A stretch of DNA of 37,094 bases, taken from the IMG/VR virus record IMGVR_UViG_3300046471_000237, positions 1 to 37,094 of that record. One strand, written 5' to 3'. The notes beneath the pieces were generated by a model, which was given only the letters and a program-made list of their open reading frames with translations, was not told the origin of the DNA and ran no database searches. Of this stretch, positions 1 to 37,094 are shown piece by piece. Origin of the DNA: a virus. How positions within the stretch are numbered: position 1 is the stretch's first letter; each line of letters begins with the position of its first letter. Made by a program: the position numbers and the translations under genes.

Positions 1-225
1 ATGATCTACGGGGTTTTTTATTGCCTGCTGGAAAGTGAAGTGTTCCGCAATTCTATGATGGTGTTCCGCAATCAAGAGCAGATTACGTCTAGGGCTGATG
101 AGTTCTGGATGCAAAATAATCAACGCAGAGAGTCCAATCCCGTAGGCAACGAGATTCAAATATCCTTGCCAATCAAAGGCGTGATCGCCCAGCTCAGGGC
201 TGTCAAGGATGGTTTAGACGATTGA
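1..225 (+). CDS. Unrecognised AT-rich reading frame at the window edge
   Basis: An open frame of up to 74 residues runs from the first base to a TGA. It is hydrophilic, with no motif, signal peptide or membrane segment that I recognise. Because it touches the window edge it may be the 3' end of a longer gene, and the ATG at base 1 may be only an internal Met. Its composition is AT-rich like the two genes that follow and unlike the rest of the phage. It could also be non-coding. Bases 226-307, between it and the ATPase gene, hold no clear promoter. Confidence 0.3.
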   Translation: MIYGVFYCLLESEVFRNSMMVFRNQEQITSRADEFWMQNNQRRESNPVGNEIQISLPIKGVIAQLRAVKDGLDD

Positions 226-307
226 TCAGGAGGGGGCTAGACGGTAATTCTATTTTGATATCAAATGCACCTGATTAGGGGGCAGGTAAAACTAGTAGGG
301 AAGGCTT

Positions 308-1495
308 ATGTATCTAAAAAATATAGAATACCAAGAACACCAAAACACTCCATATTATTGGGCGATTAAGAATTTAAGTTTTGGTCCGGTAAACTTGATA
401 GTCGGGAAAAATGCTAGTGGTAAATCTCGTCTTCTAAGTGTAATCGCTTCCTTGGCGAGTTCGGTTTCTGGTCGCGCCCCAATATATTCCACCGGAAGTT
501 GGGAAGCGAAATTTGAACGTTATATAGGTGAAGCGCTGGAGCAGCAAGCCTATAATGTATCGTATAAAGATAGTAAAGTTTTTGAAGAGCGATTTTGGAT
601 TAAGAACTCTCTAGTTATGGAGCGTAAGGAAACTGGAGAGGGCTTCGTTTTAAAGCGAAAGTCTACTGAGCGAGTCCGTTACAAAGTCCAGCCAAACCAG
701 CTTATGTCTGTTGTTAGAAGCGACCCATTTCAGCACCCCCAACTTGAAAGCTTGCAGAAATGGGGGCGTAGTGCTTGTCTCTATAGATTTGGATCAGATT
801 TCGGTAAAGGTAATTTGACTGTTGGTAGTCAGCCGGCTTTAGATCCATCTGCTATGCTAGAATTTAGCGTGATGCCAGATGATGTAAGCTCTGTGTTTCT
901 TAGAAGTGTCGAGAGGTTTGGTGATCGCTTTAAGTTGGCAATCTTATCCGACATGGAAGCTTTGGGGTATCTGTGTGACGATGTTACCTTAGTGCCTATG
1001 AACGAGGTACATATCAATGGCAGTCCGCCAATGGCGATCGCAATCAAGGAAAGAAACGTTCAATGCTACGTTCGCCAATCAGAACTTTCCCAAGGTATGT
1101 ACAGAGCACTGGCGTTGCTTATTCAGTTCAATGCTAGTGTTTTTTGGACTCAGGCATTCATGGTAGGGCGCACCCCTAAGCTTGGTGATAGTCCTTTGTT
1201 AATAGTTGATGATATAGGGGAAGGGCTAGACCACGAAAGATCACGTGCACTCATAGAGTTGTTAATAGAAAAGTGCCTTGCTCATAATATTCAACTAATA
1301 ATGTCCTCCAATGATAGATATGTTATGAACTTTGTGCCATTGCAGTATTGGACTGTCTTGCAGCGCACCGGCTCTATCGTGAAAGCTATCAATCATGAAA
1401 ACTCAAAGGAGATTTTTGATGAATTCTCCTACTCTGGCCTAAGCAATTTCGACTTTTTTTCCGGAGAGCATTACTCGAGGGATAACTCGCAATGA
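308..1495 (+). CDS. ABC-type AAA ATPase of a probable two-gene defence system
   Basis: This 395-residue protein has a full ABC/SMC-like nucleotide-binding fold. The Walker A motif GKNASGKS is at residues 33-40, a signature-like SELSQGMYR at 258-266, Walker B LLIVDD at 297-302 followed by a GEGLD D-loop at 304-308, and an H-loop-like SSND near 333. It resembles the small OLD/RecF-type ATPases that act as sensors in defence systems such as PARIS (AriA). The start has a purine-rich RBS (AGGGAAGG). The stop overlaps the next gene by ATGA, so the two are translationally coupled. The AT-rich codon use differs from the phage body and suggests recent acquisition. The ATPase assignment is firm; the defence role is inferred from the pairing and location. 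Confidence 0.9.
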   Translation: MYLKNIEYQEHQNTPYYWAIKNLSFGPVNLIVGKNASGKSRLLSVIASLASSVSGRAPIYSTGSWEAKFERYIGEALEQQAYNVSYKDSKVFEERFWIKNSLVMERKETGEGFVLKRKSTERVRYKVQPNQLMSVVRSDPFQHPQLESLQKWGRSACLYRFGSDFGKGNLTVGSQPALDPSAMLEFSVMPDDVSSVFLRSVERFGDRFKLAILSDMEALGYLCDDVTLVPMNEVHINGSPPMAIAIKERNVQCYVRQSELSQGMYRALALLIQFNASVFWTQAFMVGRTPKLGDSPLLIVDDIGEGLDHERSRALIELLIEKCLAHNIQLIMSSNDRYVMNFVPLQYWTVLQRTGSIVKAINHENSKEIFDEFSYSGLSNFDFFSGEHYSRDNSQ

Positions 1496-2217
1496 GGAAA
1501 GTCGCTATTTTTGTAGAGGGTCAAACAGAGTTACATTTTGTTAACCGCATGGTTACGGAAATTGCAGGTTATGGAAAAGTTAGAGTTGATTTGTGGATCC
1601 ATCGAGGCGGAAAATACAGTAAACTTCGTAGCGAAGGCCCGCCAGAGGATGTGGCTGATGTGCTAGTGATGTTAGTCAATTGCTGCGGGGACGGTTCTGT
1701 AAAAAGCTCAATATTGGAACGTAGGGAATTATTAGCGGCACAGAATTTTGAAGTTGTTTTAGGTTTGATGGATCTTTATCCAAAAACGCTAGAAGAACTA
1801 GATGTATTTGAGGCTGGGTTGAAAAAAGGTTTAGACTTTCCGGGTCAAACAATTAGGATTTTTCTGGCCGTTGCAGAGGTCGAGGCTTGGTTTCTTAGTG
1901 AATTCAGCCATTTTGAAAAACTCGACCCAAGCCTTGGACTAGAGCGTGTAAAAACTGATACAGGCTTTGATCCCATTACTCAAAATGTAGAGCAGACTGT
2001 CCGTCACCCTGCTGGTAAGCTAAAAGAGATATATTCGCTTGCTGGTATTCGTTACCGAAAGCGCGAGGCTGAAACTCATCGTTTAGTTTCTATTCTAGAT
2101 TACACAGAGATTTATACTTCCGTAAGGGATGTCTCGCAGTCTCTAGATCGTTTTATTACCGGGCTTGAAAGTGTGATATGCAGCCCGCAGATAGAGTTGG
2201 TTGCAGCAGAACAGTAG
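1492..2217 (+). CDS. DUF4276 family (TOPRIM-like) putative effector nuclease
   Basis: This 241-residue protein begins with VEGQTE at residues 8-13, the hallmark of DUF4276. Later come GLMDLYP (91-97, acidic D94) and AEVEAWFL (128-135), giving the Glu/Asp spacing expected of a TOPRIM-like metal site. DUF4276 proteins recur beside AAA ATPases in defence islands, where the ATPase is thought to sense infection and the TOPRIM partner to act on nucleic acid. Here the gene starts inside the ATPase stop codon (ATGA), so the two are probably made together as a complex. Nuclease activity has not been shown for this protein and is inferred. Confidence 0.85.
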   Translation: MRKVAIFVEGQTELHFVNRMVTEIAGYGKVRVDLWIHRGGKYSKLRSEGPPEDVADVLVMLVNCCGDGSVKSSILERRELLAAQNFEVVLGLMDLYPKTLEELDVFEAGLKKGLDFPGQTIRIFLAVAEVEAWFLSEFSHFEKLDPSLGLERVKTDTGFDPITQNVEQTVRHPAGKLKEIYSLAGIRYRKREAETHRLVSILDYTEIYTSVRDVSQSLDRFITGLESVICSPQIELVAAEQ

Positions 2218-2272
2218 CGGGCTCGGTGCGCAGAAATTATAATATATTGATGCTATGCTCGTTTATTGGTTC

Positions 2273-2310
2273 CCCCTCTTTTTTATGTTGGATGCCATAA
2301 TAAAGAGGGG
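2273..2310. terminator. Hairpin after the defence pair
   Basis: CCCCTCTTT at 2273-2281 pairs perfectly with AAAGAGGGG at 2302-2310 across a 20-base AT-rich loop. It lies between the 3' ends of the convergent DUF4276 and integrase genes, where a terminator would be expected. No good T-run follows on either strand, so termination is possible but not proven. The rest of 2218-2392 holds no gene. Confidence 0.4.
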
Positions 2311-2392
2311 AGGCTATTGATCAGGTAAAGAAAGTCGTTTTCGGTTGATTTTTAACCGCCTAGTATTAATCGGAAGCTATGGCTAGCCTAGA

Positions 2393-3460
2393 TTACTTGG
2401 TGGGTTGTACGATTTCACCTACGCGTCGATAAACCTTCTTTGTCATTTCCTGCGTCGAGTGACCAAGCAACCGGCTGGCATGTGCAATGTCATCAATTTC
2501 GCTGGCGGCTTTTGGCCGGATGTCGCGGAACTGAAATTGGCGGATACCAGAAGCTAGCGTCGAGTCTCCTTCCGCTGCTGCTTTGGTAGCTGCTTTTTCT
2601 CGTGCTTCATCCCAGCGATTTCTTAGCATGGCGTAACTCATTCGTAATCCTGCTTGGTTTGTGATCAGGCTTGAACTTCTGATGCCGGCGATGGCTTTGC
2701 GCTCAAGCAGCGCATCCAGAAAGGCGCTGAGCTCAGAGGCCGCAACTCCGTCGTGCAAGCGGATCCGTAGGCGTTTTTGGGTTTTACCCTGGCCGACCAT
2801 TAAAAATCCTTTATTGATGTCGGTCGCCGAAGCTTTCAGTACATCAGCAGGTCGTTGGGCGATTAAGTAGGCCAGATCCATCGCATCCTTGAGTTCGGGT
2901 GGAGCTTGGGCGTAGACCGCATCCCACACCATGTCTCCGGCATAAAAGTCCCGTGGGGTTTCTTTGTTTCGGCGTAGACCGAAGCAGGGGTTTGCCTTGT
3001 CGGTGAGTCCCCATTCTCGTGCAAAGGTGAACATCGTGGACAGCAAGGCTATTTCTCGGTTTGCGCGCACCTTGGCTGTTCTTGCGTCGCGATACTGAGC
3101 GATCACCTGGGCGGTCATAGCGTCAATGGGGGCACCCTCGAAAGCTTTGCGAAGCTGTCTCAATCCCTTCCGATAGTCTTCTTGGGTACCTGTTGTCAAT
3201 CTCGGCATGACCTTCGACTCATAGTCATCGAAAAGGCGATCCATTAAATGTACTGGTTTCGGTGTAGCCTTTCGATCAAGACGCGCCCATTCGATTTTTG
3301 CTTCGTCCAGATCACCACCAAGTGGAATTTCCACCCGGTTTCCTTCGGCGTCCCTACCGTTGTAGTAATAGCCCGTCCAGGTACTACCGTTCTTTCTTTT
3401 GCGCGTGCGGCGGATCATCCGTGGCGGCAGATCCCGGTTTGCTGCTTTCTTCTGGCGCAT
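2393..3460 (-). CDS. int: Phage tyrosine-recombinase integrase
   Basis: This 355-residue site-specific recombinase integrates and excises the prophage. An N-terminal arm-binding-like segment (about 1-65) is followed by a SAM-like core-binding domain (about 70-165) and a catalytic domain. Visible catalytic residues are R203 (AQRPAD), K226 (GQGKTQ), R315 in box II, H334 (LLGHS) and the nucleophile Y344 (KKVYRR). Box II reads FRDIR, with Arg312 where most family members have His, a variant seen in many phage integrases of this subgroup. The gene is the last of the leftward operon, two bases after the DUF4224 gene, so one attachment site is expected just below 2393. Confidence 0.97.
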   Translation of the reverse strand: MRQKKAANRDLPPRMIRRTRKRKNGSTWTGYYYNGRDAEGNRVEIPLGGDLDEAKIEWARLDRKATPKPVHLMDRLFDDYESKVMPRLTTGTQEDYRKGLRQLRKAFEGAPIDAMTAQVIAQYRDARTAKVRANREIALLSTMFTFAREWGLTDKANPCFGLRRNKETPRDFYAGDMVWDAVYAQAPPELKDAMDLAYLIAQRPADVLKASATDINKGFLMVGQGKTQKRLRIRLHDGVAASELSAFLDALLERKAIAGIRSSSLITNQAGLRMSYAMLRNRWDEAREKAATKAAAEGDSTLASGIRQFQFRDIRPKAASEIDDIAHASRLLGHSTQEMTKKVYRRVGEIVQPTK

Positions 3461-3462
3461 CG

Positions 3463-3717
3463 TTAACCCACGCGGGATAGATCAAGAGACCAGGTTTCAG
3501 CCACAGCATTGGTTGTTGATGGCTTCACCCCGGCTAGTTTCAGGCGTGCGTACACGCGGCCTACAACGGGGCGTTGTGCGGCTGTGAGCACGTGCTCCCA
3601 AGCATTGCGTTGCAGCCACTGACGTTGGCAGGACGGGATCTTGTAGCCTGTAATGACGGCCAACTCATCCTCTGTCAGCGTTTCACTTGGTAGCTGGAAC
3701 GCGTTTACCGTATTCAT
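3463..3717 (-). CDS. DUF4224 family protein, integrase partner
   Basis: The product is 84 residues from the ATG at 3717, preceded by a strong AGGAGG. A longer in-frame start at 3759 lacks such a site. The core LTEDELAVITGYKIPSCQRQ followed by WL is the DUF4224 signature, found in small proteins encoded directly before tyrosine integrases in proteobacterial prophages. The start overlaps the upstream ORF by ATGA and the stop is two bases from int, so the trio is translated in a chain. The family's function is unknown to me. The conserved position suggests a recombination cofactor or directionality factor, an inference only. Confidence 0.85.
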   Translation of the reverse strand: MNTVNAFQLPSETLTEDELAVITGYKIPSCQRQWLQRNAWEHVLTAAQRPVVGRVYARLKLAGVKPSTTNAVAETWSLDLSRVG

Positions 3718-3986
3718 GTTGCCTCCTGTGCAATAGCGCTTGTTTGTACCTGCTTGCACCCCACCACAGGCTGCGCGGGCGGGCGATTCTGAGCGATTAG
3801 CGTTGCATCAGGTGGGGCTGCCCCGCGCAGCTTTTCGTGGGGTATAAGTGCCTCGGCAGTGGCGCTGAGAGGGGCAATAATGCCTGCTGCTGCGCAGCAG
3901 AGACTGTTTGTTTCTAGCGTGTCGACACCATTGGCAGTGCAGAGCAAAGCGGTCGATGCTTGGGTGATATGCAGGTCCATCTTCAT
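3714..3986 (-). CDS. Small hypothetical protein, 90 aa
   Basis: The start at 3986 follows a GGAGG and overlaps the HD gene stop by ATGA, and the stop overlaps the DUF4224 start in the same way. This double coupling is the main evidence that the ORF is real, since its sequence (Ala/Thr/Pro-rich with several Cys) matches no family I know. A longer frame up to 4109 has no better RBS. There is no membrane segment or signal peptide. Confidence 0.65.
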   Translation of the reverse strand: MKMDLHITQASTALLCTANGVDTLETNSLCCAAAGIIAPLSATAEALIPHEKLRGAAPPDATLIAQNRPPAQPVVGCKQVQTSAIAQEAT

Positions 3987-4525
3987 GCCGTTTTCCTCCG
4001 GTGTTCGATAGATAGTTGGTCCATCAGGCGCTGGTGAAACGTGAGCCGTGCTTCGGTGGCGGACCATGGGCGAATCGTTTCGGCCGTGGGTTTTATGCCG
4101 ATCAGGCAATCCCAGACGGCCGGATCGGCGGGCATTAGGTCGCGGCGTTCGGTAGCCAGCGCAACAAGGTCGGCATGACGGACGGATGCCGGTAGTTCAA
4201 GGGCGAGGTTAAATCGGGTGCAGATGCGGTCCCAAATCCATTGCTCGACGTCCTGATAGGCATGCATCCATTGCTTCAGTGGTTGCACCATATCGCCGAC
4301 GTAGGCTTCAGGTGCATCGTGAAGGAGTGCCGCCAACTTGTCCTCTTCTGGCACCAGGTCGGCGACCATGCACGAGTGTTGGGCCACGCTGTAGAACTCA
4401 CGGGTGTGGCCGTTGAAGCGGCATAGGTGCGAGAGTGCGTGGATAATGTCGCGTGGGTCGATGAGGTTGGCGTCCGGCTCATGCAGATCGAAGCGCTTAC
4501 CGGTTACGGTCAGAATCTGGCTCAT
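3983..4525 (-). CDS. HD-domain phosphohydrolase, YfdR-like
   Basis: This 180-residue protein has the HD signature: FYSVAQHS with H50, then LLHDAPEAYVGD with H69-D70. It resembles YfbR-type 5'-deoxynucleotidases and in particular YfdR of the E. coli CPS-53 prophage. The nearby YfdP-like and DUF2303 (YfdQ-like) genes reproduce the CPS-53 neighbourhood. YfdR has been reported to bind DnaA and depress chromosomal initiation, so a host-takeover role is possible. A dNMP phosphatase role in nucleotide supply is the alternative. ATGA overlaps at both ends place it inside the leftward operon. Confidence 0.88.
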   Translation of the reverse strand: MSQILTVTGKRFDLHEPDANLIDPRDIIHALSHLCRFNGHTREFYSVAQHSCMVADLVPEEDKLAALLHDAPEAYVGDMVQPLKQWMHAYQDVEQWIWDRICTRFNLALELPASVRHADLVALATERRDLMPADPAVWDCLIGIKPTAETIRPWSATEARLTFHQRLMDQLSIEHRRKTA

Positions 4526-4743
4526 GCGGCCTCCTTGACCAGGTCGGCCAGCAACAATGCGTTCTTTGTATCCTTGTGCAGCTTGCGCAGGGCGTCACTG
4601 CCGATCAGCACGGCTAATTGCCGGTCGAACTCTTTGCGAAAGCGCGTCAGCTCCAGAAGCTCGATGGTAGCTTTGGCGCATTGGCGCTGCAGCTCGCCGG
4701 CTGCTTGGGGTGTCAGGCGCAACATTGGGATAAGACGATTCAT
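4522..4743 (-). CDS. Small hypothetical helical protein, 73 aa
   Basis: This short, mostly helical, charged protein has no recognisable domain. Its stop overlaps the HD gene start (ATGA) and its start overlaps the stop of the membrane-anchored gene upstream (4740-4743), so it sits in an uninterrupted coupled chain. It may assist a neighbour, but nothing in the sequence says how. Confidence 0.75.
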   Translation of the reverse strand: MNRLIPMLRLTPQAAGELQRQCAKATIELLELTRFRKEFDRQLAVLIGSDALRKLHKDTKNALLLADLVKEAA

Positions 4744-5159
4744 GCTGCGTCCTCCTGTGCTACTTGCTTCAGGAGGGCGGCCATGTCGAGCGCTTGATCG
4801 CGGAGGGCGCGTGAATCGCGTTCGAGTTTCTTGCCTGTACGGAATGCGCTGAATGTCTCTGCCGCAATTCGCAGTTGTTCGGCGATGGCCAGAAGAGTTT
4901 GGCGTTCTGGTTCCCCTAGTTTTGAGGCGGCCAATGCCTGCTCATAGTGTGTGTACAGTTGCTTATGGTGGTCCTGCGCCTGATCAAGCGATCGCTTCAG
5001 GTCTTGGATCGTGCCTGAGTTGTCTGATTGCTGAATGGCCTTGCCTTCGTCGATACCTTCGATGCGGCCATCGTTCAGGCCGCCGCGATAGCCTGCCCAA
5101 TAGGTAAGGCCAACAAGTACGATCAGAACGATCAGTGCGCAAGTCTGAATTGCTGTCAT
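4740..5159 (-). CDS. Membrane-anchored coiled-coil hypothetical protein
   Basis: This 139-residue protein has one N-terminal membrane segment (about residues 5-24, ALIVLIVLVGLTYWAGY), then a charged, helix-forming region rich in Gln, Glu and Leu. The architecture suggests an inner-membrane anchor with a cytoplasmic or periplasmic coiled coil. A GAGGAA RBS precedes the ATG at 5159. Similar proteins of unknown function occur in early operons of Pseudomonas prophages. The 78-base gap upstream, to the DUF2303 gene, holds no feature I can name. Confidence 0.8.
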   Translation of the reverse strand: MTAIQTCALIVLIVLVGLTYWAGYRGGLNDGRIEGIDEGKAIQQSDNSGTIQDLKRSLDQAQDHHKQLYTHYEQALAASKLGEPERQTLLAIAEQLRIAAETFSAFRTGKKLERDSRALRDQALDMAALLKQVAQEDAA

Positions 5160-5237
5160 GTGCTGTGTTCCTCGGTAGAGCCCGCCGTCAGGATTTTTGG
5201 TGAGAGGCTGGCGGCGGGGGTGTTACTTGGGGATTAG

Positions 5238-6059
5238 TTACAGGGTGGCTTCGTACAGCGGTACTTCGCCGATTGCGCTCTGGATCTTCTGGCGAACGGC
5301 GTTGTAGGCCTCTTCAAGCACCTTGTCCGGGCGTACCAGCTCGAACCACATTTGCAGGCGACCTTCCAGAATGCGGTAGCGGAAGCGGGCAGGGACGCAG
5401 AAAGCGTCACCACCGAGGAACGGTTTCACGGCGATGAAAAATTGTTCAGGGATGCGCAGTTGGCCTGCTTCGCCGGCACGCCCGTCGATTTCTTCGTTGT
5501 AGGTCAGTTGAACCTGGCCGTTGTCGAGGCGGGTGCCTTGGCGGAAGGTGATGTTTTTCTTGGCTTCCAAGGTGCGGCTAATTTCCAGCATGTCGGCAGG
5601 GCTGGGGTCGTTCGCTTCGTTTGCGCGCTGGGTGATGTCCCTGACGTTCTCTTCGATGAACTCGGCGAACGTTGCCTGATCCATGCGCTTGCGGTCGTTC
5701 TCTTTCCAGCGGCCCCACTCGATGCTGGTAGGGCAACGGTACGTGGCCACGTGGTCGCGCCAGGCGGAGGCGGTTGGCTGGTGGTAGTCGATGACTGCCA
5801 AGAAGGTACGACCTTCGGGGCCGTTGCAGAACACTGCGGTCGCGGCATCGGCGAAGCGGTTTACGTATGCAATGAAGGACTCGGCATCAAGTACGGTGAG
5901 TTTCTGGCGCGTGCGGGTAGGACTCGGTAGCAGGTGCTCAAGGGTGTGGACGCCCACGCCGTCAGGAAGCAGGGCAATGGGTGCTGCCAGCCCTTGATGA
6001 TCAATCGGTTTGCCGATCGCCTGTGCGAGGGTGACCAGTTGTTGAATGGCTTGTTGCAT
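5238..6059 (-). CDS. DUF2303 family protein, YfdQ-like
   Basis: This 273-residue protein matches the DUF2303 family (E. coli YfdQ type). The conserved features I recognise are an FADAATAVFCN block near residues 70-80, the IDYHQP..AW segment, the EWGRWKENDRKRMDQATFAEFIE region, and a C-terminal half of beta character with FRYRILEGRLQMWFEL. It is a soluble phage early protein of unknown activity. It lies between the YfdP-like gene and the HD gene, the order found in the CPS-53 remnant. A CGGAG RBS precedes the ATG. Confidence 0.88.
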   Translation of the reverse strand: MQQAIQQLVTLAQAIGKPIDHQGLAAPIALLPDGVGVHTLEHLLPSPTRTRQKLTVLDAESFIAYVNRFADAATAVFCNGPEGRTFLAVIDYHQPTASAWRDHVATYRCPTSIEWGRWKENDRKRMDQATFAEFIEENVRDITQRANEANDPSPADMLEISRTLEAKKNITFRQGTRLDNGQVQLTYNEEIDGRAGEAGQLRIPEQFFIAVKPFLGGDAFCVPARFRYRILEGRLQMWFELVRPDKVLEEAYNAVRQKIQSAIGEVPLYEATL

Positions 6060-6110
6060 TGGATGTGCTCCGTTGGGTGATGCTGTGGTGAGAGGTTTTC
6101 GAATCAGGCG

Positions 6111-6455
6111 TTACGGGCTGACGTGGCGCAGTTTTTCCGGCACTGGGTCTTCGCTGACTGTGCGCAACGGTAGGTCCTGTTGTCGTGGGTCGCGGCGGGT
6201 CAAGTTGCCCTCGGGGGTCAGGAAGAACAGGGATGTGCCGCGAGACAGGATCGGTTCTTTCGCTTTAACGTCGGCCTTGATGGTCATCTGGCCACTGCCG
6301 TCAGGTTTGTAGGTGAGCTTGATGGTCAGTTCACCGCCCTTGCCTGTCTGGCGGATGGCATCGACCAGGCTATGTTGGGTTTCGCTGAGTTCATCAAGTA
6401 AGCCTCCGGCCTCGATGTCCCGTAGAGTGTCGATGAAGGGGCGTGCTTTGCTCAT
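6111..6455 (-). CDS. YfdP-like phage early protein
   Basis: I chose the start at 6455 (MSKARPFID, 114 aa) because it follows a TGAGG site and because family members begin near this motif; a longer frame reaches 6506. It has an N-terminal helix (IDTLRDIEAGGLLDELSETQHSLVDAIR) and a beta-rich centre (GELTIKLTYKPDGSGQMTIKADVK). It resembles YfdP, the usual neighbour of DUF2303. Its function is unknown. Confidence 0.75.
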   Translation of the reverse strand: MSKARPFIDTLRDIEAGGLLDELSETQHSLVDAIRQTGKGGELTIKLTYKPDGSGQMTIKADVKAKEPILSRGTSLFFLTPEGNLTRRDPRQQDLPLRTVSEDPVPEKLRHVSP

Positions 6456-6513
6456 GTGCTGTGCCTCATTGAGTGGATGTTGTCTGCCCCTGGACGGCAG
6501 GGGCACCGTTGAA

Positions 6514-6756
6514 TCAGGCTGCTTCCAGCGCCGCTTGAGCGTCGAGGAAGGCGGCCAGGTTGTGCAGGTACACCACCGGTTTGGTCCGGGCTGAGCTGTG
6601 CAGGCGTGTCACGACCAAAGCAATGCGGCCAGCTTTGATCTCACTCAGCAGGTAACGGTCCGTGCGGATGTGCGGGAAGTACTGTTCCCGCACTGCCGTC
6701 AGAGACGGGCAAGGTGTGGCGAACTGCTTGCGAAGTTGGTCGAGGGTATTGCTCAT
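6514..6756 (-). CDS. PrtN-family pyocin activator-like protein
   Basis: This 80-residue protein fits the pyocin activator PrtN family. It has the typical AVREQYFPHI start, a recognition helix region (DRYLLSEIKAGRIALVVTRL) and the closing VVYLHNLAAFLD. In P. aeruginosa, PrtN activates pyocin operons and is repressed by the LexA-like PrtR. In prophages such small proteins sit in the early operon and may act as activators or excisionase-like DNA-bending factors. The start overlaps the preceding stop (ATGA). Family membership is likely; the target here is unknown. Confidence 0.8.
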   Translation of the reverse strand: MSNTLDQLRKQFATPCPSLTAVREQYFPHIRTDRYLLSEIKAGRIALVVTRLHSSARTKPVVYLHNLAAFLDAQAALEAA

Positions 6757-7136
6757 GCCGCGACCTCCCCGAACCCCTCCGTTGGGGGCACCAACTTGAG
6801 CCGGATCAGTTCGGCGAGGCTTTCTTTGCTCTTGCCCATGCCGGCGGCGCAGACGTTGCCTTTTTCATCAGCGACAACGGCGCCGAATGGATACTCGGGC
6901 GAGTTGGTTGGGGTGACATAGGCCACTTGGCCTTCTTGAATCACGTTGTTGACACAGCGAAAGACCTCGGCCAGTTCCACTGTGCGGCAAGGCACGCTGT
7001 CCAGCAGATCAATGGCTTCGCTTGCGGCGCCGATCAGTGTGGCGCGGCTGATCACGCCCGGGCTGTCCAGGTAGATCGGGATCAGTCTCAGGGCGCCGAG
7101 GGCTTGGGTGTAGGCATTGAAGTAGTTGGTTTTCAT
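6753..7136 (-). CDS. Hypothetical early phage protein, 127 aa
   Basis: The start at 7136 (MKTNYFNAY) is preferred over the in-frame Met at 7187 because it follows AAGGA and overlaps the KilAC stop by ATGA. The protein has a helical N-half and a C-terminal half with a small beta unit (GAVVADEKGNVCAAGMGKS). I recognise no catalytic motif. It is co-translated with KilAC upstream and the PrtN-like gene downstream. Confidence 0.75.
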   Translation of the reverse strand: MKTNYFNAYTQALGALRLIPIYLDSPGVISRATLIGAASEAIDLLDSVPCRTVELAEVFRCVNNVIQEGQVAYVTPTNSPEYPFGAVVADEKGNVCAAGMGKSKESLAELIRLKLVPPTEGFGEVAA

Positions 7137-7408
7137 GCTGCGGCGTCCTTGTGCGTGATGGTGATGCCCTGCTTCTTGGCCAGCCATTGCACGCCGGCCT
7201 CGGTGACCATCACCACGGCGTAATGCTTGTAACGGTTGGTGGTCCCGATCTGGACGCTGCGCGGGTCTGAAAACAGATTGCCGCCGCCACGGTGGTGGCT
7301 GGCCAGGTCGCCGCTTTGCGTCAGCACGCGGAGCGCACGCAGTTGCTCGCGGAATTTCCGGGGTTTGAGGCCGAGCACTGCGGCGGTTTCGTCCAGGGTG
7401 CGGTTCAT
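7133..7408 (-). CDS. KilAC-domain antirepressor-like protein
   Basis: This 91-residue protein consists almost only of a KilAC (phage antirepressor C-terminal) domain. It carries TLDETAAVLGLKPRKFREQLRA, a winged helix-turn-helix, followed by basic residues and a YKHYAVVMVTEAGVQWLAKK end. Full antirepressors carry an N-terminal Bro or AntA domain, which is absent here. It may bind DNA or modulate a larger partner. GAGGACA precedes the ATG at 7408. Confidence 0.82.
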   Translation of the reverse strand: MNRTLDETAAVLGLKPRKFREQLRALRVLTQSGDLASHHRGGGNLFSDPRSVQIGTTNRYKHYAVVMVTEAGVQWLAKKQGITITHKDAAA

Positions 7409-7418
7409 GGCGCTGTCC

Positions 7419-7985
7419 TCAGGCGACTGCTGCGCGGGTGTGCAGCGTGTCCACGATGTGGTTGATGTTTGTGAACAGCTCATCGAAGGGACCATCGTTT
7501 GTTAGCCGCAAGTCGCCAAGAGCAAACCGGATTCCGTTTTCGCTGCTGTGTGGGTTTACGGGTGTTGCTGCCACGCGATCCATGTGAACTACGACGCCGC
7601 CGCGCTTGCGGATGAAGTCCGCTTCGTTGTTGAACCTTATGTCACTGACCACGAAGCCGCGTGCGGTGTCGTGGGTGCGGGCCAGCAGGTCGAGGTTCTG
7701 CGCGGCCAGTAGCAGCCACAGTTCAGGGTGCACGCCGTTGCGGCCCCACTCGGTGCCCAAGGACTGCATCAGTTCACGTGGTGAACGTCCCAGCCATGGC
7801 AATGGGAGTTCCTTTTGTGCGCCTTCGAAGTCGCAGGGGCTCAGGTTGAGGATGTGCATCAACCCATCGCGCAGTGGATCGGCGAATGCGTAGGACTGGA
7901 ACCCGCGGTGGTTCACCAGGTGCTGGGCTGCGGTGTCTTTACCGACGCGGGCGAGGCCAGAAAGACCAATCAGAAGTGGCTTCAT
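7419..7985 (-). CDS. Deoxynucleoside monophosphate kinase
   Basis: This 188-residue phage dNMP kinase phosphorylates dNMPs (from host DNA breakdown) to dNDPs for phage synthesis. A P-loop GLARVGKD is at residues 10-17. Further marks are the substrate-region FADPLRDGL, SPRELMQSLGTEWGR, and VVSDIRFNNEADFI with the family's conserved Asp-Ile-Arg. It resembles the T4 gp1 family found in many tailed phages. The start overlaps the upstream ORF by ATGA. It sits in the same operon as the HD-domain protein, so both may tune nucleotide pools. Confidence 0.9.
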   Translation of the reverse strand: MKPLLIGLSGLARVGKDTAAQHLVNHRGFQSYAFADPLRDGLMHILNLSPCDFEGAQKELPLPWLGRSPRELMQSLGTEWGRNGVHPELWLLLAAQNLDLLARTHDTARGFVVSDIRFNNEADFIRKRGGVVVHMDRVAATPVNPHSSENGIRFALGDLRLTNDGPFDELFTNINHIVDTLHTRAAVA

Positions 7986-8179
7986 GCTGCGTCACCCCCG
8001 AACGGGCCGAAGTCGCCCTCGACTACACCTGTTTTCGCAGGCGCCAGGCGGCAGCCGGGAGTGATTATCACCAGTAGACCGGTGTGTTTCTCGATGGCGT
8101 CAACCGCCTGCGGGCTGGTGCACGCGGCGGGGTGTAGATACACCGGGCAGCGGGTAGGGCTGTGCTGTGTCGTTTGCAT
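7982..8179 (-). CDS. First ORF of the leftward operon, 65 aa
   Basis: The start at 8179 (MQTTQHSPT) is the first ATG after the predicted leftward promoter; a longer frame reaching 8221 would start upstream of the transcript. It has several Cys and Pro residues and no known domain. Its stop overlaps the dNMP kinase start. An AGAG site lies before the ATG, so translation may be modest. Confidence 0.65.
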   Translation of the reverse strand: MQTTQHSPTRCPVYLHPAACTSPQAVDAIEKHTGLLVIITPGCRLAPAKTGVVEGDFGPFGGDAA

Positions 8180-8212
8180 GTCTCGTACTCTTGGTGAGAG
8201 GTAACGATACAA

Positions 8213-8241
8213 ACGATACAAATACGTATTGATCCAGTCAA
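8213..8241 (-). promoter_or_regulatory. Leftward early promoter (pL-like)
   Basis: On the minus strand, TTGACT (8241-8236) is separated by exactly 17 bases from TATCGT (8218-8213), a good sigma70 match. The start of transcription would fall near 8206, leaving a short leader to the ORF at 8179. Two operator palindromes overlap the promoter, so it should be shut off by CI. Confidence 0.7.
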
Positions 8242-8249
8242 TACGTATT
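8221..8249. promoter_or_regulatory. Paired operator palindromes at the leftward promoter
   Basis: The perfect 10-base palindrome AATACGTATT occurs twice, at 8221-8230 and 8240-8249, with centres 19 bases apart. One copy lies in the promoter spacer and the other covers the -35 box. Related sites lie beside the cI start. The natural reader is the CI repressor, possibly also Cro. Confidence 0.75.
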
Positions 8250-8273
8250 TGAATTGATTTCGGTGTTGGTCAC

Positions 8274-8297
8274 AAAAAAGCCCGCTAGGCGCGGGCT
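8274..8297 (-). terminator. Rho-independent terminator of the repressor gene
   Basis: AGCCCGC (8279-8285) and GCGGGCT (8291-8297) form a 7-bp stem with a five-base loop. On the minus strand the stem is followed by a T-run. It ends the cI transcript before it can read into the leftward operon. Confidence 0.88.
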
Positions 8298-8317
8298 CTA
8301 TCTGGTGGAGTTATGTA

Positions 8318-8998
8318 TTAAAAAATTTCGAGTTTTGAGAACACCACGCCGCAAATCATCGCATTAGATCCTAATTCAATGATTGGCTCTGGCCATGCTG
8401 GGTTCAACGGCTTCAGGAATCGTCGGCTTCCCTCCATGACCAACTGTTTAAACGTCGCTTCTTGGCTATCGACTAATTTGGCGATGACGAGTGACCCGTT
8501 CTCTGCGTCCTTCGCTGGATCTACAAAAATGATGTCGCCGTCTCGGAATGAGCGACGTTCGTGTTGGTTAAACATCGAAAGCCCCCGCACTCTTAGAGCG
8601 TAACTCTGACTGCTGTGGGAGGCAGCACAAGGCAACCAAAGCTCCGCGTCATCGAGTGTTCTCACATCCGCGACTTCACACCAAGCTCCTGCTTGAACCC
8701 ATGAAATCAATGGGACATATCCTTTAATCGCTGGGCCTGGCTCTACGTTGATTTCTGGTGCATTGGACTCTGTTACCAGATCAGGACCTGGGTCATTGTG
8801 TTCGCCTCCCTTCCAGAGCCAATTGCTGCTGACCTTTAGAGCTTTGGCTATCTTTTCGACATTTTCGTGGCGTGGGCTGGCAACCGAATTCGTCACGATT
8901 CTATGAATTGTCGGTTGAGGTACGCCCGAGCGTCGGCCGAGTTCTCCTTCGGATAGTCCCAGCTCTTGCATGCGGTGAGCGATGCGGTTGCCAATCAC
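8318..8998 (-). CDS. CI-like repressor, LexA/S24 self-cleaving type
   Basis: This 226-residue prophage repressor has an N-terminal XRE helix-turn-helix (about residues 4-62, SEGELGRRSGVPQPTIHRIV). The C-terminal peptidase S24 domain has an Ala103-Gly104 cleavage site, catalytic Ser141 in VRGLSM and Lys184 in ATFKQL, so RecA-stimulated cleavage during the SOS response is expected. The start codon is GTG at 8998 with AAGG upstream. It is transcribed away from the Cro-like gene, with operators on both flanks. PrtR of the pyocin system has the same architecture. Confidence 0.95.
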   Translation of the reverse strand: MIGNRIAHRMQELGLSEGELGRRSGVPQPTIHRIVTNSVASPRHENVEKIAKALKVSSNWLWKGGEHNDPGPDLVTESNAPEINVEPGPAIKGYVPLISWVQAGAWCEVADVRTLDDAELWLPCAASHSSQSYALRVRGLSMFNQHERRSFRDGDIIFVDPAKDAENGSLVIAKLVDSQEATFKQLVMEGSRRFLKPLNPAWPEPIIELGSNAMICGVVFSKLEIF

Positions 8999-9016
8999 TT
9001 TTTTCTGCCTTGATTC

Positions 9017-9057
9017 AAAAACGTATCGAGGATTGTATTGAATCGATCAATACGTTT
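9017..9057. promoter_or_regulatory. Operator-like sites between cI and cro
   Basis: AAAAACGTAT (9017-9026) and AATACGTTT (9049-9057) are imperfect versions of the AATACGTATT palindrome at the leftward promoter. They flank or overlap the start region of cI and the rightward promoter, as expected for an OR-type regulatory region. Confidence 0.6.
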
Positions 9058-9066
9058 GTGTATTGT
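9038..9066 (+). promoter_or_regulatory. Rightward early promoter (pR-like)
   Basis: TTGAAT (9038-9043) and TATTGT (9061-9066) are 17 bases apart, a fair sigma70 promoter. An operator-like AATACGTTT lies in the spacer. Transcription would begin near 9073, just ahead of the Cro-like gene. Confidence 0.6.
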
Positions 9067-9099
9067 GTCGACCAATGCGAAAGCGCATCGGTGAACGAT

Positions 9100-9297
9100 A
9101 TGACTATCCAAGAAATGCTCGCGGAGCTACTGCGGTCTGGTTTATCCCAACGGGTTATTGCAGAGCGCGTAGGCACCACGCAGCCGACCATCAATCGGGC
9201 CGCTAAAGGCGCAGATGTTCGGTATGTAACTGGGAAGGCAATTGAGTGCCTTTACACCCAAGAAAAAGAAACCGCAGGCCTGCAATCGGCAGCTTGA
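9100..9297 (+). CDS. Cro-like helix-turn-helix regulator
   Basis: This 65-residue protein is mostly one helix-turn-helix (SQRVIAERVGTTQPTINRAAKG, about residues 16-37). It is the first gene of the rightward transcript and divergent from cI, the position of Cro. I chose ATG 9100, preceded by GGTGA; a GTG nine bases upstream is also in frame. The short length fits a Cro-type repressor that competes for the CI operators. Confidence 0.8.
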   Translation: MTIQEMLAELLRSGLSQRVIAERVGTTQPTINRAAKGADVRYVTGKAIECLYTQEKETAGLQSAA

Positions 9298-9412
9298 AAG
9301 GGTGCTGAGCCGGGGCCTCTCACCAAAGATCCCCCAGCTCAGCTACGACGACACACAGCACATGCACATCGGTCGTGGTCGTAGGATAGGGTTTACCCAA
9401 GCCTATGGCTAC

Positions 9413-9435
9413 ACCGTAAATAGGGGATTTACGGT
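9413..9435 (+). promoter_or_regulatory. Hairpin enclosing the CII-family RBS
   Basis: ACCGTAAAT (9413-9421) and ATTTACGGT (9427-9435) form a perfect 9-bp stem around AGGGG (9422-9426), the only Shine-Dalgarno-like string before the ATG at 9438. The ribosome site would be held in the loop, so translation of the CII-family gene may be controlled here. The upstream stretch 9298-9412 holds nothing else that I recognise. Confidence 0.55.
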
Positions 9436-9437
9436 TT

Positions 9438-9926
9438 ATGAGTCGCACAGATCTTTTGCCGGACGCGGGTCCGGTTCTTCCTCTACGCCAAGCGATCTAT
9501 CGCGCTGGTCGTGACTACAAGGGCGGAATCACCGCCCTTGCCTTTGACATGGTGTTGGACAACGACACCCTTCAAAAGAAACTCAAGCTTGATGAGGAGC
9601 GCCGCTGGCTGAACCCTGATGAGCTTGAGGAAGTAATCAGGCTGACCGGCGACTCGCGCTTGCTCGATGCATTGATGCGTCCAGCGGGTGCGGTTTGGTA
9701 CCGACCGGTGCCGGTCCCAGCAACACGCGATGCACTGAAAGCCGTAGGTAAGTTGCTCAGCGAGACGGGAGAGTTCGTTGCAGCAATGCATGACGGCGCC
9801 GCCGATAACATCTGGGAGCTTCACGAAGTTAAAGTCCTCGAAAAGCAGGGTATGGATGTGATCCGCGAAATCCTCGGCATCATGGCCGGTGCGCGTCAGG
9901 CGATGGAGGATCGCAACAATGGCTGA
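9438..9926 (+). CDS. CII-family phage regulatory protein (Phage_CP76)
   Basis: This 162-residue protein belongs to the CII/CP76 family of phage regulators. Recognisable parts are GITALAFDMVLDNDTLQKKLK (residues 30-50), WLNPDELEEVIRLTGDSRLLDAL and the family's WYRP. It is predicted to be helical, DNA-binding and cytoplasmic, and is placed after Cro where lysis-lysogeny regulators sit. A stem-loop abuts its start codon. The last 8 bases overlap the zinc-finger gene. Confidence 0.85.
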   Translation: MSRTDLLPDAGPVLPLRQAIYRAGRDYKGGITALAFDMVLDNDTLQKKLKLDEERRWLNPDELEEVIRLTGDSRLLDALMRPAGAVWYRPVPVPATRDALKAVGKLLSETGEFVAAMHDGAADNIWELHEVKVLEKQGMDVIREILGIMAGARQAMEDRNNG

Positions 9927-10125
9927 TGATATCGACCGCGCCAACGATCAGGCGCAATACCTGCTCGACGTTGCTCTTCAGCGCAGTCGCCGTATCCCTT
10001 CAAGTCGCGTCAGCGCTAAATTCTGCGAAGACTGCGATGACCCTATCCCGTTGCTTCGACAGCAGACGATTCAGGGGTGCCAGACCTGTGTCAGTTGCCA
10101 GGGGTTGCGGGAGCGGCGCAGATGA
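9919..10125 (+). CDS. C4-type zinc-finger protein, DksA/TraR family
   Basis: This 68-residue protein ends in a zinc finger with CEDC (36-39) and CQTC (54-57), like TraR and other phage mini-DksA proteins. Such proteins can bind the RNA polymerase secondary channel without ppGpp. The start at 9919 overlaps the CII-family stop, and the stop overlaps the primase start (ATGA). Confidence 0.88.
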   Translation: MADDIDRANDQAQYLLDVALQRSRRIPSSRVSAKFCEDCDDPIPLLRQQTIQGCQTCVSCQGLRERRR

Positions 10126-12818
10126 CTGATCACGCCAACCGATTGCCTACTGCTGATTGGGCTCAGTTTTACGTTGATACGTTTGGTTTGGCGCTGGTTC
10201 CGATTGAACCAGGTCAGAAAGGCCCGAAGGGGATGGGCTGGAACAAGCCGGGTGGGTACTTCACTGATTCGGCGAAGGCTGCGGCGTTCTGGACAAAGAA
10301 GCCTGAGCACAACCTTGGTGTTGTGCTGGGGCCCAGCCGTATCTGTTCCCTGGACGTCGATGACGTGCAGTGGACACGGCATGTTCTCTACGACCTGCTG
10401 GAAATAGATCTTGATGCGATGGCGTTGGTGTTTCCGACCGTGGTTGGGAACCCGGCGCGTTTTCGCATTATGTTCCGCGTTCCTGACGGGCTTGAATTAA
10501 GCCGTCATGCGCTGGCGTGGCCCAACGAGAAAGATCCTGACGGGTCGATACACAAAGCGCTGATCACCAAGGCAAAAGCAGCGAAGGAAGCAGGTGACGC
10601 GGCGGGCGAAGCTGACGCGCGGGCTGAAGCGGATGAATACCAACGCATTACGGTGTTCGAGCTGCGTGGCGGATTGGTGCAGGACGTATTGCCGCCATCG
10701 ATTCACCCAGGCACTGGCAAGCCCTACACCTGGCGCACGCCCCCAAGCTCTGTTGATGGCTTGCCGGTGCTTTCGCCTGAGTTGCTGAAGATCTGGAACA
10801 ACTGGGACATCTTCAAGCGCGATGCTGAGGCCGCGTGCCCGTGGGCACCCAAACCGAAGACACCTGCGGCGAAAGTCATCAAACGTCCACCGCCCGCCGC
10901 AGGCAAGCCCTCGGTTATCGATGAATTTAATCGCAGTCACGACGTTGAGGAGCTGCTGCGTGCCCACGACTACATCAAGCGTGGCGGTAAGTGGCTGTAT
11001 CCACACAGCAGCACCGGGCTGCCGGGTGTGACGGTCAGTGACGGCAAGGTCTATTCGCACCACGGCGCTGATCCGCTCGCGAACGGGCATCAGAACGATG
11101 CGTTCGAGGTGTTCTGTTTGTTGCAACACGGTGGCGATCAGTCGCGAGCGGTAAAGGATGCGGCACGATTGCTAGGAATGCAGCATTCAGCTCGGCCTGA
11201 TCCGCGCGATCTTCCCCCGACCCCATCCGATGAGTTGGGCGAGCCGAGCTCGGCGGTGGCGCCAGCCAGCGAGGCCGCTTCGGCTCCTGAGGGGGGCGCG
11301 GGGGATGCGCTGACGTTTGAACACATCCTTCGTCGATTTGCGCTGGTGGAGGGTACGACCCATGTTTGGGACTTCGACCAATCGCGAGTGATGAAGAAAT
11401 CCGCATTCGAGGCCCGGGTCGGTAAGCCCTTGGCCAAACAGTGGCTCGAGGACACCGAGCGCCGCAAACTGATCTCGGACGATCATGTTAGAGACATCGA
11501 GCAATCGCGGCGGATGGCGGGCAAGAAAGGCGGCGCCTTCGGTATGCCGCCGACCGAGCGTTACGTCTACATCGATGGCACGAAGGATGTCTGGGACCGG
11601 GAAAAGAAACGGCGTGTAGCGGAGGGCGCGGTGAAGATGGCCTTGGGTGACGCTTACGCGTTGTGGCTGAACAGTAGCGAGCGGCGCACGGTGGATGTGG
11701 ACCATATCGTGTTTGACCCGACCATGACCAAAGATCCGGCGGTCTACATCAATACCTTTGATGGCCTGCCGCTGGAGCCGCTCAGGGACGATGCCGCATG
11801 TGCCAACTTACGGTGGCTGATCTCGTTTCTATGTAACCACGATGAAAATGCGGCGCTCTGGTTGACTCGCTGGCTGGCGTTTCCGCTGCAGCACCTGGGC
11901 GCGAAGATGGATACCGCTGTGCTGATGCATTCCAGCATGGAGGGCTCGGGTAAGAGTCTGTTTTTCGCCGATACCATGGGCAAGTTATACGGCCAGTACG
12001 CCGCGACAGTCGGACAGACCCAGTTGGAAAGCAATTTCAACGCCTGGCAAAGCCGGAAGCTTTGGGCCGTGTTCGAAGAGGTGGTCAGCCGCGATCAGCG
12101 CTACAACCAAGTGGGCAAGATCAAGCACCTGGTCACGGGCAAAACGGTGCGGATGGAATCTAAGTTCATCAATGGCTGGGAGGAGTCCAACCATATGAAC
12201 GCGGTTTTCTTGAGTAACGAGATCATGCCGTGGCCGATCAGTGACAGCGACCGCCGGATGCTGGTGGTCTGGCCCTTGGAGACTTTGCCGGTGGAGCGCC
12301 AGAAAGCCATCGGCCAGGAATTGGAGCAGGGCGGTGTCGCAGCTCTTTATGGCTGGCTGTTGTCGGTTGGTTTGGGCGACTTCAATCAGCGAACACGCCC
12401 ACCATCAACTGACGCCCGTGAACGCCTGGTGGCCTTGAGTCGGGCCGGTTGGCAGACGTTCCTGCATCTGTGGAAATACAGCGAACTGGGGCAGGGACTC
12501 TGGGGGCCTTGTCTTTCCACTGACCTTTACTCGTTGTTCCTTGAGTGGTGTCAGCGCAACAAGGAACACGTAATGAGTCAGACTAAGTTCTCGCTGTTCA
12601 TCAACTCCGAAGTGGAAAAAACGCGCTCGATACCTTGGACCGATGGGAGTAATCGCAAGTTTGGTGCGTTCTTCTTTCCGGTTGATCAGGATGCTTCCCC
12701 GCCCCCATCACTGAAGTCGGCTGAGCTGGGTGTAATGGTTGTCGCCTGGCGGGCAAGGGCGAAGCTGGCAGGTTGGAATGTGGACAGCTGGGACCACATT
12801 AAGGCGGCTGCCGCATGA
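10122..12818 (+). CDS. Bifunctional primase-helicase (prim-pol plus DUF5906)
   Basis: This 898-residue replication protein has an N-terminal primase-polymerase-like domain (about 10-200) with KGMGWNKPGG and an acidic LDVDD near residues 79-83. A linker follows, then a C-terminal superfamily-3-like helicase/DUF5906 domain with Walker A EGSGKS near 608 and FEE of Walker B near 650. It should prime and unwind phage DNA at the origin. The candidate origin lies directly downstream. The start overlaps the zinc-finger stop (ATGA), so the longer frame from 10077 is not needed. Confidence 0.92.
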   Translation: MTDHANRLPTADWAQFYVDTFGLALVPIEPGQKGPKGMGWNKPGGYFTDSAKAAAFWTKKPEHNLGVVLGPSRICSLDVDDVQWTRHVLYDLLEIDLDAMALVFPTVVGNPARFRIMFRVPDGLELSRHALAWPNEKDPDGSIHKALITKAKAAKEAGDAAGEADARAEADEYQRITVFELRGGLVQDVLPPSIHPGTGKPYTWRTPPSSVDGLPVLSPELLKIWNNWDIFKRDAEAACPWAPKPKTPAAKVIKRPPPAAGKPSVIDEFNRSHDVEELLRAHDYIKRGGKWLYPHSSTGLPGVTVSDGKVYSHHGADPLANGHQNDAFEVFCLLQHGGDQSRAVKDAARLLGMQHSARPDPRDLPPTPSDELGEPSSAVAPASEAASAPEGGAGDALTFEHILRRFALVEGTTHVWDFDQSRVMKKSAFEARVGKPLAKQWLEDTERRKLISDDHVRDIEQSRRMAGKKGGAFGMPPTERYVYIDGTKDVWDREKKRRVAEGAVKMALGDAYALWLNSSERRTVDVDHIVFDPTMTKDPAVYINTFDGLPLEPLRDDAACANLRWLISFLCNHDENAALWLTRWLAFPLQHLGAKMDTAVLMHSSMEGSGKSLFFADTMGKLYGQYAATVGQTQLESNFNAWQSRKLWAVFEEVVSRDQRYNQVGKIKHLVTGKTVRMESKFINGWEESNHMNAVFLSNEIMPWPISDSDRRMLVVWPLETLPVERQKAIGQELEQGGVAALYGWLLSVGLGDFNQRTRPPSTDARERLVALSRAGWQTFLHLWKYSELGQGLWGPCLSTDLYSLFLEWCQRNKEHVMSQTKFSLFINSEVEKTRSIPWTDGSNRKFGAFFFPVDQDASPPPSLKSAELGVMVVAWRARAKLAGWNVDSWDHIKAAAA

Positions 12819-13150
12819 CTACGCCTAATAGTGTGTTGGGTGTGTTGGGTGTGTGTCGGGTTGGTTTCGGCTACCCAACACAGTTTCGGTCCTTTATTTG
12901 CGCGGGTTTCTGGCTGTTGTGCTGGGTGTGTTGGGTTTGGCGTCGCGTGCGCGCATGCGTGACGTTATTTGCACTGAATACAACGGTAAGAATTTTTTCT
13001 TATGCGAGGACAGAAAAACCCAACAAACCCAACACACTCAACTCAAAGTTAATAAGAGTATTGATTTTAAAGGGATTTATTTGTGTTGGGTTTGTGTTGG
13101 GTAGTGGTTTTTTTGTGTCGGGTTCGGTTTTTCGGGGGGTAGGGCGATGA
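12815..13150 (+). CDS. Possible ORF through the repeat region, 111 aa
   Basis: This open frame begins in an ATGA overlap with the primase and ends in an ATGA overlap with the next gene, exactly as real neighbours do here. Its composition is strange (rich in Trp, Cys, Val, Phe and Asn-Lys-Pro-Asn strings) because it is read through TGTGTTGGG repeats. It may be a genuine coupled peptide, or only a repeat region that keeps ribosomes moving. It resembles no known family. Confidence 0.35.
   Translation: MTTPNSVLGVLGVCRVGFGYPTQFRSFICAGFWLLCWVCWVWRRVRACVTLFALNTTVRIFSYARTEKPNKPNTLNSKLIRVLILKGFICVGFVLGSGFFVSGSVFRGVGR
12832..13122. repeat. Iteron-like TGTGTTGGG repeats, candidate replication origin
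   Basis: TGTGTTGGG is found at 12832, 12841, 12927, 13082 and 13093, with TGTGTCGGG variants at 12852 and 13114. Inverted copies (CCCAACACA) are at 12874 and 13028, plus a CCCAACAAA at 13019. Two inverted and two forward copies bracket an AT-rich block at 13044-13081 and could form a long stem. Repeats plus an AT-rich unwinding element next to a primase-helicase gene fit a replication origin, but no function is proven. Confidence 0.6.
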
Positions 13151-13629
13151 TCGAGGCAATGGAAGTGCTGCTGAAGCACTGGGGTGAGCAACTTCGGCGC
13201 AATGGTGAGGTGGGTGGCATGGGTAGCCCAATGGCAACGATCATGGAGTGGGGCGGATGTGCACCGCGCGGCACTCCCGGATCTCGGATCATTATGGGGA
13301 CTGGTGCGGGGCCTGATGCAGTAGCTCAGGAAGTCGGTGCGGCTCTTTCAGAGATCGCCCGACAAGATGGGCGGGGAGAAAGGCTGCTGCAATTGGCGGT
13401 CTTGCGCTATGGCGACGACCCTGCACCGACTTGGATTTCGCAGATGCATGAGCTGGGGTATGTGTCCAAGGCGAAGCAAACCTACTACGACCTTGTGCAC
13501 AGTCTTCATGTGCGACTCTATGAGGTGTTGGCCGAGCGCAAAGATGCACGCAAATGGCTTACCGCTGGTCGGGGCGCCTTACCTCAAAGTCTCCTCAAAG
13601 TTGCGTCAAAGTTGCGTCGAGCTGGTTAA
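13147..13629 (+). CDS. Putative Q-like late regulator
   Basis: This 160-residue protein has an HWGEQLRRNGEVGGMGSP start and a C-terminal helix-turn-helix-like part (LGYVSKAKQTYYDLVHSLHVRLYEVL). The layout is that of small phage antitermination Q-like proteins: an early Trp-Gly motif, glycine/proline loops, then a sigma-like HTH. The position, after replication and before holin, cos and terminase, fits a late gene activator. The similarity is weak and the call tentative, but the gene itself is well supported by its ATGA start and codon use. Confidence 0.5.
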   Translation: MIEAMEVLLKHWGEQLRRNGEVGGMGSPMATIMEWGGCAPRGTPGSRIIMGTGAGPDAVAQEVGAALSEIARQDGRGERLLQLAVLRYGDDPAPTWISQMHELGYVSKAKQTYYDLVHSLHVRLYEVLAERKDARKWLTAGRGALPQSLLKVASKLRRAG

Positions 13630-13758
13630 CCGAAAATGCCCTCTTTTCGGTTCCGTACTCAGGGGGTAAAAAGTCACCAAGATATGAATTCTGCGCCTCG
13701 GCGCTTCCCCTGAGCACGTGCTGTGCACTCCGTCCTGGCAAGCGCCGCGACACTGAAA

Positions 13759-13787
13759 ACCCTGCCCTCCGGCGGGGTTTTCTTTTT
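13759..13787 (+). terminator. Rho-independent terminator before the holin
   Basis: ACCCTGCC (13759-13766) pairs with GGCGGGGT (13771-13778), with one G-T pair, and is followed by TTTTCTTTTT. It would end the early rightward transcript, or be the target of the Q-like protein acting on a late promoter in 13630-13758. I cannot fix a promoter in that interval. Confidence 0.75.
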
Positions 13788-13820
13788 GTGTTTGGCGCGC
13801 TCTTTCACTTGAGGCACAAC

Positions 13821-14165
13821 ATGACAAATGAGCAGCAAGCGCTGGCAGAGATGCCGATCTGGTTAGTGATCGTCCTGGCCTTGGTCGGCGGCGTATCCGG
13901 TGAAATGTGGCGAGCAGATAAAGATGGGGCGCGGGGCTGGGCATTGTTGCGACGCCTGGCGCTTCGGTCCGGTGCCTGTATTGTCTGCGGCGTGTCGGCG
14001 ATGATGCTGATGATCGGCGCGGGCATGACGATCTGGACGGCTGGCAGCTTGGGCTGCCTGACTGCGATGGCCGGCGCCGATGTTGCCATCGGTCTTTACG
14101 AGCGGTGGGCTGCCAAGCGACTGGGCGTTTCCGAAGTGCCACCCGCCAGTGGCGAGCAGGGGTGA
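13821..14165 (+). CDS. Phage/pyocin holin
   Basis: This 114-residue membrane protein has three hydrophobic stretches (about residues 12-27, 48-66 and 68-90) and a charged loop (WRADKDGARGW). It resembles the holins at the start of R-type pyocin clusters. It permeabilises the inner membrane to release the endolysin. GAGG precedes the ATG. It is separated from the endolysin and spanins by the whole structural block and sits just left of cos. Confidence 0.82.
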   Translation: MTNEQQALAEMPIWLVIVLALVGGVSGEMWRADKDGARGWALLRRLALRSGACIVCGVSAMMLMIGAGMTIWTAGSLGCLTAMAGADVAIGLYERWAAKRLGVSEVPPASGEQG

Positions 14166-14219
14166 TGCACCGGTTTGGGGCGCCGAAAACTGCCGGGGAC
14201 CCTGGGGTTATCCCGGGGG

Positions 14220-14241
14220 TACGGGGTCGGAAACCCGCGGG
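14220..14241. other. Candidate cosN site, lambda-like
   Basis: TACGGGG (14220-14226) and CGCGGG (14236-14241) stand at exactly the spacing found in lambda cosN, where TACG precedes the cut, a 12-base overhang starting GGG follows, then CGCGGG. By analogy the overhang would be GGGTCGGAAACC (14224-14235). Its position before the terminase small subunit also matches lambda. The lambda comparison is from memory. Confidence 0.65.
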
Positions 14242-14281
14242 AAGTTGTTAGCGGCAGGGTTGCCAGCTTACTGAAATTCAA

Positions 14282-14322
14282 TCCATTGAAATCGAAAGGT
14301 TCCATTGAAAAAGCCGTTGAAA
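14282..14322. repeat. cosB-like terminase-binding repeats
   Basis: TCCATTGAAA occurs at 14282-14291 and 14301-14310, with a variant CCGTTGAAA at 14314-14322, between cosN and the small-terminase start. Directly repeated sites here correspond in place to the R sites of lambda cosB that gpNu1 binds. Binding is inferred. Confidence 0.5.
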
Positions 14323-14332
14323 AGGAGGGCTT

Positions 14333-14935
14333 ATGACAGAACCAATGTACCTGTCAAAGAGCGCCTTCGCGGCTCGGATCGGCAGGGCGCCCAGCTACAT
14401 CACCTGGTTGAAAAACAACAACCGCTTGGTGCTGAGCGCTGACGGTAAACAGGTCGATGTCACGGCCAGCGAAGCGTTGATTCGCGACACCGCTGACCCG
14501 AGCAAGACCGCTGTCGCTGACCGCCACCACCAGGATCGGCTCCAGCGTGACGTTTACAGTCAGCTATCCAGCCAGATCGAGCCGACTTCAACGGCTGCGC
14601 CGCCGCTCGCGATCACCCCTGCGGGACAGCTACCCGATTTCCAGAAAGCCCGCGCATTGCGCGAGCACAACCTGGCACAGCTCGCCGAGATCGAGTTGCA
14701 CAAGGCCAAGGGCTCTCTAGTGGCCATGGCGGCGGTTCGGACCGGCGCCTACAACGCCGGTCGCATGCTGCGCGATCAACTGTTAGGTATGCCGCCGCAA
14801 CTGGCGCCCGAACTGGCGTCGATGACGGACCCTTGGGAAATCGAAAAGCACCTCACGGCGGCGATCCGCCGCTCGCTGGAAGACGCCGAACGCATGTCTT
14901 TAGCAGACCTTGAACACGCACTGACCACGAGTTAA
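14333..14935 (+). CDS. Terminase small subunit (Nu1-like)
   Basis: This 200-residue DNA-recognition subunit of the packaging motor has an N-terminal helix-turn-helix (SKSAFAARIGRAPSYITWLK, residues 8-27), a linker with low-complexity Pro/Ala, and a helical C-half that should contact the large subunit. A strong AAGGAGGG precedes the ATG. Candidate binding repeats lie directly upstream. It is followed five bases later by the gpA-type large subunit. Confidence 0.9.
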   Translation: MTEPMYLSKSAFAARIGRAPSYITWLKNNNRLVLSADGKQVDVTASEALIRDTADPSKTAVADRHHQDRLQRDVYSQLSSQIEPTSTAAPPLAITPAGQLPDFQKARALREHNLAQLAEIELHKAKGSLVAMAAVRTGAYNAGRMLRDQLLGMPPQLAPELASMTDPWEIEKHLTAAIRRSLEDAERMSLADLEHALTTS

Positions 14936-14939
14936 GCCC

Positions 14940-16955
14940 ATGCCCACGGAAATTCCTGACGGTGCAGAGGTGTACCGCGAGGCGTATTTCCGTGGGCTAC
15001 GGCCCGACCCGGATGTCTGGATCGATCAGTGGGCCGATGAGTACATGCGGATTCCGCGTGATACCGGCGCCGCTGAGCCGGGCCAGTACCGCACCTCGCG
15101 TACACCGTATGCTCGCGAGCCGATGCGTTGTTTGTCGCCGGCTCACCCCTGTAAGCGCGTGATCACCATGGTCGCCTCGCAGCTGATGAAAACCCAGATC
15201 GGGCTGAACTGGATCGGCGGCCTGATGCACATGGCGCCGTCGAATATCCTGGCGCTGCTGCCAAGCCTGGGTTTGGCCAAACGGGTGTCCTCGCGGATCG
15301 GCAAAACGATCAAAGCGACACCGGTGCTGCGCGAACGTGTAGCCGCCAACCGCTCGCGAGATTCGCGCAACACCATGGACACCAAGGAGTTCGAGGGCGG
15401 TACGTTGTATGTGACCACCGCCGGCTCGGCCGCCAATTTGTCGGAGCTGTCAGCGCGCTACGTGTACGGCGACGAGATCGACCGCTGGGAGGTGGACATC
15501 GGCGAGGAGGGTGACCCTATCGAGCTGGCAGAAACCCGGGGCAGTACCTTTGGCCGCAACGCCAAGTTCTACTTCTCCAGCTCGCCGACGATCAAAGGTG
15601 CCTCGCGAATCTCCGACCTGTTCGATGGCAGCGACCAGCGTCACTACTACGTGCCATGCCCGACGTGTGGGCACATGCAAATCCTTGAGTGGGAGCGGCT
15701 GCATTACTCGCCGGACTTCAGCGTGGTGCACTACCAGTGCGCCGGGCCTGAGTGTGATGTGCTGATCGAGGAGTACCACAAGGGCGAAATGCTCGCCAAC
15801 GGCGAGTGGCGTGCCCATGCCGAAGGCGACGGTGAGACCGTTGGCTTCCACCTCAACGCGTTGTATTCGCCGCTTGGTTGGATGGACTGGAAGTCGCTGG
15901 CCAAGCAATTCGAAAAGGCTAAGAAGGCCCAGGCCAAAGGCGACCTTGAACCAATGCAGGTGTTCTACAACACCCGCCTCGCGAAAGTCTGGGACGCAGC
16001 CCAAGAGCAAACCAAAGCCGATGTGCTGAGACAGCGGGCGCGGCTGGAAGGCTTCACCCTCGGCTCACTGCCGGCGGCGGTGCTGATGATTACCGGCTCC
16101 GTCGACGTCCAGGCCAACCGCCTGGAGTTCATGGCGATGGGGTGGGGCGCCGGCATGGAGCGCTGGGTCGTCGACTACCAAGTAGTCTCGGGTGATCCCG
16201 CAGACGAACGTACCTGGGCGGCCTTGGACGAATTGCTCAAGGCCAAATATCGCCATCCGTGCGGTGTCGGCCTCGGCATTCTCGCGGTGGCCGTCGACTC
16301 CGGTGGTCACCACACCGATGAGGTCTACCAGTTCTGCCGCGTACGCCGCTGGCGGAATGTGTTCGCCATCAAGGGGGCGAGCAAGCCCGGTAAGCCGGTC
16401 ATTGCTCAACGCCCGTCGATGGTCGACGTGACCTGGAAAGGTCAGACCGAACGCAACGGCGCCGAGCTGTGGTTCGTCGGTACCGACACGGCCAAGGACT
16501 GGATCTACAACCGCTACCCGTTCGAATCTGGACCGGGTGCACTGCACTTTGCCAATGACCTGCCGGACGATTTCTTCGACCAGTGCGTCGCGGAGCGCAA
16601 GGTTGCGCGCTACATACGCGGACACAAGCGCATTGAGTGGGTCAAGGGTAAGGCCGAGCGTAACGAAGCACTCGACTTGATGGTGTATTGCCTGGCCATG
16701 GCGCACTACCTGGGTCTCAACCGTTACAAGGAACACGACTGGGAGCGCGTGCGTCAGTCCCTGGCGCAGTCTGGTCTGTTCGACGACGCATTGGGCATCA
16801 AGCCTGTTCAAGGCGAACGTGTCACCGGCCCAGCAACACCGGTTGCTGCACTGCAATCGGCTCCACAACCTACTGCTCCGATCGTGCCATTGCGATCGGC
16901 AGCACCGCCACCTCAACGCCGCAGCTCCACCAGCGGTTATCTGAAGAGACGCTGA
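14940..16955 (+). CDS. Terminase large subunit, lambda gpA family
   Basis: This 671-residue packaging ATPase and cos nuclease has a Walker A-like VASQLMKT at residues 78-85 and a Walker B YVYGDEID at 174-181. A zinc-ribbon (CPTCG with a later CAGPEC) lies near 240-275, and the C-terminal nuclease region includes AVDSGGHHTDEVY. The length is close to lambda gpA (641). It acts with the small subunit at cos. The Pro-rich tail (RSAAPPPQRRS) likely contacts the portal. Confidence 0.96.
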   Translation: MPTEIPDGAEVYREAYFRGLRPDPDVWIDQWADEYMRIPRDTGAAEPGQYRTSRTPYAREPMRCLSPAHPCKRVITMVASQLMKTQIGLNWIGGLMHMAPSNILALLPSLGLAKRVSSRIGKTIKATPVLRERVAANRSRDSRNTMDTKEFEGGTLYVTTAGSAANLSELSARYVYGDEIDRWEVDIGEEGDPIELAETRGSTFGRNAKFYFSSSPTIKGASRISDLFDGSDQRHYYVPCPTCGHMQILEWERLHYSPDFSVVHYQCAGPECDVLIEEYHKGEMLANGEWRAHAEGDGETVGFHLNALYSPLGWMDWKSLAKQFEKAKKAQAKGDLEPMQVFYNTRLAKVWDAAQEQTKADVLRQRARLEGFTLGSLPAAVLMITGSVDVQANRLEFMAMGWGAGMERWVVDYQVVSGDPADERTWAALDELLKAKYRHPCGVGLGILAVAVDSGGHHTDEVYQFCRVRRWRNVFAIKGASKPGKPVIAQRPSMVDVTWKGQTERNGAELWFVGTDTAKDWIYNRYPFESGPGALHFANDLPDDFFDQCVAERKVARYIRGHKRIEWVKGKAERNEALDLMVYCLAMAHYLGLNRYKEHDWERVRQSLAQSGLFDDALGIKPVQGERVTGPATPVAALQSAPQPTAPIVPLRSAAPPPQRRSSTSGYLKRR

Positions 16956-16956
16956 T

Positions 16957-17163
16957 ATGTCCTTTACCCAGAAGCACCTCGACGCGGTTGAGGCGGCCAT
17001 CGCACGTGGTGAAAAAGTCGTGCGCTACACCGACCGTACCGTGGAATACCGCACCATCGACGAACTGCTCAAGGCGCGCGATCAGATCCGCACTTCGCTG
17101 GTCAACTCAGCTGGGCCGCGCTCGCGTGTGGTTCGGTTGACCCACGGAGGCAAAGGAGTCTAA
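16957..17163 (+). CDS. Head completion protein gpW
   Basis: At 68 residues it has the same length as lambda gpW. It is a two-helix protein with a short beta hairpin (KVVRYTDRTVEYRTIDELLKARDQI). It seals the filled head and provides the base for tail joining. It sits between terminase and portal as in lambda, and its TAA overlaps the portal ATG by one base. Confidence 0.93.
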   Translation: MSFTQKHLDAVEAAIARGEKVVRYTDRTVEYRTIDELLKARDQIRTSLVNSAGPRSRVVRLTHGGKGV

Positions 17164-18644
17164 TGGCCCGCCACTATCCGACGCTGACCCGTAATGGATT
17201 CTTGCTGCCGTCGAACATCAAGGCCAGTTACGAAGGCGCCGGAGAGGGTCGCCGATCCACTGGCTGGGATGCTCCCGACAACGGGGTCAACAGCATCAAC
17301 ACTCCGGCACTGCGTAACTTGCGTTCGCGTTCCCGGGCAGCGGTTCGCAATGACCCGTATGCCTTCAACGTGATCGACAAACGCGTCAGTAATTTGATCG
17401 GTACCGGCATCACGCCGAGGCCAAAAACCGACGACGAAGCACTGCGCAAGCTGCTGCAGGAACTCTGGGAAGACTGGGTCGATGAGTCGGACGCCGATGA
17501 GCGTACCGACTTCTATGGTCAGCAAGCGCTGGCGGCTCGCACGGTCGAAACCTCGGGCGAGTGTTTCATCCGGTTGCGGCCGCGGGGCCTGGACGAAGGT
17601 CTCGCGGTACCGCTACAGCTGCAGATACTGGCGCCGGAGTTCGTGCCGCACGACAAATTCGAAACCACCAAAACCGGCAACATCATCCGCGCAGGGATCG
17701 AGTTCACGCCAGATGGCAAGCGGGTGGCGTATTGGATGTACCTGTCGCATCCGCGCGATGCCTCGTCGCTGAACGCAGGTTATAACCAACTGGTGCGAGT
17801 ACCGGCCGCTCAGGTGCTGCACGTCTTCGAACCGGTCGAGCCAGGCCAGCTGCGAGGCGTGCCACGATTGTCGCCGGTGCTGAAGCGCCTGCGCAGTCTT
17901 GATAATTACGACGACGCGGTGCTGTTCCGCCAAGAGGTGGCCAACCTGTTTGCCGGCTTTATTAGTCGACCTGCACCGGACTCAGGCCCCGTGCCAAGGG
18001 ATCCAGTCACCGGCCAACCGCTGAGTTTGGATCGCGACGGCTTCACCCCGATGGTCGCTCTGGAGCCCGGCACCATGCAGGAGCTGGGGCCAGGTGAAGA
18101 GGTCGAGTTCTCCAAACCGCCCGACGCGGGCAACAACTACCCGGACTTCATGCGGCAGCAACTGATGGCCGCAGCGGCGGGGACGGGGACGCCTTACGAG
18201 ATCCTCACCGGCGACATGCGTGAGGTCAACGACAGGGCTCTGCGTGTGGTGCTCAACGAGTTTCGGCGCCGCCTGGAACAACTGCAGTTCGGTGTCTACG
18301 TGCACCAACTTTGCCGCCCGGTGCGGGCGGCCTGGATGGACATGGCCGTCTTGGCTGGTGTCCTGGTGCTGAAGGATTACGCACAGCGTCGACGTGAATA
18401 CCTGCGCACTCGTTGGGTGCCGCAAGGTTGGGCCTACATCCAGCCTGTGCAGGACGTACAGGCGCGGCGGATGGAAGTGCAAGCGGGCTTTGCCTCGCGT
18501 AGCGAGATGGTCCTGCGCACCGGCTACGACGCCGAAACGGTCGACGCGGAAAACGCCGCCGATCTGGCCCGGGCCAAGCGTCTGGGCCTCAACTACACCA
18601 CTCTCGAAACTTTCGTTCCCGTCGACGACAAGGAGCAACCATGA
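17163..18644 (+). CDS. Portal protein, lambda gpB family
   Basis: This 493-residue dodecameric head vertex has the conserved NPL-type start (INTPALRNLRSRSRAAVRNDPYAFNVIDKRVSNLIGTGI), a GTGTPYEILTGDMREVNDRALRVVLNEFRR wing/stem region, and a basic C-terminus. It forms the channel for DNA. Its TGA overlaps the protease start (ATGA). Confidence 0.96.
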   Translation: MARHYPTLTRNGFLLPSNIKASYEGAGEGRRSTGWDAPDNGVNSINTPALRNLRSRSRAAVRNDPYAFNVIDKRVSNLIGTGITPRPKTDDEALRKLLQELWEDWVDESDADERTDFYGQQALAARTVETSGECFIRLRPRGLDEGLAVPLQLQILAPEFVPHDKFETTKTGNIIRAGIEFTPDGKRVAYWMYLSHPRDASSLNAGYNQLVRVPAAQVLHVFEPVEPGQLRGVPRLSPVLKRLRSLDNYDDAVLFRQEVANLFAGFISRPAPDSGPVPRDPVTGQPLSLDRDGFTPMVALEPGTMQELGPGEEVEFSKPPDAGNNYPDFMRQQLMAAAAGTGTPYEILTGDMREVNDRALRVVLNEFRRRLEQLQFGVYVHQLCRPVRAAWMDMAVLAGVLVLKDYAQRRREYLRTRWVPQGWAYIQPVQDVQARRMEVQAGFASRSEMVLRTGYDAETVDAENAADLARAKRLGLNYTTLETFVPVDDKEQP

Positions 18645-19795
18645 GCAAGAAAGCGCGACCGCGCATTTACAACCGCGCTGGTCAGCGGGTGCAGGTCAAA
18701 GACAAAACCTGGTACGCCGTGCATGCCAGCGGCGAAGCCACCGAGCGGGTGATTGAGGTCTTCGTCTACGGCGAAATCGGTGCCTGGGGTGTGACCGCCA
18801 ATCAGTTCGTGCAGGATCTGCGCGCCATGGACGACGGCGTCTCGGAAGTAGTCGCAGCGTTTAACAGCGTCGGCGGTGATCTGTTCGACGGCTTGGCTAT
18901 GCACAACGCTTTGAGGCGCTTGGGCGCGCGGTGTACCGGGCGGATTGATGCCTTGGCCGCCAGTGCGGCCAGCGTGGCGGTGTGCGGCGCACACAAAGTC
19001 GTCATCGCCGAAAGCGCGATATTGATGATCCATAACCCCTGGACCTACGCGGCCGGCGATGCCGAAGACTTCCGCAAGGTGGCCGACGTCCTCGACCAGA
19101 CGATGGAAGCCATCATCGCGGCCTATAAAGCGAAGGCGCCGAACATTGATGAGGTTGAATTACGGCGGCTGGTCGCTGCTGAAACCTGGCTCACTGCGAA
19201 TGAGGCCCTGGACCTGGGCCTTGCCGATGAAATCGGCGATGGGATCAAGGTTAAGGCCTGTCTCGGTCAGGGTGGCGTGTTGCAACGTTACCAGCATGCA
19301 CCGGCTGAGCTGCTGGCCCAGCTCGACGAGCCACCCGAAGCGGACCCGGAACCGGAGGTTGAGAAACCACCGCTGGAACCGCCGGTGGTCGACTCGACCA
19401 AGTTGGCTCTGATGATCACTCAGCGTTGCACCGAGGCGGGGATCAGCAACCTGGTCGAACCGCTGCTCAGTTCGACGAAGCTCGAAAGCGAAGAGATCGT
19501 CCTGGCCGGCCTGGCCCGTGCCAAGACGGTGAACGATCTTTGCGTGGCGGCCCGTTTGCCGGAGTTCAGTGCCGAGTACGTCGCGGCTGGATTGGACGCA
19601 GCGGCAGTGCGGGCGCGTCTGTTCGACAAGATTGTCACCAGCGGCAAAGGCTTCGAAATCGACAACAGCTTGCCGCTGGACAACGACCCGGCGCCGAAGG
19701 TGCTGGCCAAACAAACTGATCCCACCTCGATCTGGGCCGCTCGACAAGCGGCTCACTCTGGCACTGCGCACGGCGCGAAAGGAACAAGACCATGA
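18641..19795 (+). CDS. ClpP-type head maturation protease (lambda gpC-like role)
   Basis: This 384-residue protein has an N-terminal ClpP/S49-like serine protease fold (about 35-215) with FNSVGGD, nucleophile Ser108 in LAASAAS, and His131 in MIHNP. The C-terminal part (Pro/Glu linker, then helices) probably includes the scaffold, as in lambda C/Nu3. It cleaves head proteins during maturation. It overlaps the portal upstream and the decoration gene downstream. Confidence 0.94.
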   Translation: MSKKARPRIYNRAGQRVQVKDKTWYAVHASGEATERVIEVFVYGEIGAWGVTANQFVQDLRAMDDGVSEVVAAFNSVGGDLFDGLAMHNALRRLGARCTGRIDALAASAASVAVCGAHKVVIAESAILMIHNPWTYAAGDAEDFRKVADVLDQTMEAIIAAYKAKAPNIDEVELRRLVAAETWLTANEALDLGLADEIGDGIKVKACLGQGGVLQRYQHAPAELLAQLDEPPEADPEPEVEKPPLEPPVVDSTKLALMITQRCTEAGISNLVEPLLSSTKLESEEIVLAGLARAKTVNDLCVAARLPEFSAEYVAAGLDAAAVRARLFDKIVTSGKGFEIDNSLPLDNDPAPKVLAKQTDPTSIWAARQAAHSGTAHGAKGTRP

Positions 19796-20136
19796 CCATC
19801 AAAAAAGAACCGATCCACGCCGGGGAATTTCTACTGTCCGAAGGGGCAGGGAACATTTCTCGTGAGTCCATCAACGTCGCAGCCGGGCCGGCACTATACC
19901 CGGGCCAGCTCCTCGGCCTGATCACGGCCACCAGCGAATTCGCACCGTACGCTCCGGCTGCCGAAGATGGCAGCGAGACGGCGGTGGCGATTCTCTTCGG
20001 TCCGCTGGGTGAGTCGGATGTGGTGCGCCGTGGTCGCGCCGTCGTGCGGCTGGCTGAAGTCAGCGAAGCGCACCTGACCGGACTCGACGCCGACGCCGAA
20101 AAAGACTTGGCCGCCCATTTCCTGATTGTCCGATAA
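19792..20136 (+). CDS. Head decoration protein, lambda gpD family
   Basis: This 114-residue protein is close to lambda gpD (110). It has the family's ALYPGQLLGLITATSEFAPY and a beta-rich body. Trimers bind the expanded capsid and stabilise it. The start overlaps the protease stop (ATGA). Confidence 0.93.
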   Translation: MTIKKEPIHAGEFLLSEGAGNISRESINVAAGPALYPGQLLGLITATSEFAPYAPAAEDGSETAVAILFGPLGESDVVRRGRAVVRLAEVSEAHLTGLDADAEKDLAAHFLIVR

Positions 20137-20158
20137 GCCGATCAGCCAACTTTATGCA

Positions 20159-20180
20159 CCCCGCCTTGAGCGGGGTTTTT
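20159..20180 (+). terminator. Hairpin with T-run between D and E
   Basis: CCCCGC (20159-20164) and GCGGGG (20170-20175) enclose CTTGA and are followed by TTTTT, then CATTTCTGGAGA leading into the capsid gene. It is a possible partial terminator or RNA-stabilising element inside an operon that must be read through. The same module recurs later in the structural genes. Confidence 0.7.
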
Positions 20181-20198
20181 CATTTCTGGAGAGTACCC

Positions 20199-21194
20199 AT
20201 GGCCGAGATCGCCATTTTTGACGACGAAGCGTTCACCGTTACCGCGCTCACCGCTGCACTCAATGAGCAACCGTACCTGCCGGGCCGCATCAGTGCGCTG
20301 GGTCTGTTTCGCGAGGAAGGGGTCACGACCCTGACCGTGCAGATTGAAAAGGACGGCGACACCCTGGCGCTGGTCCCTGCAGGTGAGCGAGGGAGTTCTG
20401 GCCTGGTGGTAGCGGCCAGCAAGCGCAACCTGATCCCGTTCAACACCGTGCACCTGCCGGAGCGTTTCACCATCAAGGCCGACGAGATCCAGGGCATTCG
20501 CGCCTTCGGAACTCGCACCGAGTTGCAGGCGGTGCAAGACGTGGTCAATGCCCGCCTGGCCAAAGCGCGTCGTCAGCTGGACGCGACGCACGAGTTCCAG
20601 CGCATGGGTGCCCTCAACGGCCTGATCCTCGATGCCGATGGCTCGACCGTGTTGCTGGACCTTTATGATCGCTTCGGCGTGCAGCGTCAGAAGCTGTCCA
20701 TGGGCTTGGCGGACCCAAGCACCGAGCTGCGGGTTCAGTGCGGCGAAGCACTGGATATGCAGGAGGACGCGCTGGGCAGCGTGACCAGTACCGGCTCTCG
20801 CGCCTTCTGCGGTAAGAACTTCTGGAACAAGTTAATCGTTCACAAGGCGGTCAAGGAAACCTACCTCAACAGCCAGCAAGCAGCGGCGTTGCGCGGTGAT
20901 GCACGAGAAAGCTTCGAGTTCGGCGGCATTGTCTGGGAGCGCTACCGGGGCAAAGTCGCCGGGGTGTCTTTCGTCCACGACGACAAGGCGTTGCTGGTCC
21001 CTGAGGGGGTGCCGGATCTGTACATCTCGGTGTTCGCTCCGGCCGATTACATGGAGACGGTCAACACCCAGGGCATTCCGTACTACAGCATGATCGAGCC
21101 ACTGCCGTTCAACAAAGGTATGGCCGGTGAAGCCCAGTCCAACCCGTTGCACCTATGCACTCGACCGCGTGCACAGATCCTCCTGGAGCTCTGA
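20199..21194 (+). CDS. Major capsid protein, lambda gpE family
   Basis: This 331-residue capsid subunit of the HK97 fold is close to lambda gpE (341). It carries LNEQPYLPGRISALGLF near the start, an extended E-loop region and the conserved closing GIPYYSMIEPLPFNKGMAGEAQSNPL. The start at 20199 is preceded by TGGAGA and by an intergenic hairpin; an ORF extension up to 20154 would run through that hairpin. Confidence 0.96.
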   Translation: MAEIAIFDDEAFTVTALTAALNEQPYLPGRISALGLFREEGVTTLTVQIEKDGDTLALVPAGERGSSGLVVAASKRNLIPFNTVHLPERFTIKADEIQGIRAFGTRTELQAVQDVVNARLAKARRQLDATHEFQRMGALNGLILDADGSTVLLDLYDRFGVQRQKLSMGLADPSTELRVQCGEALDMQEDALGSVTSTGSRAFCGKNFWNKLIVHKAVKETYLNSQQAAALRGDARESFEFGGIVWERYRGKVAGVSFVHDDKALLVPEGVPDLYISVFAPADYMETVNTQGIPYYSMIEPLPFNKGMAGEAQSNPLHLCTRPRAQILLEL

Positions 21195-21196
21195 TC

Positions 21197-21517
21197 GTGG
21201 GCTTTCGCGATCTGATCGCCGAGGTTGACGCGGTGGTGTTCGAAACGCTGGGCGATTCCGCACGGATTGAGGGCCGTGATGAGCCAGTCCTCGGCATGTT
21301 CGCAGCACCTTGGTTGCAGCCGAAGTTCGGCAAGCTCAACACCGGATTGCGTGAGCCTCGGTTCGAGATTCGCGTCAGCGATTCGCATGGGCTGGAGCAG
21401 GGCCTGTTGGTCACCATCGATCTGCCGGCATTGGACGGCGGTGGCGAGTACGACCTGCTGCAACTGGAACCGAGTGGCGACGGTCTGGTCGCCTTGATCC
21501 TGAGGATGCGCGCATGA
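21197..21517 (+). CDS. Head-tail joining protein, FII-like
   Basis: This 106-residue protein resembles the lambda gpFII head-tail connector family. The fold is mostly beta (EPVLGMFAAPWLQ, FEIRVSDSHGLEQGLLVTIDLP, YDLLQLEPSGDGLVALILR). The start codon is GTG at 21197 after GGAG. The last 4 bases overlap the gpZ gene (ATGA). Confidence 0.82.
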   Translation: MGFRDLIAEVDAVVFETLGDSARIEGRDEPVLGMFAAPWLQPKFGKLNTGLREPRFEIRVSDSHGLEQGLLVTIDLPALDGGGEYDLLQLEPSGDGLVALILRMRA

Positions 21518-22179
21518 GTGTCGGTAGCTACTTCAAGCCATCGGCTGGTGGCGGGATGCTCTCCATCCAGTCCTCGGCCGCCGATCTACAGGCGTTTCAG
21601 GAGTTTGCCAAGGTCGTTCCCAAAGCAGCTGCCGCGGCTCAACGTCGAGCGATCAATAAAACGTTGGGTTGGCTGCGCACCCACATTGCGCGGGCCGTCA
21701 GCCGGCAAGAACGCATTGCCGTTGCGGCGGTTCGTCAGCGCTTGCGCAGCTACCCGGTCTCCGGCGGGGCCACCAGCGGCAAGTTGTGGTTCGGTCTCAA
21801 CGCGATTGAGTCCAGCCGGATCGGTCGAGCGCGACAGTCTGGCAGCGGTGTGTCGGTCGCGGGGCGGCGTTACCAGGGCGCCTTTCTGAAAAAGGTTTAC
21901 GGCAACAAGCCCGATATCTGGATTCGTACGGCGAGCAAGCATTTCAACGCGGACGATTATCCCGATAGCACGGTGTCGTCGGGTGGCGGCGTCAGTTCGG
22001 GATGGGTCGCAGAAAACGGCGATCGCTTTCCGCTGGCCAAGGCCAAGGTCTCGCTGGAGCAGGCGCGTCCGCACTTCGACACTTGGGTCAAACGCGCTGA
22101 TGCGCGTTTGCTGGAAATCCTGCAGCAGGAGTTCAACTTTGAGCTGCAGAAGTATTTGAAGGGGACGGCCAATGTCTGA
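21514..22179 (+). CDS. Minor tail protein gpZ family
   Basis: This 221-residue protein matches prophage minor tail protein Z. It has an N-terminal helix with FQEFAKVVPKAAAAAQRRAINKTLGWLRTHIAR, then the AGRRYQGAFLKKVYGNKPDIWIRT block. In lambda, Z completes the tail end that binds the head. Here it links a lambda-like head to a contractile tail. It overlaps both neighbours. Confidence 0.85.
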   Translation: MSVGSYFKPSAGGGMLSIQSSAADLQAFQEFAKVVPKAAAAAQRRAINKTLGWLRTHIARAVSRQERIAVAAVRQRLRSYPVSGGATSGKLWFGLNAIESSRIGRARQSGSGVSVAGRRYQGAFLKKVYGNKPDIWIRTASKHFNADDYPDSTVSSGGGVSSGWVAENGDRFPLAKAKVSLEQARPHFDTWVKRADARLLEILQQEFNFELQKYLKGTANV

Positions 22180-22684
22180 CGAGCCTTTTAGTCTTGATCA
22201 GCTCTACCAGGCGATTGAACAGCACCTGCTGAGCAGCCTATCGGGGATAAAAGCGGTGACGGCCTGGCCGAACATCAAGGATCGGATTGCACTGCCGGTG
22301 GTGTTCATTGAAATGGCCGAGTTGGAGCCTGGTAAAGACATTGGCACCGGGGAGACCACCCTGATTTGCAAGTTCGAGGCGCGGATCATCGTCGACCCAA
22401 TCAAGCCTTACCATCATCAGCAGGCCGCGCACCTGGCGGCGCAATTAGCCGTGTTGCTGCGCATGCAAACCTGGGGCATTGCGGTCGAGCCTGCTGAGTT
22501 TGTCCAGGCCATGCAGGATTGGACCAAGCCGGAGCTGGATGGTTACGTGGTCTGGTTGGTGGAATGGACGCACCAAATTTACCTGGGCGTTGAGGAATGG
22601 CCATGGCCGGACGAACCGCCGGGCTCGCTGGTGCTTGATATTGAACCGGGGGATGGGCCTGTTTCGCCGGAGGATCTGCCGTGA
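22172..22684 (+). CDS. Tail completion/terminator-like protein
   Basis: This 170-residue protein has an N-terminal helix (LDQLYQAIEQHLLSSL), a mixed core (LPVVFIEMAELEPG, FEARIIVD) and a WLVEWTHQIYLG end, like the tail completion proteins of several myophages. Its position at the head-tail module junction, before baseplate gene V, suggests a tail terminator. I do not recognise the family with certainty. It overlaps Z by 8 bases and V by 4. Confidence 0.65.
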   Translation: MSDEPFSLDQLYQAIEQHLLSSLSGIKAVTAWPNIKDRIALPVVFIEMAELEPGKDIGTGETTLICKFEARIIVDPIKPYHHQQAAHLAAQLAVLLRMQTWGIAVEPAEFVQAMQDWTKPELDGYVVWLVEWTHQIYLGVEEWPWPDEPPGSLVLDIEPGDGPVSPEDLP

Positions 22685-23286
22685 GCTACGCCACTGCAGA
22701 GCATGACCGCATGATCGCAGCCATGTTGATGCCGTGCGTGGTGGTCGGTGTGGATCTGGCGGCGGGCAAGGTGCGGGTGAGCAATGGCGAATGGACCAGC
22801 GCCTGGGTGCGCTGGCACAGCTTGGCGGCCGGTAAGGCCAGGCACTGGCGAGCGCCGAGCTTGGCCGAGCAGGGGGTGTTGTTCAATCCCAGCGGCCAAG
22901 CGGGCATCGGCACCTTTGTCCCGGGGCTGTACGGTGACGCCGGCGGCCCGCCGGATAACCGCGATCATGTGGAGGTCTGGCGCTTCGACGATGGCGGCTC
23001 GCTGGTCTACGACTGGCAGGCCAAGAGCTACACGATCACCCTGCCCACCGGTACGGTGACGATCAAGGTCGGCAGTGCTGAGGTGGTCGTTACGGATAGC
23101 GCCGTGACGGCCAAGGTCGGCGGCACTGAGGTGGCGCTGACGCCGGGTTCGGCAACGGTCAAAGCAGCGGCCATCAAACTGGTCGGAGCGGTGGCCATCG
23201 ACGGAGCGTTACACGTAACGCAGAACATCACCAGTAACGCTTCGATCATCGACGCCACGGGTAACAGCAACCATCACTCGCACTAA
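22681..23286 (+). CDS. Baseplate spike protein gpV
   Basis: This 201-residue protein is the P2 gpV-type membrane-piercing spike. The N-terminal OB-fold (about 15-110, GKVRVSNGEWTSAWVRWHS...GVLFNPSGQAGIGTFVPGLY) precedes a repetitive beta-helix (VTIKVGSAEVVVTDSAVTAKVGGTEV). The end, TGNSNHHSH, carries the His-x-His tip motif that binds iron in P2 V. The start is GTG in a GTGA overlap. Confidence 0.95.
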   Translation: MSYATAEHDRMIAAMLMPCVVVGVDLAAGKVRVSNGEWTSAWVRWHSLAAGKARHWRAPSLAEQGVLFNPSGQAGIGTFVPGLYGDAGGPPDNRDHVEVWRFDDGGSLVYDWQAKSYTITLPTGTVTIKVGSAEVVVTDSAVTAKVGGTEVALTPGSATVKAAAIKLVGAVAIDGALHVTQNITSNASIIDATGNSNHHSH

Positions 23287-23301
23287 TCACTAACCCATCC
23301 A

Positions 23302-23324
23302 AGCCCGCCCAATGCGGGCTTTTT
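23302..23324 (+). terminator. Hairpin with T-run after V
   Basis: AGCCCGC (23302-23308) and GCGGGCT (23314-23320) enclose CCAAT and are followed by TTTTC, then a TGGAGA ribosome site for the next gene. It is the same module as at 20159. Confidence 0.7.
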
Positions 23325-23340
23325 CATGCCTGGAGAAATC

Positions 23341-23577
23341 ATGGCGAAGACAAACGATGTTCTCAGTATTGAGCAGCCGCAGCCGCAGCCGCAGCCGCAA
23401 CGGGCGGCGGATCTGACGATGAAATTTCGCGACCGGGTGTACACGTCGCGCACCTTGGTCCTTCCCGAATCGGGACGGACGTTGCCGGTAGCCAGAGGCT
23501 GCGTCGAAGTATCTGTTTCAGACGAGCAGGCAGTTAGTTACCTGAAGGCCCATCAAGAGTTCGAACCGCTGGAGTGA
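23341..23577 (+). CDS. Small baseplate-region protein with a PQ repeat
   Basis: This 78-residue hypothetical protein lies between V and W, where P2 has no gene. After a short N-terminus it has PQPQPQPQ encoded by four CAGCCG hexamers, then a beta-rich C-part (FRDRVYTSRTLVLPESGRTLPVARGCVEV). It is preceded by TGGAGA. It could be a small baseplate or spike accessory protein. Confidence 0.8.
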   Translation: MAKTNDVLSIEQPQPQPQPQRAADLTMKFRDRVYTSRTLVLPESGRTLPVARGCVEVSVSDEQAVSYLKAHQEFEPLE

Positions 23578-23582
23578 GTTAG

Positions 23583-23909
23583 ATGATCGGAATGGACCGC
23601 CACACCGGCCAACCCATCTCCGGCATCGAGCATCTGCGGCAGTCTATCGCGGACATCTTGGGCACACGCCTGGGCAGTCGCCGGCAGCGGCCGGAGTACG
23701 GCAGCAAAATCCCCTTGTACGTCGACATGCCGATTAACGAAGGCTGGAAAAGTTCGGTGCAAGCCGAGGCGGTCCGCGCGATCGGGCGGTGGGAACCGCG
23801 CGTCAAGCTGGAGCGCGTCCGCGCGCTCTCGGTGCTGGGCGGGCAAATCAATCTGAGCATTGCCGGCGAGTACCTCGGCGACCGTTTTCTGTTTGAGGTG
23901 AGCGTATGA
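23583..23909 (+). CDS. Baseplate wedge protein, P2 gpW / T4 gp25 family
   Basis: This 108-residue protein has the gp25-like hallmarks: ISGIEHLRQSIADILGTRLGSRRQRPEYGS near the start (the RPEYGS motif) and a beta finish. It initiates sheath assembly around the baseplate. Its stop overlaps the J gene (ATGA). Confidence 0.95.
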   Translation: MIGMDRHTGQPISGIEHLRQSIADILGTRLGSRRQRPEYGSKIPLYVDMPINEGWKSSVQAEAVRAIGRWEPRVKLERVRALSVLGGQINLSIAGEYLGDRFLFEVSV

Positions 23910-24793
23910 GCATCGTGGATCTGTCGGCGTTGCCGGCGCCGGACGTGCTGGAACCGTTGGACTTCGAAGTCACCTATGACGAAGCCTTGGGCACGTTTCG
24001 CGGCTACATGGGCGACAACTGGAGCGCGCCAATTGAGAGCGAGCCGGTGGTTAAGGTGCTGGAGGTGGGGGCCTATCAGAAGGTCGGTAACCGTGCCCGG
24101 GTCAATGACGCGGCCAAGGCGCTGTTACTGGCTCACGCGATCGGCCCGGACCTCGATCAGTTGGGTGCGAACTACAACCTGAAGCGCCTGGTGATCCAGG
24201 CGGCGGACCTGGCGGCGGTGCCGCCGGTGCCCGAGGTCAAGGAGCTGGACGACCCGTTTCGCGAGCGCATCCAGTTGGCGTTTGAGGGGCTGACCACGGC
24301 CGGGCCACGTGCCAGCTACATTCTGCACGCCCGTAACGCTTCGGGGTTGGTGATGGATGCCTCGGCGGAAAGCCCGGCGCCATGCTGCGTTACGGTAACG
24401 GTGCTGAGTTCCGAGGGGCGCGGTGAGGCCAGTCCCGCGCTGCTGGCTGCCGTCAAGGCGGGCCTGAATGATGAAGACGTGCGCCCGCTGGGCGATCGGG
24501 TGACGGTGCAGGGCGCGCAGATTATCGACTATCGCATTAACGCCATTTTGCACATGAACGGCGCCGGGCCTGAGGGGGACGCCAGTTTGGCCGAAGCCAC
24601 CAACCGCTTGGCGAAGTGGATCAATCCGCGCAAGCGCTTGGGCGTCGAAGTCGCACGCTCGGCGGTGGATGCGCAATTGCACGTCGCCGGTGTGTCCCGG
24701 GTTGAGCTGATCGGCTGGGTGGACTTGGCGCCGAGCAAGGCTCAGGCGGCATGGTGTACCGGCTATGAGGTGAAGCTGGCGGGGGCGACATGA
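23906..24793 (+). CDS. Baseplate protein gpJ
   Basis: This 295-residue protein of the P2 gpJ / T4 gp6 family has DLSALPAPDVLEPLDFE at the N-terminus, the typical GADLDQLGA-like stretch (HAIGPDLDQLGANYNLKR) and DPFRERIQLAFEGLTTAGPRASY. It forms the wedge ring. ATGA overlaps lie at both ends. Confidence 0.95.
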   Translation: MSIVDLSALPAPDVLEPLDFEVTYDEALGTFRGYMGDNWSAPIESEPVVKVLEVGAYQKVGNRARVNDAAKALLLAHAIGPDLDQLGANYNLKRLVIQAADLAAVPPVPEVKELDDPFRERIQLAFEGLTTAGPRASYILHARNASGLVMDASAESPAPCCVTVTVLSSEGRGEASPALLAAVKAGLNDEDVRPLGDRVTVQGAQIIDYRINAILHMNGAGPEGDASLAEATNRLAKWINPRKRLGVEVARSAVDAQLHVAGVSRVELIGWVDLAPSKAQAAWCTGYEVKLAGAT

Positions 24794-25401
24794 AAAGCCT
24801 GCTGCCGAGCAATAGCACGCAACTGGAGCGCGCTCTGGAGGCGGCTTTCTACGAGCGAACCATTGTCCCGCTGCGCACCCTGTACAACCCCGACACCTGT
24901 CCGGTCCATCTGCTGCCGCATTTGGCGTGGGCGTGGTCGGTCGATCGCTGGGACTATCGATGGTCGGAGGCGACCAAGCGCGCGGCGATCAAGGCGTCGT
25001 ATTACATCCATGCCCGCAAGGGCACCATCGGTGCGTTGCGCCGGGTGGTCGAGCCCCTGGGCTATCTGGTCGAAATCATCGAGTGGTTCAACACCGTCCC
25101 CGAAGGGCCGCCGGGCACCTTTGCGCTGAAGGTCGGTGTGCTGGACACCGGGATCACCGAGGACATGTATCAGGAGCTGGAGCGCCTGATTGACGACGCC
25201 AAGCCCGTGACCCGGCATTTGACCGGTCTCGATATCACGCTAGAAACCCGATTGAACGCCTATGTCGGCTTCGCTGTGTATGACGGCGACGAGATCGATG
25301 TTTACCCCTGGAACAATCCCGATTTGGATGTGGTGATTCAGGGCTGCCACGGCGTTAGCGAATACAACCTCGACGAATTGGATGTGTACCCCCATGGTTG
25401 A
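24790..25401 (+). CDS. Tail protein gpI
   Basis: This 203-residue P2 gpI family baseplate protein has LLPSNSTQLERALEAAF at the start, HLLPHLAWAWSVDRWDYRWSEATKRAAIKASYYIHARKGT (the conserved core) and an acidic Tyr-rich end. Its stop overlaps the tail fibre start. Confidence 0.95.
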   Translation: MKSLLPSNSTQLERALEAAFYERTIVPLRTLYNPDTCPVHLLPHLAWAWSVDRWDYRWSEATKRAAIKASYYIHARKGTIGALRRVVEPLGYLVEIIEWFNTVPEGPPGTFALKVGVLDTGITEDMYQELERLIDDAKPVTRHLTGLDITLETRLNAYVGFAVYDGDEIDVYPWNNPDLDVVIQGCHGVSEYNLDELDVYPHG

Positions 25402-27160
25402 TAAAAACTCTATTTTCGGCGGCATGCTCACGACTCAGGGGGCCGCCAAAAAAACCAACTGCGACGCGCTGGGTATCCCGTGGGAGCCGCGTTACATGTT
25501 GATCGGTGATGCGAACGGCACCGATCCGGTGCCAAATCCATCGCAAACCAAGCTGGTCAATCAGGTCTATCGCGCGCAGCTCAATCAGCTGCGCGTCTCT
25601 CCCACCGACGACAATGTGTTGATTGCTGAACTCGTGTTGCCGCCGGACGTGGGCGGCTGGTGGATTCGTGAGCTGGCGCTGGAGGACAAAGACGGTGTGT
25701 TTTCGGCGGTGGCCAACGCCGCGCCGAGTTATAAGCCTTTGCTCGCGCAAGGGTCAGGGCGCAACCAAGTGGTGCGCATGCACATCATCACCAGCGGCAC
25801 CGCGAACATTCAGTTGAAAATCGATCCCTCGGTGGTGTTGGCGACACGTGAGTACGTCGATCAAAAGGTGTTGGAGGAGCTAGGCAAGCAGGACTTTAAG
25901 CACTCGGTGCGGGTGGCGACCACCGCCCCTGTGGTGCTAAGCGGCCTTCAGACCATTGATGGGGTGGCCTTGAGCGCTGAGGTGCGGGTGTTGGTGAAGA
26001 ATCAGCCCGCGCCGAAGGACAACGGCCTGTACAGCGTGTCGGCGGCGGGTGTGTGGACGCGTAGCGCGGATGCCGACAGCAGTCTGGAAGTGACGCCCGG
26101 GCTGTTTGTGCATGTCGAGCGCGGCACCACCAACGGCGACAGCATTTGGCAGCTGGTGACGGATGCGCCGATTGTCCTGGGCGTGACGGATCTGCTGTTT
26201 GAAATGGCGGCCGGGCGCACCGGTGTCAATGCCGGCACATACCGCAGTGTGACCGTGGACAAATACGGTCGGGTGGTAGGCGGGAGCAACCCGACCACGC
26301 TGGCCGGCTATGGGATCACCGACGCCTTCACCAAGACCGAAACAATCGACTTGATTAACGGCACGAGCCAAGTCCCTTTGGTGGAGGTCAGTACCTCAAG
26401 GCCCTTGGTGGCGAACGAGTTGGGGCTTGTCCTGATTGATGCGAGCGCGGCGGCGTTGACGGTTGAACTGCCCGATGCCAACGCAGCGCTGGGTGTTCGT
26501 GGTGTGGTGGTGCGACGGGTCGATAACAACATCAACCGATTGGTGATCAAGGCGGCCGGTAGCAACAAAATCAAGTTTCATACCCATCTGAATGCGGCCG
26601 GCTATCCGTTTTTTTACCTGATGGGGGCCGGGGATTATTGGCATTTGCGCAGTGATGGCAAGGGCAACTGGATACCGATTGCGCGCTTAGACGGTACGGC
26701 ACTCGGGCGGCCTGTGCTTGAAACGACGACCGTATTGAATCCGGGTGGTCACGTCCCGTTGGGCAATGCCGTCTTTATTCGTGCCGATTGGCCATGGTTG
26801 TGGGACCACGCTCAGCAGTCGGGAATGCTGACTACGGAAGCCGCTCGTGGGGGTATGGAGGGCGGCTGGACCTCGGGCGATGGCGCGACCACGTTCCGTA
26901 GTCCAGATCCGCGCGGTAAATTTGTCCGGCACCTTGACGAGGCTGCCGGGATCGATCCAGGCCGTATTGGGGGCAGCTATCGGCTCGATGATTTCAAGAG
27001 TCACGCCCACTATGCACCTTCCGCAGGCTACGGCACGCAGGCGATGGGCGGCGGGAGCATCACCTATGCCACCCCGACTGGTGGCAGCACTGGCGCCGCT
27101 GGCGGTGCTGAGACGGTCCCGAAACACATCGCCTGGCCGGGCCGAATTAAAGTGATCTGA
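25394..27160 (+). CDS. Tail fibre protein gpH
   Basis: This 588-residue host-recognition fibre has an N-terminal P2-type fibre domain (KNSIFGGMLTTQGAAKK...ELVLPPDVGGWWIRELALEDKDG) and a repetitive beta shaft with a LVKNQPAPKDNGLYSV segment of the phage shaft family. The C-terminal collar domain holds GDGATTFRSPDPRGKFVR and a DDFKSHAHYAP end. The start at 25394 overlaps gpI by 8 bases. It determines host range with the chaperone that follows. Confidence 0.95.
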   Translation: MVDKNSIFGGMLTTQGAAKKTNCDALGIPWEPRYMLIGDANGTDPVPNPSQTKLVNQVYRAQLNQLRVSPTDDNVLIAELVLPPDVGGWWIRELALEDKDGVFSAVANAAPSYKPLLAQGSGRNQVVRMHIITSGTANIQLKIDPSVVLATREYVDQKVLEELGKQDFKHSVRVATTAPVVLSGLQTIDGVALSAEVRVLVKNQPAPKDNGLYSVSAAGVWTRSADADSSLEVTPGLFVHVERGTTNGDSIWQLVTDAPIVLGVTDLLFEMAAGRTGVNAGTYRSVTVDKYGRVVGGSNPTTLAGYGITDAFTKTETIDLINGTSQVPLVEVSTSRPLVANELGLVLIDASAAALTVELPDANAALGVRGVVVRRVDNNINRLVIKAAGSNKIKFHTHLNAAGYPFFYLMGAGDYWHLRSDGKGNWIPIARLDGTALGRPVLETTTVLNPGGHVPLGNAVFIRADWPWLWDHAQQSGMLTTEAARGGMEGGWTSGDGATTFRSPDPRGKFVRHLDEAAGIDPGRIGGSYRLDDFKSHAHYAPSAGYGTQAMGGGSITYATPTGGSTGAAGGAETVPKHIAWPGRIKVI

Positions 27161-27167
27161 GGTGCTA

Positions 27168-27722
27168 ATGAATATCTATGTGTTCGACCCGCTCGGCATC
27201 CTGACCGGGCCGTTTGAGTTGTCAGAGTTTCCGGGGGTTCCGGGGTTTGGCCAATATCTGCCGGGCAATACCATCGAGCTGGAAAATCCTTTGGCCCAAC
27301 CCGAGGCTGGCCACGTATGGGCGCTGGTCGAGGGGGAGCCGCAACAATTGGCCGACTATCGCGGCATGGTTTACCACACGGATAGCGGTGCCGCTCAGGA
27401 GCATGTCGAGCTTGGCGATCTGCCTGAGGGACTGACCGCCAAACGCTGGCCGGGTCAGTTCTATGTGTGGGCTGGTGGCGATTGGGTTCTGGATGCGGTG
27501 GCGCAGATTGCAGCGGCGCAAGCGGGTGAACGAGCGTGGCGCAATGCGCAAATTGCGAGCACCGATTATCTGGTCATGCCGGATTACCCGCTAAGCGCCG
27601 ATCAGCGCGCGGAGCTGTATGCCTATCGACAGGCTCTGCGCAACTGGCCGGAAGCCGGGCAGTTCCCGGATCAAAAAGACCGGCCGGTGGCGCCGAGCTG
27701 GATCGCCGACCAACCCAAATAA
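27168..27722 (+). CDS. Tail fibre assembly chaperone, gpG-like
   Basis: This 184-residue protein is of the tail fibre assembly type. The C-half carries the family's region (AQIASTDYLVMPDYPLSADQRAELYAYRQALRNWPE), with the usual D-W-P ending. It promotes trimerisation of the adjacent fibre. I start at ATG 27168, five bases after GAGG, not at the GTG 27162. Confidence 0.9.
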   Translation: MNIYVFDPLGILTGPFELSEFPGVPGFGQYLPGNTIELENPLAQPEAGHVWALVEGEPQQLADYRGMVYHTDSGAAQEHVELGDLPEGLTAKRWPGQFYVWAGGDWVLDAVAQIAAAQAGERAWRNAQIASTDYLVMPDYPLSADQRAELYAYRQALRNWPEAGQFPDQKDRPVAPSWIADQPK

Positions 27723-27752
27723 ACGCCCCGCACTGACGGGGCGTTTTCTTTT
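27722..27752 (+). terminator. Strong terminator after the fibre genes
   Basis: AACGCCCCG (27722-27730) and CGGGGCGTT (27737-27745) form a perfect 9-bp stem with loop CACTGA, followed by TTTTCTTTT. It would end or attenuate the baseplate/fibre transcript before the sheath gene. Confidence 0.82.
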
Positions 27753-27754
27753 CC

Positions 27755-27766
27755 GTTACGCGTAAC
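27755..27766. repeat. Palindrome GTTACGCGTAAC
   Basis: This perfect 12-base palindrome lies between two hairpins ahead of the sheath gene. The same 12-mer occurs at 33752 ahead of the D gene. Its role is unknown; a protein-binding site is possible. Confidence 0.6.
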
Positions 27767-27782
27767 ACAAACAACCCTGACA

Positions 27783-27805
27783 GCCTCGCTTATGCGGGGC
27801 TTTTT
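27783..27805 (+). terminator. Hairpin-RBS module before the sheath gene
   Basis: GCCTCGC (27783-27789) and GCGGGGC (27794-27800), with one G-T pair and loop TTAT, are followed by TTTTT and CATTTCTGGAGA leading to the sheath start. It repeats the module at 20159. Confidence 0.65.
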
Positions 27806-27826
27806 CATTTCTGGAGATTGAGCCTT

Positions 27827-28993
27827 ATGAGTTTCTTTCACGGCGTCACCACCTCGTTGATCGACACCGGCGCACGGACAATTTCGCTGCCGTCGTCGTC
27901 GATCATCGGCCTGTGCGACACCTTCACCCCGGGCCTGCTCGGCGGCGGTACGGCCAAGGCTGGCGAGCTGGTGTTGCTCACGTCCGAGCGCGAAGCCATT
28001 GCCGCGTTCGGCCCTGACTCGGCGATCACCAAGGCCGCCCAGGCGATCTACGTGCGCGCCAAAGCGGTGATCGTCGCGATCGGCGTGCCCAAGCTGGAAG
28101 ACGCGGCGCTGCAAACGTCCGCCATTATTGGTGGGGTGCTGGCTGGTGGTCAGCGTACCGGCCTGCAAGCGCTGCTGGACGGCAAGAGCAAGCACAACGC
28201 CCAGCCCAAGCTGTTGATCGCCCCAGGGCATTCGTCGAACCAGGCCGTGGCCACTGCCATGGATGCCCTGGCCGCCAAGTTGCGCGCGATGGCCATCCTC
28301 GACGGCCCGAACACCACCGATGAAGCGGCCCTGGCCTACGCCCTGGAGTTCGGCAGCAAGCGTCTGTACATGGTCGATCCCGGCGTCAAGTACTGGGACT
28401 CGGTATTGAGCGCAACCATCGACGCGCCGGGTTCGGCCTGGGTGGCGGGCCTGTTTGCCTGGACCGACGCCACGTACGGCTACTGGGCATCGCCGTCGAA
28501 CAAAGAGTTTGTCGGCATCACCGGCACCACGCGCCCGATCGAGTACCTGGACGGCGACGAAACTTGCCGGGCCAACCTGCTGAATAACGCAAATATCGCG
28601 ACGATCATTCGTGACGGCGGTTATCGCCTGTGGGGTAACCGCACACTGTCCAGCGATCCGAAATGGGCGTTCGTAACCCGGGTACGGACCTGCGACATCC
28701 TGATGGATGCGATTCAGGCGGGGCACAAGTGGGCGGTCGACCGCTCGATCACCAAGACCTATGTGCAGGACGTGACGACTGGGCTTCAGGCGTTTATGGC
28801 GGACCAGAAGAACGCTGGCGCGGTGATCAACTTCGAAGTCTACGCCGACACGGAACGGAACACGGCCGCCCAAATCGAGCAGGGCAAAGTGTTCTGGCGT
28901 ATCCGCTTCACCGACGTGCCGCCGGCCGAAAACCCGAATTTCCTCATTGAAGTCACCAACGAATGGTTGACCGAAGTTCTTGAAACCGCCTAA
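27827..28993 (+). CDS. Contractile tail sheath protein gpFI
   Basis: This 388-residue sheath subunit of the P2/R-pyocin type has FFHGVTTSLIDTGARTISLPSSSIIGLCDT at the N-terminus, then the Ser/Ala-rich central domain, and ends with the handshake segment FRIRFTDVPPAENPNFLIEVTNEWL (listed here with minor variation). The start at 27827 follows TGGAGA; a TTG at 27818 is less likely. Confidence 0.96.
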   Translation: MSFFHGVTTSLIDTGARTISLPSSSIIGLCDTFTPGLLGGGTAKAGELVLLTSEREAIAAFGPDSAITKAAQAIYVRAKAVIVAIGVPKLEDAALQTSAIIGGVLAGGQRTGLQALLDGKSKHNAQPKLLIAPGHSSNQAVATAMDALAAKLRAMAILDGPNTTDEAALAYALEFGSKRLYMVDPGVKYWDSVLSATIDAPGSAWVAGLFAWTDATYGYWASPSNKEFVGITGTTRPIEYLDGDETCRANLLNNANIATIIRDGGYRLWGNRTLSSDPKWAFVTRVRTCDILMDAIQAGHKWAVDRSITKTYVQDVTTGLQAFMADQKNAGAVINFEVYADTERNTAAQIEQGKVFWRIRFTDVPPAENPNFLIEVTNEWLTEVLETA

Positions 28994-29005
28994 GGGGGCC
29001 GCTCA

Positions 29006-29509
29006 ATGATTCCTCAAGTTCTCTCCAACATGAACGCGTTTGTCGACGGTGTGAGTTTCGCCGGCGACGTGCCCACCCTGTCGCTGCCCAAGCTGACGCA
29101 AAAGACCGACGACTATCAGGGCGGCGGCATGTCCGCCCCGATCGAAATGGGCATGGGCCTGGAAAAGCTGGAAGCGGCGTTTACCACCAACGGCGTGCGC
29201 CGTGAGTCGCTGAAGTACTTCGGTCTGGCTGATCAGACCGCTTGCACCATCGTGTTTCGGGGCGCCTTCAAGGGCCTGAAAGGCGCGATCACGCCGGTGG
29301 TGGTCACCCTGCGCGGCGGCATCAAAGAGGTCGACATGGGTGACTGGAAGCCGGGCGACAAGGCGGAAATCAAGCACGCGATCAAGGGCATTTATTACAA
29401 GCTCGAAATCGACGGTCGTGTCATGTACGAAATCGACCCGCTCAACATGATTCAGGTGGTCGACGGTGTCGATCAACTGGCTGCAGAACGCGCCGCCGTC
29501 GGCCTCTAA
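29006..29509 (+). CDS. Tail tube protein gpFII
   Basis: This 167-residue tube subunit of the P2 type has MNAFVDGVSFAGDVPTLSLPKL, the EIKHAIKGIYYKLEIDGR region and an IDPLNMIQVVDG end. It forms the rigid inner tube. It is preceded by a GGGGG-rich RBS twelve bases after the sheath stop. Confidence 0.96.
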   Translation: MIPQVLSNMNAFVDGVSFAGDVPTLSLPKLTQKTDDYQGGGMSAPIEMGMGLEKLEAAFTTNGVRRESLKYFGLADQTACTIVFRGAFKGLKGAITPVVVTLRGGIKEVDMGDWKPGDKAEIKHAIKGIYYKLEIDGRVMYEIDPLNMIQVVDGVDQLAAERAAVGL

Positions 29510-29521
29510 GGATAAAAGAAC

Positions 29522-29842
29522 ATGAATCAAGTAAACCAAGACACCACCGTATCGACCTTGCCGAAGTGGCTGAAGTTGACCGATGAGGGCGTGACCGTAA
29601 CGCTCAAATACAAAACCGTGATCAGTGGTGTCATGACCGATGCGCTGACCATGCGTGCGCCCAGCGTGATGGATTGGCGCGCCTCCAAGGTGGCCGGCAA
29701 TGGCGACTTTGAAAAACAGGAGCTGTCGTTGTTTGGCAGCTTGGTGGGGCTCACCGAGGCGGAGCTTTTGACCTTGAAATACAAGGATTACCAGCGCCTT
29801 TCAGCGGGCTATTTTCGCCTGGTCGACGAAGACGACGTTTAA
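29522..29842 (+). CDS. Tail assembly chaperone gpE
   Basis: This 106-residue chaperone of the P2 gpE type has PKWLKLTDEGVTVTLKY, then MRAPSVMDWRASKV and a helical C-part. It guides tube and tape measure assembly. A second frame (E') continues past the stop, and a fusion product made by frameshifting is expected as in P2 E/E'. Confidence 0.9.
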   Translation: MNQVNQDTTVSTLPKWLKLTDEGVTVTLKYKTVISGVMTDALTMRAPSVMDWRASKVAGNGDFEKQELSLFGSLVGLTEAELLTLKYKDYQRLSAGYFRLVDEDDV

Positions 29843-29954
29843 CGCCGTCACGCTCAGGGAGACGGCTCAACGCTTGGCCAAAGAGACAGGTTTCTCGGCG
29901 GCCGAGATTGAGGCGCTGCCCTTTGATCAGATGCTGTGGTGGCTCACGGAATGA
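29778..29954 (+). CDS. E' extension of gpE, by frameshift
   Basis: The frame reached from gpE by a +1 (or -2) shift is open from 29778 to the TGA at 29952-29954. It encodes NAVTLRETAQRLAKETGFSA followed by AEIEALPFDQMLWWLTE, a typical E' ending (WWLTE-like). It has no start codon of its own with an RBS. The likeliest slip sites are TTT-C (29813-29816), where tRNA-Phe can re-pair UUU to UUC, or GTT-TAA at the stop. The P2 type is -1, so this one differs. Confidence 0.7.
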   Translation, partial: NTRITSAFQRAIFAWSTKTTFNAVTLRETAQRLAKETGFSAAEIEALPFDQMLWWLTE

Positions 29955-29991
29955 GCCGCCTTTGAACTCCCCCGACGTATAGGGCATGCAC

Positions 29992-32664
29992 ATGGCGAAC
30001 AAACTCGCGCTCGGCCTGGTCATTGGCGGGGCGGTCAGCTCCACGGTGGGCTCGGCGTTCAAGGATGTCACCAGTCGCATCAAGCGGCTGGAGGCGGAAG
30101 GCAAAAAAGCCCGGGTGCTGGAAAAGACCATTGGCGACACCATGCGGTTGCGCGATGAGTGGCGCAAGGCGCACATGGCGGGCGAGAAGGGTGCCGGCGC
30201 GCTGCTGAAACAGCTTGAAGCCAATATCGGCAGCCTGAAGAAAGAAGGCGTTGAAGTTCGTAATTTGACCAAGGCCTATGCCGTCATGGGGCAGGCGGCG
30301 GCCAAGGCCGAGATGAAAGCCAAGGGGCACCAGCAGCTCGACGAGGGCAAGCAGAAACTCAAAAGCACTATCGGCCAAGCGGCGGCGGCCACGGCGGCGA
30401 TGGCGATTCCGACGAAGGTCAGCGCGGACTATGGCGCGATCATTCGGGACATTGCGATCAAAGCGAACATTGCCAACAAGCCCGAGGAAGCGACCTTATC
30501 CAAGACGGTGATCGACACGTCGCGTGTCACCGGCATGGCACGCAATCAGGTGGCCGAGGTGGTCAACGCCCTGGTGGGGGCGGGCATGGAGCTGGACAAG
30601 GCCCTGCAATACGCCCCGACGGCCGCCAAGTTCGTCGTCGGGCAGGGCTCGGACGGCAACGAAACTGCAAAGATGATCAACGCCCTGGGTCAGAACGCCA
30701 AAATCACCGATCCGGCGATCATGCAAAAGGCTCTGGAAGCGATCGCGTACCAGGGGCAGGCAGGCAGTTTTGAAGCGGCCGACATGGCCCGTTGGTTTCC
30801 CGAGTTATTGGCGAACATGGGCGCTCTGAAAATCACCGGTATGGACGCAGTGACGCAACTGGGTTCGATGCTTCAGGTGCAGATGAAGACCGCTGGCGGC
30901 GCAGATGAAGCAGCCAATAATCTGAAAAACTGGATGGGCAAGATCGGTTCCGGCGACACGGTCGAAGCCTACAAAAAGGCCGGGATCGACTATCAGGGCT
31001 CGATGAACACCGGCATGCAGAATGGCAAATCCACCTTGGAATCCAGCTTCGAGCTGGCGCAAAAATACATTGCGGCGACCGATCCGAAAAAGGCCGCCGC
31101 GATGGCCGAGGCCACGGCCAGGATCAGCCAGGAGGCGGACCCGGAAAAGGCTAAGGCCATGATCACGGCGTTAGAGGAAGCCTTACGCACCGGCGACTTG
31201 TTTGCCGACATGCAGGTCAAGGCGGCATTGACTGCTTACATGCAGAACAAGGACTTGTACAACCAGCTCAAAAAGGATTCGGGCAGCGCTACGGGGATCT
31301 TGGACAAGAACCTTGAGGAGCGTCGCCAGTCGTCGTCGCAGAAGTGGGCTGAAATGGCGCAGGGCATGGATGACGCCATGCGCGCGATCGGGGACGCGTT
31401 CCGCCCGGTTACGGACAAGGTGGCCGAAGGGCTGACCTACGTCGCGAAAGAGCTGAGTAAGTTAGCCGACGAATCACCCAAAGTGGTGACGGGGATCGGC
31501 GCGGCCGTGGCGGCGGTGATCGCCTTTCAGGGCGCCATGAGTACCTTCAAGATCGCCAAGGGCTTGCTGAACATCGGGCGCGGCTCGCTGATGGGTAATC
31601 CGAACATCCCGCAGAAGGTGATCGTGACCAACATGGGGGCCATGGGCGGCGGTGGCGGTCTGGATGCCGGCGACCTCGATGGCGATGGGAAGAGGGGCAA
31701 GAAGGGCGGTAAGGGTGGTCGTGGTCGTGGCGGTGGCGGTGGCGGTGGCGGCGGTGGTGTCGGGAATGTAGTGAAAGGGGCGACGGTGTTCGCGGTGGTG
31801 GAGGCCGGTATCAAGGCCGTCGACACCTATCAGAACGCCGAGACGCAGGACGAGAAAGCCGAAGGTTACGGCGCGGCAGCGGGTGGGCTGGCGGGCACGC
31901 TGGCCGGGGCCGCTGCTGGGGCGGCGATTGGTTCCGCGGTGCCGGTGATTGGCACCATTGTCGGCGGCTTGATCGGCGGTTATCTCGGCAGTCGCGGCGG
32001 TGACGCCTTGGGTGGCTACCTCGGTAAGTCGGCATTTGGTACGCCTGACGCGCTGAAGCGGCTGCCGGACGCCGGGCCGTTGATGATGGCGAATGCCGGA
32101 AAGGACATCCCGCCGGTGCTGGGCGGAATTTCCCGGTCATTTGCACCCTCGACCACCGGGCCGTTGATGCTGACCCATCCCGGCCAAGGCGCTGGGCCCG
32201 GGGCGAGCGTCGCGGCTACGGCGGCAGCGGCGGCGCCCGTCATGCCGGCGCCATCGGTGTCGTATGACCCGCGCGACCTGGAGTCGAAAGACGCCATGTT
32301 GCTGCCGCACTTTGCCAACAAGGTGCGCTTTCCGGGTTCTGAGCTGCGTCGACCCAAGGTCATTAAGTCGGGTTTGGAAGACCCCGCCCCGCAACCGGGT
32401 GACGCCGCGAAAGCCATGATGTTGCCCCCGGCCAGTGCGGACTCGGCGGCGGGGGCGTTGGTGAAGCCGATGGCGGCGAAAGCGGAGGCGCCCAAAATCG
32501 AATCGAAGGTGGACATTCAGGCGCCGTTTACGCTGACGGTCAACGGTGACGTGAAGGACGCGGCGCAACTCTATGGCCAGCTCAAGCCGTTGCTCGATCA
32601 GCACTATCGCGACATGGCCAAGCAGGTGGGGAGCGCTCAGCTGTTTGACGCTCCGCACGTTTAA
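29992..32664 (+). CDS. Tail tape measure protein gpT
   Basis: This 890-residue tape measure sets tail length. It has a helical N-part (SSTVGSAFKDVTSRIKRLEAEGKK), the TP901/P2-like core (AQYAPTAAKFVVGQGSDGNETAKMINALGQNAK-like segments), hydrophobic stretches after residue 490, a Gly/Arg-rich low-complexity part (about residues 580-590, GRGRGGGGGG), and glycine-zipper hydrophobic repeats (GGLAGTLAGAAAGAAIGS). I chose the second Met because AGGG is seven bases upstream of it. Confidence 0.94.
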   Translation: MANKLALGLVIGGAVSSTVGSAFKDVTSRIKRLEAEGKKARVLEKTIGDTMRLRDEWRKAHMAGEKGAGALLKQLEANIGSLKKEGVEVRNLTKAYAVMGQAAAKAEMKAKGHQQLDEGKQKLKSTIGQAAAATAAMAIPTKVSADYGAIIRDIAIKANIANKPEEATLSKTVIDTSRVTGMARNQVAEVVNALVGAGMELDKALQYAPTAAKFVVGQGSDGNETAKMINALGQNAKITDPAIMQKALEAIAYQGQAGSFEAADMARWFPELLANMGALKITGMDAVTQLGSMLQVQMKTAGGADEAANNLKNWMGKIGSGDTVEAYKKAGIDYQGSMNTGMQNGKSTLESSFELAQKYIAATDPKKAAAMAEATARISQEADPEKAKAMITALEEALRTGDLFADMQVKAALTAYMQNKDLYNQLKKDSGSATGILDKNLEERRQSSSQKWAEMAQGMDDAMRAIGDAFRPVTDKVAEGLTYVAKELSKLADESPKVVTGIGAAVAAVIAFQGAMSTFKIAKGLLNIGRGSLMGNPNIPQKVIVTNMGAMGGGGGLDAGDLDGDGKRGKKGGKGGRGRGGGGGGGGGGVGNVVKGATVFAVVEAGIKAVDTYQNAETQDEKAEGYGAAAGGLAGTLAGAAAGAAIGSAVPVIGTIVGGLIGGYLGSRGGDALGGYLGKSAFGTPDALKRLPDAGPLMMANAGKDIPPVLGGISRSFAPSTTGPLMLTHPGQGAGPGASVAATAAAAAPVMPAPSVSYDPRDLESKDAMLLPHFANKVRFPGSELRRPKVIKSGLEDPAPQPGDAAKAMMLPPASADSAAGALVKPMAAKAEAPKIESKVDIQAPFTLTVNGDVKDAAQLYGQLKPLLDQHYRDMAKQVGSAQLFDAPHV

Positions 32665-32676
32665 TCAGGGGGACAT

Positions 32677-33537
32677 ATGACTGATCAAAACAAGACTGCA
32701 TTGCAGCAGTTACAGTCGGGCTTGAAGTACCTGGCCACGGCTGGGGAAACCGGCCGGCGCAGCCTGGACGGCATGCTGGGGCCGGTGAGTGGTGCGATCG
32801 GCGAAATCACCGGCGCGGCGGCCGAGCTGGAGGGCTTGCCCTTCGTCGATCCTGCGATCGGTGCCAAGCTTCAGCGCGTCATGCGTGGGGTGAATGCGGC
32901 TCAGGCCAAGGTCGGTCAGGTGGTGGCCACCTACAACAAGGCCAGTCTGGCGTTGTCGGGGATGGATGAGCGCATGGGCACCCTCAAAGAACAGGCTAGC
33001 AAGGCGGCGACGGCAATCAACAAAATTGCCGGCAAGGTCAGTCCGTCGTTGGCCACCATCGTGCCCACGGGGGCGTTTGCCACGGATCAGACGCCGGCGC
33101 CGGAAGCGGTGAAGCCGTTCCCGCACCTGCTGATCATCCAGCCCCAAGACCCCAAGGCGCAGCCGTATTTCTTCAACCTCGACACGGCCGCGTTTGATGA
33201 GCTGCGTCGCTCGACCGAATTCCGCTGGGCCTCTCAGGAACGCCTATCACGGCGGCCGGCGCAGCAGGGCGTCGGCATGGGAGACGAAAAGATCACACTC
33301 AGGGGCGCGATTTTCCCCGGCTTCAAGGGTGGCCTGAAGCAGCTCGATACGCTGCGCACGCTGGGCGCCCAGCTCAAGCCGCTGACCCTGACCACGGGTT
33401 ATGGCGACGTGCTGGGCACCTGGTGCCTGAAAAGCATCGAGGAAGAACAAAGCTCGCTGATGCAAGGCGGGATCCCGCGTAAACAAGGGTTCACTCTGGA
33501 GTTTGTGCGCTATGGCGACGACATGCAGAACGTCTGA
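32677..33537 (+). CDS. Tail protein gpU with N-terminal extension
   Basis: This 286-residue protein has a P2 gpU domain in its C-half (about 145-284: HLLIIQPQD, FRWASQERLSRRPAQQGVGMGDEKITLRGAIFPGFKGG). P2 gpU is only about 160 residues. The first 140 residues here are Ala/Gly-rich and helical and not found in P2 U. It likely caps the tape measure/tube end. AGGGGG precedes the start. Confidence 0.92.
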   Translation: MTDQNKTALQQLQSGLKYLATAGETGRRSLDGMLGPVSGAIGEITGAAAELEGLPFVDPAIGAKLQRVMRGVNAAQAKVGQVVATYNKASLALSGMDERMGTLKEQASKAATAINKIAGKVSPSLATIVPTGAFATDQTPAPEAVKPFPHLLIIQPQDPKAQPYFFNLDTAAFDELRRSTEFRWASQERLSRRPAQQGVGMGDEKITLRGAIFPGFKGGLKQLDTLRTLGAQLKPLTLTTGYGDVLGTWCLKSIEEEQSSLMQGGIPRKQGFTLEFVRYGDDMQNV

Positions 33538-33718
33538 CGGGGATCTGCTGGACACCATCTGTCATAACTTCTATGGCCACCTCAACGGCAGCGTGGAGGC
33601 GGTGCTGGATGCCAATCAGGGGCTGGCCGAAGAGGCGCAGCCCTATCGCGACGGTGTGGTGATCGTGCTGCCGGATCTGGCGCCGCCGGCTCAGGAGCAG
33701 GTGACCTTGTGGGACTGA
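33512..33718 (+). CDS. Tail protein gpX
   Basis: This 68-residue small tail protein of the P2 gpX type has a LysM-like fold, with GDLLDTICHNFYGHLNGSVEAVLDANQGLAE and an ending VTLWD like P2's VNLWE. The start at 33512 overlaps the U gene by 26 bases. Confidence 0.92.
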   Translation: MATTCRTSDGDLLDTICHNFYGHLNGSVEAVLDANQGLAEEAQPYRDGVVIVLPDLAPPAQEQVTLWD

Positions 33719-33731
33719 TGCCGTCCGGAGT

Positions 33732-33764
33732 ATTCGCCGGCGAATGATCGCGTTACGCGTAACG
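33732..33764. repeat. Two adjacent palindromes before gene D
   Basis: ATTCGCCGGCGAAT (33732-33745) and CGTTACGCGTAACG (33751-33764) are both perfect 14-base palindromes six bases apart. The second shares its 12-base core with 27755-27766. They sit in a 99-base gap between X and D. Confidence 0.6.
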
Positions 33765-33780
33765 AACCGTGACTACCTTG

Positions 33781-33805
33781 AGCCCGCCTTGTGCGGGTTT
33801 TCTTT
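33781..33805 (+). terminator. Hairpin-RBS module before gene D
   Basis: AGCCCGC (33781-33787) and GCGGGTT (33793-33799) enclose CTTGT and are followed by TTCTTTT and then GGAAG, the ribosome site of D. It follows the same plan as the modules at 20159, 23302 and 27783. Confidence 0.65.
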
Positions 33806-33817
33806 TGGAAGCAATCC

Positions 33818-34864
33818 ATGACCCCTATGTTTCGTATCGTGGCCAATGGCGCCGATATAACCGGCCTGATCAACGATCGGCTGATACAGCTCAGCACCAC
33901 CGACAAGCCGGGCATGGATTCGGACACGTTCGAATTGCGCATTGATGACCGTGATGGGCTGGTGACGTTGCCCCGGCGCGGGATCGGCATTGAGATCTAT
34001 CTGGGCTATGTCGAGACGGGACTGGCTCGCCTGGGCCGCTACGTGGTCGATGCGGTCACGGTGTCCGGTCCGCCGGATACGATCGTGATCAAGGGCAAGG
34101 CCAGCGACATGCGCGGCAGTGGCAAGACCGTGCGCAGCGGGAGCTGGGAGGACGTGCCGCTGTCGAAAATTGTCGGTGATATCGCCGCGCGCAACGGGTG
34201 GCAGGCGGTGTGCCCGGTGTCGACGAAGGTCGCCCGGGCGGACCAGCTCAGCGAATCGGATTTTAATTTCATCACGCGCCTGGCTAAACAGTACGACTGC
34301 ACCGCCAAGGTCGCCGATGGCAAATTGTTGGTGATGCCGCGTCAGGGTGGGCAGACCGCCAGCGGCAAGGCCTTCGGTGCGATCACCCTGACGCGCCGCG
34401 ACGTGAGCCGCTGGCAATTCAACCTTGAAGATCGCAACACGCACAAGTCGGTGGGGACCAAGCACCAAGACCCTAAAACCGGGAAGCTGGTGGTCGTGTC
34501 CCTGGAGAATGACGACCTGCCGGCCGGCCTGCCTTCGGTGCATACCGATCGGCATATCTACCACAACAAGACCGCCGCCGAGGCTGCTGCCAAGGCGCGC
34601 TTGGCCGCGTTTAACCGCTCGAGCGCCGGCGTGCGTTTCGAAATGGCCGGCCGCACGGATCTGTTCGCCGAACGCTCGATCATTGCCCAGGGCTTCAAGG
34701 TCGGCCTCGATGGCGAGTACCTGACCGACTCCGTTGAGCAGGTGTATACCCAGGCCGGCTGGTCGACCACGGTGGAGTGCAACGGCGGCAAGGCCGGCAA
34801 GGCGAAGGCCAAAGGTAAGAAACCGAAGAAGGTCGCGAAGCCGCTCAAGGTCGTGACCCTGTAA
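33818..34864 (+). CDS. Late control / baseplate hub protein gpD
   Basis: This 348-residue protein is of the P2 gpD family (T4 gp27-like hub). It carries FRIVANGADITGLINDRLIQLSTTDKPGMDSDTFELRIDDRDG at the start and the LARLGRYVVDAVTVSGPPDTIVIKGKASDMRGS block. The Lys-rich tail (GKAGKAKAKGKKPKK) is unusual for the family and may bind nucleic acid or a partner. The start at 33818 follows GGAAG. It is the last tail gene, as in P2 and the R-pyocins. Confidence 0.94.
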   Translation: MTPMFRIVANGADITGLINDRLIQLSTTDKPGMDSDTFELRIDDRDGLVTLPRRGIGIEIYLGYVETGLARLGRYVVDAVTVSGPPDTIVIKGKASDMRGSGKTVRSGSWEDVPLSKIVGDIAARNGWQAVCPVSTKVARADQLSESDFNFITRLAKQYDCTAKVADGKLLVMPRQGGQTASGKAFGAITLTRRDVSRWQFNLEDRNTHKSVGTKHQDPKTGKLVVVSLENDDLPAGLPSVHTDRHIYHNKTAAEAAAKARLAAFNRSSAGVRFEMAGRTDLFAERSIIAQGFKVGLDGEYLTDSVEQVYTQAGWSTTVECNGGKAGKAKAKGKKPKKVAKPLKVVTL

Positions 34865-34885
34865 ACGCGTAATTGCGCATCCCGG

Positions 34886-34904
34886 CCGCCGAGTGCGGTT
34901 TTTT
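34886..34904 (+). terminator. Hairpin-RBS module before the endolysin
   Basis: CCGC (34886-34889) and GCGG (34895-34898) enclose CGAGT and are followed by TTTTTT and then TCTGGAG, the endolysin RBS. The stem is shorter than the others in this set. Confidence 0.55.
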
Positions 34905-34919
34905 ACGTCTGGAGTTTTT

Positions 34920-35483
34920 ATGTCCATCACGGAACAACAGCTACAACGCATCATGCCCAACGCCCGCCGCCAAGCGGGCGTTTTTGTATCTGCCCTTAAC
35001 GCGGCCATGGCGGATCGGCAGGTCAACACGCCGAAACGTCAGGCTGCATTCCTGGCCCAGGTCGGACACGAGTCTGGTCAGCTGCAGTACGTGCGTGAGT
35101 TGGGTGGCGATCAGTACCTGAGCAAGTACGACACCGGCACTCTGGCCGTAAAACTGGGCAACACCCAAGAGGCGGATGGCGATGGCCAGCGTTATCGCGG
35201 TCGCGGCCTGATCCAGATTACCGGTCATAGCAACTACCTGCGCTGCAGCCTGGCGTTGTTCGGCGATGAGCGATTGCTGCGTACTCCTGAGCTGCTCGAG
35301 CTGCCGCAATGGGCTGCGGAGTCGGCTGCGTGGTTCTGGTGGGTGCGCGAACTGAACGCCTTGGCAGATCGAGATGAGTTCGAGGCGATCACCCGCAAGA
35401 TCAACGGTGGACTCAACGGCCTGCAAGATCGGCTGCAGCTGTGGAACCGGGCGAGGGCAGTGCTATGCGTGTCGTCGACCTGA
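34920..35483 (+). CDS. GH19 endolysin
   Basis: This 187-residue muramidase/chitinase-fold lysozyme has the catalytic Glu pair E51 (GHES) and E60 (QYVRE) and the YRGRGLIQITGHSNY motif (about 89-103). It lacks a signal peptide and needs the holin for export. The same family (GH19) is the lytic enzyme of R-type pyocins. The start at 34920 has TGGAG upstream. It overlaps the Rz gene. Confidence 0.94.
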   Translation: MSITEQQLQRIMPNARRQAGVFVSALNAAMADRQVNTPKRQAAFLAQVGHESGQLQYVRELGGDQYLSKYDTGTLAVKLGNTQEADGDGQRYRGRGLIQITGHSNYLRCSLALFGDERLLRTPELLELPQWAAESAAWFWWVRELNALADRDEFEAITRKINGGLNGLQDRLQLWNRARAVLCVSST

Positions 35484-36013
35484 TCCCCGCGCCGTACCAG
35501 CTGTTAGCCGTTGGCTTTCTGCTGACTGCATTGGTCGGTGGATCTGCCGCGTCGGCCTGGAAGATTCAGGACTGGCGCTACGGCCAGCAACTCGCCGAAC
35601 AGGCCGGCCTGCACAAGGACGATCTGATCGCCATCAGCAACGCCGCCGCTGAACAATTGCGCACGGCACAGGACCATCGCCTGGCCCTAGAGCAGCGGCT
35701 GTCGACCAGTGAACAAACCCACTACAAGGAATTGAGTGATGCTCAAACCAACCAGGCTCGCCTGCGTGATCGGCTTGCCACTTCTGATCTACGGCTGTCA
35801 GTCCTACTCGACGTCACCGATGCCGCCAGTGGCGACACAGTGCCAGCCGCCACCCCAACCGGCGGCGTGGTTCATGGAGGAACACGAGCCCAACTTGACC
35901 CAGCGCATGCTCAACGAATTATCGGCATCACCGATGCCGGCGACCAAGGACTGATCGCACTGGCGGCCTGCCAGGCTTATGTCAAAACGTTAACTGAACG
36001 AAGTTTTGAGTAG
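35465..36013 (+). CDS. Inner-membrane spanin, Rz-like
   Basis: This 182-residue protein has an N-terminal membrane anchor (about residues 12-32, LLAVGFLLTALVGGSAAS) and a long periplasmic coiled coil, the plan of Rz. It joins Rz1 to disrupt the outer membrane after endolysin action. It overlaps the endolysin gene by 19 bases and carries Rz1 nested within it. Confidence 0.87.
   Translation: MRVVDLIPAPYQLLAVGFLLTALVGGSAASAWKIQDWRYGQQLAEQAGLHKDDLIAISNAAAEQLRTAQDHRLALEQRLSTSEQTHYKELSDAQTNQARLRDRLATSDLRLSVLLDVTDAASGDTVPAATPTGGVVHGGTRAQLDPAHAQRIIGITDAGDQGLIALAACQAYVKTLTERSFE
35739..35954 (+). CDS. Outer-membrane spanin lipoprotein, Rz1-like
   Basis: This 71-residue lipoprotein has a signal sequence and lipobox IYGC with Cys20, then a Pro-rich tail. 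It is encoded entirely inside Rz in another frame, a classic Rz/Rz1 arrangement. The AAGGA upstream at 35727 supports the start at 35739. Confidence 0.85.
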   Translation: MLKPTRLACVIGLPLLIYGCQSYSTSPMPPVATQCQPPPQPAAWFMEEHEPNLTQRMLNELSASPMPATKD

Positions 36014-36016
36014 CGG

Positions 36017-36556
36017 TTATCGTTTTAAACTACGATCAAATTTCAATGGATTATTGCTGTTTGTGAAGTTTGCATGTTTTGCTAATAGGTCGTGGAATAT
36101 TGCGAGGCCGGAAGAAACTATCAGAACGCACAAAGTGCTTCCAATCAATCCTATATAGTCTCCGGGGGTAAGCGTTATTATATCGGTGGTTAATGCAATA
36201 ATTAATATCCCTATCATCGTACCGAGGCCAGTTCTAATGATGGATAAAAAGCTTGTTCCTATTTCTGTTGTGATCTTGTGAAAATAGACGAGCTTTGCCT
36301 GTACGTCCTCAGATTTAAACTGGATGGCCCATCTTAAAAAAGTGGCCAGCAGGTAAGGAATGATTAGGCATCCGGCATAATCTATTAATGATCCTGACGC
36401 AAGCAATGCAGCGACAATGTCGTCAAGTGTTTGTGCGTTAGTCGCGTAAATGGCTACGGGAAGTGAGCCAAGCAATATCGATATTATTATTTCGTAAGAA
36501 ATTTGTTTTACGAGTTGCTTGAATTCTGCTTTGAAGTTGCTTTTCCCTTTCTTCAT
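36017..36556 (-). CDS. Four-TM membrane protein, probable moron
   Basis: This 179-residue protein of AT-rich codon use is convergent with the lysis genes, with its stop only three bases from the Rz stop. It has about four membrane segments (residues about 20-40, 55-75, 103-125 and 130-152), a Lys-rich N-terminus and a charged C-tail. I start at 36556 (MKKGKSNF); a longer frame to 36694 would run through the hairpin at 36603. No known family. Opposite orientation and different base composition mark it as a lysogenic-conversion cargo gene, perhaps superinfection exclusion. Confidence 0.8.
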   Translation of the reverse strand: MKKGKSNFKAEFKQLVKQISYEIIISILLGSLPVAIYATNAQTLDDIVAALLASGSLIDYAGCLIIPYLLATFLRWAIQFKSEDVQAKLVYFHKITTEIGTSFLSIIRTGLGTMIGILIIALTTDIITLTPGDYIGLIGSTLCVLIVSSGLAIFHDLLAKHANFTNSNNPLKFDRSLKR

Positions 36557-36593
36557 TCTTTGATCTTCACAGGAGACGTAGAAATAATTTTTG

Positions 36594-36640
36594 AAAAAAG
36601 AAGCGGCCAGACTAGATGCGTCAACACCTAGTCCGGCCGC
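36594..36640 (-). terminator. Large hairpin with T-run on the minus strand
   Basis: GCGGCC-A-GACTAG (36603-36615) pairs with CTAGTC-C-GGCCGC (36628-36640) with one mismatch. On the minus strand it is followed by TTCTTTTTT. It could terminate minus-strand transcripts entering from the right, insulating the membrane protein gene, or be a regulatory hairpin in its leader. Confidence 0.65.
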
Positions 36641-36746
36641 TGTCCTCGCAGATTGCCCCTGCAAGTCCAGCCAAGGCTCCTGCTTCGTGCACAAAGCGGA
36701 ACGAGCCTAGCACCTGTTTATCCATACAGTAAAGGTCTTGCTCTCA

Positions 36747-37094
36747 ATGTCTATACCCATCGTCCCTTGGATGGGCGGCAAACGCCGCCTGGCCGACCGT
36801 CTCATCCCGCTCTTCCCTCCACACGAATGCTACGTCGAAGTCTTTGCCGGCGGTGCCGCGCTCTACTTCATGCGACCCCAGGCCGCGCCCGTTGAAGTCC
36901 TCAACGACATCAACGGCGACCTGGTGACGCTGTACCGCGTCGTGCAAAACCACCTGGAAGAATTCGTGCGCCAGTTCAAATGGGCGCTCAGTTCGCGCCA
37001 GGTGTTCGAGTGGCAGAAGATGACCCGCCCCGAAACCCTCACCGACATCCAGCGCGCCGCCCGATTCTTCTACCTGCAGCACCATGCCTTTGCC
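36747..37094 (+). CDS. Dam-type N6-adenine DNA methyltransferase, partial
   Basis: The 116 residues visible belong to the D12 class. They start IVPWMGGKRRL (residues 4-14), with the SAM-binding FAGGAALYF and EVLNDINGDLVTLYRVVQ. The catalytic DPPY motif would lie beyond the window. The frame is open to the last base. It may protect phage DNA from restriction or regulate phage genes. AAAGG lies 13 bases before the ATG, so the RBS is weak. Confidence 0.92.
   Translation, partial: MSIPIVPWMGGKRRLADRLIPLFPPHECYVEVFAGGAALYFMRPQAAPVEVLNDINGDLVTLYRVVQNHLEEFVRQFKWALSSRQVFEWQKMTRPETLTDIQRAARFFYLQHHAFA

Follow-up and report, generated by a model that had tools for sequence, protein, structure and literature searches.

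Where the genome of a contractile-tailed phage begins and ends, and by which terminase plan those ends are made, is the question raised by a short intergenic stretch just upstream of terS in the virus record IMGVR_UViG_3300046471_000237, whose whole 37,094 bases constitute the window analysed here. An integrase, an S24 repressor, a lambda-family portal, a tail sheath, baseplate genes and a tape measure are encoded in the window, and the phage is therefore a temperate one with a contractile tail; sheath and baseplate genes bear out the tail type given in the original prediction. Its close relatives were found in Pseudomonas genomes. Taken together, the sequence, its conservation, the gene context, the matching of repeats with the TerS helix and the end junctions of relatives make it highly probable that positions 14195-14322 are the cos site of this temperate contractile-tailed Pseudomonas phage, packaging its DNA via a lambda-type terminase. 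The relevant features, with bp counted from the left end, are these:

13554-14165, + strand: open reading frame with a holin domain (PF16085 on residues 90-201), the last gene before cos
14195-14202, + strand: cosQ-like block GGGGACCC, 21 nt left of the nick, with GGGG.CCC conservation
14220-14241, + strand: cosN, TACG/GGGTCGGAAACC/CGCGGG, a motif match
14224-14235, + strand: predicted 12-nt 5' cohesive end GGGTCGGAAACC, with adapter junctions at the homologous end in OR188719 and OR188718
14247-14251, + strand: conserved block GTTAG at bp 24-28, found in 241 of 256 distinct cos cores
14271-14276, + strand: CTGAAA at bp 48, an R3-like TerS-binding candidate at the position of R3 in lambda and N15
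14286-14291, + strand: R-like repeat TTGAAA at bp 63
14292-14297, + strand: TCGAAA at bp 69, a degenerate R-like copy that is TTGAAA in many relatives
14305-14310, + strand: R-like repeat TTGAAA at bp 82
14317-14322, + strand: R-like repeat TTGAAA at bp 94
14333-14935, + strand: terS, small terminase subunit (phrog_57, E 9.5e-29), with a predicted recognition helix at residues 20-28 in the model
14940-16955, + strand: terL, lambda gpA-type large terminase subunit (PF05876 and PF20454)
27818-28993, + strand: tail sheath of a contractile tail (phrog_23, E 2.8e-107)

The motif TACGGGG-N9-CGCGGG, proposed earlier as a cosN with the flanks and spacing of lambda, is confirmed at 14220-14241, with a single occurrence in the window and none in 100 dinucleotide-preserving shuffles of it. 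Among relatives, whose records were collected with TerL and TerS queries, the exact motif is present in 105 of 187 distinct 300-nt stretches upstream of terS (15 of 247 records were left out of this comparison as too short), and most departures from it in the rest affect the first T or bases of the half-sites. A looser form, ACGGG-N-C[CT]CGCG, is found in 228 of the 247 TerS-bearing records, and its length is 19 in every one of the 228 although 18-20 was permitted. The 19 records without it are eight P. aeruginosa phage loci, four contigs that begin 69-83 nt before terS, three records with 90% TerS (L119 shows a one-base change, CGCA) and four odd or broken contigs. Across the 256 distinct cores, the bases adjacent to the nicks are conserved at 0.95-1.00 and conservation drops to 0.77-0.86 at overhang bp 4-7; the half-sites are symmetric and their 12-nt spacing constant, while the middle is variable. 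GGGG.CCC recurs in 252 of these cores, and in 250 its distance from the nick, to the left, is 21 nt. Further, at least 118 loci in a scan of the sequence collection carry the 20-mer GGGTCGGAAACCCGCGGGAA, and a TerS-like ORF lies 71-252 nt downstream in 100 of the 101 listed loci with at least 400 nt of downstream sequence, the sole exception being L269, which has no TerS and whose repeats break into unrelated sequence. Inspection of the listed metagenome contigs, made without a count, revealed no pile-up of contig ends at the nick.

In the window, terS and a gpA-type terL adjoin the site, with 110 bp from cosN to terS, and among relatives this distance ranges from about 90 to about 568 nt, some having other DNA in between, so that the cos site is evidently a unit of its own. 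Extra DNA or genes of about 250-550 nt lie between cosN and terS in L033, L212, L202 and L218. Given that the repeat block is directly upstream of terS and that hexamer arrays can serve as operators, the repeats might instead be an operator or leader for terS transcription, the likeness to cosN being incidental. This is most improbable in light of a nick geometry held constant at 12 nt, of L033 and L212, in which a gene separates cos from terS (about 546-549 nt) and part of the repeat array nevertheless adjoins cosN, of adapter junctions that mark DNA ends at this site in relatives (see below), and of the lack of any sigma-70-like promoter in 13500-14700. No Rfam family was detected in 13600-15000, and no tRNA was found anywhere in the window.

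If the cos reading is correct, TerS would bind the hexamer array, anchored through a presumed contact at the R3-like copy at bp 48, and would place TerL on cosN, whereupon TerL would nick the two strands 12 bp apart, the top strand after 14223 and the bottom strand opposite 14235/14236, to leave the 5' end GGGTCGGAAACC. Packaging would then move to the right, taking in terS, terL and the head and tail genes, and stop at the next cos. The 12-base overhang originally predicted is supported by conservation, terminase context and the adapter junctions of two relatives, and terS does follow the repeats, as had been proposed, with the gpA-type terL after it.

The window cos very probably works like lambda cos. 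Lambda (NC_001416), 21, phi80 and N15 share with it a 12-nt 5' overhang (predicted for the window), TACG and CGCGGG at the nicks, an R3 or R3-like candidate at about bp 48-65, a TerS gene next in order and a gpA-type TerL. The differences lie around this core: cosQ is GGGGACCC at 21 nt before the nick in the window but GGGTCCT at 23 nt in lambda, and the GGGTCCT heptamer is nowhere in the window at the tested spacing; the R copies are all direct and 6-15 bp apart, whereas lambda follows an R3-I1-R2-R1 plan with R2 inverted; and terS starts at bp 110, compared with 191 in lambda and 89 in N15 (according to passages of PMC9026076). The best IHF candidate in the window has one mismatch but is equalled in 30 of 500 shuffles, and loci of the other repeat types are without an IHF site. 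In light of the cosQ and the direct, closely set R copies, and with no IHF site that stands out, this is a variant of the lambda plan that falls outside the enteric lambda group in its strict sense; the label "lambda-like" fits the nick flanks, their spacing and the predicted overhang, but not cosQ. Overall identity with the lambda cos was discarded as evidence, as its ungapped placement from -26 to +30 scored best (28/56) elsewhere on the + strand, missing the site; only the nick-flanking bases and spacing count. Nor is the pairing of cos with a contractile tail new: SfV and SfI, contractile-tailed Shigella phages, likewise package via cos, although with a 10-nt end, TGCCCGCCCC, rather than a lambda-type 12-nt site (all as given in portions of PMC3636060).

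The account of the repeats also needs correction. Three TTGAAA copies are indeed present, and a cosB role for them is supported by the match with the TerS helix described below, but the array is not complete with three: CTGAAA at 14271-14276 and TCGAAA at 14292-14297 had been overlooked, giving four to five R-like copies. The CTGAAA at bp 48 is the probable main TerS-binding candidate; R3 lies at bp 50-65 in lambda and bp 48-60 in N15 (values from passages of PMC9026076). The GTGAAC, GTTAAC and GTTGAC types, too, mostly carry a forward hexamer at bp 48-49, whereas loci of the TTGAAA type usually have CTGAAA at bp 48 (the majority of rows reading TACTGAAATT...), with TTGAAA there in 7 rows. Repeat type agrees with the TerS recognition-helix motif in 268 of 268 rows (287 minus 19 second-cos rows), counting two GTGAAC/GTTAAC ties and three rows in which the script left the helix pattern unread, and with repeat classes that were picked after inspecting the data. 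The helix PSYITWL pairs with TTGAAA, KSYVSKL with GTGAAC, KPYVSKL and RAYVSKL with GTTAAC, and RQYVGKL and KQ[YH]ISKL with GTTGAC. Phages whose TerL is 90-100% identical to that of the window carry TTGAAA in 61 cases, GTGAAC in 23 and GTTGAC in one; consequently, the repeat tracks the TerS N-terminus and not TerL.

The motif falls within the predicted helix 20-28 of TerS (model pLDDT 76, pTM 0.35). Residues 5-54, assessed for an N-terminal winged HTH of the lambda gpNu1 type, align to gpNu1 1j9i (Z 5.6, rmsd 1.7, 49 aligned) and the N-terminal domain to the packaging-motor chains 7lw0, 7lwr and 7lxs (Z 7.3-7.5), moderate scores that prove little alone; the best Foldseek E for the TerS model is 0.45, TerS has no Pfam match, and the PDB holds no sequence relatives of TerS (E up to 1) or of TerL. 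Because the helix and repeat segments are about 100 nt apart and would recombine together, their covariation could in principle reflect linkage only, with no DNA recognition behind it. Linkage of neighbouring segments is a partial alternative, but as a complete account it is unlikely: two to six repeat copies change together, a copy is retained at bp 48-49 with altered letters, the varying TerS residues fall in the predicted recognition helix, and in lambda and 21 that same helix is the element that sets packaging specificity (as stated in part of PMC4669245). The packaging-specificity code in lambda, 21 and N15 rests on few cases. Four natural pairs of TerS helix and R site, with one copy near-fixed, would represent a testable DNA-recognition code for that specificity.

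Evidence of physical ends comes from P. aeruginosa phages. Lodos, Turba, U5, LPPA36 and LPPA56 resemble the window phage in TerS (46-48% identical), TerL (66-68%), the position of the site and a repeat at bp 48, and differ in their end, GGTGATTCGAAC, their CAAG/CCCG half-sites and their GTTAAC repeats; eight P. aeruginosa relatives in all are without the TACG/CGCGGG half-sites. Since only 36 of 75 positions of the P. aeruginosa site are identical to the window, with 32 at the best wrong offset, homology rests on anchors, namely the nick-to-repeat distance and GCTAG/GTTAG. The first GTTAAC is at bp 48 from the mapped nick in four of four P. aeruginosa loci, the place taken by CTGAAA relative to the predicted nick of the window, and this nick-to-repeat anchor is stronger than overall identity. 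On the other strand, around the cos of L241, GGTGATTCGAAC resembles what we take to be the consensus of a tRNA T-arm.

In the records of two of these phages, LPPA36 (OR188719) and LPPA56 (OR188718), the homologous site is interrupted by a sequencing adapter. The LPPA36 record has an adapter pair with its 10-nt barcode between ...CAAGGGTGATTCGAAC and GGTGATTCGAACCCCG..., flanked by a 12-nt duplication (two copies of GGTGATTCGAAC), which is what filled-in 5' overhangs would leave. In LPPA56 the adapter starts at the same base, followed by other letters, and an uncut copy of the site is at record position 112. The junction is exactly at the predicted nick, judged by the homologous base. Of 50,697 phage records, 5 have adapter-like stretches (OR188718, OR188719, OR188720, PQ374146 and PQ358089); their letters are presumably MGI/DNBSEQ. 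The first 32 nt of the adapter are also printed in published papers. Similarly, the end of the Presto record begins with the first 8 bases of the 12-nt overhang and the other end of Haddon breaks 8 bases into it, so that a break or adapter falls within the 12 nt in four of the eight P. aeruginosa records; the other four, Lodos, Turba, U5 and Meadow, have the site at an internal position. The records of Presto (PQ533662) and Meadow (PQ533659) are about 79 kb, twice as long as those of related phages, and assembly may have fused two genomes in each. A headful mechanism, in which TerS binds here and imprecise cleavage yields permuted ends, draws on the fact that pac phages have TerS proteins of similar fold, yet it has very little probability against a gpA-type TerL, symmetric half-sites, and the duplicated 12-nt end of LPPA36 with the same junction in LPPA56. 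The cos reading is thus preferred, and genome ends can be predicted from this site for a large group of Pseudomonas prophages.

The cos site itself is fairly ordinary in kind, and added weight comes from the ends of relatives, the recognition pairs and a set of loci in which a second cosQ-cosN, TTTACGGGTCCT...ACACG/GGTTATCGAACT/CGCGG (cos2), lies upstream of the main cos. A scan for cos2 returned 74 contigs, with a cosQ of GGGTCCT 23 nt before the nick in 69 of the 74 sites and TerL in just one contig (L447, a phage). Among 53 loci whose sequence extends 1 kb or more downstream, 52 have a main-type cosN further along the same strand, at a gap of 141-923 nt. Each of the 45 loci whose upstream sequence reaches 8 kb or more has homologues of holin, primase, CII-like, KilAC-like and excisionase genes; 16 also have an integrase similar to the one in L446, and none has any of the seven phage packaging or structural genes tested, which are also absent from 18 of 19 loci with at least 3.5 kb downstream. 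L446, for example, spans 10.4 kb and carries integrase, excisionase, S24 repressor, CII, VapE-type primase, holin, cos2, cos1 and TerS. Integrase, excisionase and primase without structural genes are the gene content of PICI-like elements, and small satellite elements appear, from their sequences, to have borrowed close copies of the window cos beside a different cos. At about 10 kb these double-cos elements are satellite-like; their mobility, excision and use of two helpers are putative.

Decayed prophages would be the other source of such elements, in keeping with a primase about 63% identical to those of related phages and with a shared phage holin, cos and TerS. That origin is doubtful, given that the 45 loci with 8 kb or more of upstream sequence all share one gene order and have no structural genes, and that right flanks differ between copies. 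A search for att repeats of the satellite-like elements yielded nothing beyond 12-nt matches; a tRNA-Leu lies near the left side of the element in L371 and L418. An element and a main-type phage co-occur in at least 3 of 16 sources with ten-digit numbers not starting with 33, which we take to be isolate genomes, when contigs are paired by name (L422/L027, L451/L045 and L453/L285, with TerL checked in those phages).

The E. coli PICI EcCICFT073 is also a satellite with two lambda-like cos sites, both cosN being alike and the same as its helper's and no TerS homologue being present, whereas the double-cos elements combine two different cos types with a TerS (EcCICFT073 as described in parts of PMC6092414). 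In the portions of the literature retrieved by our search, no satellite with two different cos types was described. The Pseudomonas helper-satellite pair AH14a/AH14b was considered as a parallel and set aside, as its authors excluded cohesive ends (per a passage of PMC4936722).

As to where cos2 originated, its region has no match in the phage collection, and a looser scan returned 90 contigs. Of 17 examined that lack the exact 25-mer, seven show, after cos2, a lambda-type TerL of another kind that shares about 32% identity with that of the window; L480, a main-type phage, carries both cos sites, and the matches in L473 and L487 look like chance. L471, of the family with that other TerL, encodes a Pfam Nu1 TerS, gpA, portal, D and E. 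The different TerL after cos2 and the gene set of L471 suggest that cos2 is probably the native cos of another lambda-type phage family. Can one satellite, then, be packaged by two unrelated lambda-type terminases? It is tentatively proposed, at somewhat less than even chances, that these approximately 10-kb Pseudomonas satellites carry the tandem cos of two phage families (TerL about 32% identical) plus the TerS of one and are packaged by two unrelated helpers, and that phages and satellites share a circulating set of four TerS-helix/R-site specificities, which serve as exchangeable keys.

Two smaller observations concern genes of the window. A strong terminator-like hairpin at 13755-13782 falls inside the initial part of the holin ORF as annotated, a sign that the true start is probably near 13822. 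At the left prophage edge, 308-2217 encodes an AAA ATPase and a DUF4276 protein with weak PADLOC matches to AbiLi, AriA and HEC-01, a possible defence pair.
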